This document shows positions 1 to 64,000 of a stretch of 64,000 nucleotides of DNA, in pieces. Numbering within the stretch: the first letter of the stretch is position 1; the number at the start of each line of letters is the position of its first letter. Under the pieces are notes generated by a model. That model was not told the origin of the DNA. It did no database searches and saw only the letters and a list, made by a program, of their open reading frames with translations. Made by a program: the position numbers and the translations under genes. The DNA comes from Agromyces marinus (GTDB lineage Bacteria; Actinomycetota; Actinomycetes; Actinomycetales; Microbacteriaceae). The stretch spans positions 1,550,001-1,614,000 of the forward strand of contig NZ_CP087879.1 in the NCBI RefSeq assembly GCF_021442325.1, in the 5' to 3' direction.

Positions 1-211
1 GGCGGGTGAGGTCGGCCTTGCCGAGTGCCTGGCCGATCACCTCGCGGGTGTTGTGCCAGATCTCCATCGGGTCGTGTTCGACCCAGCCGGCCTTGGGGAA
101 GATCTGCTCGTGTTCGAGCTGCCCGGTCGAGACGATCGTCCCGTGCTTGTCGAAGATGATCGCGCGGGTGCTGGTGGTTCCCTGGTCGATCGCCAGGATG
201 TAGTCGGCCAT
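1..211 (-). CDS. glpK: Glycerol kinase, N-terminal part (cut by window edge)
   Basis: Only the first 70 codons are visible. The protein starts [19 protein letters not shown], the FGGY-kinase nucleotide-binding start with the DQGTTSTR phosphate loop, and continues with GWVEHDP, the usual start of GlpK. The enzyme phosphorylates glycerol to glycerol-3-phosphate in the cytoplasm. An AGAGGA lies about 10 nt before the ATG. It follows glpF on the same strand, so uptake and phosphorylation are linked, but a strong hairpin separates the two genes. The identity is firm; the rest of the gene is outside the window. Confidence 0.93.
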
Positions 212-293
212 GGCCGGTCCGTCCTCTCTGTTGCACTGGTGGAACGAGTCCGCCCGCTCGCGTCGGCGCGCTGAGCGCGGCGCCGCGGACGAT

Positions 294-323
294 CGAGGGG
301 CCGGTCGCGGGACCGGCCCCTCG
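294..323 (-). terminator. Hairpin between glpF and glpK
   Basis: A perfect 13-bp inverted repeat, CGAGGGGCCGGTC / GACCGGCCCCTCG, with a 4-nt loop lies directly after the glpF stop codon. It has no clear U-tract, as is common in actinobacteria. It may end glpF transcription or reduce read-through into glpK. Confidence 0.7.
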
Positions 324-328
324 GTTGA

Positions 329-1114
329 TCAGCCCAGGACGGGCAGCGCGGCGAGGGCCGCCCATCCGGCGAGCACGCCGCCGATGAGCGGGCCGACGAC
401 CGGGACCCACGAGTAGGACCAGTCGCTGGAGCCCTTGCCCTGGATGGGCAGGATGGCGTGCGCGATGCGCGGGCCGAGGTCGCGGGCCGGGTTGATCGCG
501 TACCCGGTCGGACCACCCAGGGACGCGCCGATACCGATGACCAGCAGCGCCACGGGCAGCGCGCCGAGTGCGGCAAGGCCCGACGCGTCGCCGTTGCGGC
601 CGAACCCGATCACGACGAAGACCAGCACGAACGTGCCGATGATCTCGGTCACGAGGTTCCAGCCGTAGGAGCGGATGGCGGGGCCGGTCGAGAACACGCC
701 GAGCTTGTTGGCGGGCTCGGGCTCGCCGTCGAAGTGCTGCTTGTAGCCGAGCCAGACGATGATCGCGCCGAGGAAGGCGCCGATCATCTGCGCGCCGATG
801 AAGGTGAGCACCGAGACCGCGTCCACCGGGACGGTCGTCCCGAACGCCGGGTTGCCGAACTCGGTGGCACCGTTGGCGACGAGGCCGACCGTGACGGCCG
901 GGTTGATGTGCGCGCCCGACGCGTAGGCCACGACGACACCGGAGAAGACCGCGAGGCCCCAGCCGATGTTGACCATGAGGAAGCCGCCGTTGAAGCCCTT
1001 CGTCTTGGCCAGGGCGACGTTCGCCACGACTCCGCAACCCAGGAGCACCAGCATCGCGGTGCCCACGAGTTCGGAGAGGAACAGCACTCCGAGATTGTCC
1101 ACGTTGACTTCCAT
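329..1114 (-). CDS. glpF: Aquaglyceroporin (MIP family), glycerol facilitator
   Basis: A 261-residue MIP channel with six predicted membrane helices. Both NPA motifs are present, HINPAVTVG near residue 71 and AINPARDLGPR near residue 208. The Asp after the second NPA (NPARD) is typical of glycerol-conducting members rather than pure water channels. It would let glycerol, and perhaps dihydroxyacetone, diffuse into the cell. glpK lies downstream on the same strand and dhaKLM is divergent, so the neighbourhood supports a glycerol role. The start is uncertain. The ATG at 1114 has a purine run immediately before it, while the in-frame GTG at 1102 has AAAGGATGG at a better distance. I kept the ATG. 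Confidence 0.93.
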   Translation of the reverse strand: MEVNVDNLGVLFLSELVGTAMLVLLGCGVVANVALAKTKGFNGGFLMVNIGWGLAVFSGVVVAYASGAHINPAVTVGLVANGATEFGNPAFGTTVPVDAVSVLTFIGAQMIGAFLGAIIVWLGYKQHFDGEPEPANKLGVFSTGPAIRSYGWNLVTEIIGTFVLVFVVIGFGRNGDASGLAALGALPVALLVIGIGASLGGPTGYAINPARDLGPRIAHAILPIQGKGSSDWSYSWVPVVGPLIGGVLAGWAALAALPVLG

Positions 1115-1319
1115 CCTTTCGCCGTGCCCGGGGGCCGCGCCCCAGGGCGGATCAGCGCCCACCCTACTCGGGCCGCGAAGCGGTACGGAAGGGCGCGCGG
1201 CAAATCGTCGATGGCCCTTTCATCCCCGTGCTCGGCGGGGGTAGCTTGGCGGGAGTGCCGCGCTCCCGTCGACGGCGACGGGGCCGAGGGTGGCGGCCGA
1301 GGGGAAGGGACGTTCTGTC
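1115..1319. promoter_or_regulatory. Divergent glpF / dhaK promoter region
   Basis: A 205-bp gene-free stretch between divergent operons. TAGGGT on the minus strand (1161-1166) and TAGCTT on the plus strand (1242-1247) fit TAnnnT -10 hexamers. Neither has a convincing -35. No riboswitch or clear operator palindrome was seen, and no glycerol regulator gene is adjacent. Confidence 0.35.
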
Positions 1320-2321
<1,002 letters not shown>

Positions 2322-2330
2322 GCGATCGCG

Positions 2331-2978
2331 GTGGGACTGGACATCACCTGGGCGGTGGACTGGGTCAGACGCGGCGCCGAGACGCTCGCCGAGCACCGGG
2401 TCGAGCTCATCACGCTCGACCGTGAGATCGGCGACGGCGACCATGGAGAGAACATGGACCGCGGCTTCCAGGCCGTGCTCCCGAAGCTCGACGACCTGCC
2501 TGCGGGCTCGGCGCCCTCGGACGTGCTGAAGCTCGTCGCGACGACGCTGATCTCCACGGTCGGCGGCGCCGCCGGGCCACTGTACGGGACGGCGTTCCTG
2601 AAGGGATCCATGGCGGTCGCCGGCGAGTCGTCCCTGGACGCGGCCGGCGTGGCGGCGATGCTCGAGGCGGCGCGCGACGGCATCGTCTCGCGCGGCAAGG
2701 CCGAGAGCGGCGACAAGACGATGGTCGACGCGTGGACTCCGGCGGTCGATGCCGCGAGGTCCGCGGCCGATGGCGGCGCGAGCGCCGCCGAGACTCTGCG
2801 TGCCGCAGCGGATGCCGCCGCGACCGGTGCAGCTGCGACGGAACCGCTCGTCGCGCGCAAGGGTCGTGCCAGCTACCTGGGGGAGCGGTCGGCCGGCCAT
2901 CGCGACCCCGGTGCGCAGTCGACCGTGTACCTGCTCGAGGCCGCGGCCGTAGCAGCGGCGAACGGGACCAGTGCCTGA
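2331..2978 (+). CDS. dhaL: Dihydroxyacetone kinase, ADP-binding subunit DhaL
   Basis: A 215-residue DhaL. The magnesium-ADP-binding aspartates are in LDREIGDGDHG (Asp30, Asp35, Asp37). In PTS-dependent kinases DhaL keeps ADP bound as a cofactor, which DhaM re-phosphorylates. It starts with GTG 9 nt after dhaK and its end overlaps dhaM by 8 nt, which suggests translational coupling. Confidence 0.94.
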   Translation: MGLDITWAVDWVRRGAETLAEHRVELITLDREIGDGDHGENMDRGFQAVLPKLDDLPAGSAPSDVLKLVATTLISTVGGAAGPLYGTAFLKGSMAVAGESSLDAAGVAAMLEAARDGIVSRGKAESGDKTMVDAWTPAVDAARSAADGGASAAETLRAAADAAATGAAATEPLVARKGRASYLGERSAGHRDPGAQSTVYLLEAAAVAAANGTSA

Positions 2979-3699
2979 GATGGGTGCGGGTGCGCTCGTC
3001 GGTGTCGTCGTCGTCTCGCACTCGGACCTGATCGCACGCGGCGTCGTCGAGCTCGCACGGCAGATGGCGGCGAACGTGCGGATCGAGGCTGCCGGGGGTA
3101 CGGACGACGGGCGCATCGGCACGAGCTTCGATCGGGTCTCCGCGGCGATCGTCGCCGCAGAGACCGGCGCGGGCGCGGTCGTGTTGTGCGACCTCGGCTC
3201 GGCGATCCTGACCGCGGAGACCGCACTGGACTTCCTCGACGACGACCGGAGGCCGCGAGTGCGGATCGCGGACGCACCGCTCGTCGAGGGCGCGGTTGCG
3301 GCATCCGTCGCCGCGGAGTCGGGCGGTGACCTGGACACGGTCGTCCGGGCGGCGCAGAGCGCAGGCGGCGGCGCGGACGACTCCGGTGAGCCGGTCCCGG
3401 TCGAGGAGGCGGCATCCGCTCCTCTCGGTGCCGGCGGGGGATCCTCGCCGAAGCGCAGCGTGACGCTCGTGAACGCGGACGGCCTGCACGCCAGGCCGGC
3501 TGCGGCGTTCGTGAAGCTCGCGAGCACCTTCCCGCAGCGGGTCACGGTCAACGGGATCGACGCGAAGAGCCTGCTCTCGATCATGGCGCTCGGCGTGGTC
3601 GCGGGTGACACGATCGAGATCGCATCGGACGACCCTTCGGGCGCCGAGGCGGTGGATGCGCTCGCGGAGCTCGCGGAATCGGGCTTCGGCGAGCACTGA
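2971..3699 (+). CDS. dhaM: PTS-dependent Dha kinase phosphotransferase DhaM (EIIA-HPr fusion)
   Basis: A 242-residue protein with two domains. Residues 1-130 are an EIIA(man)-like DhaM domain with the candidate phospho-histidine in VVVSHSDL (His17). After an Ala/Gly/Glu-rich linker, residues 160-242 are an HPr domain with GLHARPAA (His173) and a serine-containing regulatory helix region (AKSLLSIMALG). It passes phosphate to DhaL-ADP. Unlike E. coli DhaM it has no third EI-like domain, so it must depend on Enzyme I, and perhaps another HPr, encoded elsewhere. The GTG start overlaps dhaL; the ATG at 2980 is an alternative. Confidence 0.93.
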   Translation: MPEMGAGALVGVVVVSHSDLIARGVVELARQMAANVRIEAAGGTDDGRIGTSFDRVSAAIVAAETGAGAVVLCDLGSAILTAETALDFLDDDRRPRVRIADAPLVEGAVAASVAAESGGDLDTVVRAAQSAGGGADDSGEPVPVEEAASAPLGAGGGSSPKRSVTLVNADGLHARPAAAFVKLASTFPQRVTVNGIDAKSLLSIMALGVVAGDTIEIASDDPSGAEAVDALAELAESGFGEH

Positions 3700-3726
3700 C
3701 CGGCGCCGGCCTGACCCGGAGCTCCT

Positions 3727-3742
3727 GCTCGCGCGCGCGAGC
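3727..3742 (+). terminator. Possible terminator after dhaM (loopless palindrome)
   Basis: GCTCGCGCGCGCGAGC is a perfect 16-nt palindrome 28 nt after the dhaM stop. As drawn it leaves no loop, so stem ends would have to open. It may simply be GC-rich sequence. Confidence 0.3.
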
Positions 3743-3752
3743 GACCGAGGAG

Positions 3753-3758
3753 TACCAT
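3753..3758 (+). promoter_or_regulatory. -10 hexamer for a leaderless transcript
   Basis: TACCAT followed by 7 nt and then the ATG at 3766. The nearest GAGGAG is 14 nt from the ATG, too far to serve as a ribosome binding site. Confidence 0.5.
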
Positions 3759-3765
3759 CGGCGGC

Positions 3766-4095
3766 ATGGCACGCGATGAGGCGGGTCACGACGACGGGAA
3801 CGCATTCACCCGGTTCTTCGACCGGGTGGACCGGGCGCTGACGCCCGCGTTCGAGTCGCCGCGGATGGCCCCGGAAGAGCCCGACGACCGCAGTCAGTCG
3901 GGGGAGAAGCCGTGTCCGCTCTGCGGGCACCCGATGTTCGAGCACCGGATCGACGAGTCGACCTCGAATGTGCTGCTCGAATGCCCGACCGATGAACGAT
4001 TGCCCGAACCGGCCGCGACGGCGCCGCTGAACGAATTCGGCATGCCGGCGAGCGAGGAGCGTCTGGCGAAGCTCAAGCGCAACGACCACGCCTGA
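3766..4095 (+). CDS. Small conserved zinc-ribbon-like protein, unknown function
   Basis: I do not recognise a named family. The 109-residue protein has an acidic N-terminus and then CPLCGHPMFEH followed 24 residues later by a third cysteine in LLECPTDER. This CxxC plus His/Cys pattern suggests a small metal-binding knuckle. The C-terminus (ASEERLAKLKRNDHA) is a short charged helix. It is monocistronic and probably read from a leaderless mRNA. Coding status is supported by normal amino-acid composition and a hairpin directly downstream. Confidence 0.7.
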   Translation: MARDEAGHDDGNAFTRFFDRVDRALTPAFESPRMAPEEPDDRSQSGEKPCPLCGHPMFEHRIDESTSNVLLECPTDERLPEPAATAPLNEFGMPASEERLAKLKRNDHA

Positions 4096-4118
4096 CGACG
4101 ACTCCCGACGGGTCGTCG
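4096..4118 (+). terminator. Hairpin after the zinc-ribbon gene
   Basis: CGACGAC (4096-4102) pairs with GTCGTCG (4112-4118) across a 9-nt loop, starting at the stop codon of the preceding gene. There is no U-tract. Confidence 0.45.
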
Positions 4119-4234
4119 GCGACGCCCGGGAACCGGGTGCACCGTGAAGCTGCTTCTCGAGGCATCCGCTTCATGATGCGGGGGAGTGGTCGCGGTGCTC
4201 GCCGTGCTCACTGAGGGCGTGCGAGCATGGCAGC

Positions 4235-4711
4235 ATGCAGCGGGTGGACGTGCGGCCGATGACGGCGGGCGAGTTCGAGGAATGGCAGACGGAGATCGCC
4301 GAGGCGTATGCCGTCGAGCAGGTCGAAGCAGGTCGCTGGGGCCCGGACGGCGCGGTCGAGCGTGCTCGCGATGAGAATGCGAGGCTGCTTCCGGACGGGC
4401 CGCTCACCGAGCGCATGCTCGTCCTGCGGGGCGTCGACGTCGACGGCGCGCCGATCGGGCGCGCGTGGGTGGGCCTGGACCACCCACGGGGCGCACCGGG
4501 CATCGCCTTCCTGTACGACATCGAGGTCATCGCGTCGCGGCGGGGGCGCGGGCTCGGCCGAGCGCTGCTGAACGCGGTCGAGGAGGCGGCGCGACGAGCC
4601 GGCGCCTCGGCCCTCGAGCTGAACGTCTTCGGCAGGAACACCGCCGCGGTCGGCCTGTACGAGAGCGCCGGGTACGTCGTGGTCACGCAGCAGATGCGGA
4701 AGTCGCTGTGA
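4235..4711 (+). CDS. GNAT family N-acetyltransferase
   Basis: A 158-residue GNAT protein. The acetyl-CoA pyrophosphate-binding motif is clear in VIASRRGRGLGRALL (Arg/Gln-x-x-Gly-x-Gly/Ala pattern), preceded by the central strand FLYDIEV and followed by NTAAVGLYESAGY, the usual C-terminal signature. The acceptor substrate cannot be told from sequence. The ATG at 4235 has a GAGCAT hexamer 6 nt upstream and no good ribosome binding site, so it may be leaderless. Confidence 0.85.
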   Translation: MQRVDVRPMTAGEFEEWQTEIAEAYAVEQVEAGRWGPDGAVERARDENARLLPDGPLTERMLVLRGVDVDGAPIGRAWVGLDHPRGAPGIAFLYDIEVIASRRGRGLGRALLNAVEEAARRAGASALELNVFGRNTAAVGLYESAGYVVVTQQMRKSL

Positions 4712-4758
4712 TCGCCGCTCCGGCGCTCACTCGCTTCCGGGTGACCTCCGAAGACGAG

Positions 4759-5274
4759 CTACACGTACATCGAGGGATGCGCTCGGAAGTCGACGCGGCT
4801 CGCGGCCTCGAGCACGATCGCGGCGCGTGCGGCCTCGTCGCGAGCGCGCTCGGTCGATTCGGCGTCGCGTTCGCGTTGCTGTCGGTCGGCCTCCGCGCCC
4901 ACCTCGAGGAGGATCTCGCCGATCAGGGCCGCCAGGCCGGCGGTGAGTTCGGCGAGGTTGGTGTGTCCGATGACGAGGCGTCGGTCGACTGCCTCGAGCG
5001 TCGCCTGCGCATACCCTGAATCGTGGAGCCGCGACGCCACGGCGGGGGCCGCCAGCAGGCGCAGCTCGGCCGACGACGGGCGGCGCGTGAAGACCGCGGA
5101 GACGTCGTAGCGCTCAGGCTCCTCCATGGTGCCGATCGTCGGCGGGAGTTCGCCCACCAGCACATGCGTGACACCGAGGTCGGTGCGAGCGGGCTGCGGA
5201 ACCTCGTCCATCGGCGCTCGTGTGCGGGAGGCGCTGAGGTCGCCTTCCGCCTGGCTTTCCTGAGTGTGCTTCAT
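4759..5274 (-). CDS. Hypothetical protein, unknown function
   Basis: No family recognised. The 171-residue protein has a mixed N-terminal half with strand-like segments (GVTHVLVGELPP, YDVSAVFTRRP) and a long Ala/Glu/Arg-rich helix from about residue 120 to 160 that could form a coiled coil. The start at 5274 was chosen because CATACT lies exactly 6 nt upstream on the minus strand, the leaderless pattern seen elsewhere here; the GTG at 5310 and ATG at 5298 lie upstream of that hexamer. It converges with the GNAT gene. GC content is like the host chromosome, so it seems to lie outside the island. Confidence 0.55.
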   Translation of the reverse strand: MKHTQESQAEGDLSASRTRAPMDEVPQPARTDLGVTHVLVGELPPTIGTMEEPERYDVSAVFTRRPSSAELRLLAAPAVASRLHDSGYAQATLEAVDRRLVIGHTNLAELTAGLAALIGEILLEVGAEADRQQRERDAESTERARDEAARAAIVLEAASRVDFRAHPSMYV

Positions 5275-5280
5275 CTCCGG

Positions 5281-5286
5281 AGTATG
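5281..5286 (-). promoter_or_regulatory. -10 hexamer for a leaderless transcript of 4759-5274
   Basis: CATACT on the minus strand, 6 nt before the ATG at 5274. It fits nAnnnT only and is weaker than the other examples. Confidence 0.35.
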
Positions 5287-5440
5287 GTCGCCGAACATGT
5301 GCGCACTCACAGGTGGGGAGGGGGCGTGAACGGGGCATCCCGGTCACCGACTGGATACGGCGCTTATCAAGTCGGGGTCTATTCGAGCTCGAGGAGCCGC
5401 CGTTCTCCGTTGTTGCCGTCCGCGGATCCAAGACCTCGGG

Positions 5441-5446
5441 TAGCTT
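5441..5446 (+). promoter_or_regulatory. -10 hexamer for a leaderless DUF4262 transcript
   Basis: TAGCTT followed by 7 nt and then the GTG at 5454. No purine-rich ribosome binding site precedes the GTG, which supports leaderless translation and the choice of this start. Confidence 0.5.
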
Positions 5447-5453
5447 TAGCCCC

Positions 5454-5936
5454 GTGCAATCTCAGGACCCCGTCGACCGGCCATATCAGCAGCTGCTCGG
5501 ATTGATCACTCAGTACGGTTGGGCCATTCGGCACGTCGGTAGTGCTGGCACGGCGCCAGGGTTCTCGTACACGGTCGGTCTGACTGCGATGGGGCACCCC
5601 GAATTCGTGATGACTGGAATGCCGTTTGAGGCTTCGCAGGGATTCTTGAACCTGCTGGGCGCCGATGTACGTGACGGGAAGCGTTACGCGGCCGGCACTG
5701 TCGTCTGGGATCTCACCGAGCCTCCGGCGCCGATCGCCATCATTGCAGTGAGTGAAACGACCGGGTTGACAGCGATCGATGAGGTCTATGGTCGCGTAGA
5801 CGCTCTCCAGGCGATCTGGTCTGATTCGACGGGACACCTTCCGTGGGATGAGGGATACCGAAACCCGCCCGATACGCAGCCGCTGCTTGGACCACTTCCT
5901 GTGTGGCGGCTCGGGCGCCCGGGCCCTAGTTCCTAG
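5454..5936 (+). CDS. DUF4262 domain protein, possible island cargo
   Basis: The 160-residue protein carries the DUF4262 pattern GFSYTVGLTAMGHPEFVMTG, a domain of unknown function common in actinobacteria and often encoded on accessory DNA. Its base composition is clearly lower in GC than the flanks, like the recombinase genes beside it. Its stop codon overlaps the end of the convergent zinc-ribbon recombinase gene by 11 nt, so the two have travelled together or been fused tightly at the island edge. The frame is open upstream to 5313, but the GTG at 5454 fits the leaderless promoter and the domain start. Its job in the element is unknown. Confidence 0.8.
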   Translation: MQSQDPVDRPYQQLLGLITQYGWAIRHVGSAGTAPGFSYTVGLTAMGHPEFVMTGMPFEASQGFLNLLGADVRDGKRYAAGTVVWDLTEPPAPIAIIAVSETTGLTAIDEVYGRVDALQAIWSDSTGHLPWDEGYRNPPDTQPLLGPLPVWRLGRPGPSS

Positions 5937-7413
5937 GAGTCGTGCGGCTGATGAGCGGATACGTTGCCATCTGAGTGCCGGCTCGAGCTGCGTGTGCAGC
6001 CATCGTGTTGAGGCCGTAGCCAAGCATTGAGGAAAGCGTGCTGATGTCGAGCTCCTTCGTGAGGTCGTTCAACGTTGCGTTTCTGCTGGCTTGGGGTCGG
6101 ATGCCGAAGATCGTGAAGCGGTTCCAGAGCGAGTTGGCCTGGATGTGCCGGCCTGGCTGCGTGGACGGAAACAGCCAGACCGACGCGTCGGTTGACGATC
6201 GGGTTCCTTGATGATTCGCGGCGAGGTACTCGCTGAAGAGAGGGAGAAGCGGCTCAGGGACCGGGGCAAGTAGGGGGCCAAGCTCGATGGTCATGCCGTT
6301 CGGTGTATGAGCAATGGCGTCGCGCTTCAGAGTGGCGATGCGCCCGATCTCGGTGCCGTAGAGCAGGAAGATCAGAGCGGCGACCCGAGTGGAAAGCTTG
6401 ACGGTGTCGGCTTCGATCACGGTGCGCAGTGCGTTCATTCGCTCGGTTGGGGTCGACAGGGGAGTGGTCATGGCTTCACGCTTTGGGGCGTGCAGCGGCT
6501 TTCGACGCCCGATCAATTTACGGTTGAGCAGGAAGTTCCGGACGACGGTGCGTGTCGTGGGGCCTTCTGACCAGTAGAGGTCGATGTGTTCCTGAGTGAG
6601 GTATTCGATCTGCGCGTGCTGAGACTCCTCAAGCCAGACCATGAACTTCCCGGCCTCGGTGATCTCCTGCTTCGCCGTGCGTGTGGCGTAATCCATGTTG
6701 GGTGGAGGGTCGTTTCGAAGTCGACGAAGGTGATGCCATCGGCCGAACTGTTCGAGGGGTTGCTGGATATGTGGCCTGCCTGCGAACGACTCGAGTCTTC
6801 GGTCGAGCCAGATCTCGAAGCGAGCGAGGTACTGATCACCGCGACCAGGCATGATGCGGTGGTGAACCAAAAGCTCGCGCAGGTGTTCGACCGCCCGCGA
6901 GTCCGGGATCGCGTCAAAGGCGGCGTGATCGAGTGAGAGGGAACGAGTGCCGATGGCTTCAAGGAGTTCCCTAGCCTGCTTGCCGCCCATCCACGTGACA
7001 ATGCTCTGCGGTCGCTGGACCGATGAGAGTTCACGGATGAGTCGATGTAGCCGCAGGTCGGGTGGATCGTTGGGGCGAAGCACTGTGGTTAGATCCTCGA
7101 CGACGACGCATCGCGCGCATGCGCCCTTCCGGATGCGTTCACCTTCGCGTCCACACCGATCACAGAGCAGGTTGGTGGTGATGCCGGCGCAGTCGCGGCA
7201 GATGAGTTCCTGGGAAGGAGACCTGCCGGGCAGGAGCCGTTGGTCTCCGCAATGGGCGCAGGTCCCGTAGGCGTTCGCCGCGCGAACGAAACAGGCGCCA
7301 CAGACCGTCCCGTCTGGCCAGCGCACGCGGATCTTGCGGACGTCTTGGCCGCAACGGTCGCAGTGTGCCTCGCCCGATGTTCGGGGCCGACCGCGGCCGC
7401 GAAGCTCAGGCAT
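5926..7413 (-). CDS. Zinc-ribbon protein with degenerate tyrosine-recombinase fold
   Basis: A 495-residue protein. Residues 1-11 include GRGRPR, similar to an AT-hook. Residues 18-102 hold six CxxC pairs (18/21, 38/41, 52/55, 72/75, 84/87, 99/102), probably three zinc ribbons. Residues about 240-310 resemble a SAM-like core-binding domain and 325-480 resemble the recombinase catalytic fold (IFLLYGTEIGRIATLKRDAI; WLFPSTQPG; SRNATLNDL; SSMLGYGLNTMAAHAARAG). The box-I Arg is displaced, the HxxR His is missing, LGH has become LGY, and the nucleophile Tyr position reads His/Ala. It therefore looks catalytically dead. From memory, similar proteins occur widely in actinobacteria beside an active recombinase; their role is unknown to me. 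Its ATG overlaps the XRE gene by 8 nt. Confidence 0.82.
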   Translation of the reverse strand: MPELRGRGRPRTSGEAHCDRCGQDVRKIRVRWPDGTVCGACFVRAANAYGTCAHCGDQRLLPGRSPSQELICRDCAGITTNLLCDRCGREGERIRKGACARCVVVEDLTTVLRPNDPPDLRLHRLIRELSSVQRPQSIVTWMGGKQARELLEAIGTRSLSLDHAAFDAIPDSRAVEHLRELLVHHRIMPGRGDQYLARFEIWLDRRLESFAGRPHIQQPLEQFGRWHHLRRLRNDPPPNMDYATRTAKQEITEAGKFMVWLEESQHAQIEYLTQEHIDLYWSEGPTTRTVVRNFLLNRKLIGRRKPLHAPKREAMTTPLSTPTERMNALRTVIEADTVKLSTRVAALIFLLYGTEIGRIATLKRDAIAHTPNGMTIELGPLLAPVPEPLLPLFSEYLAANHQGTRSSTDASVWLFPSTQPGRHIQANSLWNRFTIFGIRPQASRNATLNDLTKELDISTLSSMLGYGLNTMAAHAARAGTQMATYPLISRTTPRN

Positions 7414-7750
7414 CGTTGTCGGGGCGGATTCGCGCTCTCACTGGCCTGTAGGCCTCGATGAGCGGCACTTCAGCGGCACTGCCGACGGCCTTCCGAGGGT
7501 ATTGTGCGCGTACATCAGTCGCCGTGTAAGTGACCAGCTCGTTGACCTCGACGCGGAAGATATCCGCGAGCGCAACGAGCACCTTGAAAGCGATCCGTTC
7601 TGGATCCTGGGCAACGATGCGGTAGATCTGTGATTCCGACAGAGTGATGCCACGCTCTCGGAGTGGTTCGACGAGGTCGCGACTGTTGCGCATCCCCATC
7701 CGAGCCATCAGCTCCCGGGTGTGCCACTCGTAGTGAATCTGACGCTTCAT
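7406..7750 (-). CDS. XRE/Cro-type HTH regulator of the recombinase module
   Basis: A 114-residue protein with one HTH domain near residues 10-72. The pattern WHTRELMARMGMRNSRDLVEPLRERG-ITLSESQIYRIV-PERIAFKVLVALADIFRVEVNELV is the Cro/C1-type fold with the recognition helix in LSESQIYRIV. The C-terminal 40 residues have no known domain. The ATG overlaps the recombinase stop (ATGA) and its stop overlaps the next gene, so all three are translationally coupled. A perfect palindrome overlapping the operon promoter (8885-8903) is a likely operator, which would make this gene an autorepressor; that is inference. Confidence 0.85.
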   Translation of the reverse strand: MKRQIHYEWHTRELMARMGMRNSRDLVEPLRERGITLSESQIYRIVAQDPERIAFKVLVALADIFRVEVNELVTYTATDVRAQYPRKAVGSAAEVPLIEAYRPVRARIRPDNDA

Positions 7751-8871
7751 CGTGAACTCTCCTTTGGATCCGCTCGGGGGAGTCGCGCCCCACTTCGTTC
7801 GACCGTCTCCGTGAGCACCCTGTTCATCTCTCTGGTGCGATAGTCGGGGGAGAGCCGCGTGTAGATACCCGTGGTCGACGCATGCTCGTGGCCGAGTTGC
7901 AGTTGCACGAAGCTCGTATCGAATCCGTGCTCTCCCTGAAGATCCGTGGCGTATGACCGTCTGAGTGAGTGGATGTCGAGCCCCGGTGGGAACCCGAGCT
8001 CGTCAACGAGGGAACGGAATCGCTTCCGGAGGTAGCCCTTGTCGACCATGCGCCCGGTGTCCGTTGGGAACAGGGGAGCGGCTCTGCCAACGCCAAAGCG
8101 CGGCAGTCCCACCCGTATCCAGTGGTCGAGAAGCTCGACCGACCAGTCGAAAATCGTAAGCACGGTGCGCTGCTTCGGTGGCGCTCCCTTCATCGCTTTC
8201 CCGACCCGTACTCGTAGGACGCCCCAATCGCCATAGGCCGGCATCCGCGCATTGCGTGAGAAATCCGGGAGGATGAGGTTCCTTGCCTCGTTGTGTCGCA
8301 GCCCCCACGCATAGAGCGTCTTGAACATCACGGCGTCGCGCCAAGCTGCGAGAGCCCCTTTCCTGCCCGCGGAAAGAATGCGCTCCGGTTCGAGATCCGC
8401 AAGGTCGAAGAACTCCTGCAGCTCGAGCGGGCTGAATGGCCGCTTCTCGCCATCGGGGGACTCGTCGGAGTGCTTCGCCTTGTTGAACTCGGTTACCACC
8501 TGAGTGAAGACCGTCCCGAACCATTGGCCGCAACGCTCGTTCCAGTCATAGTTCGGGTCGCCAGCGAACTCCAGGAACAGCTTGACGTCCGACTGGTAGG
8601 CACGCACGGTGTTGTGAGCACGATTCTCGACACCGCGCAGGTGCCCGAAGAAGTCGTCAGCATCCGAGGGAAGCCACTCCCATGGGTGGCTGCCAGCGAA
8701 CGACGCCATCCGTTCGACCGATCGGATTCGGCGTTGGATCGTCACCAACCCGAAGTTGCGAGCAAGCTGTTGACGCTTCCACGCAGTCAGAATCTCGTTC
8801 AGGAACGTGTCAGCGTCCATCGCAGGGCGAGCGCTGGGAAGCCAACTGACGTTGCCGATCTGATCGCGCAC
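7747..8871 (-). CDS. Tyrosine recombinase (XerC/D-like integrase), intact
   Basis: A 374-residue integrase with an N-terminal SAM-like domain (about residues 20-110) and a catalytic domain with the full residue set, numbered from the chosen start: Arg192 in YAWGLRHNEARNL, Lys near 225-228, His301 and Arg304 in IHSLRRSYATDL, His328 in LGHEHASTTGIY, and nucleophile Tyr337. It should cut and join DNA at a specific site. The start is GTG at 8871, with AAAGGAG 5 nt upstream; upstream in-frame TTG at 8892 lies inside the operator palindrome. It is the first gene of a coupled operon with an XRE regulator and a dead recombinase, in DNA of lower GC than the flanks. A dif-like site lies about 230 bp upstream. 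Confidence 0.93.
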   Translation of the reverse strand: MRDQIGNVSWLPSARPAMDADTFLNEILTAWKRQQLARNFGLVTIQRRIRSVERMASFAGSHPWEWLPSDADDFFGHLRGVENRAHNTVRAYQSDVKLFLEFAGDPNYDWNERCGQWFGTVFTQVVTEFNKAKHSDESPDGEKRPFSPLELQEFFDLADLEPERILSAGRKGALAAWRDAVMFKTLYAWGLRHNEARNLILPDFSRNARMPAYGDWGVLRVRVGKAMKGAPPKQRTVLTIFDWSVELLDHWIRVGLPRFGVGRAAPLFPTDTGRMVDKGYLRKRFRSLVDELGFPPGLDIHSLRRSYATDLQGEHGFDTSFVQLQLGHEHASTTGIYTRLSPDYRTREMNRVLTETVERSGARLPRADPKESSR

Positions 8872-8884
8872 GGACGCTCCTTTC

Positions 8885-8903
8885 GTCTGCAAATCTTGCA
8901 GAC
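8885..8903. promoter_or_regulatory. Perfect palindrome, likely operator of the recombinase operon
   Basis: GTCTGCAA-ATC-TTGCAGAC is a perfect 8-bp inverted repeat with a 3-nt centre, 14 nt before the recombinase start. It covers the candidate -10 hexamer CAAGAT (8893-8898, minus strand). A further TCTGCAA copy at 8915-8921 sits in the candidate -35. This is what a site for the adjacent XRE repressor would look like. It could instead be an arm-type recombinase binding site. Confidence 0.6.
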
Positions 8904-8921
8904 AAAGCGCAAATTCTGCAA
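8893..8921 (-). promoter_or_regulatory. Candidate promoter of the recombinase operon
   Basis: On the minus strand TTGCAG (8916-8921) and CAAGAT (8893-8898) are separated by exactly 17 nt. The -35 shares TTG with the consensus and the -10 shares A2, A5 and T6. Both hexamers overlap TGCAA repeats, so the promoter should be shut by a bound repressor. Confidence 0.45.
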
Positions 8922-9104
8922 GAGCCGGTGAGATATCCGCAGATCAAACGGCGAATTCACCCTTCAACCCGGCACCACGACGCAGCCACGGCCTTCGAGC
9001 GAAGCGCTGCTGCAAAATCCCTGATCAACCCCGCGAAGGGTGCGGGATGGCGGTCGCGTATCACGGGAGGGCTATTGGCAGAATCCGCGAATAGTCACCC
9101 TACG
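8922..9104. other. Gene-free right part of the island
   Basis: Part of the 336-bp stretch between the recombinase start (8871) and the DUF1801 gene (9207). It is AT-richer than the host and no coding frame of plausible composition was found. It includes a small inverted repeat CTATT / AATAG (9072-9093). Short elements for recombinase arm binding could lie here, but none could be identified by eye. Confidence 0.4.
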
Positions 9105-9132
9105 TTCGGACATAATGTGCATTATCGGCGTG
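9105..9132. other. dif: dif-like XerCD recombination site at the island edge
   Basis: The plus strand reads TTCGGACATAA (9105-9115), TGTGCA (9116-9121), TTATCGGCGTG (9122-9132): two 11-bp arms around a 6-bp centre. Compared with the actinobacterial dif consensus as I remember it (XerC arm TTSRCCGATAA, XerD arm TTATGTCAAGT), the inner 22 bp at 9109-9130 match completely. The outer bases of both arms differ, most of all on the island-facing XerD arm. Base composition returns to host level just to the right. It is either the chromosomal dif or an attachment site derived from it. Confidence 0.65.
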
Positions 9133-9207
9133 CGGTGGAAGCCGGGGCCGGACCGCTGCCGACGCCTCGGCGAACGGTCCGACCGATCGCCGAGGCGCGC
9201 AGGGTCG

Positions 9208-9645
9208 TCACCCGACGGCGCGGGTGACGAGCTCCACGATCCGCTGCTCGGTCGCTGCAGACAGCCCGGTGATGGCATACGAGGTCGCCCACATCTCGCC
9301 GTCGTCGAGCTGAGCCGTGTCCTGGAATCCGAGCGTGGCGTACCGTCCGTTGAACTTCTCCGCGGACTGGAAGAACAGCAGCACCTTGCCGCCCTTGGCG
9401 TAGGCGGGCATGCCGTACCAGGTCTTCGGCTCGAGCTCGGGTGCGTGCTCGTTCACGAGCGCGTGGACGCGTTCGGCGATCTCGCGATCCGAGTCCTGCA
9501 TCTCTGCGACCTTCTCGAGCAGATCGTCGAGCCCGTTCTTCTTCTTGCCGCGCCGCACCTCCTTCGCGCGCTCCTTCATCGCGGCGCGCTCATCTGCGGT
9601 GAAGCCCTCGCCGTCCTGTTCGCGTGAACGCGTGCGCTCAGCCAT
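9208..9645 (-). CDS. DUF1801 / YdhG-like protein
   Basis: A 145-residue protein. After a charged Lys/Arg/Glu-rich N-terminal helix (residues 1-45) it has the DUF1801 fold with LVNEHAPELEPKTWYGMPAYAKGGKVLLFFQ, the conserved W-GMPAY-GK region of this family. Related folds include bacterial iron-chaperone-like and YdeI/YdhG proteins; the biochemical role is not settled. GAGAGG lies 9 nt before the ATG at 9645. It is the first host-composition gene to the right of the dif-like site. Confidence 0.8.
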   Translation of the reverse strand: MAERTRSREQDGEGFTADERAAMKERAKEVRRGKKKNGLDDLLEKVAEMQDSDREIAERVHALVNEHAPELEPKTWYGMPAYAKGGKVLLFFQSAEKFNGRYATLGFQDTAQLDDGEMWATSYAITGLSAATEQRIVELVTRAVG

Positions 9646-9770
9646 GGTGTTGTTCCTCTCGTTCGTTCTGTTCGGAGTGCGTGGTCGTGTCCGGCGTGAC
9701 GGGCAGGTCGCGCAAGTACACGACTCCCCCGGACTCGTATGCGGAATGCAGGCACATGACCTCTCCCTTC

Positions 9771-9787
9771 GATACCGGTGGGGGGTA

Positions 9788-9789
<2 letters not shown>
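9771..9789 (-). terminator. Weak hairpin at the end of the UvrA-like gene
   Basis: GATACC (9771-9776) and GGTATC (9784-9789) form a 6-bp inverted repeat that overlaps the stop codon of the UvrA-like gene. Low confidence as a terminator. Confidence 0.3.
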
Positions 9790-12187
<2,398 letters not shown>

Positions 12188-12265
12188 GGTGCCTCCAAGG
12201 CGGTCGAATTCGATCCAATCACCACGACGCGCGCACCGCACCACGACGCTGCGCGCGTGCGGGGA

Positions 12266-12676
12266 TCAGCCCGCCTGCTGAATCCGGATCAGGTTGCCCG
12301 CCGGGTCGCGGAAGGCGCAGTCCCTGAGTCCGTACGGCTGGTCGACCGGCTCCTGCACGACCTCGGCGCCCTTCGCCTCGAGGTCCGCGAACGTCGCGTC
12401 GAGGTCGCTCGAGGCCAGGTTGACCCCGAAGTAGCTGCCCTTGGCGATGATCTCGAGCAGTGCCGCACGATCCTCGTCGGTGATGCCCGGGCCCACCCCC
12501 GGCGGGTGGAGGACGACGGCGGTATCCGGTTGCCCGGCCGGGCCGACCGTGATCCAGCGCATGCCCTCGTACCCGACGTCGTTGCGGACCTCGAAGCCGA
12601 GCAGGTCGCGGTAGAAGGCGAGGGATGCCTCGGGGTCGAGGTGCGGAAGGAAGCTGGAGTGGATGGTGATGGTCAT
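12266..12676 (-). CDS. VOC (glyoxalase/dioxygenase superfamily) protein
   Basis: A 136-residue VOC-fold protein: SFLPHLDPEASLAFYRDLLGFEV at the start, and DCAFRDPAGNLIRIQQ at the end, the usual last strand with the metal-ligand position. The substrate is unknown. It lies 10 nt after an AraC-type regulator on the same strand, a pair that recurs in actinobacteria, so it is probably that regulator's target. Confidence 0.85.
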   Translation of the reverse strand: MTITIHSSFLPHLDPEASLAFYRDLLGFEVRNDVGYEGMRWITVGPAGQPDTAVVLHPPGVGPGITDEDRAALLEIIAKGSYFGVNLASSDLDATFADLEAKGAEVVQEPVDQPYGLRDCAFRDPAGNLIRIQQAG

Positions 12677-12686
12677 GCCGGCAACG

Positions 12687-13130
12687 CTATTGGCGGCCGC
12701 CGACCTGCGCTTCTCGATTCCTGATCGGTTTGGTGACCTGCTTGGCCACGCAGGGGATCATGCCGATCGTGGCACCGGCGAACCGTTCCCGGTACACGCT
12801 CGGCGGGACGCCGACGAGTTCGGTGAAGCGCGTGCTGAAGGTGCCGAGCGAGGAGGACCCGACGTCGAAGCACACGTCGGTGACGCTCAGGTCGCCACGC
12901 CGGAGCAGCGCCATCGCGCGTTCGATCCGACGCGTCATGAGGTACGAGTAGGGCGACTCGCCGAACGCCTCGCGAAACCGCCGGCTCAGGTGCCCGGAGG
13001 ACATGCCCGCGCCGCGTGCGAGTGCCTCGACGTCGAGCGGCTGCGCGAACTCGCGGTCGATCCGGTCCCGCACCCGCCGCAGGATCGCGAGGTCGCGCAG
13101 GCGTTGCTCGTCGGGTGAGTGGCGTTCCAC
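12687..13130 (-). CDS. AraC-family transcriptional regulator
   Basis: The 147-residue protein is mostly the AraC double-HTH DNA-binding domain: LDVEALARGAGMSSGHLSRRFREAFGESPYSYL and SVTDVCFDVGSSSLGTFSTRFTELVGVPPSVYRERF. There is no separate effector-binding domain. The GTG at 13130 was chosen because the homologous proteins I recall begin with ERHSPDEQRLRDLA; the frame is open upstream to 13202. No strong ribosome binding site was seen. It is followed by the VOC gene after 10 nt, suggesting a small autoregulated operon. Confidence 0.82.
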   Translation of the reverse strand: MERHSPDEQRLRDLAILRRVRDRIDREFAQPLDVEALARGAGMSSGHLSRRFREAFGESPYSYLMTRRIERAMALLRRGDLSVTDVCFDVGSSSLGTFSTRFTELVGVPPSVYRERFAGATIGMIPCVAKQVTKPIRNREAQVGGRQ

Positions 13131-13289
13131 CTGCGCATGCTCGCACGCGCGGCACGCCGACGTCCAGCGCGCCCGACCCGGTCCCGGAGGCTGGGGCGAC
13201 ACGCGGGAGCCACGGGCGGCGCGCGAAGGTCACCCGGGAATAGCCTGAGCGTGACGCGCGCCGCCCCGTGCGCGCCGGAAGGAGCCGGT

Positions 13290-13898
13290 ATGTCCACCCC
13301 TCAACCGAACCGGATGATGGCGATGTTCGCGTTCGATTCGTCCCAGCTGACGAAGTCCGCGGTCAACTCGATCCGCATCGCCCTCGGCGTGACCGGGTTC
13401 ATCGCCCTCATCGTCGGGGTGTTCATGACGTTCTGGGCTCGCGAGTCCGCGGTCGTCCTGACGTTCATGCTGGCGATCTACTTCGTCATCGCGGGCCTGG
13501 CGTACCTCGGCATCGGCCTGTTCTCGAAGGGCCTGTCGGGCGGCGCGAGGGCGCTGGACATCGTCCTCGGCGTCGTCTTCGTGGTCGGCTCGATCATCAT
13601 GTTCGCCAACCCGACCGAGAGCGCGGTCGTGCTCGGCATCTTCCTCGGCGTGCTGGTCGGCATCCTGTGGATCATCGAGGGCGTGGTGGCGCTCGCGCAG
13701 TCGGGCAACTCGTCGTCCAAGGGCTGGAGCATCTTCTTCGGCATCCTGAGCCTCGTCGCCGGCGTCGTGCTGTTGTTCTCCCCGCTGTGGGGCGCGGTGA
13801 TCCTGTTCATCGTGACCGGCATCTCGCTCATCATCCTCGGCATCGTCCAGATCGTGCGCGCCTTCACCTTCGGCCGCGGCATGGTGCTCTCCGACTGA
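13290..13898 (+). CDS. DUF308 (HdeD-like) membrane protein
   Basis: A 202-residue protein with six predicted membrane helices arranged as the DUF308 repeat (SIRIALGVTGFIALIVGVFM; LVAGVVLLFSPLWGAVILF). HdeD of E. coli, the best known relative, is linked to acid resistance; the function here is unproven. The ATG at 13290 has GGAAGGAG 5 nt upstream, and the open frame further upstream lacks membrane sequence, so this start is firm. Confidence 0.88.
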   Translation: MSTPQPNRMMAMFAFDSSQLTKSAVNSIRIALGVTGFIALIVGVFMTFWARESAVVLTFMLAIYFVIAGLAYLGIGLFSKGLSGGARALDIVLGVVFVVGSIIMFANPTESAVVLGIFLGVLVGILWIIEGVVALAQSGNSSSKGWSIFFGILSLVAGVVLLFSPLWGAVILFIVTGISLIILGIVQIVRAFTFGRGMVLSD

Positions 13899-13900
13899 GA

Positions 13901-13920
13901 ACGGATGCCTCGGCATCCGT
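13901..13920. terminator. First hairpin after the DUF308 gene
   Basis: ACGGATGCC-TC-GGCATCCGT is a perfect 9-bp inverted repeat made of two opposed copies of an octamer that is very frequent throughout this window. It lies directly after the stop codon. Confidence 0.4.
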
Positions 13921-13932
13921 CGCAGGCGAACG

Positions 13933-13972
13933 CGAGGAGGGCGGGACCGGTGATCCGGTCCCGCCCTCCTCG
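13933..13972. terminator. Strong bidirectional terminator
   Basis: An 18-bp perfect inverted repeat, CGAGGAGGGCGGGACCGG with its complement, and a TGAT loop. It lies between the convergent DUF308 and SDR genes and is the strongest hairpin in the window. Confidence 0.85.
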
Positions 13973-13990
13973 TTCGTTCGGGTGGCGGCC

Positions 13991-14758
13991 TCAGGCCTCG
14001 GGTGCGAATCCCGAGGTGTCGCCCACGTAGCGCGTGTGGTCGGCGGGCACCGGGTCCACGGCCGCCCGGGCGACCTCGGCGGCGAACTCGGAGACGTTGT
14101 AGAGCCGCCCGGCGTCCTCCTTGCGGGCTGCGATCGCGCCGGGGTTCGCGCGCTCGAGCAGCGTCGCGGTGATCGTGCCCTCGATCATGTCGCCCGACAC
14201 GACGACGAACTCGACGCCCCGCTCCCCCAGCTCGGGGAGCTTCGCACGCAGCGCATCCTCGCCGGCGCGCTTGGAGAGCGCGACGGGCTCGTACTCGGGC
14301 ATGGTCGGCGTCGTCCGGATGAAGTGCGCCTGGTGGCTCGTCACGAAGACGATGCGCGCCCCCTCGGCGAGGTGCGGCAGGGCGTTGTCGACGACGTTGA
14401 CCTGCGCGTCGCGGTTCAGGCGCATCGCGTAGTCCTCGCCCATGCCGGTCTCCATGCCGCCTGAGGCGTTCAGCACCAGCAGGTCGACCGGACCGAACTC
14501 GGCGACGGCGCGCTCGAACATGGCCTGCACGTCGGAGGCATCCGTCAGGTCCGCACCGGCGGCGATCGCCCGCCCGCCGCCCGCGACGATCTCGTTCACG
14601 ATCTTCTCGGCGCGCGGCGCCTTGCTGCGGTAGTTCACGACGGCGGCGGCGCCGGCCTCTGCCAGGTAGCGCACGGTGTCGGCGCCGATGCCCCGTGACG
14701 ACCCGGTCACGAGGGCGACGCGGCCTGCGAGGGATCCGGGTGCGAGCGGGTTGGTCAC
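13991..14758 (-). CDS. Short-chain dehydrogenase/reductase family protein
   Basis: A 255-residue Rossmann protein with the NAD(P)-binding start VALVTGSSRGIGADT and the LVLNASGG strand (the NNAG-like motif). The catalytic region reads TSHQAHF and then YEPVALSKRAGE, in which Tyr and Lys are seven positions apart instead of the usual YxxxK. Activity as a classic SDR is therefore uncertain, though SDR subfamilies with YepVAlSK exist in my memory of actinobacterial genomes. The GTG at 14758 has GAGGAG 9 nt upstream. Confidence 0.8.
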   Translation of the reverse strand: MTNPLAPGSLAGRVALVTGSSRGIGADTVRYLAEAGAAAVVNYRSKAPRAEKIVNEIVAGGGRAIAAGADLTDASDVQAMFERAVAEFGPVDLLVLNASGGMETGMGEDYAMRLNRDAQVNVVDNALPHLAEGARIVFVTSHQAHFIRTTPTMPEYEPVALSKRAGEDALRAKLPELGERGVEFVVVSGDMIEGTITATLLERANPGAIAARKEDAGRLYNVSEFAAEVARAAVDPVPADHTRYVGDTSGFAPEA

Positions 14759-14851
14759 GATCAGGGCTCCTCGGTACGCGGGTGTGTGCGCGCACACGCC
14801 GGGCGCGCCGCACCGAGACTACCAAGTCCCCCGCGGGTCGGCCGTCGCTGC

Positions 14852-14857
14852 TAGGTT
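14852..14857 (+). promoter_or_regulatory. Candidate -10 hexamer for the nfeD operon
   Basis: TAGGTT lies 31 nt before the GTG of the NfeD gene. The gene also has an AAGGAG, so this would be a leadered transcript with a short 5' UTR. Confidence 0.4.
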
Positions 14858-14888
14858 GACTGCGGGGAACGGCACTGAAGGAGACGAT

Positions 14889-15362
14889 GTGGATGTCTTG
14901 ACCCAGTACGCGTGGATCGCCTGGCTGGTCCTCATCCTCGTGTTCGCCACGATCGAGGTGTTCACCCTCGAGATGACCTTCCTGATGCTCGCGCTCGGCA
15001 GCGTGGCCGGACTCCTGTCGGGCCTCACCGGGATCCCCTGGTGGGCGCAGTTCATCATCGCCGCGGTCGTCGCGCTCCTGCTGATCCTGACCCTCCGCCC
15101 ACCGCTGCTCAGGCGGTTGCAGCGCGGAGCCGACCCCACGAAGAGCAACATCGACGCGCTGATCGGCGCGTCGGGTACCGTCGTCCGCACGGTCGGGCAC
15201 GCGGGCGGTCAGGTGCGCCTGCAGAACGGCGACGTCTGGACTGCACGACTGTCGCCCGTGACCGAGCAGGCGGATGTCGCCGTGGGCGAGCCCGTGCTCG
15301 TCACCGGCATCGACGGGGCGACGGCGGTCGTCGTCCCGATGGAGAGGAGCACGCAGGAGTGA
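14889..15362 (+). CDS. NfeD-like membrane protein
   Basis: The 157-residue protein has two or three N-terminal membrane helices (WLVLILVFATIEVFTLEM, GIPWWAQFIIAAVVALLLI) and a C-terminal OB-fold domain (IGASGTVVRTVGHAGGQVRLQNGDVWTARL), the NfeD layout. NfeD proteins pair with SPFH proteins in membrane microdomains. AAGGAG sits 5 nt before the GTG start. The end overlaps the SPFH gene by GTGA, supporting a joint complex. Confidence 0.88.
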   Translation: MDVLTQYAWIAWLVLILVFATIEVFTLEMTFLMLALGSVAGLLSGLTGIPWWAQFIIAAVVALLLILTLRPPLLRRLQRGADPTKSNIDALIGASGTVVRTVGHAGGQVRLQNGDVWTARLSPVTEQADVAVGEPVLVTGIDGATAVVVPMERSTQE

Positions 15363-16306
15363 ACGAGATCGGGCCCATCATCGCCGTGATCGTCGTCGTC
15401 GCGATCGCGATCTTCGCGATCGTGGTCATCGCGAAGTCGATTCGGATCGTGCCGCAGGCGTACTCGGGCGTCGTCGAGCGCCTCGGCAAGTACCACAAGA
15501 CCCTCACGCCCGGCCTGAACATCCTCGTGCCGTTCATCGATCGGCTGCTCCCGCTCGTCGACATGCGCGAGCAGGTCGTCTCGTTCCCGCCGCAGCCGGT
15601 GATCACCGAGGACAACCTGGTCGTCTCGATCGACACGGTCGTCTACTTCCAGGTCACGGATGCGCGTGCCGCGACCTACGAGATCAACAACTACCTCGGA
15701 GCGGTCGAGCAGTTGACCACGACCACCCTCCGAAACGTCGTCGGCGGACTGAACCTCGAAGAGGCGCTCACGAGCCGCGACAACATCAACGGCCAGCTCC
15801 GGATCGTCCTCGACGAGGCGACCGGCAAGTGGGGCATCCGCGTCTCCCGAGTCGAACTGAAGGCGATCGACCCGCCCCTCTCGATCCAGGACTCGATGGA
15901 GAAGCAGATGCGCGCCGAGCGCGACCGCCGCGCCGCGATCCTCACGGCGGAGGGCACCAAGCAGTCCGCGATCCTCGAGGCCGAGGGGTCCCGCCAGGCC
16001 GAGATCCTGCGCGCCGAGGGTGACGCGAAGGCCGCGGTGCTCAGGGCCCAGGGCGAGGCCGAGGCGATCCTCACGGTGTTCGACGCGATCCACAAGGGCG
16101 ACCCCGACCCGAAGCTGCTCGGCTACCAGTACCTGCAGATGCTCCCCCAGCTCGCCGAGGGCGCGTCGAACAAGCTGTGGATCATCCCGAGCGAACTCAC
16201 CGAGGCACTCAAGGGCATCGGCCGCGCCTTCACGCCCGACGCGGGCGCCGCGCCGCAGGCGCCCGGGGCGGCGTCACCGGGGTCCCGCCCCGGCCCGCTC
16301 GGCTGA
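15359..16306 (+). CDS. SPFH/Band 7 (stomatin/paraslipin-like) protein
   Basis: A 315-residue SPFH protein: an N-terminal membrane anchor (IIAVIVVVAIAIFAIVVIA), then the SPFH domain (IVPQAYSGVVERLGKYHKTLTPGLNILVPFID), and a heptad-rich helix (ERDRRAAILTAEGTKQSAILEAEGSRQAEILRAEGDAKA) for oligomerisation. The C-terminal tail is Ala/Pro/Gly-rich. It should form membrane-associated rings with the NfeD protein encoded just upstream. Its GTG start overlaps the nfeD stop by 4 nt. Confidence 0.92.
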   Translation: MNEIGPIIAVIVVVAIAIFAIVVIAKSIRIVPQAYSGVVERLGKYHKTLTPGLNILVPFIDRLLPLVDMREQVVSFPPQPVITEDNLVVSIDTVVYFQVTDARAATYEINNYLGAVEQLTTTTLRNVVGGLNLEEALTSRDNINGQLRIVLDEATGKWGIRVSRVELKAIDPPLSIQDSMEKQMRAERDRRAAILTAEGTKQSAILEAEGSRQAEILRAEGDAKAAVLRAQGEAEAILTVFDAIHKGDPDPKLLGYQYLQMLPQLAEGASNKLWIIPSELTEALKGIGRAFTPDAGAAPQAPGAASPGSRPGPLG

Positions 16307-16310
16307 ACGA

Positions 16311-17063
16311 GTGGGCGCCGGCTGGTTCGAGCCGCCCGCGCCGCGCGTCCTCGCACACCGAGGGCTGGCGCTCGAGGCACCCGAGAACACGCTCGCCGCG
16401 TTCGAGGCCGCGATTCGCGCCGGCGCCCGCTACCTCGAGACCGACATCCACGCCAGCGCCGACGGCGCCGCGGTGCTCGCGCACGACCCGACCCTGCGCC
16501 GGGTCGCGCACCGGCCCGAGGCGGTCGGCGAGCTCGACCTGGCCGAGCTCAGGCGCGTCGACCTCGGCGGCGGGCACGGCTTCGGCACGCTCGACGAACT
16601 GCTCCACGCCTTCCCCGGGTCGCGCCTGAACATCGACGTGAAGTCCGATGCCGCGATCAGCGCGACCGTCCGGGCCGTGCGCCGGGCGGATGCCGTCGAT
16701 CGCGTGCTGCTCACCGCCTTCTCCGACCGGCGTCGCCGGGCGCTCGCGTCGGCGCTGCCCGGGGTCGCGACCTCGGCCGGGCGGGCATCCGTGCTGCGCG
16801 CGAGCGCGGCATCCGTCGCCCGGAGCTCCGCCGGCCTGCGCCGCGGCGTCGCCGGCGCCTCCGCGCTGCAGATCCCCGAACGCGTCGGACGAGCGCGCCT
16901 GCTCTCCCGCGGGCTGCTCGACACCGCGCACCGTGCGGGTCTCGAGGTGCACGTGTGGACGGTCAACGACCCGGACGACATGCGCCGACTGCTCGGCCTC
17001 GGCGTCGACGGCATCGTGACCGATCGCGCCGACCTCGCGATGCGGGTCGTCTCGGAAAGCTGA
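16311..17063 (+). CDS. Glycerophosphodiester phosphodiesterase
   Basis: The 250-residue protein has the GDPD start LAHRGLALEAPENTLAAF with the catalytic HR, the metal-binding ETDIHASADGAAVLAHDPTL (E-D-H set) and the closing VHVWTVNDPDDMRRLLGLGVDGIVTDRADL. It hydrolyses glycerophosphodiesters to glycerol-3-phosphate and an alcohol, and would feed the same pool as glpK. No signal peptide is seen, so it is probably cytoplasmic. The GTG start is 4 nt after the SPFH stop. Confidence 0.92.
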   Translation: MGAGWFEPPAPRVLAHRGLALEAPENTLAAFEAAIRAGARYLETDIHASADGAAVLAHDPTLRRVAHRPEAVGELDLAELRRVDLGGGHGFGTLDELLHAFPGSRLNIDVKSDAAISATVRAVRRADAVDRVLLTAFSDRRRRALASALPGVATSAGRASVLRASAASVARSSAGLRRGVAGASALQIPERVGRARLLSRGLLDTAHRAGLEVHVWTVNDPDDMRRLLGLGVDGIVTDRADLAMRVVSES

Positions 17064-17090
17064 GAGTTCCCCGGCGAAACATCAGCCCAC

Positions 17091-17117
17091 GGAAAGGTGG
17101 CGCCCAGCTTGATCGTC
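17091..17117 (+). promoter_or_regulatory. Possible sigma-H/sigma-R-type promoter of rbpA
   Basis: GGAA (17091-17094), 19 nt, then CGTC (17114-17117). This is close to the oxidative-stress ECF pattern GGAA(T)-N18-20-(C)GTT, with one mismatch. rbpA is a sigma-R target in Streptomyces. TATACC at 17118-17123 is another possible -10. Confidence 0.35.
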
Positions 17118-17148
17118 TATACCTGATGAGGATCGAGAGGAGTACGCC

Positions 17149-17514
17149 ATGGCGGACCGGAGCCTACGAGGCATGCGAATCGGCGCACAGAGCCTGCAGA
17201 GTGAGGATGGCGTCGTCTTCGCTGATCGAGCCGAGTACACCTACCAGTGCGAGACGTGCGGCCGCGAGACGGTCATGACGTTCTCGACCGAGGCCGAGCT
17301 TCCCGAGACCTGGGAGTGCCGCCACTGCGGCAACTCCGCGGTGCTGCTCGTCGACTCCAAGCCGGTCGAGGTGGACCGTTCGGGTGAGAAGGTCGCCCGG
17401 ACGCATTGGGACATGCTGCTCGAGCGCCGGACGCGCGCCGAGCTCGAGGAGATCCTCGAGGAGCGGCTGCAGATCCTGCGCGCCCGTCGCGGCCAGCAGA
17501 AGATCGGCGCCTAG
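17149..17514 (+). CDS. rbpA: RNA polymerase-binding protein RbpA
   Basis: The 121-residue protein has the full RbpA pattern: an N-terminal tail (MADRSLRGMRIGAQSLQSE), a core with YQCETCGRETVMTFSTEAELPETWECRHCGNSA (zinc-type cysteines), the basic linker, and the sigma-interaction domain ARTHWDMLLERRTRAELEEILEERL. It binds RNA polymerase with the housekeeping sigma factor and stabilises the open complex; it is restricted to actinobacteria. GAGAGGAG lies 6 nt before the ATG. Its stop codon shares a CTAG with the convergent lnt gene. Confidence 0.97.
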   Translation: MADRSLRGMRIGAQSLQSEDGVVFADRAEYTYQCETCGRETVMTFSTEAELPETWECRHCGNSAVLLVDSKPVEVDRSGEKVARTHWDMLLERRTRAELEEILEERLQILRARRGQQKIGA

Positions 17515-19130
17515 CCGGCAGACCGAACCCCTTCAGCGCGCCCGGTCGCGGACTCCGTCCGCCGCCGGGCGTTCCGCTGCGCCAGCAGGCCCGCGAGCGC
17601 GAGTCCGCCGAGCGATCCGATCACGAGGACGAGCGGCACGGCGGCGCCCAGCACGACGGAGGGCGTCAGTCCCGAACGGAGTTCGACGTCGGTGACCATC
17701 GAGCCGGGCTCGTAGGCGGGCAGCGAATCGATCGTGCGCCCCGTCGGATCGATGACCTGGCTCGTTCCGACCGTCGAGATGTTCACGACCGAGCGCCCCG
17801 TCTCGATTGCGCGCAGGCGCGCGATCGCGAGCTGCTGCTCGTTCTCGTCGGTGCCGCGGAAGTCGGCGTTGTTCGTCTGGAACATGTACACCTCGGCCCC
17901 GTCGCGGGCGCCCTCCCAGATCAGGCCGTCGTAGATCACGTCGAAGCAGATCGCGAGACCGGTCACCGCGTCGCCGAGATCGAACACCGGCGCCTGCGTT
18001 CCCGGCGAGTACTCGCGCTGCACGAGGCCGATCAGGTCGGGCACGATCAGGTTGTAGAACCAGCGGTCGGGGATGTACTCGCCGAACGGCACCGGGTTGC
18101 GCTTGGCGTAGGCCTGGGTCGCGCCCTCCCCCGCCTCCCAGACGAGGGAGGCGTTGTAGAAGCGGTCGCCGTCGACCGTGACGGTGTTCAGGACGACGGG
18201 AGCGTCCAGCTGCTCGGAGAGCCCGTCGAAGATCCGCGCGACCTCGGGGCTGCGCGTCGGGTCGATGTCGGACCCGCCCTCGGGCCACAGCAGGACGTCG
18301 ACGTCCGACTCGTCGAGCACGGGTGCGGTCGCCTCGAGTTGGGCGCGCAGCACGTCGCCCTGCGCCCGTTCGTCGAAGTAGCCCGAGGGCCCGTCGCCCT
18401 GCACGCTCGCGACCCGCAGATCGCCGGACGGCGTGGTCGGGAACGCCGGGAGGACGACGGCGAGCACGACGAGCGAGGCGACGGGCACGGCGGTGCGCAG
18501 GTCGCGCCATCCGCTCGCCCGCACCCATTCGACGGCCCCGGCCGTGATCGCGACCATGATGAACCCGAGGCCGGTCGAACCGACCCATGAGACGACCTGC
18601 GCGAACGGGCTCTCGGACTGGCTGAGCGCCGCACGCCCCCACGGGAAGCCGCCGTAGGGCAGCGAACCCGTGACGCTCTCGCGCACGATCCAGAGGCCGG
18701 CGACCAGCAGCGGCACCACCAGCAGGTTCATCCACCGGCCGCTTCCGGCCGCGGCCGTCCAGCGGTAGGCGAGCGTGATGAGCATCGCACCGCCTGCGAC
18801 GAACAGGGCCTGCAGGATCGACAGCGCCAACCACGGGATCGGGCCCAGGTAGAGCGCGGTCCATGACACGTGCGAGAGGTAGAAGGCCAGGCCGAACGCG
18901 AGTCCGACGTGGAAGGAGGAGAGCATCGACCTGCCGACGAGCGGCACGATCGCCATCGCGATGCCGACGAACGCGAGCGGCCAGGCGCTCGCACCCGGGA
19001 AGCCGAGGTCGTAGACGAACCCGCCGAGCGCCGAGACGATGAGCGCCGCCCAGAGCGGCAGGAGCGGCCTCGAGGCGGCCCGAGCGGATGCCGCGGCCGG
19101 CGTGGTGCCGACCGTCGCCGAGCCGCTCAT
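17511..19130 (-). CDS. lnt: Apolipoprotein N-acyltransferase
   Basis: The 539-residue protein has several N-terminal membrane helices, a nitrilase-like periplasmic domain and a last membrane helix, as expected for Lnt (SFHVGLAFGLAFYLSHVSW; SLPYGGFPWG). The catalytic triad is visible: Glu284 in LLWPEGG, Lys343 in YAKRNPVPFGEYIP and Cys395 in LAICFDVIYD. It acylates the amino group of the lipoprotein N-terminal cysteine. The ATG overlaps the helY stop by 4 nt, so it is coupled to the helicase gene. Its stop overlaps rbpA tail to tail. Confidence 0.93.
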   Translation of the reverse strand: MSGSATVGTTPAAASARAASRPLLPLWAALIVSALGGFVYDLGFPGASAWPLAFVGIAMAIVPLVGRSMLSSFHVGLAFGLAFYLSHVSWTALYLGPIPWLALSILQALFVAGGAMLITLAYRWTAAAGSGRWMNLLVVPLLVAGLWIVRESVTGSLPYGGFPWGRAALSQSESPFAQVVSWVGSTGLGFIMVAITAGAVEWVRASGWRDLRTAVPVASLVVLAVVLPAFPTTPSGDLRVASVQGDGPSGYFDERAQGDVLRAQLEATAPVLDESDVDVLLWPEGGSDIDPTRSPEVARIFDGLSEQLDAPVVLNTVTVDGDRFYNASLVWEAGEGATQAYAKRNPVPFGEYIPDRWFYNLIVPDLIGLVQREYSPGTQAPVFDLGDAVTGLAICFDVIYDGLIWEGARDGAEVYMFQTNNADFRGTDENEQQLAIARLRAIETGRSVVNISTVGTSQVIDPTGRTIDSLPAYEPGSMVTDVELRSGLTPSVVLGAAVPLVLVIGSLGGLALAGLLAQRNARRRTESATGRAEGVRSAG

Positions 19131-21556
19131 GCGGCCGCTCCGTACGCGACGACGCCGCGACGCACCGCATCGATCGCCGCCCGTGCGGTCGCGCCGAGTT
19201 CGGCGTCGGCCACGATCGAGATCTGGTCGAGCAGGTCGATCACCTGCTTCGAGAGGCGCACGAAGTCGCCGGCCGCGAGCTCGGTGTCGGCCAGCACCTG
19301 CCCCAGCCCGACCCCCCGAGCCCACGCGTGCATCGCGTTCGCGAGCGCCGGCGACGGCTGCTCGGTTCCGGGGAGCCGATGGTCGCGCTCGACGTCGTCG
19401 AGTTCACTCCACGCATCGGTCGTGCGCTCGAACGCGGTGCGGAACCCGCCCTTCGGCATGCGGAACTCGATGCCCCGGTCGTCGCGCCGCGGCTCGTACA
19501 CGAGGGCTGCGGCCATCGCCGCGATCGACGGGACGTCCAGTCCGTCCCAGAGCCCGCGGCGGAGGGATTCGGCGACGAGCAGGTCGCGGTCGCCGTAGAT
19601 CCGCTTGAGGGTGCGTCCGGCCGCGGTCGGCACGAGCTCGCCGTCCTCGCGGCGCTCGAGGTAGCCGAGCTGCGACAGGACGTCGGCGACCCGGTCGAAG
19701 CGCTTCGCCACCTGGCCGGTGCGGGTGCGGATCTGCCTGGAGAGGTCGTCGTGCTCGCGCTTCAGGCGCCACCAGCGTTCGGCCCAGCGCGCGTGCTGCT
19801 CGCGTTCGGCGCAGCCGTGGCAGGCGTGGGCGCGGAGGCGCTTGCGTTCGGCGACGAGGTCGCGCTGCATCCGCTCGCGTTGCGCGTGAGTGGGGTTGCC
19901 CTTGGCGCCCTGGCGTTCCAGGTCGCCGATGCGCCGACGGATGGCGGCGTACTCGGCGAAGTCGCCGAGGTGGCAGCGCATGGCCTCCTCGAAGCCCGCC
20001 ATCGAACCCTCCTGCTTGCGCAGGGTCCGGGCGAGGTCCACGACGGCGCGGTCCGCCTGGAACTGCGCGAACGAGAGCTCGAGCACCTGGCGGGTGCGGT
20101 CGCGGCCGAACTGGTCGACGAGGTTGACGGCCATGTTGTAGGTCGGCGTGAAGCTCGAGTTCAGCGGGTAGCTGCGCCGGGACGCGAGCGAGGCCACCGC
20201 CTCGGGGTCGAGCCCGTCGACCCATTGGATGACCGAGTGCCCCTCGACGTCGATCCCGCGTCGCCCGGCACGTCCGGTGAGCTGCGTGTACTCCCCCGGC
20301 GTGATGGGCACGCGCGCCTCGCCGTTGAACTTCTCGAGCTTCTCGAGCACGACCGAGCGCGCAGGCATGTTCACGCCGAGCGCGAGCGTCTCCGTCGCGA
20401 AGACGACCTTGAGGAGCCTGCGCTGGAAGAGCTCCTCCACGATCTCCTTGAACGCCGGCAGCATCCCCGCGTGGTGCGCGGCGACGCCGCGCTGCAGTCC
20501 CTCGACCCACTCCCAGTAGCCGAGCACCGCGAGGTCGTCGTCGCGGAGCATCCGGGACCGTTCCTCCACGATCGCCCGGATCTCGGCGCGCTCGTCGGTG
20601 TCGGTGAGACGGATGCCGCTGCGCAGCACCTGACGGACGGCCTGGTCGCAGCCGGCCCGCGAGAAGATGAAGAAGATCGCCGGCAGCAGGTGCTTGCCGC
20701 TGAGCAGTTCGACGACCGCGGAGCGCTCCATGCGCCCCTCGCCGGGAGCGGGCCGGTGGTACCTGCCGCGGTCGCCGCCCCTCCGACCGCGCTGGGAACG
20801 CGCCCGGATCGACCGGCCGCCGGTTCGCGCGAGCCGCTGGAGCTCGGGGTTCACCCGATGCGTCGCCGCCTGGCCCGACGAGTCGAACAGGTCGAGCAGC
20901 TTCGTCCCGACCAGCACGTGCTGTTCGAGCGGCACCGGTCGCTGCTCGGACACGACGACGTCGGTGTCGCCCCGCACGGCCTGGAGCCAGTCGCCGAACT
21001 CCTCGGCGTTCGAGACCGTCGCGCTCAGCGAGACGAGCCGAACGTGCTCGGGGAGGTGGATGATGACCTCTTCCCAGACGGCCCCGCGGAACCGGTCGGC
21101 GAGGTAGTGCACCTCGTCCATGACCACGTAGGCGAGGCGGTCGAGCAGCGGCGACTCGGCGTACAGCATGTTCCGCAGCACCTCGGTCGTCATGACGACG
21201 ATGCGTGCGCCCGAGTTGATGTTGGTGTCGCCCGTGAGCAGGCCCACCTGGTCGGCGCCCCACGTGTCGGCGAACTCCTGGAACTTCTGGTTCGACAGCG
21301 CCTTGATCGGCGTCGTGTAGAAGACCTTCGCGCCGGACGAGTGCATCGCCAGGTGCACGGCGAACTCGGCGACCGCCGTCTTCCCCGCTCCGGTCGGAGC
21401 CGCGACGAGCACGCTGCGGCCGTCGTCGAGCGCAGCACAGGCCGCGCGCTGGAACGGGTCGAGGTCGAAGGAGAGCGTCGCCGCGAACTCCTGCAGCCTG
21501 GGCTGGCGTCGCTGCTGCCGGGACTGCGCGTAGCGCTCGGCCGGCGAGGGGCTCAT
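19127..21556 (-). CDS. helY: HelY-type DEAD/DEAH superfamily II helicase
   Basis: An 809-residue Ski2/Mtr4-like helicase. Motif I is APTGAGKT (Lys59), motif Ia TTPIKALSNQKF, motif II MDEVHYLADRFRG, motif III SLSATVSN, and motif VI region QLTGRAGRRGID. The C-terminal part includes a four-cysteine-like CHGCAE segment and the DSHCT-type end (GVVAYGAAA region). It likely acts on RNA. It sits in the conserved pafBC-tatA-tatC-helY order known from mycobacteria. The ATG at 21556 has GGAGG 4 nt upstream. Confidence 0.92.
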   Translation of the reverse strand: MSPSPAERYAQSRQQRRQPRLQEFAATLSFDLDPFQRAACAALDDGRSVLVAAPTGAGKTAVAEFAVHLAMHSSGAKVFYTTPIKALSNQKFQEFADTWGADQVGLLTGDTNINSGARIVVMTTEVLRNMLYAESPLLDRLAYVVMDEVHYLADRFRGAVWEEVIIHLPEHVRLVSLSATVSNAEEFGDWLQAVRGDTDVVVSEQRPVPLEQHVLVGTKLLDLFDSSGQAATHRVNPELQRLARTGGRSIRARSQRGRRGGDRGRYHRPAPGEGRMERSAVVELLSGKHLLPAIFFIFSRAGCDQAVRQVLRSGIRLTDTDERAEIRAIVEERSRMLRDDDLAVLGYWEWVEGLQRGVAAHHAGMLPAFKEIVEELFQRRLLKVVFATETLALGVNMPARSVVLEKLEKFNGEARVPITPGEYTQLTGRAGRRGIDVEGHSVIQWVDGLDPEAVASLASRRSYPLNSSFTPTYNMAVNLVDQFGRDRTRQVLELSFAQFQADRAVVDLARTLRKQEGSMAGFEEAMRCHLGDFAEYAAIRRRIGDLERQGAKGNPTHAQRERMQRDLVAERKRLRAHACHGCAEREQHARWAERWWRLKREHDDLSRQIRTRTGQVAKRFDRVADVLSQLGYLERREDGELVPTAAGRTLKRIYGDRDLLVAESLRRGLWDGLDVPSIAAMAAALVYEPRRDDRGIEFRMPKGGFRTAFERTTDAWSELDDVERDHRLPGTEQPSPALANAMHAWARGVGLGQVLADTELAAGDFVRLSKQVIDLLDQISIVADAELGATARAAIDAVRRGVVAYGAAA

Positions 21557-21568
21557 CACCCCTCCAGC

Positions 21569-22378
21569 CTAGACAGGCTCGCCGAACTCCAGCTGCGCGC
21601 GCTTGGCCACCCGGCGGTCGTGCAGGGCGGCGATCCCGTAGGCCGCGAAGTACAGGCCGATCATCGGGATCGCGAGCATGAACATCGACACCACGTCGGC
21701 TGACGGCGTCGCGAACGCCGTGAACAGCACGATCACGAGGATCGCGATGCGCCAGGACTTGATGATCGCCGCCGCGCTCAGGATGCCGGCGAAGTTGAGC
21801 AGCACGATGAACACCGGCACGACGAACGCGATGCCGATCGCGACGACCAGCTTCAGCACGAAGTCGATGTACTCCTTCGCCGTGAGCAGGGTCTCAGCCC
21901 CCTCGGGCACGAAGCTCGTCATGAGCTTGACGATGTTCGGCAGCACGAACCACCCGGCGGCGCACCCGGCGAAGAACAGCGGGATCGCCGTCGCGAAGAA
22001 CGCGAAGGTGTACTTGCGCTCCTTCGTGTTCAGCCCGGGCACGAGGAACGCGAAGATCTGGTACAGCCACACGGGCGCCGAGATCACGATGCCGAGCGTG
22101 AACGCGATCTGCAGGCGGAGGTCGAATGCGCTCGAGATGGTCGGGAAGATGATGCCCGCGCTCACGGCATCCTCGCCCTGCTGGGCCTCGACCACGCGGT
22201 TGACCGGCTCCTGGATCGCATCCCAGACGAACAGGTCCGTCAGGATCCAGCCGCCGACCATGCCGACGACGATCGCGATCGCCGAGATGAACAGGCGCTT
22301 CCGCAGTTCGACCAGATGCGCGCCGAGCGACATCCGCCTCTCGCGGTTCTTCTCCCCGCGATCCTTCACCGCGGTCAT
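21569..22378 (-). CDS. tatC: Twin-arginine translocase subunit TatC
   Basis: A 269-residue, six-helix membrane protein. The N-terminus MSLGAHLVELRKRLFISA carries the conserved HL-ELR-R signature; ALTLGIVISAPVWLYQIFAFLVPGL-like and FATPSADVVSMFMLAIPMIGLY regions are typical. TatC recognises twin-arginine signal peptides of folded export substrates. It follows tatA after 5 nt. Confidence 0.97.
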   Translation of the reverse strand: MTAVKDRGEKNRERRMSLGAHLVELRKRLFISAIAIVVGMVGGWILTDLFVWDAIQEPVNRVVEAQQGEDAVSAGIIFPTISSAFDLRLQIAFTLGIVISAPVWLYQIFAFLVPGLNTKERKYTFAFFATAIPLFFAGCAAGWFVLPNIVKLMTSFVPEGAETLLTAKEYIDFVLKLVVAIGIAFVVPVFIVLLNFAGILSAAAIIKSWRIAILVIVLFTAFATPSADVVSMFMLAIPMIGLYFAAYGIAALHDRRVAKRAQLEFGEPV

Positions 22379-22383
22379 GCGGC

Positions 22384-22665
22384 TCAGGCGCTCGGGCCGG
22401 AGTCCGCGCGCTTCGGCTGATCGACCTGGGCGGGCGCCGGCGTCGCCGCCTGCGGGTTCGAGGCGGCCGGGGCCTCAGGGGTGGTGCCGGCCGTGGCGTC
22501 CTTGGCATCCGCGTCGTCGCCGTCGGAACGGACCTCGCTCTTGAGGATCTTCATCGACTGGCCCAGGCTCCGCGCGAGTGCGGGAAGCTTCGGCGCACCG
22601 AAGAGCAGCAGGATCACCAGGAGGATGATCAGTGCGTGCCAACCGGAGAAGGCGTTTCCAAACAT
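22384..22665 (-). CDS. tatA: Twin-arginine translocase subunit TatA
   Basis: A 93-residue protein with the TatA layout: short N-terminus, one membrane helix ([14 protein letters not shown]), the hinge [21 protein letters not shown] as an amphipathic helix, and an Ala/Pro/Thr-rich tail. It forms the export pore with TatC. The ribosome binding site is weak (GGACGAGAA). Confidence 0.96.
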
Positions 22666-22729
22666 AGGTTCTCGTCCAATTCTGGCGGGATGGTCCGGTC
22701 AGTCTACCGGGTCGGTCGACCGGGAGTCC

Positions 22730-23749
22730 TCACGCCTCGGAATCGATCGGATCACGATCGTCGGAGGTGCCGGGATACGCCGCCAGGCCCGCCGTCGCCC
22801 AGGCCGCCACCGCCTCCCGCGCGATGTCGGGCGCGATCACGGTTACCAGGCCTGGCAGGCCCGCGACCAACCGCTTGAGGCCGTGCACGTGCGCGAGACG
22901 GAGCGTGACCCGAAGTCGACCGCCGACCTCGGTCGCGGTCGAGTCGGCGAGGTAGTCGGCCAGGAGCGGCAGGCTCTCCGGCGCGACATCCACCACGACC
23001 TCGAGGTCGTCCGGCGACGCCTGGAACAGGGTCTCCGGGATCGTCCTGCCGGAGTGGTCGGCGACCGCACCGTCGGTCACGCGCAGACCGCTCATGCGGT
23101 CGATGCGGAAGTTGCGCACGTCGTCGCGCAGGTGGTCGTACGCCTGCATGTACCAGTCGGCCCCGAGCGAGGTGATCCGCAACGGGTCGACGAGCCGGCG
23201 CCGGTGCTCGCCCCGCGCGTTCAGGTAGTCGAACTCGAGCTGCCGACCGGATGCCACGGCCCGCCGCACCTCGGCCAGGGTCGCGTCGGCGGCCTCCTCG
23301 GCGATCGCGAGCCGGCTCGGCTCGGCCGACGCACCGGCCCGCAGCTTCGCCGTCAGCGCCGCCAGAGCCGTGCTCCCCGCGTTCTCGGGCAGTGCCGAGA
23401 GGTACTGCAACCCCGCGATGAGCGCCGCCGCCTCGCGTGCCGAGAGCCGCGGGGCGTCGTCGATCGCGACGTGATGGACGATGACGATGACGTCGTCGTC
23501 CTCGAAGGAGTCCCAGTCGATGTCGAACAGGTCGTTCGGCTGGTAGGTCCCCGTCGCGCCCGGAAGCCCCGACGTCGCGATGAGCTTCACCGCGTCGCGG
23601 ATCTCGGTCGCTCCGACCCCGAAGTGCGCCGCGGCCTCCGAGACCTCGACGACGCGCTGGTCGAGCAGGTACGGCACCAGCGAGAGCAGGAAGACGAGCC
23701 GGTCCGGGGCCCGGAGCGCCGGCGTACGCCTGGCGGGCTTCGGACTCAT
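22730..23749 (-). CDS. pafC: WYL-domain transcriptional regulator PafC
   Basis: The 339-residue protein has an N-terminal winged-HTH (DRLVFLLSLVPYLLDQRVVEVSEAAAHFGV), a WYL domain (DWYMQAYDHLRDDVRNFRIDRMSGL) and a WCX C-terminal extension. With PafB it activates recombination-independent DNA-damage genes in mycobacteria. Its start overlaps pafB by 4 nt. tatA follows on the same strand. Confidence 0.93.
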   Translation of the reverse strand: MSPKPARRTPALRAPDRLVFLLSLVPYLLDQRVVEVSEAAAHFGVGATEIRDAVKLIATSGLPGATGTYQPNDLFDIDWDSFEDDDVIVIVHHVAIDDAPRLSAREAAALIAGLQYLSALPENAGSTALAALTAKLRAGASAEPSRLAIAEEAADATLAEVRRAVASGRQLEFDYLNARGEHRRRLVDPLRITSLGADWYMQAYDHLRDDVRNFRIDRMSGLRVTDGAVADHSGRTIPETLFQASPDDLEVVVDVAPESLPLLADYLADSTATEVGGRLRVTLRLAHVHGLKRLVAGLPGLVTVIAPDIAREAVAAWATAGLAAYPGTSDDRDPIDSEA

Positions 23750-24765
23750 GCCGCTCCCCCCGCCCGGTGCGCCGCCGCGACGGCGGCGAGACGGACCCGC
23801 ACCGCGCCGCGCAGGGAATCCGGTGCGAGCACGCGCACCTCCGGACCGTACGAGGCGAGCTCGTCCGCGAACACCGCCTCGTCGGTGTAGTGCAGCCGGA
23901 TCACCCCGGCATCCTCGTCGGCCTGCACGGCGCGCTTGCCCAGGCGCACCTCGGCGTCCGAGCCGGCGCTCACGGCCAGATCGGCCGCATTCGAGAGCCG
24001 CAGCGCCTGCAGGTCGGCGAGCGCGCGGTCCTGGACGTCGGCGGGCGGCGCATCGAACGAGGGTCCCGCGAGCAGGCGGACGTCGCCGACGATGCGCGAG
24101 AGCAGGAAGGTCCGCGGCGCGTCGGCGTCGACGTCGCGGCCGTGCAGATGCCAGCGCCCCTCGTGCAGGACGACCGCGTGCGGCTCGACCGTGCGCGATC
24201 GGGGCGCGTGCTCGCCGGGCTTGAGGTAGTGGAAGCGGACGCGCTGGCGCCGGTCGAGCGCCTGCCGCATCGGTTCGAAGGCGGCATCCCGCACTCGCAG
24301 GCGCGGCGCGTAGCCGATCACGGGCTCCCTCGGTTCGATGCCGAGCGAGCGGAGCTTGGTGAGGGCGCGCTGCGAATCGGCCGAGAGCGACGCCTCGCGC
24401 CAGACCTCGGCCGCCAGGCCGAGCAGCGCCAGTTCGTCGGGCGTGAAGCGCACATCCACCGGCAGGTCGTACTGGCCCTTGGGGATGCGGTACCGCAGCG
24501 CCTGGTTGTCACCCGGGCGATCCGGGGACTCGACCGTCTCGAGCGGGATGCCGAGGTCGCGGATCTCGTCCTTGTCGCGCTCGAACTGCCGCTCGAGGTT
24601 CGCGTTGCCGCCGTGCGGGTCGTACCGTTCGGCGTACCCGCGCACGGTCGAGAGGATCTCCGCCTTCAACAGGCCGTGCTCGGTCGCGAGCAACGCGAGC
24701 ACGAGGCTGAACAGTCGATCCTCGACCGGGATCCGAGTCTCCCCCGAGGGCTTGGATGACGCCAC
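23746..24765 (-). CDS. pafB: WYL-domain transcriptional regulator PafB
   Basis: A 339-residue protein with winged HTH (EDRLFSLVLALLATEHGLLKAEILSTV), WYL domain (EGRWHLHGRDVDADAPRTFLLSRIVGDV) and WCX domain, placed first as in the usual pafB-pafC order. I chose the GTG at 24765 because a consensus-like TATGAT lies exactly 7 nt upstream and overlaps the alternative ATG at 24777, so that ATG could not be in the mRNA from this promoter. It is the first gene of the pafB-pafC-tatA-tatC-helY-lnt block. Confidence 0.92.
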   Translation of the reverse strand: MASSKPSGETRIPVEDRLFSLVLALLATEHGLLKAEILSTVRGYAERYDPHGGNANLERQFERDKDEIRDLGIPLETVESPDRPGDNQALRYRIPKGQYDLPVDVRFTPDELALLGLAAEVWREASLSADSQRALTKLRSLGIEPREPVIGYAPRLRVRDAAFEPMRQALDRRQRVRFHYLKPGEHAPRSRTVEPHAVVLHEGRWHLHGRDVDADAPRTFLLSRIVGDVRLLAGPSFDAPPADVQDRALADLQALRLSNAADLAVSAGSDAEVRLGKRAVQADEDAGVIRLHYTDEAVFADELASYGPEVRVLAPDSLRGAVRVRLAAVAAAHRAGGAA

Positions 24766-24772
24766 GTCAGCG

Positions 24773-24778
24773 ATCATA
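24773..24778 (-). promoter_or_regulatory. -10 hexamer of leaderless pafB transcript
   Basis: TATGAT on the minus strand matches TAnnnT and is 7 nt before the GTG start of pafB. No ribosome binding site is present. Confidence 0.6.
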
Positions 24779-24813
24779 CTGAAGCGCCGAGCGGCGACGC
24801 CGCAGCGGTCGGG

Positions 24814-25755
24814 TCACGCGACGCCGAGGATGTCGATCACGAAGAACAGCGTCGAGCCGGCGGGAATGCTGCCCTGGGCGGTGTCGCCGTAGCCGTCCTC
24901 GGGCGTCACCACGACGCCCACCTGGGAGCCGACCTGCTGGCCGATGAGCGCCTTCGAGAAGCCCGGGATCACCTGGGAACCCTCGCCCTCGCTCACGACG
25001 AACGAGGCCGGCGCACCGCTCTCCCAACTCGAGTCGAACACGGAGTTGTCGTCCCACAGCACACCCGTGTAGTGGACGACGACGTTGTCGCCGTCCTCGA
25101 CGGTCTGCCCGTTGCCCTGCTTGATGACCTCGACCTGCGTGGTCTCGAACGGCGGGTTGTCCGGAACCGTGATGCCGGGGCGACCGTCGGGCGCGGTCAC
25201 GACCGCCGGGAAGCCGTCGCGCGTGATGCGCGGCGACCCGTTCGCCTTCGGCAGGAACGCCTGGTGCACGTCGAAGATCACGACGATCCCGTCCTCGCCG
25301 CCCAGCCCGATCGCCGCGTTGCCCTCTTCGCCCCACAGGTCGGCGGGCGGCACGGCCACGGCCACGCGCGAGCCCTCGCTCGCGCAGCTCAGGCCCTTGA
25401 CCAGGCCGGGCAGCGTGCCGTCGTTCAGCACGACCGGGACGGCCGGCTCGTCGCCGAAACCGGTCGACTGCAACTGCTCCCCCGTGGTCGCGTTGTACAC
25501 CGCGAGCCCGACGAGCGCCTGCTGGCCCTCGCCCAGGGTCTCGCCGTCACCCTCGACGATCTCGGTGCACTGCGTCTCCTGGGGGCGCAGCGGCGTCGGG
25601 AACTCCGCGCGGGGCGCGTCGCCGAAGTCGCCCCTGACCTCGATGAGGTCGGAGGACGCGCCCGGCTCGGCCTGCGGTTCCGGCGTCGCGGTGCAGCCCG
25701 TCAGGGCGAGTGCGACGAGCGTCGCGGTGGCGGTGAGTGCGATCGGGAGGCGCAC
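24814..25755 (-). CDS. FKBP-type peptidyl-prolyl isomerase lipoprotein
   Basis: A 313-residue exported lipoprotein: basic start and hydrophobic segment, then the lipobox ALTGC with Cys21. The C-terminal FKBP domain is clear (VIKQGNGQTVEDGDNVVVHYTGVLWDDNSVFDSSW; QVIPGFSKALIGQQVGSQVGVVVTPEDGYG; STLFFVIDILGV). Residues 40-190 resemble a weaker, degenerate FKBP-like repeat. It probably helps fold exported proteins. It sits between trmI and pafB, where many relatives carry the pupylation genes as well. The GTG at 25755 has GAGG 4-5 nt upstream. Confidence 0.9.
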   Translation of the reverse strand: MRLPIALTATATLVALALTGCTATPEPQAEPGASSDLIEVRGDFGDAPRAEFPTPLRPQETQCTEIVEGDGETLGEGQQALVGLAVYNATTGEQLQSTGFGDEPAVPVVLNDGTLPGLVKGLSCASEGSRVAVAVPPADLWGEEGNAAIGLGGEDGIVVIFDVHQAFLPKANGSPRITRDGFPAVVTAPDGRPGITVPDNPPFETTQVEVIKQGNGQTVEDGDNVVVHYTGVLWDDNSVFDSSWESGAPASFVVSEGEGSQVIPGFSKALIGQQVGSQVGVVVTPEDGYGDTAQGSIPAGSTLFFVIDILGVA

Positions 25756-25795
25756 GGATCCTCGTTTCGTCTCGTGTGGAACGGGCGGGGACAGC

Positions 25796-26821
25796 CTAGT
25801 CGGCGTCGGCGGGGTCGGCGTCGCGATCACTGCCGGGGTCGGCGTCGTCGGCCCGCGAACGGCGGGCCGCGGCATCCGCTGCCCGAGCGCGCTTGCGCAG
25901 GACCTTGTCGCTGACGTTGCGCTCACCGAGCGCCCCGGGCGTCCAGGCCTCGACATCCTCGTCGCTGAACTCGGTCTTCGCCGGGCGCCGCTTGAGTTCG
26001 GGGAGCTCGGTGTCCGGCGCGAGCCTGCGCGCCGTGATCAGGAAGCCCGTGTGCGCGATCATCCGGTGGTCTGGCCGGACCGCGAGACCCTGCACGTGCC
26101 ATCCGCGCACCATCGTCTCGTTCGCGACCGGGTCGGTGTACCACCCGGTCGCCCGGATCGCCTCGGCGACGCGGGAGAGCTGCGTCGCGGTCGCGACGTA
26201 GCAGAGCACCACGCCGCCGGGCTTCAGCGCGGTCGAGACCGCGTCGATGCACTCCCAGGGCGCCAGCATGTCGAGGACGACGCGGTCGACGGATGCCGCC
26301 TCGGCCCGCTCGGGCAGGGTGTCGGCGAGGTCGCCGAGCGTGATCGACCAGTTCGCCGGGTCGGAGCCGTGGAAGGTCGCGACGTTGCCGCGGGCGACGT
26401 CGGCGAACTCCTCGCGCCGCTCGAACGACATGAGCCGGCCCTCGGGGCCGATCGCCCGCAGCAGCCACAACGACAGGGCGCCCGACCCGACGCCGGCCTC
26501 GACGACCGTCGCGCCCGGGAAGACATCGGCCTGCGCGAGGATCTGCGCGGCGTCCTTCGGGTAGACGATCGCCGCGCCCCGCGGCATCGACATCACGAAG
26601 TCGGCGAGCAGCGGTCGCAGCGCGAGGTACTCGATGCCGACCGCGTTCGCCACGACCGAGCCGTCGGGAAGGCCGATCAGGTCGTCGTGCGCGATCGTGC
26701 CCTTGTGCGAGTGGAAGACCTTGCCCGATTCGAGCGTGATCGTGTGCATCCGGCCCTTCGGGCCGGTCAGCTGCACGCGGTCGCCGACCCGGAAGAGCCC
26801 GCTCGCCTCGCCGCGGCTCAC
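25796..26821 (-). CDS. trmI: tRNA (adenine-N1)-methyltransferase TrmI
   Basis: A 341-residue protein with the TrmI layout: an N-terminal beta domain (DRVQLTGPKGRMHTITLESGKVFHSHKGTIAHDDLIG), the SAM-binding motif VVEAGVGSGALSLWLLRAIGPEG, and the catalytic LDMLAPWECIDAV region. It makes m1A58 in the T-loop of tRNAs. The C-terminal 60 residues are charged and disordered. The GTG overlaps the HAD stop (GTGA), so the two genes are coupled. Confidence 0.94.
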   Translation of the reverse strand: MSRGEASGLFRVGDRVQLTGPKGRMHTITLESGKVFHSHKGTIAHDDLIGLPDGSVVANAVGIEYLALRPLLADFVMSMPRGAAIVYPKDAAQILAQADVFPGATVVEAGVGSGALSLWLLRAIGPEGRLMSFERREEFADVARGNVATFHGSDPANWSITLGDLADTLPERAEAASVDRVVLDMLAPWECIDAVSTALKPGGVVLCYVATATQLSRVAEAIRATGWYTDPVANETMVRGWHVQGLAVRPDHRMIAHTGFLITARRLAPDTELPELKRRPAKTEFSDEDVEAWTPGALGERNVSDKVLRKRARAADAAARRSRADDADPGSDRDADPADAD

Positions 26822-27492
26822 GCGCCGACCCGCTTGCCGTCGAGGAGCGCGACGAGGTCGTCGAGGGTTCGACCCTCGAGGGTCGGCCAGACCGCATCCG
26901 CACGATCCGCGGGGATCGGGATCATGTGCGGCACCCCGATCGCGACCGCGCCGGCGCTCGTGGCCGAGGCCAGGCCCGTCGGGGAGTCCTCGATCGCGAT
27001 GCACTCGGCGATGTCGACCCCGAGCCGCCCGGCGGCGGCGAGGTACGGCTCGGGATGGGGCTTGGGAGCGGCGACCTCGTCGCCCGTCACGAGTTCGTCG
27101 AACGCGGCGAACGCGATCGCGCCGACGACGTCCTCGGCCATCGAGCGGATCGACATCGTCACGAGCGCCGTCGGGACGCCCGCGTCGCGGACCTGACGCA
27201 GCAGCTCCTGCGCGCCGGGCTGCCATGGCACCCCGTGCTGCGCGAGTTGCTCGCGCACGCGCTCGGTCAGTCGATGGACGATCGCGTCGGCCGGGAGGTC
27301 GACCCCGGCGCCCCGGAACACCTCGGCGGCGTCCCAGAGGCCCATGCCGACCATCCGGAGGGCGTCCTCGTGGGTCCAGGTTCCGCCGAACTCGTTGACG
27401 AGCTCGATCTCGGCCTGCATCCAGTAGGGCTCGGTGTCGACGATGGTGCCGTCCATGTCCCAGAGGACGGCGGCGGGGAGGCGCTTGGTCAC
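26818..27492 (-). CDS. HAD-superfamily hydrolase
   Basis: A 224-residue HAD phosphatase: motif I LWDMDGTIVDTEPYW, motif II TALVTMSIR, motif III KPHPEPYL and IAIEDSPTGLASATSAG. The cap is the alpha-helical C1 type of the beta-phosphoglucomutase/phosphatase subfamily. The substrate is unknown. I chose the GTG at 27492 because TAGAAT lies 8 nt upstream; the GTG at 27513 lies upstream of that -10. It is first in the operon with trmI. Confidence 0.88.
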   Translation of the reverse strand: MTKRLPAAVLWDMDGTIVDTEPYWMQAEIELVNEFGGTWTHEDALRMVGMGLWDAAEVFRGAGVDLPADAIVHRLTERVREQLAQHGVPWQPGAQELLRQVRDAGVPTALVTMSIRSMAEDVVGAIAFAAFDELVTGDEVAAPKPHPEPYLAAAGRLGVDIAECIAIEDSPTGLASATSAGAVAIGVPHMIPIPADRADAVWPTLEGRTLDDLVALLDGKRVGA

Positions 27493-27500
27493 AACCGGAG

Positions 27501-27506
27501 ATTCTA
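27501..27506 (-). promoter_or_regulatory. -10 hexamer upstream of the HAD gene
   Basis: TAGAAT on the minus strand, a near-consensus -10, 8 nt before the GTG at 27492. This implies a leaderless or almost leaderless transcript. Confidence 0.5.
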
Positions 27507-27527
27507 CGGGCACGGCCTATTGTTGAG

Positions 27528-28490
27528 GTGAGTCCGGACCTCCCGGGCTCGGGAAGCGGGGCGGACCGAGTGCAGCAGCCGACCGGGTTCGAGGGCGGGC
27601 GACTCCTCGTCGTGGCGTTCGAAGGGTGGAACGACGCCGGCGAAGCCGCCACCGGGGCCGCGAGACTGCTCGTCGAACGGCTCGGACTCGTCGAGATCGC
27701 CGCGGTCGACCCCGAGCTCTACTTCGACTACCAGTTCACCCGCCCCACCGTCGAGGCCGGACCGGACGGGATCCGCAGCATCTCCTGGCCCGGCGCGGCG
27801 ATCCTCGGCCCCGGCGCAGGCGGACGAGCCGCGCCCGACGAGGACGAGGTGGTGACCGGCCCAGGCGCCGACACGCTCCACGTTCTGCTCGGCGCGGAAC
27901 CCGCCCGGACCTGGAAGGGGTTCGCAGCCGAACTCGTCGATGCCGCGCTCGCAGCCGACATCGAGGGCGTCGTGCTGCTCGGCGCCATGCTCGCCGATGC
28001 GCCGCACACCCGGCCCCTGGCCGTGTTCGCCTCGAGCGAGAACCCCGAGGTGCGCGCCGCACTCGGGGTCGAGCGCTCCACCTACGAGGGCCCCGTCGGC
28101 ATCCTCAGCATCATCGCCGACCAGGCCGAACGCGCCGGCATCCCGACCGTCTCGCTCTGGGCCTCGGTCCCCCACTACGTCCACAACGCGCCCTCGCCGA
28201 AGGCCGTGCTCGCGCTGCTCGGCAAGGTCGAGGAGCTCACCGGGCTGAGCATCCCCCGCGGCACGCTCGAGGCCGAGGCGAACGCGTGGGAGGCCAACGT
28301 CGACGCGCTCGCGGCCGACGACGACGAGATGGCCGGGTACATCGCCCAGCTCGAACAGGCACGCGACGCGGCCGACTCGCCCGAGGCATCCGGCGAGGCG
28401 ATCGCGCAGGAGTTCGAACGCTACCTCCGTCGTCGGGGCGACCAGCCGGGCGGCGGGGGCGGCACGTGGCGGCCCCGCGACGGCGCCTGA
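27528..28490 (+). CDS. PAC2 family protein
   Basis: The 320-residue protein matches PAC2 (proteasome assembly chaperone 2-like): LLVVAFEGWNDAGEAATGAARLL, QFTRPTVE, VLLGAMLADAPHTRP, GPVGILSIIADQAERAGIPTVSLWASVPHYV. Actinobacterial members are common, with unclear function. The helical C-terminus ends in a Gly-rich tail. The start may be GTG 27528 or GTG 27570; neither has a strong ribosome binding site, and TATTGT lies only 4 nt before the first. Confidence 0.88.
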   Translation: MSPDLPGSGSGADRVQQPTGFEGGRLLVVAFEGWNDAGEAATGAARLLVERLGLVEIAAVDPELYFDYQFTRPTVEAGPDGIRSISWPGAAILGPGAGGRAAPDEDEVVTGPGADTLHVLLGAEPARTWKGFAAELVDAALAADIEGVVLLGAMLADAPHTRPLAVFASSENPEVRAALGVERSTYEGPVGILSIIADQAERAGIPTVSLWASVPHYVHNAPSPKAVLALLGKVEELTGLSIPRGTLEAEANAWEANVDALAADDDEMAGYIAQLEQARDAADSPEASGEAIAQEFERYLRRRGDQPGGGGGTWRPRDGA

Positions 28491-28518
28491 CGCGGCATCC
28501 GCTGTCGCCTGCTCGACG

Positions 28519-29340
28519 TCAGAGCGGCTCGATCACCCCGGCGCCGAGCAGCACGAACACCGCCACGCCGAGCGCGATGCGGTAGATCACGAACGGCAGG
28601 AAGCTGTGGCGTGAGATCCATTTCATGAAGAACGCGATGACCAGGATCGCGACGCCGAACGCGACCGCCGTCGCGACGGCGGTCTCCAGGCCGTTGTACA
28701 CGCTCGGCTCGCCCCAGCTCTTGAACAGCTGGTAGAAGCCCGAACCGAACACGGCCGGAATCGCGAGCAGGAACGCATATCGAGCGGCGGCGGCGCGTTC
28801 GTACCCGAGCAGCAGCCCCATGGTGATCGTGCCGCCCGAGCGCGAGACCCCGGGGACGAGCGAGAGCGACTGCGCGAGGCCGAACCAGATGCCGTGCGGG
28901 TAGGTCAGGTCGCCGAGCTTGCGGCGCTTCGCGCCGGCCCAGTCAGCCAGCCCCAGCACGATGCCGAACAGGATGAGCATCGTCGCCGTGATGTACAGCG
29001 AACGGAACACGGTCTCGATGTACTCCTGGAGCAGCAGTCCGAGCACCACGATCGGGATCGAACCGATGATGATCAGCCACCCCATGCGCGCGTCGGGGTC
29101 GTTGCGTGGCACACGGCCGAAGAGCGACCCGAACCAGTGCGAGATGATCCGCACGATGTCCCGCCAGAAGAAGACGACCACCGCGGCCTCGGTCCCGATC
29201 TGCGTGATCGCGGTGAACGCCGCGCCGGGGTCGGCCGCGGTGGGCAGGAACTCCCCGAGGATGCGCAGGTGCGCGCTCGAAGAGATCGGCAGGAACTCGG
29301 TGAGTCCCTGCACGAGGCCGAGGATGATGGCTTCGAACAC
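28519..29340 (-). CDS. uppP: Undecaprenyl-diphosphatase UppP (BacA)
   Basis: A 273-residue multi-helix membrane protein with the UppP signatures: [23 protein letters not shown] and the second [19 protein letters not shown] motif, which hold the catalytic Glu/Ser/Arg groups. It dephosphorylates undecaprenyl pyrophosphate so that the lipid carrier can be reused in cell-wall synthesis. Resistance to bacitracin is a known effect of its overproduction. GTG start. Confidence 0.96.
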
Positions 29341-29399
29341 GGGTGGGTCGCCTTACCGCCCCCACGGATGAGGGCATCGGAGCGTCGTCGGGAAGGGCG

Positions 29400-30749
29400 T
29401 CAGTACGACAGGAGGAGGTCCTTCAGAACCTGCCTCCCGAAGACTAGCCCGTCCAGCGGGACCCGTTCGTCGACGCCGTGGAACATCGCCGGGAAGTCGA
29501 GGGTGTCCGGAAGGCGGAGCGGCGCGAACCCGTAGCCCGAGATCCCGAGTCGCGACAGCGCCTTGTTGTCGGTGCCGCCGCTCAGCAGGTACGGGAAGAC
29601 CGCGGCGTCCGGGTCGTGGGTGCGCAGCGCGCCCGTGACCGCGTCGACCAGCGGACCGTGCGTCGGGGCCTCGAGGCCGACATCCCGATGCACGACCTCG
29701 ATCTCGACGTCCGGGCCCGCCATCTCGGCGATCTCGGCGAGGACCGCGTCCTCCTCGCCCGGGAGGGTCCGGATGTCGATGAGGGCCTCCGCACGGTCGG
29801 GGATGACGTTGTGCTTGTACCCGCCGAGCAGCTGGGTCGGGTTCGACGTCGTGCGCAGCGTCGCCGTGATGAACCCGGAGGCCGAACCGGTCGCGAGCGC
29901 GAGCTCGTCGGGTGAGACCTGCTCCGGATCGACCCCGAGTGCGCCCGCCACCGCGGCGAGCAGCTCGCGCGTCGTGTCGGTCAGCCGCACGGGCCACTCC
30001 CTGCGACCGATGCGCGCGACCGCCTCGGCGAGCTTGGTCACCGCGTTGTCGTGGATGAGCCGCGATCCGTGCGCGGCCGTGCCGCGCGCGATCAGGCGCA
30101 CCCACAGCAGCGCCTTCTCGCCGGTCTGCAGCAGGTAGGCGCGCTTGCCGCCGACCGTCACCGAGTATCCGCCGACCTCGCTGATCGCCTCGGTCGCGCC
30201 CGCGAACAGCTCCGGATGCTCGTCGACGAGCCAGCTCGCGCCGAAGAGGCCCCCGGCCTCCTCGTCGGCGAAGAAGCCGAGCACGAGTTCGCGCTCGGGC
30301 AGGCGCCCCTCGGCGAGGATGTCGCCGACCGCGGTGAGGATCATGGCGTCCATGTCCTTCATGTCGACCGCTCCGCGCCCCCACAGCATGCCGTCGCGGA
30401 TCTCACCCGCGAACGGGTCGACGCTCCAGTTGCGCGGATCCGCCGGAACGACGTCGAGGTGACCGTGCAGGACCAGCGCCGGCTTGTCGGGGTTTGCACC
30501 GGGCACGCGGGCGACGACGTTGGCGCGCGTGGGGGCGGACTCGAGCACGACCGGGTCGAGCCCCATGCGGCGCAGGTGCGCCTCGACGTACTCCGCGGCC
30601 TCGCGCTCGCCGTTCGAGCGGCCCTCGCCGTGGTTCGTCGTGTCGAAGCGGATCAGGTCGCGCGCGATGGCGACGGTCTCGTCGAGGGCTTCGGTCGCGC
30701 GGTGCTCGCCGGTCGCGTGGGCGTCGCGGGCAGGGGTGGTCTCGGACAT
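29400..30749 (-). CDS. M20 family metallopeptidase
   Basis: A 449-residue M20 peptidase/deacylase. The metal ligands are in LVLHGHLDVVPAD (His, Asp), WGRGAVDMKD (Asp), FFADEEAGG (catalytic Glu, ligand Glu), and a late His in MFHGVDERV. The dimerisation domain lies between (ARGTAAHGS). The exact substrate (dipeptide, acyl amino acid) is not known. ATG 30749 was chosen over GTG 30758 because GGAG lies just before it. Confidence 0.9.
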   Translation of the reverse strand: MSETTPARDAHATGEHRATEALDETVAIARDLIRFDTTNHGEGRSNGEREAAEYVEAHLRRMGLDPVVLESAPTRANVVARVPGANPDKPALVLHGHLDVVPADPRNWSVDPFAGEIRDGMLWGRGAVDMKDMDAMILTAVGDILAEGRLPERELVLGFFADEEAGGLFGASWLVDEHPELFAGATEAISEVGGYSVTVGGKRAYLLQTGEKALLWVRLIARGTAAHGSRLIHDNAVTKLAEAVARIGRREWPVRLTDTTRELLAAVAGALGVDPEQVSPDELALATGSASGFITATLRTTSNPTQLLGGYKHNVIPDRAEALIDIRTLPGEEDAVLAEIAEMAGPDVEIEVVHRDVGLEAPTHGPLVDAVTGALRTHDPDAAVFPYLLSGGTDNKALSRLGISGYGFAPLRLPDTLDFPAMFHGVDERVPLDGLVFGRQVLKDLLLSY

Positions 30750-30952
30750 GCGCTCCACGCTAGCGCCCGGCGGCTCGGGTCGTCGTGCGGATCGTCCGTG
30801 ACCGCCGTCGAGATCGTGCGGAATCCACTTTCCGGGGTGTGACCTGCGGCTGCGTCCCGGCGGGCATCCGCACGGTCTCCCCGTGGTCTGGAGGCCCCGG
30901 AAACCGTGCTAATGTCTTCTACGGCCGCTGAGCGATCAGAGGCCGAGACAAC

Positions 30953-31036
30953 GCGCGGGTGGCGGAAATGGCAGACGCGCTAGCTTGAGGTGCTAGTGCC
31001 CTAACGGGCGTGGGGGTTCAAGTCCCCCCTCGCGCA
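30953..31036 (+). tRNA. tRNA-Leu (anticodon GAG)
   Basis: The 84-nt gene folds as a class II tRNA: acceptor GCGCGGG / CTCGCGC with one G-U pair, anticodon stem CTAGC / GCTAG with loop TTGAGGT (anticodon GAG at 30987-30989), a long variable arm (GCCCTAACGGGC) and T-arm GGGGGTTCAAGTCCCCC. CCA is not encoded. It reads CTC and CTT leucine codons; CTC is the main Leu codon here together with CTG. Confidence 0.96.
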
Positions 31037-31047
31037 CGCGTTGTGAG

Positions 31048-31075
31048 AAAGGCCGGATCTTCGGATCCGGCCTTT
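31048..31075 (+). terminator. Terminator after tRNA-Leu
   Basis: AAAGGCCGGATC-TTCG-GATCCGGCCTTT: a perfect 12-bp stem closed by a stable TTCG tetraloop, ending in a short T-run. Confidence 0.9.
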
Positions 31076-31162
31076 CGTCGTTTCCGGAGGGTGCTGTTCC
31101 GGGCCGTGCCGCGGGAGCCCGCATCGTCATCCGGTCGACGACCGAGTGCGCCTGCCCTGCTG

Positions 31163-31189
31163 AGCGGCGGACGCGTGGCATCCGCCGCT
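31163..31189. terminator. Second hairpin upstream of the SOS operon
   Basis: AGCGGCGGA (31163-31171) pairs with TCCGCCGCT (31181-31189). It lies just before the LexA box and may shield the mutasome operon from upstream transcription. Confidence 0.45.
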
Positions 31190-31197
31190 TGCGGGAT

Positions 31198-31213
31198 TCG
31201 AACATATCTTCGA
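31198..31213. promoter_or_regulatory. LexA (SOS) box
   Basis: TCGAACATATCTTCGA fits the actinobacterial/Gram-positive SOS box TCGAAC-N4-GTTCGA with a single mismatch (C for G). It ends 10 nt before the imuA' start, in the promoter position, so binding of LexA would block transcription. Confidence 0.88.
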
Positions 31214-31223
31214 ATATTGAGAG

Positions 31224-31958
31224 GTGAAGACCGCACCTGCCCCGACCGCTCCCGCGGCGCACCTCGAGCGGGTCGAGCAGTTGCAGGCCCGCATCCGCGG
31301 GATGCAGGCCACCCGGCTCGACAGCCGGGCCGTGCCCACGCACCCGGCGCTCGCCTCGGTGCTGCCGGGCGGTGCCTTGCGCGAGGGTGCGGTCGTGCGG
31401 GTCGAGGGGTCGGCGTCGCTGCTCATGGCCGCGCTCGCGGGGCCGTCGCAGAGCGGGCGCTGGGTCGCGGTGGCCGGCTTCCCCGAGTTCGGCGTCGAAG
31501 CGGCGGCCCGGTTCGGCATCGACCTGGAACGGCTCGTGCTGGTGCCCCATCCGGGCCGGCAGTGGCTGAGCGTCGCCGCGGCGCTCGCCGATGTGATCCC
31601 CGTGGTCGCGGTGCGCCCAGCGGGCGCGCTCGCACCCGCCGAGGCGGCCCGGTTCGCGGCCCGGTTGCGTCAGCGCGGCACCCTGCTCCTCGTCGACGGG
31701 CCGTGGCCGGGCAGCGATGCGCGGCTCGGACTCGAGCGCAGCGACTGGACCGGGCTCGAGCGCGGCCACGGGCACCTCGTCGAGCGCGAGGTCGTCGTGC
31801 GGGTGACCGGTCGCGGCGAGGTCGGGCGGGGAAGCCTGCGCCGGCTCCGCCTGCCCGCGCGCGATGCGCAGGTCGCGGTCGCGGACGCCGTGGCATCCAC
31901 CGGCGCGGATGCCACGGGCATCGTGCACCGGCCCGACTTCACCGCGAGGGCCTCATGA
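31224..31958 (+). CDS. imuA': ImuA' SOS mutagenesis protein (RecA/SulA-like)
   Basis: A 244-residue RecA-like protein: ATRLDSRAVPTHPALASVLPGGALREGAVVRVEG, then LLMAALAGPSQSGRWVAVAGFPEFGVEAAARFGIDLERLVLVPHPG, the ImuA/SulA pattern. It lacks a normal Walker A lysine motif. In mycobacteria ImuA' works with ImuB and DnaE2 in damage-induced mutagenesis. It starts with GTG at 31224, a few nt after the LexA box, and its stop overlaps imuB (ATGA). Confidence 0.86.
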   Translation: MKTAPAPTAPAAHLERVEQLQARIRGMQATRLDSRAVPTHPALASVLPGGALREGAVVRVEGSASLLMAALAGPSQSGRWVAVAGFPEFGVEAAARFGIDLERLVLVPHPGRQWLSVAAALADVIPVVAVRPAGALAPAEAARFAARLRQRGTLLLVDGPWPGSDARLGLERSDWTGLERGHGHLVEREVVVRVTGRGEVGRGSLRRLRLPARDAQVAVADAVASTGADATGIVHRPDFTARAS

Positions 31959-33517
31959 GCGGGGCCGTTCGCAGCATCGTGCTCTGGTGCCCGGACTGGC
32001 CCGTGCTCGCCGCGTGCCGCGACGCCGGGCTCGACCCGGGTGCGCCGGTCGCCCTGACCGAGGCCGGGCAGGTGCATTCGTGCTCGGCGGCGGCTCGGCG
32101 CGACGGGGTCGCACGCGGGCTGAGGCTGCGCGAGGCGCAGTACCGCTCCCCCGCGCTCGAGGTCCTGCCGTACGACGCCGCGCTCGATCACCGCGCGTTC
32201 GAGCCGGTCGTGCGCGGCATCGAGGCGATCGTGCCCGGCGTGCAGGTCGTGCGGCCGGGCACGCTCGCGATGCGGGCGCGCGGGCCGGCGCGGTACTACG
32301 GCGACGAGGATGCCGCGGCGCGCGCGCTGCTCGCGGCGGTCGCCGAGCACGGCATCGCGGGGGCCTGCGTGGGCGTCGCCGACGGGCCGTTCGCCGCGGA
32401 GCAGGCGGCGCGCGCGGCGGGCGCGCATCCGGATTCGGCCGGGCGACGGGTGCTGGCGGTGCCACCGGAGGGGTCGGCGGGGTTCCTGGCCCCGTTGCCG
32501 GTCTCGCTCGTCGTCGACGCGCGCACGACGACGTTGCTGCATCGGCTGGGCGTGCGCACGCTCGGCGGGTTCGCGGCGCTCCCGGAGGAGGACGTCCGGC
32601 GGAGGTTCGGGGCGGCCGGCGCGTTCGCGCACGACCGCGCCGCGGGTCGCGAACGCTCCCGGGTGGCTCCGCGCACCCCGCCGCCCGACTTCGAGGTCGA
32701 GCAGCACTTCGAGCCTCCGCTCGAGCGGATCGACCAGCTCGCGTTCGCGTTCCGGGTGCGCGCCGAGGAGTTCATCGAGCGGATGCGGGCGAAGCGACTC
32801 GTGTGCACCGGCATCCGGGTCGAGCTCGACGACGACCGCGGGGGCCATTCGAGTCGCAGTTGGCTGCACCCGCACTGGTTCACGCCGGCCGATGTCGTCG
32901 ATCGGGTCCGTTGGCAGTTGCAGGGTGCGGGGCCGGCCGATGCCGGGCTCGAGGCGCCCATCGTGCGGCTGCGGATCGTGCCCGAGCGGGTGGATTCCAC
33001 GGGCAACCACGAGGAGGGGCTGTGGGGCGGCGGCCCCGACGAGCGCGTGCACCACGGGCTCACGCGCGTGCAGAGCATGCTCGGGCACGAGGGCGTGCTC
33101 ACGGCCGCGGTCGGCGGCGGGCGCATGCTCGCAGACCGCCAGGTGCTCGTGCCGTGGGGCGACCGCCCGCCCGAGGGCGCCGCGGCCGAGGCTCCCTGGC
33201 CGGGAAGCCTGCCCGCGCTCGCTCCGGCGAGCGTGTTCCGGGAACGGCCCGCGGTGGCGTTGACGGATGCCGCGGGCGCCTCGGTCGCGGTCGATGCGCG
33301 CGGCACGATCTCGTCGCCGCCCGCGTCGTTCGCGGTCGCCGGTGCGGTGCCCGCGCCGGTGCGAGCGTGGGCGGGTCCGTGGCCGGTCGTGGAGCGGTGG
33401 TGGGATCCGGTGCGCGCCCGACGGGTGCACCGGTTCCAGGTGGTCGATCACGAGGGGTGCGCGTGGCTGCTGGTCCGCGATGCCGAGGGCTGGTGGGCCG
33501 AGGCGAGGTACGACTGA
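31955..33517 (+). CDS. imuB: ImuB, Y-family polymerase-like mutasome subunit
   Basis: The 520-residue protein is a DinB-like fold with a long C-terminal extension. The N-terminus reads IVLWCPDWPVLAA in place of the active-site DxDxFF of true Y-family polymerases, so catalysis is doubtful. A helix-hairpin-helix/finger part follows (LLHRLGVRTLGGFAALPEEDVRRRFG). ImuB links ImuA', the beta clamp and DnaE2. The ATG overlaps imuA' by 4 nt. Confidence 0.9.
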   Translation: MSGAVRSIVLWCPDWPVLAACRDAGLDPGAPVALTEAGQVHSCSAAARRDGVARGLRLREAQYRSPALEVLPYDAALDHRAFEPVVRGIEAIVPGVQVVRPGTLAMRARGPARYYGDEDAAARALLAAVAEHGIAGACVGVADGPFAAEQAARAAGAHPDSAGRRVLAVPPEGSAGFLAPLPVSLVVDARTTTLLHRLGVRTLGGFAALPEEDVRRRFGAAGAFAHDRAAGRERSRVAPRTPPPDFEVEQHFEPPLERIDQLAFAFRVRAEEFIERMRAKRLVCTGIRVELDDDRGGHSSRSWLHPHWFTPADVVDRVRWQLQGAGPADAGLEAPIVRLRIVPERVDSTGNHEEGLWGGGPDERVHHGLTRVQSMLGHEGVLTAAVGGGRMLADRQVLVPWGDRPPEGAAAEAPWPGSLPALAPASVFRERPAVALTDAAGASVAVDARGTISSPPASFAVAGAVPAPVRAWAGPWPVVERWWDPVRARRVHRFQVVDHEGCAWLLVRDAEGWWAEARYD

Positions 33518-33546
33518 TGCGCGGGGCGAACAGGGGGTGATGCGCG

Positions 33547-36500
33547 GTGGGGTGGAACAATCCCGAGATCCCGTGGAGCGAGCTCGAGCGGCGGCTCTCC
33601 GATCGGCAGCGGCCGGGCGGGTCGGGCGGCGGGGCGGACGCGCCGCGCAGCCCGGGCGGCGGGCGCGGTGACGGCGGCGACGCCCCGGGGTGGAGTCGGA
33701 AGCGGCATCCGTATCGCCCTCCAGAGGGCGAGGACGGGCGGGACGGGCCGGCGCGACCGCTCGGTCCGGCCGTCCCGTACGCCGAACTGCACGCGCACTC
33801 GACGTTCAGCTTCCTCGACGGCGCGTCGGGGCCCGAGCGCCTCGTCGAGGAGGCGCACCGCCTGGGGCTCACCGGGCTGGCGATCACCGACCACGACGGG
33901 TTCTACGGCATCGTGCGGTTCGCCGAGGCGGCCGAGGCGTACCCCGAGCTCGAGACGGTGTACGGCGCCGAGCTCTCGTTCGGCCTCAGCCGGCCGCAGA
34001 TGGGTGCGGCCGACCCCGAGGGCGATCACCTGCTCGTCCTCGCGGCGCGCGAGGAGGGCTACCACCGACTCGCTGCGGCGATCACCGCGGGCCAGCTCGC
34101 CGGCGGTGAGAAGGGGCGCCCGGTTTACGACCTCGACGACCTCGGCGCGCGCGCGGGCGGCCAGTGGGTGGTCTCGACCGGGTGCCGCAAGGGTGCGGTG
34201 CGCCGGGCGCTCGCGGGCGAGGGCGGGGCGGATGCCGCGTGGCGCGAGCTCGACCGGCTCGTCGCGGTGTTCGGCCGAGACCAGATCGTCGTCGAACTCA
34301 CCGACCACGGCGACCCGCACGACCAGGTGCGCAACGACGTGCTCGCCGAGCTCGCGGCCCGCGCGCGCGTGCCCGCGCTCGCGACGAACGCGGTGCACTA
34401 CGCGACGCCCGACGAGCATCGTCTCGCGGCGGCGCTCGCCGCCGTGCGGGCGCGGCGCAGCCTCGACGAACTCGACGGCTGGCTGCCCGCGTCCGACGGG
34501 CGGCACCTGCGTTCGGGTGCGGAGATGCTGGCGCGGTTCGCGCGCCATCCGGGTGCCGTCGCCCAGTCGGCGACGCTCGCCCGCGACCTGTCCTTCCGGC
34601 TCCGGAGCGCCCGGCCGAGGCTGCCGAAGCTCGACGTGCCCGATGGGCACACGCCCATGTCGTGGCTGCGCGAACTGGTGCGACGTGGTGCCGAGCTGCG
34701 CTACCCGGGGGTTCCGGGTCACGTGCGCGACCGGCTCGCGAAGGAGCTCGACGTGATCGAGCAGAAGGACTTCCCCGGCTACTTCCTCATCGTGCACGAT
34801 CTCGTGCAGGAGGCGCGCCGTCGCGGCATCCTCTGCCAGGGTCGCGGATCGGCGGCGAACTCGGCGGTCTGCTACGTGCTGGAGATCACCGGGGTCGACT
34901 CGATCTTCTACGGGCTGCCGTTCGAGCGCTTCCTGTCGTCGCTGCGCGACGAGGAGCCCGACATCGACGTCGACTTCGACTCCGATCGGCGTGAGGAGAT
35001 CATCCAGTACGTCTACGGCAAGTACGGGCGGATGAACGCCGCGCAGGTCGCGAACGTCATCAGCTACCGCCCGAAGGGCGCGGTGCGCGACATGGCGAAG
35101 GCGCTCGGCTACTCGACCGGGCAGCAGGATGCGTGGTCGCGGCAGGTCGAGCGCTGGGGTTCGGTGGTCGAATCCGACGAGCACGACATCCCGGGGCCGG
35201 TGGTCGAGCTGGCCGAGCAGCTGCTGACGTTCCCGCGGCACCTCGGCATCCACTCGGGCGGCATGGTGCTCACCGATCGGCCGGTCGGCGAGGTGTGCCC
35301 CATCGAGCACGCGCGCATGGAGCAGCGCACGGTGCTGCAGTGGGACAAGGACGACTGCGCCTGGATGGGCCTGGTCAAGTTCGACCTGCTCGGGCTCGGC
35401 ATGCTCGCGGCGCTGCAGTACACGTTCGACCTCGTGCGCGAGCACACCGGCGAGCAGTGGGAACTCGCGACGATCCCGAAGGAGGAGGGGGCCGTCTACG
35501 ACATGCTGTGCCGGGCGGATTCGATCGGGGTGTTCCAGGTCGAGTCGCGCGCGCAGATGGGCACGCTCCCCCGCCTGCAGCCCCGGTGCTTCTACGACCT
35601 CGTGGTCGAGATCGCGCTCATCCGTCCGGGCCCCGTGCAGGGCGGAGCCGTGCACCCCTACATCCGGCGCCGCACGGGCGAGGAACAGGTGACCTACCTG
35701 CACCCCAAGCTCGAACCGGTGCTGCGGCGCACGCTCGGGGTTCCGCTGTTCCAGGAGCAGCTCATGCAGATGGCCGTCGCGGTCGGCGACTGCGACGCGG
35801 CCGACGCCGACCTGCTGCGCCGGGCGATGGGCTCCAAGCGGGGCGTGGAGAAGATCGAGCGGCTGCGCGCGAAGCTGTTCGACGGTATGGCACGCAACGG
35901 CATCGAAGCGGATGTCGCCGAGTCGATCTACGCCAAGATCGAGGCGTTCGCGAACTTCGGGTTCGCCGAGAGCCACGCGATCAGCTTCGGACTGCTGGTC
36001 TATGCGAGTTCGTGGTTGAAGCTGCACTACCCGGCGGCGTTCCTCGCGGCGCTGTTGCGAGCGCAGCCGATGGGGTTCTACTCGCCGCACACGCTCACCG
36101 CCGACGCGCGCCGGCACGGCGTCGAACTGCGCCGCCCCGACCTGGCGCGCTCGGGTGTGCACGCGGGGCTCGAGGCGTCGGAGCCCGCCGACACGGCAGC
36201 GGATGCCGCGACCGGCGCCCGTGGCATCCGCTCGCCCACCGGCATGCCCGGCTGCGCCGGCCCGCAACCGCCCGTCGGCCGGTTCGATCGCGACGCGCCC
36301 GACCGCTCGGCGGAGCACCGCCGCGACGGCGCGTTCGCGGTGCGCCTGGGCCTGGCCGACGTGACCTCGATCGGTACCGCGGTCGCCGAGCGCATCGTCG
36401 CCGAACGCGACGCGCACGGCCCGTACCGCGACATGGCCGACCTGTCCCGGCGGGCCGACCTCGATGCGACGCAGCTCGAGGCGCTCGCCGCGGCCGGGGC

Positions 36501-37038
36501 GTTCGAGTGCTTCGAACTGCGCCCGCGGCAGGCGCTGTGGCTCGCGGGCGAGGCCGCGCAGGATCGCGCCGACTACCTTCCCGGTTCGGTCGTCGTCGTG
36601 CAGCCGCCGTTGCTGCCGATGCTCAACGACGCCGAGCAGGTCGTGTACGACCTCTGGGCAACGGGCATCTCGCCCGACGACCACCCGATCCGGCATGTGC
36701 GGGGCCGGCTCGACGCGCGCGGGGTGGTGCGCATCGACCGATTGCCCGGCACGGAGTCGGGCCGTCGCATCGAGGTCGGCGGGGTCGTCACGCACCGGCA
36801 ACGGCCGGCGACCGCGAGCGGGATCACGTTCATGAACCTCGAGGACGAGTCGGGAACGCTCAACGTGATCGCGAGCGTCGGGGTCTGGACGAGGTACCGT
36901 CGCATCGCTCGCGAGGCCCCGGCGATGGTCGTCCGCGGCATCCTCGAACGTTCGCGCGAGGGCGTCGTGAACCTCGTCGCGGACCGGTTCGAACCGCTCA
37001 CCGTGTCGACCTCGAACCGGTCACGGGACTTCCGCTGA
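33547..37038 (+). CDS. dnaE2: Error-prone DNA polymerase III alpha subunit DnaE2
   Basis: A 1163-residue C-family polymerase. After a Gly/Asp/Pro-rich leader (residues 18-75) comes the PHP domain ([41 protein letters not shown]), then the polymerase core ([48 protein letters not shown] with the catalytic aspartates), fingers, HhH ([12 protein letters not shown] region) and an OB domain ([28 protein letters not shown]). It is the translesion partner of ImuB and makes damage-induced mutations. It starts with GTG 29 nt after imuB and shares the SOS promoter. Confidence 0.95.
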   Translation: [1163 protein letters not shown]

Positions 37039-37128
37039 GGGGCCCGGCGCCCTGCGGATCCGCCCGTCGGGGCGTACGCTGGACTCGCCCGGACGTGCGG
37101 AGCGCTGCGCCGCAAGGGGGTGTGCATC

Positions 37129-38295
37129 GTGACCGGAGACGCGCGCGAACCGCTCTTCACGCGCGCGTTCATCGCACTCGGCGTCGCGGAGCTGGCCTAT
37201 TTCTCGGCGGCCGGGCTCGCGCTGTTCGCGCTGCCGCTCTACGTGACCGGCCCGGTCGGCGGGAACGAAGCGGCCGCGGGACTCTCAGTGGGCGTGTTCG
37301 CCGTCTCGGCGCTCGTGCTGCGCCCGTTCGCGGGGCGCGCGACCGACCGGTACGGGCGGCGCCCGTTGCTGCTCGGCGGGGCGATCGTCGCCGCGCTCTG
37401 CCTGCTCCTGCTGGCGGTGACCGACGACCTGTGGGTGATCATCGCGCTGCGGCTGGGCGCGGGGGTCGCCGAGGCGGCGTTCTTCGTCGCCGGGTTCGCT
37501 GCCCTCGCGGATCTCGCTCCGCCGTCGCGGATGGGCGAGGCGCTGTCGTACAACTCGCTCGGACTGTACCTGGGGATCGCGCTCGGCCCCGTGCTCGGTC
37601 AGGTGCTGTACGACCTCGCGGGGTTCCGTGCGGCCTGGTTGGGCGGTGCCGTGCTCGCAACGGTCGCCGCCGGCCTGTCGGTGATCGTCGGCGAGACCCG
37701 GACGACGCGCCCGATCCGTGGCGCTCCGTTGCGCATCGTGCACCGGCCGGCGATCGCCCCGTCCATCGGGTTCCTCACGTCGCTGGTCGCCGTCGGCGGA
37801 TTCGTGGCGTTCGCGACGCTGTACGCCGATCGGGTCGGGTTCGCCGCCCCGAGCACCGCCCTGGTCACGTACGGCGTGATCGTCGTCGTGTGCCGTGTCG
37901 CGTTCGCACGGGTGGTGGACCGCGTGCGCCCGCTGCCGCTCGCGGTCGGCGCGCTCGTCACGATCGGCGCGGGCCTCCTCGTCGCGGCGGCCTGGCAGGA
38001 CCGGTGGGGGCTCATCGCCGGCGTCGCGGTCATGGCCGTCGGCATCACGTTCAGCACGCCGGCGTTCTTCGCCGCCGTCTTCGCGACGGCGGCGCCCGAG
38101 GAGCGCGGCATCGCCTCGGGGACCGCGAGCGCTGCGGTCGACCTCGGCCTCGGGATCGGTCCGATCCTGCTCGGGTTCGTCGCGGCGCCGTTCGGCATCC
38201 CGTGGGCGTTCGCGCTCGCCGCGGGGATCGCGTTCGCGGGTGCGGCATGGACCGGCGGCCTCGTGCGCCGGTCGGCTCGGGCGGCGCCCGCGTAG
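37129..38295 (+). CDS. MFS transporter
   Basis: A 388-residue protein with about 12 membrane helices. The MFS loop 2-3 signature is clear (GRATDRYGRRPLLLGG) and its half-repeat is AFARVVDRVRPLPLAVG. The substrate cannot be predicted; the layout is that of drug or metabolite exporters. GTG 37129 has AAGGGGG about 8 nt upstream; GTG 37120 is in frame but too close to that site. Confidence 0.88.
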   Translation: MTGDAREPLFTRAFIALGVAELAYFSAAGLALFALPLYVTGPVGGNEAAAGLSVGVFAVSALVLRPFAGRATDRYGRRPLLLGGAIVAALCLLLLAVTDDLWVIIALRLGAGVAEAAFFVAGFAALADLAPPSRMGEALSYNSLGLYLGIALGPVLGQVLYDLAGFRAAWLGGAVLATVAAGLSVIVGETRTTRPIRGAPLRIVHRPAIAPSIGFLTSLVAVGGFVAFATLYADRVGFAAPSTALVTYGVIVVVCRVAFARVVDRVRPLPLAVGALVTIGAGLLVAAAWQDRWGLIAGVAVMAVGITFSTPAFFAAVFATAAPEERGIASGTASAAVDLGLGIGPILLGFVAAPFGIPWAFALAAGIAFAGAAWTGGLVRRSARAAPA

Positions 38296-38336
38296 CGCGT
38301 CGGCCGTGTCGTGCCGGATCGGGCGGCGCGGTTCGC

Positions 38337-38342
38337 TAGCCT
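38337..38342 (+). promoter_or_regulatory. -10 hexamer of leaderless DUF3097 transcript
   Basis: TAGCCT, then 6 nt, then the GTG at 38349, without a ribosome binding site. Confidence 0.55.
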
Positions 38343-38348
38343 CGTCCG

Positions 38349-39221
38349 GTGCCTGCTGCGAACCGCGACCCGTTCGGACCCGACCGCTACGGCGAGGATG
38401 TCCTCGCCGGCGACTGGCGAGCGGTGGGCCGGCGCGCGACCCCGGAGGTCCCGGCGATTCGGGACCTCGTCGTCGAACTCGCCGACGACGGGTACTGCGG
38501 CGCCGTGGTCCGGGTCGAGAAGCAGTTGGTGACCCTCGAGGATCGGCACGGCCGGACGCGCGTGTTCCCGCTCGGCCACGGGTTCCTCGTCGACGGCGAG
38601 CCGGTGCGGCTCGTGGCGCCGGTGGCCGCCGCGCCGCAGGGTCGTGTGCGCACCGCGTCGGGCTCGTTCGCGGTGGAGCCGGGGCGCCCGGCGAGGGTCG
38701 CGCTGCCGAGCCGCATCTTCGTCGAGGGCCGGCACGATGCCGAGCTCGTCGAGAAGGTCTGGGGCGCCGACCTGCGCGTCGAGGGGGTCGTCGTCGAGTA
38801 CCTCGAGGGCGTCGACGATCTGGCCGCGATCCTCGACGGGTTCGGGCCGGGGCCGGGCCGCCGCGTGGGGGTGCTGGTCGATCACCTGGTCGCGGGCTCG
38901 AAGGAGCAGCGCATCGCGGAGGCCGTCATGCGCGGGCGCCACCGCGGGCACGTCCTCGTCGTGGGTCATCCGTACGTCGACGTGTGGCAGGCGGTGAAGC
39001 CTGCCCGGCTCGGTCGTGAGGCGTGGCCCGTGGTCCCGCGCGGGACTTCATGGAAGCACGGGGTGTGCGCCGCGTTCGGGTGGCCGCACGCCGACCAGGC
39101 CGACATCGCGCGTGCGTGGCAGCGCATCCTCGGCCGCGTCCGCGGGTACGGCGATCTCGAGCCCGCACTGCTCGGGCGGGTCGAGGAGCTGATCGACTTC
39201 GTGACCACCCCGGCGGGCTGA
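38349..39221 (+). CDS. DUF3097 family protein
   Basis: A 290-residue protein of an actinobacterial family of unknown function. Conserved parts include the N-terminal beta-rich region (VVRVEKQLVTLEDRHGRTRVFPLGHGFLVDG) and the central SRIFVEGRHDAELVEKVWGADLRVEGVVVEYLEG-D, which resembles a TOPRIM-like core (E-G-x-D ... VDH). It could therefore bind metal or act on nucleic acid; that is inference. Confidence 0.82.
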   Translation: MPAANRDPFGPDRYGEDVLAGDWRAVGRRATPEVPAIRDLVVELADDGYCGAVVRVEKQLVTLEDRHGRTRVFPLGHGFLVDGEPVRLVAPVAAAPQGRVRTASGSFAVEPGRPARVALPSRIFVEGRHDAELVEKVWGADLRVEGVVVEYLEGVDDLAAILDGFGPGPGRRVGVLVDHLVAGSKEQRIAEAVMRGRHRGHVLVVGHPYVDVWQAVKPARLGREAWPVVPRGTSWKHGVCAAFGWPHADQADIARAWQRILGRVRGYGDLEPALLGRVEELIDFVTTPAG

Positions 39222-39256
39222 ACGGCGCCGCGGCCGACCCCGTCGCGCTGCGCGCG

Positions 39257-40351
39257 TCAGCCGATCGTCGTTCCGAACGCGAGCCCGAGCCCGTAGGTCA
39301 CGGCGGCCGCGCCCAGCCCGATCGCGAGTTGGCGCAGCGCCCGCTTCAGGGGCGAGGCGCCGGAGAGGATGCCGACGGTCGCGCCCGTGAGCAGCAGTGC
39401 CAGGCTCACGAGGACGGTCGCGGTCGCGATCGCTGCGATGCCGGTCATACCGAGGATCCAGGGCAGCACCGGGATGAGTGCGCCGGAGGCGAAGAACAGG
39501 AAGCTCGACACGGCGGCGCTCATGCCCGTGCCGACGGCTTCGTCGTCGTGCTCGACCGTGCCCATCGCGTCGGTCGGCGACTGGACGCGTTCAGCGGCCT
39601 GGACGCGAGCGAGCACGAGGGCGGCATGCTCGACGGCGTCCTGTTCGCCCATGCCCCGAGCCCGGTAGACCAGCGCGAGTTCGTTGGCATCGAGGTCGAG
39701 GTCGCCGAGCGCCTCGCGGGCGGTCGGGTCGGGGGCGGACGCCTCGAGCAGTTCGCGTTGCGATCGCACCGAGACGTACTCGCCCGCGCCCATCGACAGG
39801 GCTCCGGCGAGCAGGCCCGCGATGCCGGTGAACAGGACGACCGGTGCGGGGACGCCCGTGGCGCCGATGCCGAGCACGAGGGCGAGGTTGGAGACGAGTC
39901 CGTCGTTGGCACCGAACACCGCGGCGCGGAAGGTCCCGGCGAGCCGGCGTCGCCCGCGTGCCGCGAGACCGCGGACGACCTCGCCGTGGATGCGTTCGTC
40001 GGCGGCCATCGCGGGTGTGGCGTCGGGATCGGTCGAGTAGGGCGATCGCGCCTCGGCGCGCTGCGCGAGCGCGAGGACGAAGATCGAACCGAAGGTGCGG
40101 GCGAGGCCGGCGAGCATGCGGGTGCGGAGGTCGGCCCGTGGGATGCGGTGCTCGTCGTCGCCGAGCAGTCGCAACCAGTGCGCCTCATGGCGGCCTTCGG
40201 CAGCGGCCAGGGCGAGCAGGATCTCGCGCTCCTCGCCGTCGCGGCGTGCCGCGAGTTCGCGGTACACGGCGGCTTCGGCGCGTTCGTCGGCGAGGTAGCG
40301 ACGCCACCTTGCGCGGTCGGCGGGGCTCGCCTGGGGGTCAGGGGCGGTCAT
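39257..40351 (-). CDS. VIT1/CCC1-type Fe/Mn transporter with ferritin-like domain
   Basis: The 364-residue protein has two parts. Residues 1-135 form a helical, ferritin-like domain rich in Glu/His (RYLADERAEAAVYRELAARRDGEEREILLALAAAEGRHEAHW), with E-x-x-H spacing fit for a di-iron site. Residues 140-364 are the VIT1/CCC1 membrane domain: AAVFGANDGLVSNLALVLGI, LLAGALSMGAGEYVSVRSQREL, and FFASGALIPVLPWIL. It probably moves iron or manganese out of the cytoplasm, with the soluble domain sensing or collecting metal. GGAG lies 8 nt before the ATG. Confidence 0.9.
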   Translation of the reverse strand: MTAPDPQASPADRARWRRYLADERAEAAVYRELAARRDGEEREILLALAAAEGRHEAHWLRLLGDDEHRIPRADLRTRMLAGLARTFGSIFVLALAQRAEARSPYSTDPDATPAMAADERIHGEVVRGLAARGRRRLAGTFRAAVFGANDGLVSNLALVLGIGATGVPAPVVLFTGIAGLLAGALSMGAGEYVSVRSQRELLEASAPDPTAREALGDLDLDANELALVYRARGMGEQDAVEHAALVLARVQAAERVQSPTDAMGTVEHDDEAVGTGMSAAVSSFLFFASGALIPVLPWILGMTGIAAIATATVLVSLALLLTGATVGILSGASPLKRALRQLAIGLGAAAVTYGLGLAFGTTIG

Positions 40352-40532
40352 GCTGGGTGCTCCGTCCGGTCGCGGGTGCCGCGGCGCGGACGGCGCACGA
40401 CACCCGCCTCATCACGATCGGGCCCGATCGGGCCGTGCGAAAGGCTAGCGGTGCCCGGCCGACCTCGCCCTGCGACGTGACCGGATTGGCAGCATTTCGG
40501 AATCCCGAACGGGCCCGAGACGGATCCCCCGC

Positions 40533-41009
40533 TCAGCCGACGAGCTTCTGCCAGCCGTCGCCCTCGGCGTGCTCGAAGATGAGGTTGGTCTCGGTGTGCG
40601 AGACGGCAGGGTGGCCGGTGAGGTGGGCCAGCACGAACTGCCGCAGCTCCTCCGAGTCGCGGGCGGCCACGTGCAGCAGGTAGTCCTCGGCTCCGGCCAT
40701 GTGGAACACGCTGAGCACGCCGGGCAGGTGCGGGACGGCGTTGCGGAACGCGTCGATCTCCTTGCGGTCGTGCTTGACGAGCCGGACCGCGATGAGGGCC
40801 TGGAGCGAGACGCCGACGGAGGAGAGGTCGACGTCGACCCGATAGCCGCGGACGGTGCCGAGACTCTGAAGCCGGCGCAGCCGCAACGAGACCGTGGATT
40901 CTGCGACGCCGACTTCCGCCGCGAGCGCGGCGCCCGATGCGCGGGCGTTGGCCGAGAGCGCGGTGAGCAGCGCGCGGTCGACCCGGTCGAGTTCGGGCTT
41001 CTGCGCCAT
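40533..41009 (-). CDS. Lrp/AsnC family transcriptional regulator
   Basis: The 158-residue protein has the AsnC-type HTH (LDRVDRALLTALSANARASGAALAAEVGVAESTVSLRLRRLQSLGTVRGY) and the RAM effector domain (VLSVFHMAGAEDYLLHVAARDSEELRQFV). It is divergent from a PLP-dependent trans-sulfuration enzyme, a common actinobacterial pair, so it most likely controls that gene in response to an amino acid. AAGGG lies about 9 nt before the ATG at 41009. Confidence 0.92.
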   Translation of the reverse strand: MAQKPELDRVDRALLTALSANARASGAALAAEVGVAESTVSLRLRRLQSLGTVRGYRVDVDLSSVGVSLQALIAVRLVKHDRKEIDAFRNAVPHLPGVLSVFHMAGAEDYLLHVAARDSEELRQFVLAHLTGHPAVSHTETNLIFEHAEGDGWQKLVG

Positions 41010-41105
41010 GGTGGGGTTCCCTTCGCCGTACTTCGCAGTTTCTCCGAGGATTCTCTCGACAGGTGAACAACCTGCGCAAGATCCCCGAACAGCTTGCAGA
41101 TTCTG

Positions 41106-41111
41106 TAGCCT
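41106..41111 (+). promoter_or_regulatory. -10 hexamer of leaderless trans-sulfuration gene
   Basis: TAGCCT, 6 nt, then the ATG at 41118. The 108-bp divergent region also holds CGAG-GATTCT-CTCG (about 41046-41059) and two related TTCGCAGTTTCT / CTTGCAGATTCT copies that could be Lrp sites. Confidence 0.5.
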
Positions 41112-41117
41112 GCTCGC

Positions 41118-42356
41118 ATGTTGACACCGTCGTCCAACCTCGAGACCCGCGCCGTCCACTCAGGGATGACGGGGGTGCGCGAGCAGGGCTCCCATGTGCC
41201 TGCCATCGATCTTTCCACGACGAATCCGCTCGGCGACGTCGAGAACGGGGGGCTCTCCTACGAAGAGCTCGCAACCGGCGGGCGCCTCACCGAGGGTCGG
41301 TCGGCCGTCTACCAGCGACTCTGGCAGCCGGGCGTCGCCCGCTTCGAGACCGCCCTGGCCGATCTGGAGGGCGCATCGGACGCCGTCGCGTTCGCGAGCG
41401 GCATGGCGGCCCTGTCGGCGGTGCTCATCGCGGCGACGACCGCTGGCACGCCGCACGTCGTCGCGGTCCGCCCGCTCTACGGCGGCACCGACCACGTCCT
41501 GGAGAGCGGGCTGCTCGGAACGAGCGTGACCTGGACCGACGTCGCCGGCGTCGCCGCGGCGATCCGGCCCGACACCGGGCTCGTCGTCGTCGAGACCCCG
41601 GCGAACCCGACCCTCGAGCTCGTCGACATCCGCTCGGTGGCCGATGCGGCGGGGCGGGTGCCGCTGCTCGTCGACAACACCTTCGCGACGCCGGTCCTGC
41701 AGCGGCCGATCGAGCACGGCGCGACCCTCGTGCTCCACAGCGCGACGAAGTACCTCGGCGGTCACGGCGACGCGATGGGCGGCGTCGTGGCCGGACCGGC
41801 CGAGTGGGTCGAACGGCTGCGTCGGGTGCGCGCGCTGACGGGGGGCCTGCTGCACCCCATGGGGGCCTACCTGCTCCACCGCGGCATCCGCACCCTGCCG
41901 ATCCGGGTGCGTGCGCAGCAGCAGACCGCCGCCGAGCTCGCGACGCGGCTTCAGGCGCACCCCGCGGTCGAGCGCGTGCGCTACCCGGGGCTTCCGGGCC
42001 AGGACCCGCAGGGCCTGCTCGGCCGGCAGCTCGAGGGCCCCGGATCGATCATCGCGCTCGAACTCGGCGGCGGCTTCGACGCCGCCTGCCGGTTCACCGA
42101 GGCGTGCTCGCTCGTGACCCACGCGGTCTCGCTCGGCGGGGTGGACTCGCTCGTGCAGCACCCCGCGTCGCTCACGCACCGACCCGTGGCTGCAGAGGCG
42201 AAGCCCGACGGCAACCTCGTGCGCCTCTCGATCGGGCTCGAGCACGTCGACGACCTCGCCGCCGACCTCCTCGCAGCCCTCGACGCGGCGTGGGAGACCG
42301 ACGCTGCGGCCGGTGCCTACGCGACGAGCCGGACGCCCGGCCCCATGGGTTCGTAG
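41118..42356 (+). CDS. PLP-dependent trans-sulfuration family enzyme (Cys/Met metabolism)
   Basis: A 412-residue Cys/Met metabolism enzyme. The PLP lysine is in [19 protein letters not shown]; other marks are [34 protein letters not shown] and [17 protein letters not shown]. The family includes cystathionine gamma-lyase, beta-lyase and methionine gamma-lyase; sequence alone does not separate them. The partner Lrp regulator suggests an inducible catabolic role. Confidence 0.9.
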
Positions 42357-42363
42357 CGGATGC

Positions 42364-42390
42364 CGGCGGACGCCACGCCGGCGTCCGCCG
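42364..42390. terminator. Bidirectional terminator
   Basis: CGGCGGACGCC / GGCGTCCGCCG, an 11-bp perfect stem with an ACGCC loop, between the convergent trans-sulfuration and helicase genes. Confidence 0.65.
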
Positions 42391-42411
42391 CCCGCGACCG
42401 GATCGAGCGCA

Positions 42412-44238
42412 TCAACGACCCGAGAGCCGCCGGCGAAGCCGTTCGATGCGCGCCTGCAACTGCGTGACCGTCGCCTGGGCGACCTCAGGTCCCCCGCACG
42501 CGCGCCGCAGCTCGGCGTGCACCATCGAGTGCGCCTGACCGTTCTGGCGCGCGTAGAGCCCGACGAGGCTGTTCAGCAGTGCACGCTGCTCCTTCAGCGT
42601 CCGGTAGAGCGCGACCGGCTCCGCGGCATCCGCCTCGGACTCGCCCTCCCCGCCGCCCGCGGCCGCGTGCTTCCGGCGGTCGGCCGCGCGCCGAGCCTGA
42701 CGCGCCTGCCTGTGGCGCAGCAGCTCGGAGACCTGCTCGGGCTCGAGCAGCCCCGGGATGCCGATGAAGTCGAGCTCCTCGTCGCTGCCCGGCTCGGCGA
42801 AGGTGCCGAATTCGGCGCCGTCGAAGACGACGCGGTCGAAGTTCGCATCCGATCCGAGCGCCTGCCAGGTGAACTCGTCCTGCAGTTCGTCCGAGGCCGA
42901 GTCCTCCCGGTTGGCCGACTCGAGCAGGCCGTCCTCGAGGCCGGGGTCGTCGACGTCGCCCGAGCGGCGGTCGAGCGCGTGGTCGCGCTGCTTCTCGAGC
43001 TCGCCCGCGAGCGCCATCAGCACGGGCACGTTCGGCAGGAACACCGACGCGATCTCACCGCGCCTGCGGGCTCGCACGAAACGCCCGATCGCCTGGGCGA
43101 AGAACAGCGGCGTCGAGGAACTCGTCGCGTACACGCCGACCGCCAGGCGCGGCACGTCGACGCCCTCGGACACCATCCGGACCGCGACCATCCACCGGCT
43201 CGTGCCGTTCGAGAACTCCTCGATCCGGCCCGACGCCTCCTTCTCGTCGGAGAGCACGACCGTGACCTTCTCACCGCAGATGGCCTCGAGGATCTCGGCG
43301 TAGGCGCGCGCCACCGACTGGTCGGTCGCGATCACGAGCCCACCGGCATCCGGGATCGCGTGCCGCACCTCGCTCAGGCGCCGGTCCGCGGCCTGGAGGA
43401 CCGCGGGGATCCACTCCCCCGACGGCTCCAGCGCCGTGCGCCACGCGGCCGAGTGGATGTCCTTCGTCGCGTCCTCGCCGAGCCGGGCCTCCATCTCGTC
43501 GCCGGCCTTGGTGCGCCAGCGCATGCTGCCCGCGTAGACCATGAACAGCACCGGGCGCACCACGCCGTCCCGGAGGGCACGGCCGTACCCGTAGTCGTAG
43601 TCGGTGCGCGACACGCGCACGCCCTCGGCGTCGGGGGCGTAGTCGACGAACGGGATCGGCGCGGTGTCGCTGCGGAACGGGGTCCCGGTCAACGACAGGC
43701 GCCGCGTCGCGGGTTCGAACGCCTCGCGGATCGCCTCGCCCCACGAGAGGGCGTCGCCGCCGTGGTGCACCTCGTCGAGGATCACGAGGCTGCGCCCCGA
43801 GACGGTCAGCTCGCGGTGCAGCGCGGGTCGCACGGCGACCTGCGCGTAGGTCACGGCGACGCCGTGGTAGTGCCTGGCCGCGCGGCCGTGCGCGTTGCGG
43901 AAACCCGGGTCCAGACGGATGCCGACGCGAGCCGCGGCATCCGCCCACTGGCGCTTCAGGTGATCCGTCGGCGCGACCACCGTGACCCGATCGATGCTGC
44001 GCCGGGCGAACAGCTCGGCAGCGAGCCGAAGTGCGAACGTCGTCTTGCCTGCACCCGGGGTCGCCGCGGCCAGGAAGTCGCGCGGCTCGTTCACGAAGTA
44101 CTGCTCGAGCGCTTCGGCCTGCCACGCACGCAGCTTCGACGCCGTACCCCACGCAGCACGTTCGGGGAACGAGGGTGAGAGGTGCTCGGCGGCCGAGGTG
44201 CCCGGCAGATGGGTGCCGGAGGGGGTCGCTGTACTCAC
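42412..44238 (-). CDS. DEAD/DEAH-box helicase (ResIII-like)
   Basis: A 608-residue superfamily II helicase. Motif I is AAATPGAGKTTFALR, motif II VILDEVHHGGD, motif III SLTGTPFRSD, and the second RecA lobe has MVAVRMVSEGVDVPRLAVGVYAT and FFAQAIGRFVRARR (motif VI). The last 200 residues are charged, with an Ala/Arg/Glu helix near the end (VTQLQARIERLRRRLSGR), and have no known domain. A role in DNA repair or RNA handling is possible. Start GTG 44238; the promoter resembles a PafBC-controlled one. Confidence 0.88.
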   Translation of the reverse strand: MSTATPSGTHLPGTSAAEHLSPSFPERAAWGTASKLRAWQAEALEQYFVNEPRDFLAAATPGAGKTTFALRLAAELFARRSIDRVTVVAPTDHLKRQWADAAARVGIRLDPGFRNAHGRAARHYHGVAVTYAQVAVRPALHRELTVSGRSLVILDEVHHGGDALSWGEAIREAFEPATRRLSLTGTPFRSDTAPIPFVDYAPDAEGVRVSRTDYDYGYGRALRDGVVRPVLFMVYAGSMRWRTKAGDEMEARLGEDATKDIHSAAWRTALEPSGEWIPAVLQAADRRLSEVRHAIPDAGGLVIATDQSVARAYAEILEAICGEKVTVVLSDEKEASGRIEEFSNGTSRWMVAVRMVSEGVDVPRLAVGVYATSSSTPLFFAQAIGRFVRARRRGEIASVFLPNVPVLMALAGELEKQRDHALDRRSGDVDDPGLEDGLLESANREDSASDELQDEFTWQALGSDANFDRVVFDGAEFGTFAEPGSDEELDFIGIPGLLEPEQVSELLRHRQARQARRAADRRKHAAAGGGEGESEADAAEPVALYRTLKEQRALLNSLVGLYARQNGQAHSMVHAELRRACGGPEVAQATVTQLQARIERLRRRLSGR

Positions 44239-44246
44239 TCTGCAGC

Positions 44247-44269
44247 ACTGTAGTCGAGGCCGCCGACGC
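44247..44269 (-). promoter_or_regulatory. Candidate PafBC-type (RecA-independent damage) promoter
   Basis: On the minus strand GCGTCGGCG (44261-44269), 8 nt, then TACAGT (44247-44252), 8 nt before the helicase GTG. The mycobacterial PafBC-dependent motif, as I remember it, is TTGTCRGTG-N8-TAnnnT: here 6 of 9 upstream bases match at the exact spacing. Confidence 0.35.
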
Positions 44270-44318
44270 CGGGTCGCGCCACGGCCCGTGCTCTACCGGC
44301 TCGACCGGGGCACGCCCG

Positions 44319-46019
44319 TCATCCGCCCGACGGGATGACGACGACCTCGACGGGCACCACCGTGAGCGCCAGGCGGACCTGGTCCTCCAGCTCGTCCTGG
44401 AGCGCCTCGTGGAGGACGCTCGGCCGGGGCGGGTCGCCAGGGCCGGTTATCGTCACCCGCACTTCGGTGCCGTCGACCTTCACCGACGTGACGGTGAAGT
44501 CGCTGTCCTCGCCGAGCCAGTCCTCGACCGTCTGCTGCGCGTCGCGCTCGCGCGTCTCTGCGAGCAGGAGCCCTTCCGAGGTCAGCGTGAGCGGAAGCAG
44601 GATGATGCCGGCGAGCGCGACGAACGGGGCGACGGTCTGGAGGATCTGTCGCGGGCGGTTCCGCAGCGCATAGGGACGTGCGAAGCCGGTGAGGACGAAC
44701 GTCCCGGCCGCCGCGAGCACGATCGCGACGAAGTTCGTGAGGAACAACAGGGACGCACCCCCGGCCTCATCGAACCGGCCGGCGTCGAGGCTCACCCCGA
44801 CGACGGCGAGCGGGGGAACCAGCGCGACCGCGATCGCGACGCCGGCGATGCCGCTCGCCACACGCGCATTGACCGTGGCGAAGGCACCCGCCGCTCCGGC
44901 CGCGAGGGCGATGAGCAGGTCGATGGTGTTGGGCGAGACGCGCGAGACGATCTGCGAGTTGGTCGCGAAGGAGACGGCGACCGGCGACCAGGCGGCGATG
45001 CCCATGGCGAGCGTGATCGAGACCGCGGCACCGGCCGCGACGAGGACCCCTGATTCGAGGGCCCGCCGGCCCCAGCCGTTGACGAGCGCCGCGGACAGGC
45101 CGAGGATCGGCGTCATGAGGGGCGCGACGAGCATCGCCCCGATGACGACGGCCGTCGAGTCGGCCAGCACCGCGAACGTCGCGATCGCGACCGACAGCAC
45201 GAGCATGACCCACCACGTCCCGAGCTTCGTGAGCCGCTGAGGTCGTTCGAAGTAGAGCCCGTTCGCCTGTTCGGCGCGGACCTTGCGCCCGATGTCGGAG
45301 CCTTCGATCCAGTCCCACAGCACGGCCGAGATGGATGCCGTCGCCGGGTCGAGGCCGGTCCGAACCGGACCGCCGGCACCGTCCGCCGCGCGCGCGTCGC
45401 GCGCGGCGTGCGCGCTGCGGCGAAGGCACCACGAGATGAGGATGAGGCCCACGATCAATGCGGCGATGGCCGCCGTGACGATGACCGTCGAGGCGATGGA
45501 TGCCGGCACCGCGAACGCCAGGACGCCCGCGACGACCGCGAGCGCGCCACCGGCGATCGCGGGAAGCGGGTCGTGCTCGCGCCTCCTGAGGACCGCGGAC
45601 ACGATCGCGACGATGCCGCGGATGCCGACGTAGATCCCGATGAGTCCGGTCGCGAGCGTCAGGGTGAGCTCGCCGGAACCGGCGTAGGCGAGCAATCCCG
45701 CCGCCACCGCGAGCCCGAGGACCGCGAGCCCGCGGAGCCCCGCGAGCACCCGGTTGATGCGGCGACCGAACCACCGCCTGCCCGACGCGGTGTAGACGAG
45801 ATCGAGCAGCCCGCTGCCGGCGAGGAACGCGATGAGCGTTCCGACCACGAGCGTCGTCGTCGCGTCCGGGAGGAGCAGGACGACCGTTCCACCCACGATG
45901 CACGCCAGCCCACGCAGCCCGACGGCGTTCGACACGGCCGCGACGGCCGCACGGAACTGGCCCCTCAGACGGATGTTCGCGTCGGGATCGACCACCTCGG
46001 TCGCGTCGTCCGGTTCCAC
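44319..46019 (-). CDS. Membrane protein with DUF308-like and DUF389 domains
   Basis: The 566-residue protein has an N-terminal six-helix DUF308/HdeD-like part (residues 15-195: FRAAVAAVSNAVGLRGLACIVGGTVVLLLPDATTTLVVGTLIAFLAGSGLLDL) and a C-terminal DUF389 domain (YFERPQRLTKLGTWWVMLVLSVAIATFAVLADSTAVVIGAMLVAPLMTPILGLSAALVNG), followed by a soluble tail (residues 480-566). DUF389 proteins are of unknown function. The GTG at 46019 has GGAGG 4-5 nt upstream; TATGCT on the minus strand upstream is a possible -10. Confidence 0.85.
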   Translation of the reverse strand: MEPDDATEVVDPDANIRLRGQFRAAVAAVSNAVGLRGLACIVGGTVVLLLPDATTTLVVGTLIAFLAGSGLLDLVYTASGRRWFGRRINRVLAGLRGLAVLGLAVAAGLLAYAGSGELTLTLATGLIGIYVGIRGIVAIVSAVLRRREHDPLPAIAGGALAVVAGVLAFAVPASIASTVIVTAAIAALIVGLILISWCLRRSAHAARDARAADGAGGPVRTGLDPATASISAVLWDWIEGSDIGRKVRAEQANGLYFERPQRLTKLGTWWVMLVLSVAIATFAVLADSTAVVIGAMLVAPLMTPILGLSAALVNGWGRRALESGVLVAAGAAVSITLAMGIAAWSPVAVSFATNSQIVSRVSPNTIDLLIALAAGAAGAFATVNARVASGIAGVAIAVALVPPLAVVGVSLDAGRFDEAGGASLLFLTNFVAIVLAAAGTFVLTGFARPYALRNRPRQILQTVAPFVALAGIILLPLTLTSEGLLLAETRERDAQQTVEDWLGEDSDFTVTSVKVDGTEVRVTITGPGDPPRPSVLHEALQDELEDQVRLALTVVPVEVVVIPSGG

Positions 46020-46103
46020 TTCGCCTCCGCTCGCTGTCGGCTCAGCATATTGCCGCACAGGTGCGCGCGGACGCGGCGGGGCCGCGGCGGCCCCGGGCGT
46101 GTG

Positions 46104-46109
46104 CAGAAT
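46104..46109 (+). promoter_or_regulatory. Possible -10 of leaderless SGNH gene
   Basis: CAGAAT, 6 nt, then the ATG at 46116. It fits nAnnnT with only part of the consensus. Confidence 0.35.
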
Positions 46110-46115
46110 GGTGGG

Positions 46116-46916
46116 ATGGTCACCCAGCAGCACCCATGGTCGCGGTTCGTCGCCATCGGCGACTCGTTCACGGAGGGCATCGGCGACCCCGAGCCCGGCG
46201 TGCCGGGCGGGCACCGCGGCTGGGCGGACCGCGTCGCCGAGGTGCTCTCGCGCGGCAGCGACGACTTCGCCTACGCCAACCTCGCGATCCGGGGCAGGCT
46301 CATCCAGCAGATCATCGACGAGCAGATCGAGCCGGCGGTCGAACTCCGGCCCGACCTGATCACGATCTCCGCGGGCGGGAACGACGTCATCCGTCCGCGG
46401 ACCGACCCGGACGAGATCTCCGCGCGATTCGAGTACGCGATCGAACGGCTCGCCCGCGACCGCGCCACGATCGTGATCTTCACCGGCGTCGACGTCGGCT
46501 TCTCCCCCGTGTTCCGCGGCATCCGCGGCAAGGTCGCGGTGTACAACGAGAACCTCCGCGCGATCGCGCAGAAGCACGACTGCATCGTGGCCGACCAGTG
46601 GGCGCTCACCGAGATCCAGGACCAGCGGTTCTGGGCTGCCGATCGCCTGCACCTGAACGCGCTCGGCCACCACGAGGTCGCGCGGATGGTCCTCCGCGCG
46701 CTCAACGTCGAGAACGATCTCGAGCCCATGAAGCCCGAACCCCTGCCGGAACGCTCCTGGCGCACGGCGCGCACGGAGGACCTCTCGTGGGCGCGCGAGT
46801 ACCTCGTCCCGTGGGTGATCCGCCGGATCCGCCATCAGTCGTCGGGCGACTTCGTCACGGCCAAGCGACCGGATGCCGGACCCTACGACGCACCGCGGGC
46901 GACGCCGGCGGACTGA
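46116..46916 (+). CDS. SGNH/GDSL-family hydrolase
   Basis: A 266-residue SGNH hydrolase: block I FVAIGDSFTEGIGDP (Ser), the Gly block ANLAIRGR, block III ISAGGNDVIRP (Asn), and block V FWAADRLHLNALGHHEVA (Asp, His). No signal peptide is seen, so it is probably cytoplasmic. The ester substrate is unknown. It ends 7 nt before the convergent carboxypeptidase gene. Confidence 0.92.
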   Translation: MVTQQHPWSRFVAIGDSFTEGIGDPEPGVPGGHRGWADRVAEVLSRGSDDFAYANLAIRGRLIQQIIDEQIEPAVELRPDLITISAGGNDVIRPRTDPDEISARFEYAIERLARDRATIVIFTGVDVGFSPVFRGIRGKVAVYNENLRAIAQKHDCIVADQWALTEIQDQRFWAADRLHLNALGHHEVARMVLRALNVENDLEPMKPEPLPERSWRTARTEDLSWAREYLVPWVIRRIRHQSSGDFVTAKRPDAGPYDAPRATPAD

Positions 46917-46923
46917 CCGGTGC

Positions 46924-48270
46924 TCAGCCGGACGGCGTCGGCCTCGGGCTCGGCTGCACCGCCGCCGCACCCTCGTCGAGCCCTCCCGGATTCGTCAGTC
47001 GCCACCACGTGCCCGGATCATCGAGCGAGGCATCCAGTTCGAGCGGAACCGTGACGACCTCGCCGCCGGCCGTGACCGTCGCCGTGCCGACCTCGTCGCC
47101 GGCATCGGCCAGGTGGAGCGGGTCCGCCTCGACCGCGACGTCGACCGCGGTGTCCGACCAGACGAGCACGCTCACGCCCTCCGTCGCGCGCGCGGTCGCG
47201 GTCTGCCCCCACGGCGTGGCGTAGGCGGCGAGCGGACGGCCGGACTCGAGTGCGTCCACCGTCCGGAACCCGGGGCCGATCGAGTCGACGAGCGCGGCGA
47301 CGGCGCCGCGCACCGCGGCGTGGGTCTCACCGCCCAGGACGACGCCGACGAGCGTGACCTGCTCGTCGTCGACGGCGACGTCTGCCGAGAACAGCAGGTT
47401 CGCGGCGTCATCCGTGGTTCCGGTCTTGATGCCGTCCACGCCGTGCGTGCCGAGCAGGCCGTTGGTGTTCTCGATCGTCCCGAGCTCGGGGATCTCCACG
47501 GACTGCGTCGCGACGATGTCGGCGAGCACCGGATCCCGGAGCGCGATTCCGCCGAGCCGCACGAGGTCGGCCGCGGTGCTGACGTTCGCGAGCGACAGCC
47601 CGCTGGAGTCGGCGATGCGGGTCTGCGCGAGCCCCTGCTCGGCGAGCCACGCGTTCGCCCGATCGACGTACGCGTCGACGGAGCCGAACGCCCAGTTCGC
47701 CAGCGAGATGCTGTAGTTGTTGCCGGAGGGCAGCATCATCGCCTCGAGGCTCTCCACGAGCGAGAGCGACGAGCCCGCGACGACCGGGGCCACCGAGCCG
47801 TTCTGCGCGACCATGTCCCAGTAGATGTCGACGTCGGCACCGGTGTACGCGATCTCGGGGCCCGCCTCGCCCTCCCCCACCGGATGCTCCTGCAGCACCA
47901 GCAGCGCCGTGACGACCTTCGCGATGCTCGCCATCGGCATGGGCGTGTCCTCGCCCCCCGCCGCCATGAAGCCGTCGAATCCGGTCGCCCCGACCGCCCA
48001 CGTGCCGAACCCGGGCTCGACGACGACCGTCGCCTCGGCGGCGATCGGCTCCGGATCGTCGATGGCGGGCACCGCGAACGGGACGGGCGCGCCGAGTGCG
48101 CGATCGGCGTACACGCCGGCTCCGACGAGCAGCCCGAGCACGACCGCGAGGGCGCCGAACACGACGATCCGGCGTCGCCGGTACACGGCCTTCGAGGGGC
48201 GATGCGAGGGTGCGGGCGGCGCGTTCGGTGCCGGTTCCGTGGTGCGTGACATCCGTTGCAGGATACTCAC
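46924..48270 (-). CDS. D-alanyl-D-alanine carboxypeptidase (PBP5-like, S11 family)
   Basis: A 448-residue (from the GTG) low-molecular-weight penicillin-binding protein. A Pro-rich cytoplasmic start is followed by an anchor helix (IVVFGALAVVLGLLVGAGVYA). Active-site motifs are ASIAKVV (SxxK, Ser115/Lys118), PSGNN (SxN) and IKTGTT (KTG). It trims the last D-Ala of peptidoglycan pentapeptides outside the membrane. The start GTG 48270 overlaps the SpoU stop (GTGA) with GAGG 4 nt upstream; ATG 48252 is a possible alternative. Confidence 0.9.
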   Translation of the reverse strand: MSILQRMSRTTEPAPNAPPAPSHRPSKAVYRRRRIVVFGALAVVLGLLVGAGVYADRALGAPVPFAVPAIDDPEPIAAEATVVVEPGFGTWAVGATGFDGFMAAGGEDTPMPMASIAKVVTALLVLQEHPVGEGEAGPEIAYTGADVDIYWDMVAQNGSVAPVVAGSSLSLVESLEAMMLPSGNNYSISLANWAFGSVDAYVDRANAWLAEQGLAQTRIADSSGLSLANVSTAADLVRLGGIALRDPVLADIVATQSVEIPELGTIENTNGLLGTHGVDGIKTGTTDDAANLLFSADVAVDDEQVTLVGVVLGGETHAAVRGAVAALVDSIGPGFRTVDALESGRPLAAYATPWGQTATARATEGVSVLVWSDTAVDVAVEADPLHLADAGDEVGTATVTAGGEVVTVPLELDASLDDPGTWWRLTNPGGLDEGAAAVQPSPRPTPSG

Positions 48271-49073
48271 CCGGCCTCGGCCAGCGCGTACAGCGCCACG
48301 GCTGCGGCTGCCGCCACGTTGAGGGAGTCGACGCCGTGCGCCATCGGGATGGTCACGGTCGCGTCGGCGGCCTCGAGCGCCTGGCGCGAGAGCCCGTCGC
48401 CCTCGGCGCCGAGCACGAACGCGAGCCGCTCGGGCGGGGCTGCGGCCAGGTCGCGCAACGCAACGGCGTCGTCGGCGAGCGCGAGGGCGGCGACGTGGAA
48501 TCCGTGCCGGGTGAGCAGGTCTCGGGCGGACCGCCACTCGGGAAGGCGGGTCCAGGGCACCTGGAACACGGTCCCCATGCTCACGCGCACGCTGCGGCGG
48601 TAGAGGGGGTCGGCGCAGCGCGGCGTGACGAGCACGGCGTCCGCCCCGAGCGCGGCGACGGACCGGATGATCGCGCCGACGTTGGTGTGGTCGACGATGT
48701 CCTCGAGGATGATGACCCGGCGGGCGCTCGCCAGCAGCACCCCGGGGTCGGGCAGCTCGGGGCGTTCGAAGGCGGCGAGCGCCCCGCGGTGCACGCGGTA
48801 GCCCGTGATCGCCTCGAGGCCGGCGGCGTCGGCGAGGTGCACGGGGATGTCGAACGGAGCCAGGTGCGGTTCGAGGTCGGTGAGCCACTTCGCCTCCATG
48901 AGCACCGACCGGGGCGTGTACCCGGCCGCGATGGCGCGCCGGATGACCTTCGCGGACTCGGCGATGAAGATGCCGCGTTCGGGTTCGCTGATGCTGCGCA
49001 GGGCGACGTCGGTGAGGCGGGCGTAGTCCGCGACGGCGTCGGATGCCGCGTCGGTGACGTGTTCGATGCGCAT
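48267..49073 (-). CDS. SpoU/TrmH-type RNA 2'-O-methyltransferase
   Basis: The 268-residue protein has an N-terminal substrate-binding domain (FIAESAKVIRRAIAAGYTPRSVLMEAKWL) and the SPOUT knot: motif 1 ILEDIVDHTNVGAIIRSVAALGADAVLV, motif 2 FVLGAEGDGLSRQALEAAD, motif 3 IPMAHGVDSLNVAAAAAVALY. It methylates ribose in rRNA or tRNA; the target is not clear. GGAAGG precedes the ATG by 4 nt. Confidence 0.93.
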   Translation of the reverse strand: MRIEHVTDAASDAVADYARLTDVALRSISEPERGIFIAESAKVIRRAIAAGYTPRSVLMEAKWLTDLEPHLAPFDIPVHLADAAGLEAITGYRVHRGALAAFERPELPDPGVLLASARRVIILEDIVDHTNVGAIIRSVAALGADAVLVTPRCADPLYRRSVRVSMGTVFQVPWTRLPEWRSARDLLTRHGFHVAALALADDAVALRDLAAAPPERLAFVLGAEGDGLSRQALEAADATVTIPMAHGVDSLNVAAAAAVALYALAEAG

Positions 49074-49129
49074 GTGGCCTTCCGGTCGATGCGGGCGGTC
49101 GTGGAAACACGACGGAAAACCCGCACGTC

Positions 49130-49135
49130 TAGAAT
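49130..49135 (+). promoter_or_regulatory. -10 hexamer of the sirtuin operon
   Basis: TAGAAT, near-consensus, 26 nt before the GTG at 49162, which also has a GGAGGGAG ribosome binding site. Confidence 0.45.
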
Positions 49136-49161
49136 CGCACCACCGTCGGAGGGAGACGTAC

Positions 49162-50040
49162 GTGGTCACGGGGATCGAGGTGCCGGCGAGGCCGGATGCG
49201 GCGTCGGGCGGGCAGCCCGACGACCGCCCGCACGTGCTGCTCGACGCGGCGCTCGACCTGATGCGCGGCGCCCGCGTCGCCGTCCTGACCGGCGCCGGGG
49301 TGAGCACCGACTCGGGGATCCCCGACTATCGCGGCGAGGGTGCGCCGGCACGGACCCCGATGACGGTGCAGACGTTCCTCGCGTCCGAGGGGGCGCGCCG
49401 CCGGTACTGGGCGGGCAGCCACCTGGGGTGGCGCAGCTTCGGCGCAGCGCGGCCGAACGACGGGCATCGGGCGCTTGCCGGCCTCGAGGCGGCCGGGGTC
49501 GTCTCGGGCGTGGTGACGCAGAACGTCGACGGCCTGCACCGCCGGGCCGGCAGCACGCACGTGGTCGAACTGCACGGCGCCTCCGACCGGGTCGTGTGCC
49601 TGTCGTGCGGCCAGGTGTTCGCACGGCAGTCGGTCGCGGACCGGCTCGCGGAACTGAACCCGCAGGTCGACCTCGACGTCGCGATCCGGCTGGCACCCGA
49701 CGGCGACGTGGCGGTCGAGGACGTCGACGCCATGGTCATCCCGTCGTGCACCGTGTGCGGGGGGATCCTGAAGCCCGACGTCGTGTTCTTCGGCGAGTTC
49801 GTGCCGACGCCGGTGTACCGGCAGGCTGCGGCGCTCGTGCAGGGAGCGGACGTGCTGCTCGTCGCGGGGTCGTCGCTCGCGGTGAACTCCGGGATCCGGC
49901 TGCTCGAGATCGCGCGACGTCGCCGCACGCCGATCGTGATCGTGAACCGCGGCGTGACGAAGGGCGACGCGCGCGCGACCCTGAAGCTCGATGCGGGGGC
50001 GACTCCGACGCTCGTCGCGATGGCGAGGGCGCTCGCGTGA
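49162..50040 (+). CDS. Sir2-family NAD-dependent protein deacetylase
   Basis: A 292-residue sirtuin: the NAD-binding GARVAVLTGAGVSTDSGIPDYRGEG, TQNVDGLHRRAGSTHVVELHG with the catalytic His, two zinc cysteine pairs (VVCLSCGQVF and PSCTVCGG), and LLVAGSSLAVNSGIRLL. Between the cysteine pairs there is an insert of about 40 residues. It removes acyl groups from protein lysines. The stop overlaps the next gene by GTGA. Confidence 0.93.
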   Translation: MVTGIEVPARPDAASGGQPDDRPHVLLDAALDLMRGARVAVLTGAGVSTDSGIPDYRGEGAPARTPMTVQTFLASEGARRRYWAGSHLGWRSFGAARPNDGHRALAGLEAAGVVSGVVTQNVDGLHRRAGSTHVVELHGASDRVVCLSCGQVFARQSVADRLAELNPQVDLDVAIRLAPDGDVAVEDVDAMVIPSCTVCGGILKPDVVFFGEFVPTPVYRQAAALVQGADVLLVAGSSLAVNSGIRLLEIARRRRTPIVIVNRGVTKGDARATLKLDAGATPTLVAMARALA

Positions 50041-50636
50041 GCACGGCCACGACGGTCGTGCTCGTGCGCCACGGAGAGACCGACTGGAATCGCGAGGGGC
50101 GCATCCAGGGTTCGACCGACATCCCGATGAACGACGTCGGCCGCGTGCAGGCGCACGAGGCCGCGCTGCGGCTGGCCGGCGCGGGCCCGTGGGGCGCGGT
50201 CGTGACGAGCCCGCTCGCGCGGGCGTCGGAGACGGCGGCGATCATCGCCAGCGCGCTGGAGCTGCCCGGGCCCGACGTGCTCGAGGGCATCCAGGAGCGC
50301 CGGCACGGCGTCCTCGAGGGCCTCACGGTCGCCGAACGCCGGCGGATGCAGTCCGAGGCCGTTCCCGTCGCCGGGCTCGAGCCGCGCGCCGCGGTCATCG
50401 GGCGGGCCGTCCCCGCCATGCAGCGCCTCTCGGTCGCGCATCGCGGCGGTGCGGTGGTCGCGGTCACGCACGGCGGGGTGATCCAGTCCGTGCTGCTGCA
50501 CGTGCTCGGCAGGGGTGCGCTGCCGAGCGGGTCGGTCGCGAACGGGTCGTTGCACCGGTTCCGGGTGGCCGAGGGGTTGCTCGATCTCGAGGACTCGGAC
50601 GCGCTGCCGTTCGCGGAGCCCACGGCGTCGGCGTGA
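50037..50636 (+). CDS. Histidine phosphatase family protein
   Basis: A 199-residue phosphoglycerate-mutase-like phosphatase: VVLVRHGETDWNREGRIQGSTDIPMN with the RHG catalytic His, the SPLARASETAAII motif, and the second His in AVTHGGVIQSV. The substrate is unknown. Coupled to the sirtuin gene by a 4-nt overlap. Confidence 0.93.
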   Translation: MSTATTVVLVRHGETDWNREGRIQGSTDIPMNDVGRVQAHEAALRLAGAGPWGAVVTSPLARASETAAIIASALELPGPDVLEGIQERRHGVLEGLTVAERRRMQSEAVPVAGLEPRAAVIGRAVPAMQRLSVAHRGGAVVAVTHGGVIQSVLLHVLGRGALPSGSVANGSLHRFRVAEGLLDLEDSDALPFAEPTASA

Positions 50637-50639
50637 CCG

Positions 50640-50659
50640 GCGCCCGACTCGACGGGCGC
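50640..50659. terminator. Hairpin between convergent genes
   Basis: GCGCCCG (50640-50646) pairs with CGGGCGC (50653-50659) across ACTCGA, just after the phosphatase stop. Confidence 0.45.
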
Positions 50660-50684
50660 GCCGGAGCGCGGCGCCGACCGCCGC

Positions 50685-51782
50685 TCAGTGGCGTCGAGCG
50701 TGCGCGGCTCGCCCGCCGGTCCCGCCGACCTCGAGCAGGAGCTCGAGCAGCTTCTCGGCCGAGGCCGACCACGTGAACCGTTCGGCTGCGGCGACGGATG
50801 CCGCGGAGCGGCGCTCCCACTCCCCCGGGGCGTCGAGGCCCGTGATCGCCCGTGCCGCGGCATCCGCTTCACCCGCCGGGAAGTACACGGCGGCGTCGCC
50901 GCCGATCTCCCGGAAGATGGGGATGTCGGTGACCACCACGGGGGTGCCCAGTCGCATCGCCTCGACGAGCGGGATGCCGAAGCCCTCCGCCCGGGACGCG
51001 GTCACGAGCGCCGTCGCCCCCTCGAGGATCGCGGCGTACTCATCGTCGGTCGCGCCGTCGTGGAACACCAGGCGCGCCTCGGGGGCGAGCCGGGTCAGGC
51101 GCTGCCGTTCCTCGTCGCCGATGCGGCTCATGAGGTGCAGTTCGTGGTCGGGCAGGCTCGCGACGGCGCGCACGAGCGTGTCGACGCCCTTGTACGGCAT
51201 GAACGAGCCCATGTAGACGAGGCGGCCGCCGGTCGGGCGCTGCCGTGGCAGGTCGGGCGTGCCGAGTGCGTCGGCAGCGTTCGGCACGACCGTGAGCGGC
51301 CGCTTCGTGAGGTGGTGCCGGCGGATCAGGCCCGCGGTGGTCTCGGAGACGGTCACGACCGCATCGGCGCGGTTCAGCAGCATCCGCTGCGGCCACCAGG
51401 CGAGGTGGTAGAGCCGCCAGAGCCCGCGCACGAACGCCGGCAGGTCGCGCGGCGGAGTGCGGTTCTCGTAGTAGATGAGGTCGTGCAGGGTGAGGACGAG
51501 ACCGTACGTGCGGCCCCACGAGCCCATGGTCTGCATGGGCGAGAACACCACGTCGGGCGCGAGCTTGCGGACCTGCCTGGCGACCCACGGTTCCCGGACG
51601 CTCGTGGGCGGGCTCACGAGCTCCCAGGGCAGGGCGGGCAGGTTCGCCAACTGGCGGTGGTCGCTGATCAGCATCGTGAGCGGATGCCGCTTCGCGAGTT
51701 CGTCGACCAGGCCCGCGGTGAACCGGCTGATGCCGTCGTGCTGGCCGACCCGGACGTACCGGCAGTCGACGAGGATCCTCAC
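50685..51782 (-). CDS. GT4-type glycosyltransferase
   Basis: A 365-residue GT-B enzyme with N-terminal MRILVDCRYVRVGQHDGISRFTAGLVDEL, the inter-domain LVYMGSFMPYKGVDTLVRAVASL and the nucleotide-sugar-binding EGFGIPLVEAMRLGTPVV (EX7E motif). Acceptor and donor are unknown; cell-envelope or glycolipid work is likely. Its GTG overlaps the upstream hydrolase stop by 4 nt. Confidence 0.92.
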   Translation of the reverse strand: MRILVDCRYVRVGQHDGISRFTAGLVDELAKRHPLTMLISDHRQLANLPALPWELVSPPTSVREPWVARQVRKLAPDVVFSPMQTMGSWGRTYGLVLTLHDLIYYENRTPPRDLPAFVRGLWRLYHLAWWPQRMLLNRADAVVTVSETTAGLIRRHHLTKRPLTVVPNAADALGTPDLPRQRPTGGRLVYMGSFMPYKGVDTLVRAVASLPDHELHLMSRIGDEERQRLTRLAPEARLVFHDGATDDEYAAILEGATALVTASRAEGFGIPLVEAMRLGTPVVVTDIPIFREIGGDAAVYFPAGEADAAARAITGLDAPGEWERRSAASVAAAERFTWSASAEKLLELLLEVGGTGGRAAHARRH

Positions 51783-52687
51783 GCCCGCTCCCCCTCGACG
51801 AACACGCGGATGGCCGCGGCCGCCTGCCCGGGGGTCTCGTAGTGGATGAGGTGGCCGACGCCCGGGATCACAGCCAGGGTCGCGTCGGCGAACATGGGCT
51901 GGAGCCGGCGCTGGGCTGCGAGCGGCGTGACGTCGTCCTGTTCGGCGACGACGAGGAGCACGGGCGCGGTGATCGCGGGCGCGTACTCGCGCACGTCATG
52001 CGAGACGGATGCCTCGAACGCCTCGAGCACCGCATCGCGGTCGTCGAACGCGGAGAAGTACCGGTCGTGCTGGTCGTGGATGAACCTGCGCAGCTCCCGG
52101 TCGCGGGTCTTGGCCATCGTGACCGACATGAGCCGGACGATCGCGCTGTTGCGCAGGAGGCCGAAGCCGGCCCGCTCGGGCAGGGCCGCAGCGGCGCGGT
52201 AGTACCAGATCGCGAGCCGGGTCATGATCGCCCGCGGGCCCTCGAGCGCCGGCGCACCGATCGGGTTGACGAGGATCAGCCGATCGGGTGCGAGACCGGA
52301 TGCCACGGCGGCGCTGGCCACGATCGAGCCGAACGAGTGCCCGAGCAGGCTCCAGCCGCGGCCGCCGCCCGTCTGCCCCGTCGCGCCGCAGGCCTGCACG
52401 AACTCGGCGAGCCAGGCCGCGTACGCCTCGATGCCGTGTGCCGCATCGGCGAAGGTCGACGATGCGCCGAAGCCGGGCAGGTCGGGGATGACGACCCGGT
52501 ACCCGGGCAGTTTCGCGACGATCGGCTCGAGGCCGTGGTGGTCGCCGCGGAAGCCGTGCACGGCCACGACGAGCTCGCCGTCGGCCGGGCCGTACTCCCA
52601 CCAGGAGGTCTCGGCGCCGTGCACCCGGGCGCGATGCTCGCGGACTGGGATCCGCGCGAGGTCGAGGGCGTACGGCGAGGCGATCAT
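51779..52687 (-). CDS. Alpha/beta-fold hydrolase
   Basis: A 302-residue alpha/beta hydrolase: the oxyanion-hole region VVAVHGFRGDHHGLEP, the nucleophile elbow LLGHSFGSIVA (Ser), the acid in LVVAEQDDVTPL and the catalytic His in GVGHLIHYETPGQ. No signal peptide. The substrate is unknown. The ATG at 52687 follows a TAGGAT hexamer by 7 nt, so the mRNA is probably leaderless. Confidence 0.92.
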   Translation of the reverse strand: MIASPYALDLARIPVREHRARVHGAETSWWEYGPADGELVVAVHGFRGDHHGLEPIVAKLPGYRVVIPDLPGFGASSTFADAAHGIEAYAAWLAEFVQACGATGQTGGGRGWSLLGHSFGSIVASAAVASGLAPDRLILVNPIGAPALEGPRAIMTRLAIWYYRAAAALPERAGFGLLRNSAIVRLMSVTMAKTRDRELRRFIHDQHDRYFSAFDDRDAVLEAFEASVSHDVREYAPAITAPVLLVVAEQDDVTPLAAQRRLQPMFADATLAVIPGVGHLIHYETPGQAAAAIRVFVEGERA

Positions 52688-52694
52688 CGCTGCA

Positions 52695-52700
52695 ATCCTA
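52695..52700 (-). promoter_or_regulatory. -10 hexamer of leaderless hydrolase transcript
   Basis: TAGGAT on the minus strand, 7 nt before the ATG at 52687. Confidence 0.55.
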
Positions 52701-52735
52701 CGGCGCGGCGGCCGAGCGCTGTCGTCGGCCGCCGA

Positions 52736-52741
52736 TACCGT
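52736..52741 (+). promoter_or_regulatory. -10 hexamer of leaderless exonuclease transcript
   Basis: TACCGT, 7 nt, then the ATG at 52749. It is divergent from the TAGGAT of the hydrolase gene; only 35 bp separate the two hexamers, so the two promoters overlap. Confidence 0.5.
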
Positions 52742-52748
52742 GACCGGC

Positions 52749-53450
52749 ATGGAGCACTCCCCCGACGCATCCTGGGCCGACACCCTCGCGGTCTTCGACC
52801 TCGAGACCACCGGCATCGACATCGACACGTGCCGCATCGTCACCGCGCACGTCGGCGTCATCGGCGTCGATGGCGCCGTGCTCGAGCAACGCGAGTGGAT
52901 CGTCGACCCCGGCGTCGAGATCCCCACGGCTGCGACGCTCATCCACGGCGTGACCACCGAGCGGGCCCGGCTCGAGGGCGCACCCGCCGCACAGGCGGTC
53001 GCCGAGATCATCGCCGCACTGCGCGCGGCCGCCGACCGCGGGCTGCCGATCGTGGCGTACAACGCCGCGTACGACCTGTCGGTGCTGCACCGTGAGGCCG
53101 AACGGTACGGCCACGAGGCGTTCCGCGGTCCGGCGCACGTCGTCGACCCCTACGTGATCGACCGCGCCGTCGACCGGTACCGGCGCGGCAAGCGCACCCT
53201 GACCGCCGCATGCGAGCACTACGGGGTCGAGTTGACGGATGCGCACGACGCCGGAGCCGACGCGATCGCCGCGGGCCGGGTGGCGCAGGCGATCGTCCGC
53301 GCGAATCCCGATCTCGCCGGCATCGCCGTCGGCGACCTGCACCGACGCCAGGTCGGGTGGTCGCGCGAGCAGGCCGAGAGCTACCAGGAGTGGCGGCGCG
53401 GCAACGGCGAACCCGAGTTCACCGCGTCGGGCGCCTGGCCCCTGCGCTGA
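52749..53450 (+). CDS. DnaQ-like 3'-5' exonuclease (DEDDh)
   Basis: The 233-residue protein has the three exonuclease motifs: ExoI LAVFDLETTGID (Asp, Glu), ExoII AYNAAYDLSVLH (Asp), ExoIII ELTDAHDAGADAIAAG (His, Asp). Members act as proofreading subunits or RNases; this stand-alone protein could be either. The C-terminus (VGWSREQAESYQEWRRGNGEPEF) is typical of actinobacterial relatives. Confidence 0.93.
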   Translation: MEHSPDASWADTLAVFDLETTGIDIDTCRIVTAHVGVIGVDGAVLEQREWIVDPGVEIPTAATLIHGVTTERARLEGAPAAQAVAEIIAALRAAADRGLPIVAYNAAYDLSVLHREAERYGHEAFRGPAHVVDPYVIDRAVDRYRRGKRTLTAACEHYGVELTDAHDAGADAIAAGRVAQAIVRANPDLAGIAVGDLHRRQVGWSREQAESYQEWRRGNGEPEFTASGAWPLR

Positions 53451-53521
53451 CCGCGCCCGCAGGTCGAGCCGCGCGCCCAGGGTCGGGCCGGAAGACCATC
53501 GCGGCGCGGCGCGGTCCGTGC

Positions 53522-53527
53522 GATCCT
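53522..53527 (+). promoter_or_regulatory. Possible -10 of leaderless transcript
   Basis: GATCCT, 6 nt, then the ATG at 53534. It is a weak match (nAnnnT only). Confidence 0.3.
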
Positions 53528-53533
53528 GTGCGC

Positions 53534-54022
53534 ATGGCCGCGCACGGGACGGAACGCACTCCGACCGACGCACTCGTCGAGGCGAGCGCGCTGTGGATCC
53601 TCGGGGATGCGCCGCCCGGGTTCCTCATCGACGCGGCCGTCGAGGCGAGCGTCGCGGGACTCGACGTGCCGTCGCTGCACGAGCTCGCCGGCATGTCGGA
53701 CGCCGATTCGCCCTGGGTGCTGCGCGAAGCGCTGGGCCGCGCGTTCGACGAGCTCGGCGTCGCGATGCCCGAGGTGACCTCGCCGGTGACGGTCGCACTC
53801 GCACTGCGCGAACTCGCGACCCAGTTCCTCCACGAGCGGATCTCGGTGCGCGAGCTCGTCGACCGTGCGAGGTCGGTCCTCGACGAGGGGCCGGGCGACG
53901 GCGAGGCCGCTCGCCGGCTGCTCGAGGTCGCCGACGACCTCGACGCCGGCCGGGTCAGCGCGCACGACGCGCAGACGGCGGCACTCGATTGGGCCGTGGG
54001 GCTCACCCGATCGCGGTCGTGA
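53534..54022 (+). CDS. Hypothetical protein, unknown function
   Basis: I do not recognise the family. The 162-residue protein is mainly helical and acidic, with ASALWILGDAPPGFLIDAAVEASVAGLDVPSLHELAGMS at the start and repeated helical segments (ALALRELATQFLHERISVRELVDRARSVL). No cysteines, signal peptide or membrane helix. Amino-acid composition and codon use look like a real gene. Confidence 0.65.
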   Translation: MAAHGTERTPTDALVEASALWILGDAPPGFLIDAAVEASVAGLDVPSLHELAGMSDADSPWVLREALGRAFDELGVAMPEVTSPVTVALALRELATQFLHERISVRELVDRARSVLDEGPGDGEAARRLLEVADDLDAGRVSAHDAQTAALDWAVGLTRSRS

Positions 54023-54115
54023 CGACGCGGGGGCGATGGGCGCGGGAGACGACGGACGCGGGGACGACGACGGGGCGGCCGACCGTGGTCGACCGCCCCG
54101 AAGGCAACGCGTGGG

Positions 54116-54364
54116 TCAGGCGCCGAAGCCCTTGAAGCGCTTGTTGAACTTCTCGACGCGGCCGGCGGAGTCCATGATGCGCTGCTTGCCCGTGTAGAAC
54201 GGGTGCGACGCCGACGAGATCTCGACGTCGATGACCGGGTAGGTCGCACCGTCGAGCTCGATGGTCTTGTCGCTGGTGACCGTCGAGCGGGTGAGGAACG
54301 TCTCGCCCGAGGCGAGGTCGCGGAAGACGACTGCGTTGTACTCGGGGTGGATGTCGGTCTTCAT
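54116..54364 (-). CDS. rpmE2: Ribosomal protein bL31, type B
   Basis: An 82-residue type B L31: [56 protein letters not shown]. It lacks the CxxC zinc site of the primary L31, as expected for the version used under zinc shortage, which is usually Zur-controlled. No clear Zur box was found by eye. AAGGA lies 6 nt before the ATG; TAAAAT on the minus strand (54444-54449) is the likely -10. Confidence 0.95.
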
Positions 54365-54443
54365 GAGAATCCTTGCTTGATCGGATGTTGGGGTCGCCCC
54401 GCCGCGAGGGCAGGGAAGCGTGTCGGCCTTTGGCCAAAACACG

Positions 54444-54449
54444 ATTTTA
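54444..54449 (-). promoter_or_regulatory. -10 hexamer of rpmE2
   Basis: TAAAAT on the minus strand, 79 nt before the rpmE2 start, in the only AT-rich patch of the area. An inverted repeat GAGAC-GCGT-GTCTC (54453-54466) lies just upstream of it and could be an operator or the end of the ABC gene. Confidence 0.45.
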
Positions 54450-54472
54450 GCAGAGACGCGTGTCTCGGTGGG

Positions 54473-55261
54473 TCACCGGGCGGCGCGTGCCGTGAAGCGG
54501 CCGTCGCGCTCCGCGAGCTCGATCGGCATGCCGAACGTCTCGCTCAGCGTCTCCGACGTCAGCGCCTCGGCGATCGGGCCGGCGGAACGGATCCCGCCGT
54601 CGGCCAGCAGCATCGCGTGGGTGAAGCCCGGCGGGATCTCCTCAACGTGGTGGGTCACCATCACGATGGCCGGCGAGGCCGGCGACGACGCGTACCCGCC
54701 GAGCAGCGCGACCAGTTCCTCGCGCGCCCCGAGGTCGAGGCTCGCGGCCGGCTCGTCGAGCAGCAGCAACTCCGGGTCGGTCATGACCGAGCGCGCGATC
54801 TGCACCCGCTTCTGCTCGCCGTCCGAGAGACTGCCGAAGCGGCGCTCGGCGAATCCGTCGAGTCCCCACTCCTTCAGCACGCGCTGCGCACGACGGTCGT
54901 CGATGGTCTCGTACTCCTCGTTCCATCGACCGGTCACCGAGTAGGCCGCGGTGATGACCGTGTCGAGGACCGACTCGTTGCGCGGGATCTGCCGGGCCAT
55001 CGCGGTCGACGCGAACCCGATCATCGGGCGCAGCTCGAAGACGTCGACCTTGCCGAGCGGCTCCTGGAGCACCTCGGCCGTGCCGCGAGTGGGGTGCATG
55101 GCCGCGGCCGCGATCTGCAGCAGCGTCGTCTTGCCCGCACCGTTCGGTCCGAGGATCACCCAGCGCTGGTCGGCGTCGACGCTCCAGTCGATCCCGTCGA
55201 GGATCGTGTTGCCGTCGCGAACGACCGACACAGACTGGAACCGCAGAACCGTAGACGCCAT
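54473..55261 (-). CDS. ABC transporter-type ATP-binding protein
   Basis: A 262-residue single ABC domain: Walker A LGPNGAGKTTLL, signature SLSDGEQKRVQIARSVM, Walker B LLLLDEPAASLDLGAREE, and H-loop VMVTHHVEEIP. The sequence resembles the ModF/YlmA-like ABC ATPases that work without an adjacent permease, and none is encoded here. ATG 55261 follows a TAGCAT hexamer by 7 nt. Confidence 0.9.
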   Translation of the reverse strand: MASTVLRFQSVSVVRDGNTILDGIDWSVDADQRWVILGPNGAGKTTLLQIAAAAMHPTRGTAEVLQEPLGKVDVFELRPMIGFASTAMARQIPRNESVLDTVITAAYSVTGRWNEEYETIDDRRAQRVLKEWGLDGFAERRFGSLSDGEQKRVQIARSVMTDPELLLLDEPAASLDLGAREELVALLGGYASSPASPAIVMVTHHVEEIPPGFTHAMLLADGGIRSAGPIAEALTSETLSETFGMPIELAERDGRFTARAAR

Positions 55262-55268
55262 GCAAACC

Positions 55269-55274
55269 ATGCTA
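55269..55274 (-). promoter_or_regulatory. -10 hexamer of leaderless ABC ATPase transcript
   Basis: TAGCAT on the minus strand, 7 nt before the ATG at 55261. Confidence 0.55.
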
Positions 55275-55312
55275 GTGGGACGGATGGCGCGCTCCCGCGC
55301 AGCCCCGAGCCG

Positions 55313-56503
55313 TCACGCTTCGGACAGAACTCGGGCGTACAGGTCGCGTGTGCGCTGGGCGATCGCCCCCCACGCGAAGTGCTGCTCGGCGCGGATCCTG
55401 CCCGCGGCTCCCATCGCCCGGGCCCGGTCGGGGTCGGCGACCACGCGCGCGAGCGCGTCGGCGAGGTCGGCGACGAACCGGTCGGGATCCAGCGGCGTCC
55501 CGGTGCCGTCGTCGCGCTGCTCGATCGGGACGAGCACGCCCGTGACGCCGTCCTCCACGACCTCGGGGATCCCGCCGGTCTCCGTGCCGACGACGGCGGC
55601 GCCGCACGCCATGGCCTCGAGGTTCACGATGCCGAGCGGTTCGTACACCGAGGGGCAGACGAAGCACGTCGCCGCCGTCAGCAGGGCCGTCAGCTCGACG
55701 CGCGGCAGGTGGCGGTCGATCCAGACGACGCCGCGACGGGTCCCGGCGAGTTCGGCGACGAGCCCCGAGACCTCCGCCATGATCTCGGGCGTGTCGGGCG
55801 CCCCCGCGCACAGCACGAGCTGGACCCCGTCCGGCAGGGAGCGCGCCGCGCGCAACAGGAATGGCAGCCCCTTCTGCCGGGTGATGCGGCCGACGAACAC
55901 GATCGACGGCAGGTCGGGGTCCACGCCGAGCGATCGCACCAGGTCGGCGTCGCTGCTCGGCCGCCACGATTCGAGGTCGATGCCGTTGTGGACGACCTCG
56001 ACCCGGCTCGGGTCGAGCGCCGGGTAGGACCGCAGGATGTCGCGGCGCATGCCCTCGCTCACCGCGACGACCGCATCGGCGTCCTCGAACGCGGTCCGCT
56101 CGACCCAGCTCGAGACCCGGTATCCGCCCCCGAGCTGCTCGGCCTTCCACGGCCGCAACGGTTCGAGGCTGTGCGCGGTCAGCACGTGCGGCATCCCGTG
56201 CAGGCGCTTCGCGGTGAACCCCGCGAAGTTGGCGTACCACGTGTGCGAGTGCACCAGGTCGGCGCCCTCGGCGTCCTGTGCCATGAGCAGGTCGACGCCC
56301 ATGGTCGACAGCGCCGCGTTCGCGCCCGTGAAATCGGCCGGGGTCGCGTACGCGCGGGTGCCCGGCTCGTCGCGCGGAGCACCGAAGCAGCGCACCCGCA
56401 CGTCCAGGTCGTCGCGGAGCGCCCGGACCAGTTCGGCGACGTGGACGCCGGCGCCGCCGTAGATCTCGGGCGGGTACTCGCGGGTGAGCAGGTCGACGCG
56501 CAT
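55313..56503 (-). CDS. glgA: Glycogen synthase / alpha-maltose-1-phosphate synthase (GT4)
   Basis: A 396-residue GT4 enzyme of the actinobacterial GlgA/GlgM type: [87 protein letters not shown] (EX7E motif). It uses ADP-glucose, made by the divergent glgC product, for glycogen or maltose-1-phosphate synthesis. ATG 56503 follows TAACGT by 7 nt. Confidence 0.95.
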
Positions 56504-56510
56504 GCGGGCA

Positions 56511-56516
56511 ACGTTA
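56511..56516 (-). promoter_or_regulatory. -10 hexamer of leaderless glgA transcript
   Basis: TAACGT on the minus strand, 7 nt before the ATG at 56503. Confidence 0.55.
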
Positions 56517-56570
56517 GCCCGTTGCGGGGATCCGCCGTCAATCGTCCGCCCTCCGCGGCATCCGTCTGGC

Positions 56571-56576
56571 TACGCT
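56571..56576 (+). promoter_or_regulatory. -10 hexamer of leaderless glgC transcript
   Basis: TACGCT, 6 nt, then the ATG at 56583. It is back to back with the glgA promoter. Confidence 0.55.
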
Positions 56577-56582
56577 GGTCGC

Positions 56583-57830
56583 ATGGCCTCTCGGAAGATC
56601 TTCGGCATCGTGCTCGCCGGCGGCGAGGGCAAGCGCCTCATGCCCCTCACCGAGGACCGGGCCAAGCCCGCGGTCCCGTTCGGCGGACAGTACCGACTCG
56701 TCGACTTCGCCATCTCGAACCTGGTGAACTCCGGTCTTCGCCAGATCGTCGTCCTCACCCAGTACAAGTCCCACAGCCTCGACCGGCACGTGTCCCAGAC
56801 GTGGCGGCTCGACGGCCTCCTCGGCTCGTACGTGGCATCCGTTCCCGCCCAGCAGCGGCTCGGCAAGCGCTGGTTCTCCGGGTCCGCCGACGCGATCCTG
56901 CAGAGCCTCAACCTCATCTACGACGAGCAGCCCGACATCATCGTCGTCGTCGGCGCCGACCACGTGTACCGCATGGACTTCAGCCAGATGATCCAGGCGC
57001 ACATCGACTCGGGCGCCGAGGCCACGGTCGCGGCGATCCGTCAGCCGATCGGCCTCGCCGACCAGTTCGGCGTCATCGAGGTCGACCCTGCCTCACCCGA
57101 GCGCATCCACCGCTTCCTCGAGAAGCCGAGCGACCCGGTCGGCCTTCCCGACTCGCCCGGCGAGGTGCTCGCCTCGATGGGCAACTACGTCTTCAACGCC
57201 GATGCCCTCATCGACGCCGTGCTCCGCGACGGCGAGCGCACCGATTCCAGCCACGACATGGGCGGCGACATCATCCCCGCCTTCGTCGCGCAGGGCGCCG
57301 CCGGCGTCTACGACCTCAAGGGCAACGACGTGCCCGGCTCCACCGACCGCGACCGGTACTACTGGCGCGACGTGGGAACCATCGACTCCTTCTTCGAAGC
57401 CCACCAGGATCTGATCTCGGTCATGCCGATCTTCAACCTCTACAACCGGGAGTGGCCGATCTTCAGCCAGCAGGTGAACTCTCCGCCCGCGAAGTTCACG
57501 CGCGACGCGCGCGGATCCCTCGGCACCGTCATCGACTCGATCGTCTCGCTCGGGTCGGTGATCTCGGGCGCGCACGTGGAGCGCAGCGTGCTCGGACCGT
57601 GGGCGGCCGTCGGCTCGGGCGCGAACGTGTCCGACTCGATCCTGTTCGACCGGGCGCGCATCGAGGCGGGCGCGACCGTGCGGCGTTCCATCCTCGACAA
57701 GGAGGTCGTCGTCGAGCCGGGCGCGCGCATCGGGGTCGACCGCGCGGAGGACCTCGCGCGCGGCTTCGTCGTGACCGACAGCGGCATCACGGTCGTCGGC
57801 AAGGGCTCCACCGTCCGGAAGAACGCGTGA
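56583..57830 (+). CDS. glgC: Glucose-1-phosphate adenylyltransferase
   Basis: A 415-residue GlgC: the nucleotide-binding [53 protein letters not shown], and a C-terminal left-handed beta-helix ([22 protein letters not shown]). It makes ADP-glucose from glucose-1-phosphate and ATP, the controlled step of glycogen synthesis. The stop overlaps serB (GTGA). Confidence 0.97.
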
Positions 57831-58489
57831 GCGCCGCCGCCCCGGGCCGCCGCGGCGGCCCGCTCGTGGTGCTCGACGCGGACTCGACGCTGATCCGCGA
57901 GGAGGCGATCGAACTGCTCGCCGAGGCCGCGGGCAGCCTCGAGCACGTCGCTGCGGTGACCGAGCGCGCGATGCGCGGCGAACTCGACTTCGCCGCGAGC
58001 CTGCGTGAACGCGTCGCGACGCTGGCCGGCCTGCCGGTCGCCGAGGTGCTCGCCGCCCGCGACCGGCTCACACCGACGCCCGGCGTCCACGAACTCATCG
58101 ACGGGGTGCACGCCGCCGGCGGGTTCGTCGGCGTCGTCAGCGGCGGATTCCACGAGCTGCTCGACCCGCTCGCCGATCGGCTCGGGCTCGACTTCTGCCG
58201 TGCGAACCGGCTCGAGGTCGCCGGCGACCGGCTCACCGGTCGCGTGCTCGGCGACATCGTCGACGCGGAGACCAAGCGTCGGAGCCTCGAGGAGTGGGCG
58301 GCGGCATCCGGCACGCCGCTGTCGCGCACGATCGCGGTCGGCGACGGCGCGAACGACCTGCGGATGCTCGAGCGCGCCGCGATCGGCGTCGCGTTCTGCG
58401 CGAAGCCAGTCGTCCGCGCGCAGGCGGATGTCGCGATCGACCGGGTCGACCTCAGCGGCGTGCTCGCGCTCGCCGGGCTGCGCGGCTGA
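57827..58489 (+). CDS. serB: Phosphoserine phosphatase
   Basis: A 220-residue HAD phosphatase with SerB motifs: [46 protein letters not shown], and [23 protein letters not shown]. It makes serine from phosphoserine. There is no N-terminal ACT domain. The GTG overlaps the glgC stop by 4 nt, an unusual partner for a serine gene. Confidence 0.93.
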
Positions 58490-58500
58490 CCCGCTCGGGG

Positions 58501-60004
<1,504 letters not shown>

Positions 60005-60008
<4 letters not shown>

Positions 60009-60871
60009 ACCGGTGGCGCTTCCTGGCCTCGCCTCGCTGGGCGGGGTACCTCGTGCTGGTGATCGTCTTCGCGATCGTGTGCTCGGCACTCGGGACCTGG
60101 CAGTTGAACCGGCGCGCCGAGGCGCGCGCCGAGGTCGCGAGGATCGACGCGAACTACGACGCAGCGCCCGTCCCCCTCGATGAGGCGCTGCCCGATCCGG
60201 GCGCCTTCGACATCGACCAGCGTTGGAAGGTCGTGGAGGCCACGGGCGAGTACCTGCCCGGCGAGGAGGTCGTCGTCCGCAACCGCCCGAACCAGGGCAC
60301 CACGGGTTTCGAGGTCATCACCCCGCTTCGGCTCGAGGACGGCACGGTCTTCATGGTCGATCGCGGATGGATCCCGCAGGACCAGGAGGGTCGGCCGTCG
60401 CAGTTCGCGGCGCCGCCGTCCGGTGCGGTCGAGATCACCGCGCGGTTGAAGGCGGGCGAGGTGACGATCGCGGGCCGCACCACGTCGGGCTCCGAGATGG
60501 CGACGGTCGACCTCGGCGAGCTGGCCGATCGCGTGGGCGAGCCCGCCTACACGGGCGCGTACGGCATCCTCATCCAGGAGGGGGCCGCGGCGAGCGAGCC
60601 GCCGGTCGCCCTGCCCAGACCGGTCCGCGACGAGGGCCCGCACCTGTCGTACGCCCTGCAGTGGTTCGTGTTCGCGCTGCTCGCCTTCATCGCGCTCGGC
60701 TGGTTCGCCAACCAGGAACGCAAGGTGCTCGAAGCGGATGCCGCGGAGCGAAGCGCGGCGGGCGCGGGCGCCGATCCGCCCGGCCGGGCTGCGAAGCGCC
60801 CGCCCGGGCGGGCGCGCAGCCGCACCGATGCGGACGCCGATGTCGAGGACGAGATCCTCGACCGGCGGTAG
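60005..60871 (+). CDS. SURF1-family cytochrome oxidase assembly protein
   Basis: A 288-residue protein with the SURF1 form: a first membrane helix (GYLVLVIVFAIVCSALGTWQLNRRAEAR), an exported domain with VRNRPNQGTTGFEVITPLRLEDGTVFMVDRGWIP, and a second helix (HLSYALQWFVFALLAFIALGWFANQER). It assists heme insertion in the aa3 oxidase. The GTG overlaps the upstream gene by 4 nt. The tail is Ala/Arg-rich. Confidence 0.94.
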
Positions 60872-60904
60872 ACGCGCGGCGTGATTCCTGTGCACGCATC
60901 ATCG

Positions 60905-60920
60905 TGATGAAGGTTCATCA
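60905..60920. terminator. Small inverted repeat between convergent genes
   Basis: TGATGAA-GG-TTCATCA, a perfect 7-bp repeat with a 2-nt centre between the ends of the SURF1 and DUF2200 genes. It could be a terminator or a protein site. Confidence 0.35.
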
Positions 60921-60934
60921 TGCGGCGACCGGCG

Positions 60935-61303
60935 CTAGGCGGTCGCCACCTGGGACCCGCGGAGGATCGAGGTCATCTTCTTCCCACGTGCGACCTCGTC
61001 GACGAGCTTGTCCATGTAGCGGATCTGCTGCATGAGCGGGTCCTCGATCTCCTCGACCCGCAGACCGCAGATCACTCCCGTGATGAGCGAGGCGTTCGGG
61101 TTGATCGCGGGGGCGTCGGCGAAGAACGCCTCGAGGGTGCGCCCGTCGGCGATCGCCTCGGCGAGGCCGGCCTCGTCGTAGCCGGTGAGCCAGGTGATGA
61201 CCTGGTCGAGCTCGGCCCGGGTGTGGTCCTTCCGCTCGAGCTTGGTCAGGTACAGCGGATAGATGCTGCCGAAGCTCATTCCGTAGATCCGGTGGCCGGC
61301 CAT
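60935..61303 (-). CDS. DUF2200 family protein
   Basis: A 122-residue protein: RIYGMSFGSIYPLYLTKLERKDHTRAELDQVITWLTGYDEAGLAEAI ... NPNASLITGVICGLRVEEIEDPLMQQIRYMDKLVDEVARGKKM. This is the full DUF2200 pattern, function unknown. GAGGAGGAG lies just before the ATG, a strong ribosome binding site. Confidence 0.88.
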   Translation of the reverse strand: MAGHRIYGMSFGSIYPLYLTKLERKDHTRAELDQVITWLTGYDEAGLAEAIADGRTLEAFFADAPAINPNASLITGVICGLRVEEIEDPLMQQIRYMDKLVDEVARGKKMTSILRGSQVATA

Positions 61304-61393
61304 GTGCTCCTCCTCGGCTGGACGCTGGTCGTTCCCGAGTCCAGACTACGTGGCACGCGACGGCCGCGCGCTTCGCGAGTAGGGTCTGCGAGC

Positions 61394-62101
61394 ATGGACA
61401 TGCTGAAGGGCGCCGAGATCGCCCGGGCCGACCTGACCGACTGGCGCAAGCTCGCCCAGGGACTGCATGCCCGCTACCGGGTCGACGACTTCGGCAGCGC
61501 CGTGCGGTTCGTCGCTGCGGTGGGTGCAGCGGGCGACGAGTGCGGACATCACCCCAGCGTGTCGATCGGGCGAGACCACGTCGACCTCGAGCTGGTCAGC
61601 GACGACGCCGTCTACCGCGCCGCCGATGGCACCGAGCACATCGTCGAGTGGGTCACCCGGCAGGATGTCGACCTTGCACGGCGGATCACCGCGATCGCAG
61701 CGGACCACCGCCTCGTCCCCGACCCATCCGCGGTCAGCGTCATCGAACTGGGCCTCGACACCGCCCGTTCGGCGACCATCGCGCCGGTGTGGGCCGCGTT
61801 GATGACGGGGAACGCCGAGTCCCAGGGGCACGGCTCCCCCAGCGACGAGATCCGGGACGCGACCGGGCGGGTACCGAACCTCTGGTTCGGCGATGCGGAC
61901 GAGCATGCGCTCCCGCGGCAGCGGTTCCACGTCGAGGTCTACGTGGCGCCCGAGGCGGCCGAGCAGCGGATCGCCGCCGCCGTCGCCGCCGGCGGGACGA
62001 TCGTCGACGACAGCGAGGCGCCGTCGCTCACGGTGATCGCCGACCAGGACGGCAACACGGGGGTGATCTGCGTCGACGCATCGGCCGCTCCCGAGCGCTG
62101 A
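61394..62101 (+). CDS. Fusion of pterin-4a-carbinolamine dehydratase-like and VOC domains
   Basis: A 235-residue protein. Residues 8-105 match the pterin-4a-carbinolamine dehydratase family (WRKLAQGLHARYRVDDFGSAVRFVAAVGAAGDECGHHPSVSIGRDHVDLEL, with the H-H-P motif). Residues 110-230 resemble a VOC domain (LWFGDADEHALPRQRFHVEVYVAPEAAEQRIAAAVAAGGTIV). Such fusions occur in actinobacteria; the substrate is unknown. TAGGGT lies 8 nt upstream of the ATG. Confidence 0.85.
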   Translation: MDMLKGAEIARADLTDWRKLAQGLHARYRVDDFGSAVRFVAAVGAAGDECGHHPSVSIGRDHVDLELVSDDAVYRAADGTEHIVEWVTRQDVDLARRITAIAADHRLVPDPSAVSVIELGLDTARSATIAPVWAALMTGNAESQGHGSPSDEIRDATGRVPNLWFGDADEHALPRQRFHVEVYVAPEAAEQRIAAAVAAGGTIVDDSEAPSLTVIADQDGNTGVICVDASAAPER

Positions 62102-62109
62102 CGCGCCTC

Positions 62110-62136
62110 GCGAGCCGCGAGCCGCGAGCCGCGAGG
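62110..62136. repeat. Short tandem repeat (7-bp unit, 3.9 copies)
   Basis: GCGAGCC repeated three times plus GCGAGG between two convergent genes. A nearby GAGGACG / CGTCCTC inverted repeat (62133-62157) may act as terminator. Confidence 0.6.
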
Positions 62137-62142
62137 ACGTCG

Positions 62143-62715
62143 CTACCTCGCGTCCTCCCCCGCGGGCCGGAGGCGCAGCGCGACCGCTCCCGATCGGAAC
62201 TCCCGGCGATCCACGAGTTCGAGTCGGATGCGCTCGCGCAGCCCGGCGAGCAACGTGGGCCCGTGCCCGGCGAGCACCGGCTGCACGACGAACAGGTACT
62301 CGTCGATCAATCCGAGATCCGCCAACGCGAGGGGCAACGTCACGCCGCCCACGAACAGCTGCTCCCCCGATTCCTGCTTGAGCCGCCGGACCGCCGGACC
62401 CAGGTCGCCTCGCACCGGCTCGGCGTTCCAATCGACCGCGTTCAGCGTGTTCGACACGACGTACTTCTTCGTGCGGTCGATGGTCTCGGCGAACGGGATC
62501 TCCCACTCCCGCATCCAGTCCGGCCAAATGCCCGAGGCAGGCCGCCGCCACGCTTCCTGCATCATCTCGTAGGTCGTCCGCCCGAACAGCAGGGCGTCGG
62601 CGCGTTCCATCTCAGCGGTCCAGAAGCGCATCGACTCCTCGTCGGGCGGAAGTCCCGCCTCGTGATGGACGCAGCCGTCGAGCGTGACGTTGATCGAGTA
62701 TCGAAGCGGCTTCAT
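62143..62715 (-). CDS. Dihydrofolate reductase-like family protein (RibD C-terminal fold)
   Basis: A 190-residue protein with LRYSINVTLDGCVHHEAG at the start, LLFGRTTYEMM, YVVSNTL, and EQLFVGGVTLPLALADLGLIDEYLFVVQPVLAGHGPTLL, all typical of DHFR-like/RibD C-terminal proteins. It probably binds NADPH; the substrate is unknown. GGAGG lies 7 nt before the ATG. Confidence 0.9.
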   Translation of the reverse strand: MKPLRYSINVTLDGCVHHEAGLPPDEESMRFWTAEMERADALLFGRTTYEMMQEAWRRPASGIWPDWMREWEIPFAETIDRTKKYVVSNTLNAVDWNAEPVRGDLGPAVRRLKQESGEQLFVGGVTLPLALADLGLIDEYLFVVQPVLAGHGPTLLAGLRERIRLELVDRREFRSGAVALRLRPAGEDAR

Positions 62716-62790
62716 CTCATCGCCTCCCCCGGTGGCTGCCGCGCGTGCGGGCTGTGATCTGCACAGCCTACGGTCGGGCGCGCCCGCTCG

Positions 62791-64000
62791 CTACGCGAGC
62801 TCGATGAGCTCCTGGTACTCGCGGCTCCAGTGGTCTTCCACGCCGTCGGGCATGATGAGCACGCGCTCGGGGTTCAGCGACTCGACCGCGCCGGGGTCGT
62901 GGGAGACGAGCACGACGGCGCCCTCGTAGTGCGCGAGCGCGTCGAGGATCTCGGCGCGGCTGGCCGGGTCGAGGTTGTTCGTCGGTTCGTCGAGGAGCAG
63001 CACGTTCGCGCCCGACACGACGATCGTCGCGAGCGCGAGTCGCGTCTTCTCACCGCCGGAGAGCACGCCGGCGGGCTTGTGCACGTCGTCGCCGGTGAAC
63101 AGGAACGACCCGAGCACCTTGCGCGCCTCGGTCTCGGTGAGGTTCGGCGAGGCGCTGACCATGTTCTGCAGAACCGTGCGCGACACGTCGAGCGTCTCGT
63201 GCTCCTGCGCGTAGTAGCCGATGCGCAGGCCGTGTCCGGCGTCGACGACGCCCGTGTCGGGCCGGTCCACCCCCGCGAGGATGCGGAGCAGCGTGGTCTT
63301 GCCGGCGCCGTTCAGGCCGATGATGACGACCTTCGAGCCGCGGTCGATCGCGAGGTCGACGGCCGTGAAGATCTCGAGCGAGCCGTAGCTCTTGGACAGG
63401 TCGGCCGCGGTCAGCGGGGTGCGGCCGCAGGGCGCGGGCGTCGGGAAGCGGAGCTTGGCGACGCGGTCGACGGCCCGCACCTCCTCGAGCCCGGCGAGCA
63501 GCTTCTCGGCGCGTGCGACCATCTGGTGCGCCGCGGCGGCCTTGGATGCCTTCGCGCCGAACTTCGCGGCCTGCGCCTGGAGCACGCTCGCCTTCTTCTC
63601 GGCGTTCGCGCGCTCCTTCTTGCGGCGCTCCTCGTCGGCGGCGCGCTGGCGCAGGTAGTGCTTCCAGCCCATGTTGTAGATGTCGATGGCCGACCGGTTC
63701 GCGTCGAGGTAGAAGACGCGGTTGACGACCTCGCCGACGAGTTCGACGTCGTGGCTGATCACGATGACCCCGCCGCGGTAGCCCTTGAGGAACTCGCGCA
63801 ACCACACGACCGAGTCGGCGTCGAGGTGGTTCGTGGGCTCGTCGAGGATCATCGTGTCGGCGTCGGAGAACAGGATGCGCGCGAGTTCGATGCGGCGTCG
63901 CTGGCCGCCGGAGAGGGTCTTGAGCGGCTGGTCGAGGATCCGATCCGGCAGGTTGAGGTTCGACGCGATCGACGCGGCCTCGGCCTCGGCGGCGTACCCG
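62791..64000 (-). CDS. ABC-F family ATPase, C-terminal part (cut by window edge)
   Basis: About 402 codons are visible; the start is outside. From the edge inward: signature LSGGQRRRIELARILF, Walker B MILDEPTNHLDADSV, the inter-domain linker rich in Lys/Arg/Ala (YLRQRAADEERRKKERANAEKKA), then the second ABC domain with Walker A IGLNGAGKTTLL, signature LSGGEKTRLALA and LLLDEPTNNLDP. No membrane helix. ABC-F proteins act on ribosomes and some give antibiotic resistance. I cannot decide the subfamily. Confidence 0.93.
   Translation of the reverse strand, partial: GYAAEAEAASIASNLNLPDRILDQPLKTLSGGQRRRIELARILFSDADTMILDEPTNHLDADSVVWLREFLKGYRGGVIVISHDVELVGEVVNRVFYLDANRSAIDIYNMGWKHYLRQRAADEERRKKERANAEKKASVLQAQAAKFGAKASKAAAAHQMVARAEKLLAGLEEVRAVDRVAKLRFPTPAPCGRTPLTAADLSKSYGSLEIFTAVDLAIDRGSKVVIIGLNGAGKTTLLRILAGVDRPDTGVVDAGHGLRIGYYAQEHETLDVSRTVLQNMVSASPNLTETEARKVLGSFLFTGDDVHKPAGVLSGGEKTRLALATIVVSGANVLLLDEPTNNLDPASRAEILDALAHYEGAVVLVSHDPGAVESLNPERVLIMPDGVEDHWSREYQELIELA

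Follow-up and report, generated by a model that had tools for sequence, protein, structure and literature searches.

The nearest known systems to the locus reported here are the SE, GInt, Tn554 and RIT elements and, with respect to the integration site, the IMEX; the locus departs from each of them in at least one defining feature. SE, the strand-biased circularizing integrative elements, are described as possessing IntA, Tfp, IntB and Srap and as occurring only in Gammaproteobacteria (PMC10214605). GInt elements contain GinA, GinB, GinC and GinD, and the four genes are reported to be essential even though in GinC the first Arg or the catalytic motif is missing (PMC5385486, PMC10214605); the term 'dif site' does not occur in the text of the GInt paper (PMC5385486). 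For Tn554-type elements a 6-bp footprint is described, together with two recombinases that both carry the catalytic motif, the long one having 611-828 amino acids (PMC3414803, PMC10214605). All three archetype RIT proteins are listed with a catalytic Tyr (PMC10214605). IMEX are described as carrying a dif-like site and using the host XerCD (PMC5357621, PMC9765430), and integrated forms such as GGI as having Xer sites at both ends (PMC5357621).

The DNA analysed here (the window) is a stretch of 64,000 nucleotides from Agromyces marinus. Three minus-strand open reading frames, called A, B and C, were confirmed in position and overlap by 4 nt (A/B, 7747-7750) and 8 nt (B/C, 7406-7413), in line with the coupled operon proposed in a first-pass annotation of this DNA. 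Gene A starts with GTG, and an in-frame TTG is present at 8892. The features of the locus are:

5313..5936, plus strand: convergent DUF4262 gene, probable cargo of the window copy (PF14081, E 4.9e-26)
about 5349..9103, minus strand: mobile element (left end from target/element comparison, right end from a motif only)
5350..5368, minus strand: right-end motif GATAAGCGCCGTATCCAGT (motif match)
5926..7413, minus strand: gene C, 495 amino acids, combining six CxxC pairs with an inactive tyrosine-recombinase fold (AlphaFold2 model; recombinase-type matches)
5959..6783, minus strand: C residues 211-485, predicted core-binding and catalytic-domain tyrosine-recombinase fold, inactive
7108..7362, minus strand: C residues 18-102, with three putative zinc ribbons made up of the six CxxC pairs (Cys conservation)
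7406..7750, minus strand: gene B, Cro/C1-type helix-turn-helix protein, 114 amino acids (PF13443, E 1.7e-9)
7747..8871, minus strand: gene A, catalytically complete Xer-like tyrosine recombinase (PF00589 and PF02899)
8885..8903: candidate operator ahead of A, the perfect palindrome GTCTGCAA-ATC-TTGCAGAC
9073..9093: imperfect inverted repeat TATTCGCGGATTCTGCCAATA, subterminal at the left end (similar repeats in related elements)
9104..9109, minus strand: CCGAAC, six presumably target-derived bases that separate TTATGT from the element (comparison with L064)
9105..9132, minus strand: dif site (XerC arm, centre, XerD arm), whole beside the element (core motif, single genome match)

A gene-neighbourhood search, named in advance as a check, covered 79 related loci, of which 9 were too short upstream. 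Of the 70 that were scored, each with 1.4 kb or more of upstream sequence, 69 have A and B immediately ahead of C, with B in the middle. The trio is conserved and not a chance neighbourhood, and relatives are found in many actinobacteria, as had been claimed.

Pfam assigns to protein A a Phage_integrase domain (E 1.4e-15) together with a SAM-like domain at the N-terminus, and the nearest solved chain by sequence is XerD (1a0p, E 1.2e-10). Alignment of 129 distinct A sequences revealed that the box-I Arg, the HxxR His and the HxxR Arg are invariant (129/129 each), that the box-II His and the Tyr are each present in 128, and that the beta-strand Lys column holds K or R in 113. Catalysis by A, as predicted from these residues, is well supported, and the description of A as the one complete recombinase extends to its relatives. 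Protein B matches HTH_26; it had been labelled a repressor, of which the helix-turn-helix domain stood, while the repressor role is a suggestion drawn from that domain match. The palindrome at 8885-8903 is the sole match in the window at up to 3 mismatches (shuffle mean 0.09).

Protein C lies below every curated cut-off in Pfam and NCBIfam, and its best PHROG match has an E value of 0.053. The AlphaFold2 model (pLDDT 85.4, pTM 0.71) confidently predicts an Xer-type fold, with core-binding and catalytic domains, for residues 211-485; recombinase-type structural matches span about the same residues, with Xer enzymes on DNA among the closer ones. The CxxC pairs are C18/21, 38/41, 52/55, 72/75, 84/87 and 99/102, with all 12 cysteines retained in 107 of 111 C sequences, and the protein contains an RGRPR motif. 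In the same 111 sequences the box-I Arg is found in 7, the HxxR His in 2, the HxxR Arg in 105, a box-II His or Trp in none and the Tyr in 2, and no sequence retains more than two of the five positions. Window C has E355 at the box-I Arg position and H474 at the Tyr position, and the HxxR Arg is the one catalytic residue of the five checked that it retains. An active tyrosine recombinase with an R-K-H-R-H/W-Y set was rejected for C, since the catalytic set is lost. The first-pass annotation had described a conserved inactive partner with a recombinase fold, six CxxC pairs and a GRGRPR-type motif, lacking the box-I Arg, the HxxR His and the Tyr, and on all these points the model and the alignments agree with it. 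Of the two outcomes that it had named as refuting, a third protein with no recombinase fold and genes that do not occur together in other genomes, neither was seen.

The SE resemble the trio in having a recombinase operon at one end, in Tfp, which by its description is a recombinase fold without RHRY, as is C, and in the 6 target bases remaining at the recombinase-gene end (PMC10214605). A 6-bp spacer, read as target-derived, likewise lies at this end of trio elements; membership of the SE further calls for a 6-bp footprint of the old site at the opposite end. The SE have two RHRY recombinases and four core genes, as opposed to one catalytic recombinase here, and the present system differs further in the helix-turn-helix protein, the CxxC pairs on the inactive partner, the actinobacterial hosts and the dif target. 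The 3272-bp elements L073 and L074 have only A, B and C annotated, one of which is catalytic, which places them outside the SE. GinC, an inactive protein in an essential operon, recalls C; GInt differs by two catalytic recombinases and GinD, and the minimal trio elements, with their single catalytic recombinase, do not fit ginABCD. Tn554 and the actinobacterial Tn554-like elements (TnpA, TnpB, TnpC) are similar in that two recombinase-type genes lie side by side and are accompanied by a small third one (PMC3414803, PMC10214605), but C is the shorter protein and its catalytic set is gone, whereas membership implies that TnpA and TnpB are both catalytic. RIT elements share the arrangement of three genes overlapping by a few bases (PMC3414803); here B is an HTH_26 protein and C has a His at the Tyr position, so that the distinction from RIT drawn earlier, on the ground of one catalytic gene, holds. 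Terminal inverted repeats of 34 bp are a further criterion for RIT; the ends of the trio elements were compared from one element to another. With IMEX the trio has dif as integration place in common, but its joint lies outside the dif arm, and no far-end dif-like site was found, with 4 mismatches allowed, in for example L033, L034, L066, L067, L070, L072 and L075.

The dif core CGCCGATAATGCACATTATGT at 9110-9130 (0 expected by shuffling) is the single match at up to 2 mismatches in the 3.20-Mb genome, about 48.7% along it, and the 28-mer is identical at 24 of 28 positions to the Frankia alni dif as printed in PMC3025954. A match with at most 1 mismatch was found in 50 of 60 genomes searched, own included, and exactly one in 46 of these 50. 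The site at 9105-9132 shows the single copy and the conserved arms of a bacterial dif. As to a position at the replication terminus, GC skew is +0.04 to +0.10 to its left and about 0 to its right and rises again from ca. 30 kb, giving no clean switch in the window. dif, the conserved and normally single-copy site at which bacteria resolve joined chromosomes, occurs here on chromosomes and on many plasmids. The region delimited in the first-pass annotation (to 8871) stops just before dif; its coupled operon and its active/inactive pair were confirmed, and it missed the mobile element beside dif and the two clades described below.

Of the 79 related loci, which are not all mutually independent, 56 had flanks long enough for scoring and 23 were too short. 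In 46 of the 56 a dif-like site, defined by no more than 2 mismatches in 15, occurs at one and the same place and strand. At the same threshold there was none on the reverse strand (0/56) or downstream (0/51), and dif is at this place in all 13 fetched plasmid loci. The ten loci without a scored site comprise a second copy (L105), a decayed locus (L142), one with 3 mismatches (L100), two with a half-site only (L091, L108) and five for which we have no explanation (L076, L081, L093, L121, L144). More distant trios are without dif. Among the 120 trios that could be scored, 35 lack a dif-like site; 26 distinct dif-less trios belong neither to the class II clade nor to the main clade of class I, so that homing to dif is limited to part of the wider family.

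Class I, the clade of the window, sits at the XerD arm of dif and class II at the XerC arm. Class II consists of 16 trios on the XerC side, with dif 194-214 bp before A in 13 of them, and groups as one branch in the trees of both proteins, with SH-aLRT 99 for C and a local support of 95 for A. Copies of both classes can flank one dif, which is whole beside both, and tandem trios after a single dif show that copies stack. IMEX also stack at dif.

The left end of the window element is defined by comparison with relative L064, in which CCGAAC also follows TTATGT at an element-free dif; the bases here vary when 68 distinct class I sites are compared, and two copies of a single element differ in them as well. 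Repeats similar to that at 9073-9093 occupy the equivalent place in related elements (e.g. TTATTCGCATGTAATGCGAATA in L068); as a single strand the window repeat shows no exceptional folding (z −0.98). The right end, at about 5349, was assigned solely by a motif common to ends mapped from pairs of elements. In its loose form this motif has a sole minus-strand match in the first 20 kb of the window. The stricter form follows C in 9 of 69 class I loci, window included (e.g. GATAACCCGCTTACCCAGT in L071 and L072, GATAAGAGACTTACCCAGT in L067, GATAAGTCCCTTATCCAGT in L075), and thus marks a subgroup and not the whole class. Synteny extends across the element-free dif in L064 and L057, and about 1.25 kb past the assigned right end is unmatched in these two loci as well. 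The GTG start of the DUF4262 gene, at 5313, lies outside the assigned right end, and no relative of this gene (E 1e-5) was detected in the other trio loci scanned.

Mobility of the trio element is supported by same-element pairs at two sites (L033/L034, 4744 bp, 99.9%; L071/L072, 3983 bp; L073/L074, 3272 bp, trio only), by two unfilled plasmid sites and by the tandem copies. Plasmids pJ337-114 and pJ340-114 carry an unfilled dif joined directly to the right flank of L071; these sites match that flank and dif, not the left flank past dif. A 4712-bp 'circle', pD, is possibly an artefact of assembly, for the record begins exactly at the junction and lacks two bases found in a tandem copy.

We conclude, with a probability of roughly 0.8, that the trio is a small autonomous integrative element homing to dif, in which A would recombine the ends at the outer arm edge with C as a catalytically dead partner and B in control of the operon. 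A would act on the joined element ends, perhaps in a circular intermediate, and on DNA bordering a dif arm on its outer side, after TTATGTCAAGT (XerD arm) in class I and after TTATCGGC (XerC arm) in class II. Since crossover would fall outside dif, the site would stay whole, sparing dimer resolution, and be reusable by further copies. C most likely associates with A where recombination takes place, by means of its core-binding domain, reading dif or the element ends, perhaps via the zinc ribbons, and completing the synapse; the earlier proposal of a site-choice or bridging subunit fits such a role. For B, the most likely task is control of the operon by way of the palindrome that precedes A. 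More tentatively, the chances being just short of even, the elements may constitute an actinobacterial family of dif-nesting transposons whose dead zinc-ribbon recombinase is the target reader, one clade reading the XerD side and the second the XerC side, so that both sit and stack round one intact dif and the dimer-resolution sites of chromosomes and plasmids serve as safe harbours. Recombination beside dif that leaves it unbroken would offer a harmless landing place in most hosts and a plasmid-chromosome route, and the element could become a dif-targeted integration tool for Actinobacteria. The side-specific clades are a natural experiment on what each protein reads, and make the role of inactive recombinase partners (C, also Tfp and GinC) directly testable.

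It is unlikely that C is instead a DNA-binding regulator, a repressor or directionality factor, in the manner of the phi3T repressor SroF with its recombinase-like fold. Xer enzymes on DNA match C more closely, the operon already has a helix-turn-helix protein, and the division by side of dif is the same for C as for A, which participation of C in site use would predict without being proved by it. Integration as an IMEX, by host XerCD with A, B and C regulating or stabilising the element, would account for the position next to dif, and the host does have XerC- and XerD-like proteins (best NCBIfam matches are the XerC/XerD models, slightly under the equivalog cut-offs); some right ends moreover read GATAA-N5-CTTA, faintly like half a dif. 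We nevertheless consider it improbable: the joints lie beyond the XerD or XerC arm and outside the dif centre, most plasmid loci have one dif-like site, at the A end only (up to 4 mismatches), the possibly artefactual pD has none within 4 mismatches, and A is catalytically complete throughout. Very improbable is DNA cutting by C with a relocated nucleophile, Tyr485. This residue is present in 110 of the 111 C sequences, while the normal position is Tyr in only two, but the box-I Arg and the HxxR His are lost too, and Tyr485 opens a low-confidence tail in which a docking role is as likely. That the trio is a domesticated host system aiding dif function, as the intact dif beside both classes might suggest, is hardly credible given its patchy occurrence (within the order 30 of 248 genomes have it, counting that of the window, and 0 of the 6 other same-genus genomes listed) and its presence on many plasmids in repeated and stacked copies. 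Plasmid trio genes are labelled 'recombinase XerD', 'Fis family transcriptional regulator' or 'hypothetical protein', and many genes so labelled gain meaning as parts of the trio element.

The target of the element that carries the trio of A (a catalytically complete Xer-like tyrosine recombinase), B (a Cro/C1-type HTH protein) and C (495 amino acids, six CxxC pairs and an inactive tyrosine-recombinase fold) is dif. The window copy is arranged as follows:

9105-9132 (-), dif
9103, left end of the element
7747-8871 (-), gene A
7406-7750 (-), gene B
5926-7413 (-), gene C
5313-5936, DUF4262 gene convergent with the trio, start codon outside the assigned right end
~5349, right end, assigned by a motif found in 9 of the 69 class I loci (element at the XerD arm of dif)
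~5349-9103, element contents: A, B, C and most of the DUF4262 gene
4759-5310, ORF beyond the assigned right end
4235-4711, GNAT acetyltransferase gene beyond the assigned right end

The DUF4262 gene has no relative in the other trio loci scanned. About 1.25 kb beyond the right end, holding the GNAT gene and the neighbouring ORF, is unmatched in element-free relatives, and these two genes may have come in with an earlier element. Two relatives of the window (L064 and L057) have an element-free dif with synteny on either side, and XerC- and XerD-like genes are found elsewhere in the host.

Searches with tblastn matched C in 224 of 72,556 plasmid records and in none of 50,697 phage records. C is present in 30 of 248 whole genomes of the same order, that of the window included, and is absent from all six other genomes listed for the genus. 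When genome contigs were scanned with a 12-protein alignment of C, 140 relatives came up, of which 80, representing 79 loci, were kept. Where at least 1.4 kb of upstream sequence was available (70 of the 79 loci), A and B precede C in all cases except the decayed locus L142. C relatives of actinobacterial type also occur in records of other phyla, namely a contig labelled Vibrio cholerae 35D (L135) and an Acidobacteria MAG (L132), which likely reflects contamination or misbinning.

Within the 3.20-Mb genome, allowing up to 2 mismatches, the window site at 9110-9130 is the sole match; the 28-mer that contains it agrees with the Frankia alni dif published in PMC3025954 at 24 of 28 positions. All 13 plasmid loci fetched (from the 224 matching records, drawn from 40 matches listed) carry CCGATAAT-N4-ATTATGT with at most 2/15 mismatches, ~240-280 bp before A on the same strand. 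Among the 56 genome-contig loci that could be counted, the other 23 of 79 being too short, 46 have a dif-like site with at most 2 mismatches 1713-1848 bp before C, 25 of them perfect; the opposite strand of the same stretch gave 0/56 and the downstream stretch 0/51. The ten loci without a scored site include a second tandem copy (L105), the decayed L142, sites with 3 (L100) and 4 mismatches (L093) and two loci with a half-site left (L091, L108); L076, L081, L121 and L144 are without explanation.

At 68 distinct class I sites the order is dif, then element, with the conserved string GCCGATAAt..ACATTATGTCAAgT followed by element DNA. The bases directly after TTATGT differ within pairs of loci sharing the same element, so they derive from the target. 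Two plasmids carry no class I element at this place, and in them the sequence corresponding to the right flank of L071 passes straight into dif: the unfilled site reads TTATGTAAAGT-TGTTTGC (L156), whereas the filled one reads TTATGTCAAGTC-element-CCAGTT-GTTTGC (L071). The match of these plasmids to L071 spans the right flank and dif and does not extend into the left flank on the far side of dif. No target duplication was seen at the joints compared. Since L091 and L108 keep only TTATGTCA at the joint, this half-site may be what the recombinase requires.

Several pairs of loci bear on mobility. Two plasmids of Paenarthrobacter sp. YJN-5 have a 4744-bp stretch in common (99.9%) with unlike flanks, and the pairs L071/L072, L069/L070 and L082/L084 likewise agree over the element but not beyond it. 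Two Arthrobacter agilis plasmids have 3272 bp in common with the trio alone inside, so the minimal element appears to be the trio itself. P. ureafaciens AT has the element as a tandem pair on replicon pA, and the 4712-bp circular 'plasmid' record pD (L031, NZ_CP094493.1) consists of the element alone, with no CCGATAAT-N4-ATTATGT site. It may be an excised circle, or else an assembly product of the pA repeat, as the record starts exactly at the junction with two bases missing.

The best-supported steps of the proposed mechanism are that A performs cutting and joining and that recombination takes place along the outer border of a dif arm. At every insertion dif stays whole, so copies stack and XerCD function is expected to be spared. 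C is inferred to act as partner of A and to read the site or the element ends, and B to control expression. The overlaps of 4 and 8 nt claimed in the first-pass annotation are present, and residue counts over homologues agree with its catalytic set for A and its features of C. The libraries searched held no convincing family match for C, and public records label its members 'recombinase XerD', 'Fis family transcriptional regulator', 'site-specific recombinase' or 'hypothetical protein'. C proteins mostly have His or Trp at the normal nucleophile position, yet 110 of 111 retain Tyr485 (window 5959-5961). This residue opens a tail modelled with low confidence and may dock into an adjacent subunit.

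Among known systems, SE with its protein Tfp (PMC10214605) and GInt with GinC (PMC5385486, PMC10214605) are alike in geometry and in having an inactive recombinase-fold partner, Tn554 in its 6-bp junction (PMC3414803, PMC10214605) and IMEX in its landing site (PMC5357621). A defining feature of each was looked for and found lacking; we therefore place the element among the recombinase-driven integrative elements as a separate variant, belonging to none of the four.

In some loci (L066, L067, L069, L070, L114, L115, L140, L143, L147 and L149) the opposite side of the dif is also occupied, by a further A-type gene that is divergent and in most cases comes with a trio of its own; L155 has such a gene on that side alone. 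Trios that lacked a matching A (24) or had too short a flank (20) were removed first; 120 were then scored, some of them from identical or almost identical loci: 69 belong to class I (dif 237-292 bp before A in 65), 16 to class II at the XerC arm (194-214 bp in 13), and 35 have no dif-like site before A. In a C tree of 111 distinct rows made by a quick method, class II forms one branch (SH-aLRT 99); of the 62 class I rows, 60 group in a single 68-row clade (support 100), the other two being a long-branched pair. Class II is likewise one branch in the FastTree tree of A (local support 95). That the side-specific groups are the same for A and C fits a joint role, and would also be expected from genes simply travelling together.

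The class I clade contains eight dif-less rows, of which four are second tandem copies, L077 lies directly after another element's right end, L091 and L108 have the half-site and L122 is without explanation. Another 26 dif-less rows, one from a Streptomyces plasmid, lie outside both clades, so the wider family would use other target sites. More distant trios without a dif-like site before A are found in L161, L162, part of L164-L178, part of L190-L203 and L212. In L067, L072, L077, L097, L098 and L100 the right end of an element is followed directly by the apparent left end of another, and arrays of elements seem to accumulate beside a single dif. Five plasmids from two strains of Rhodococcus qingshengii (L066 1142-2954, L204, L205, hits H47-H51) encode an identical class II C protein, which suggests recent movement. 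Neighbours of class II elements on plasmids include a Pycsar-type effector and cyclase (L208 471-1800) and a RelE/ParE toxin-antitoxin pair (L209 5858-6423).
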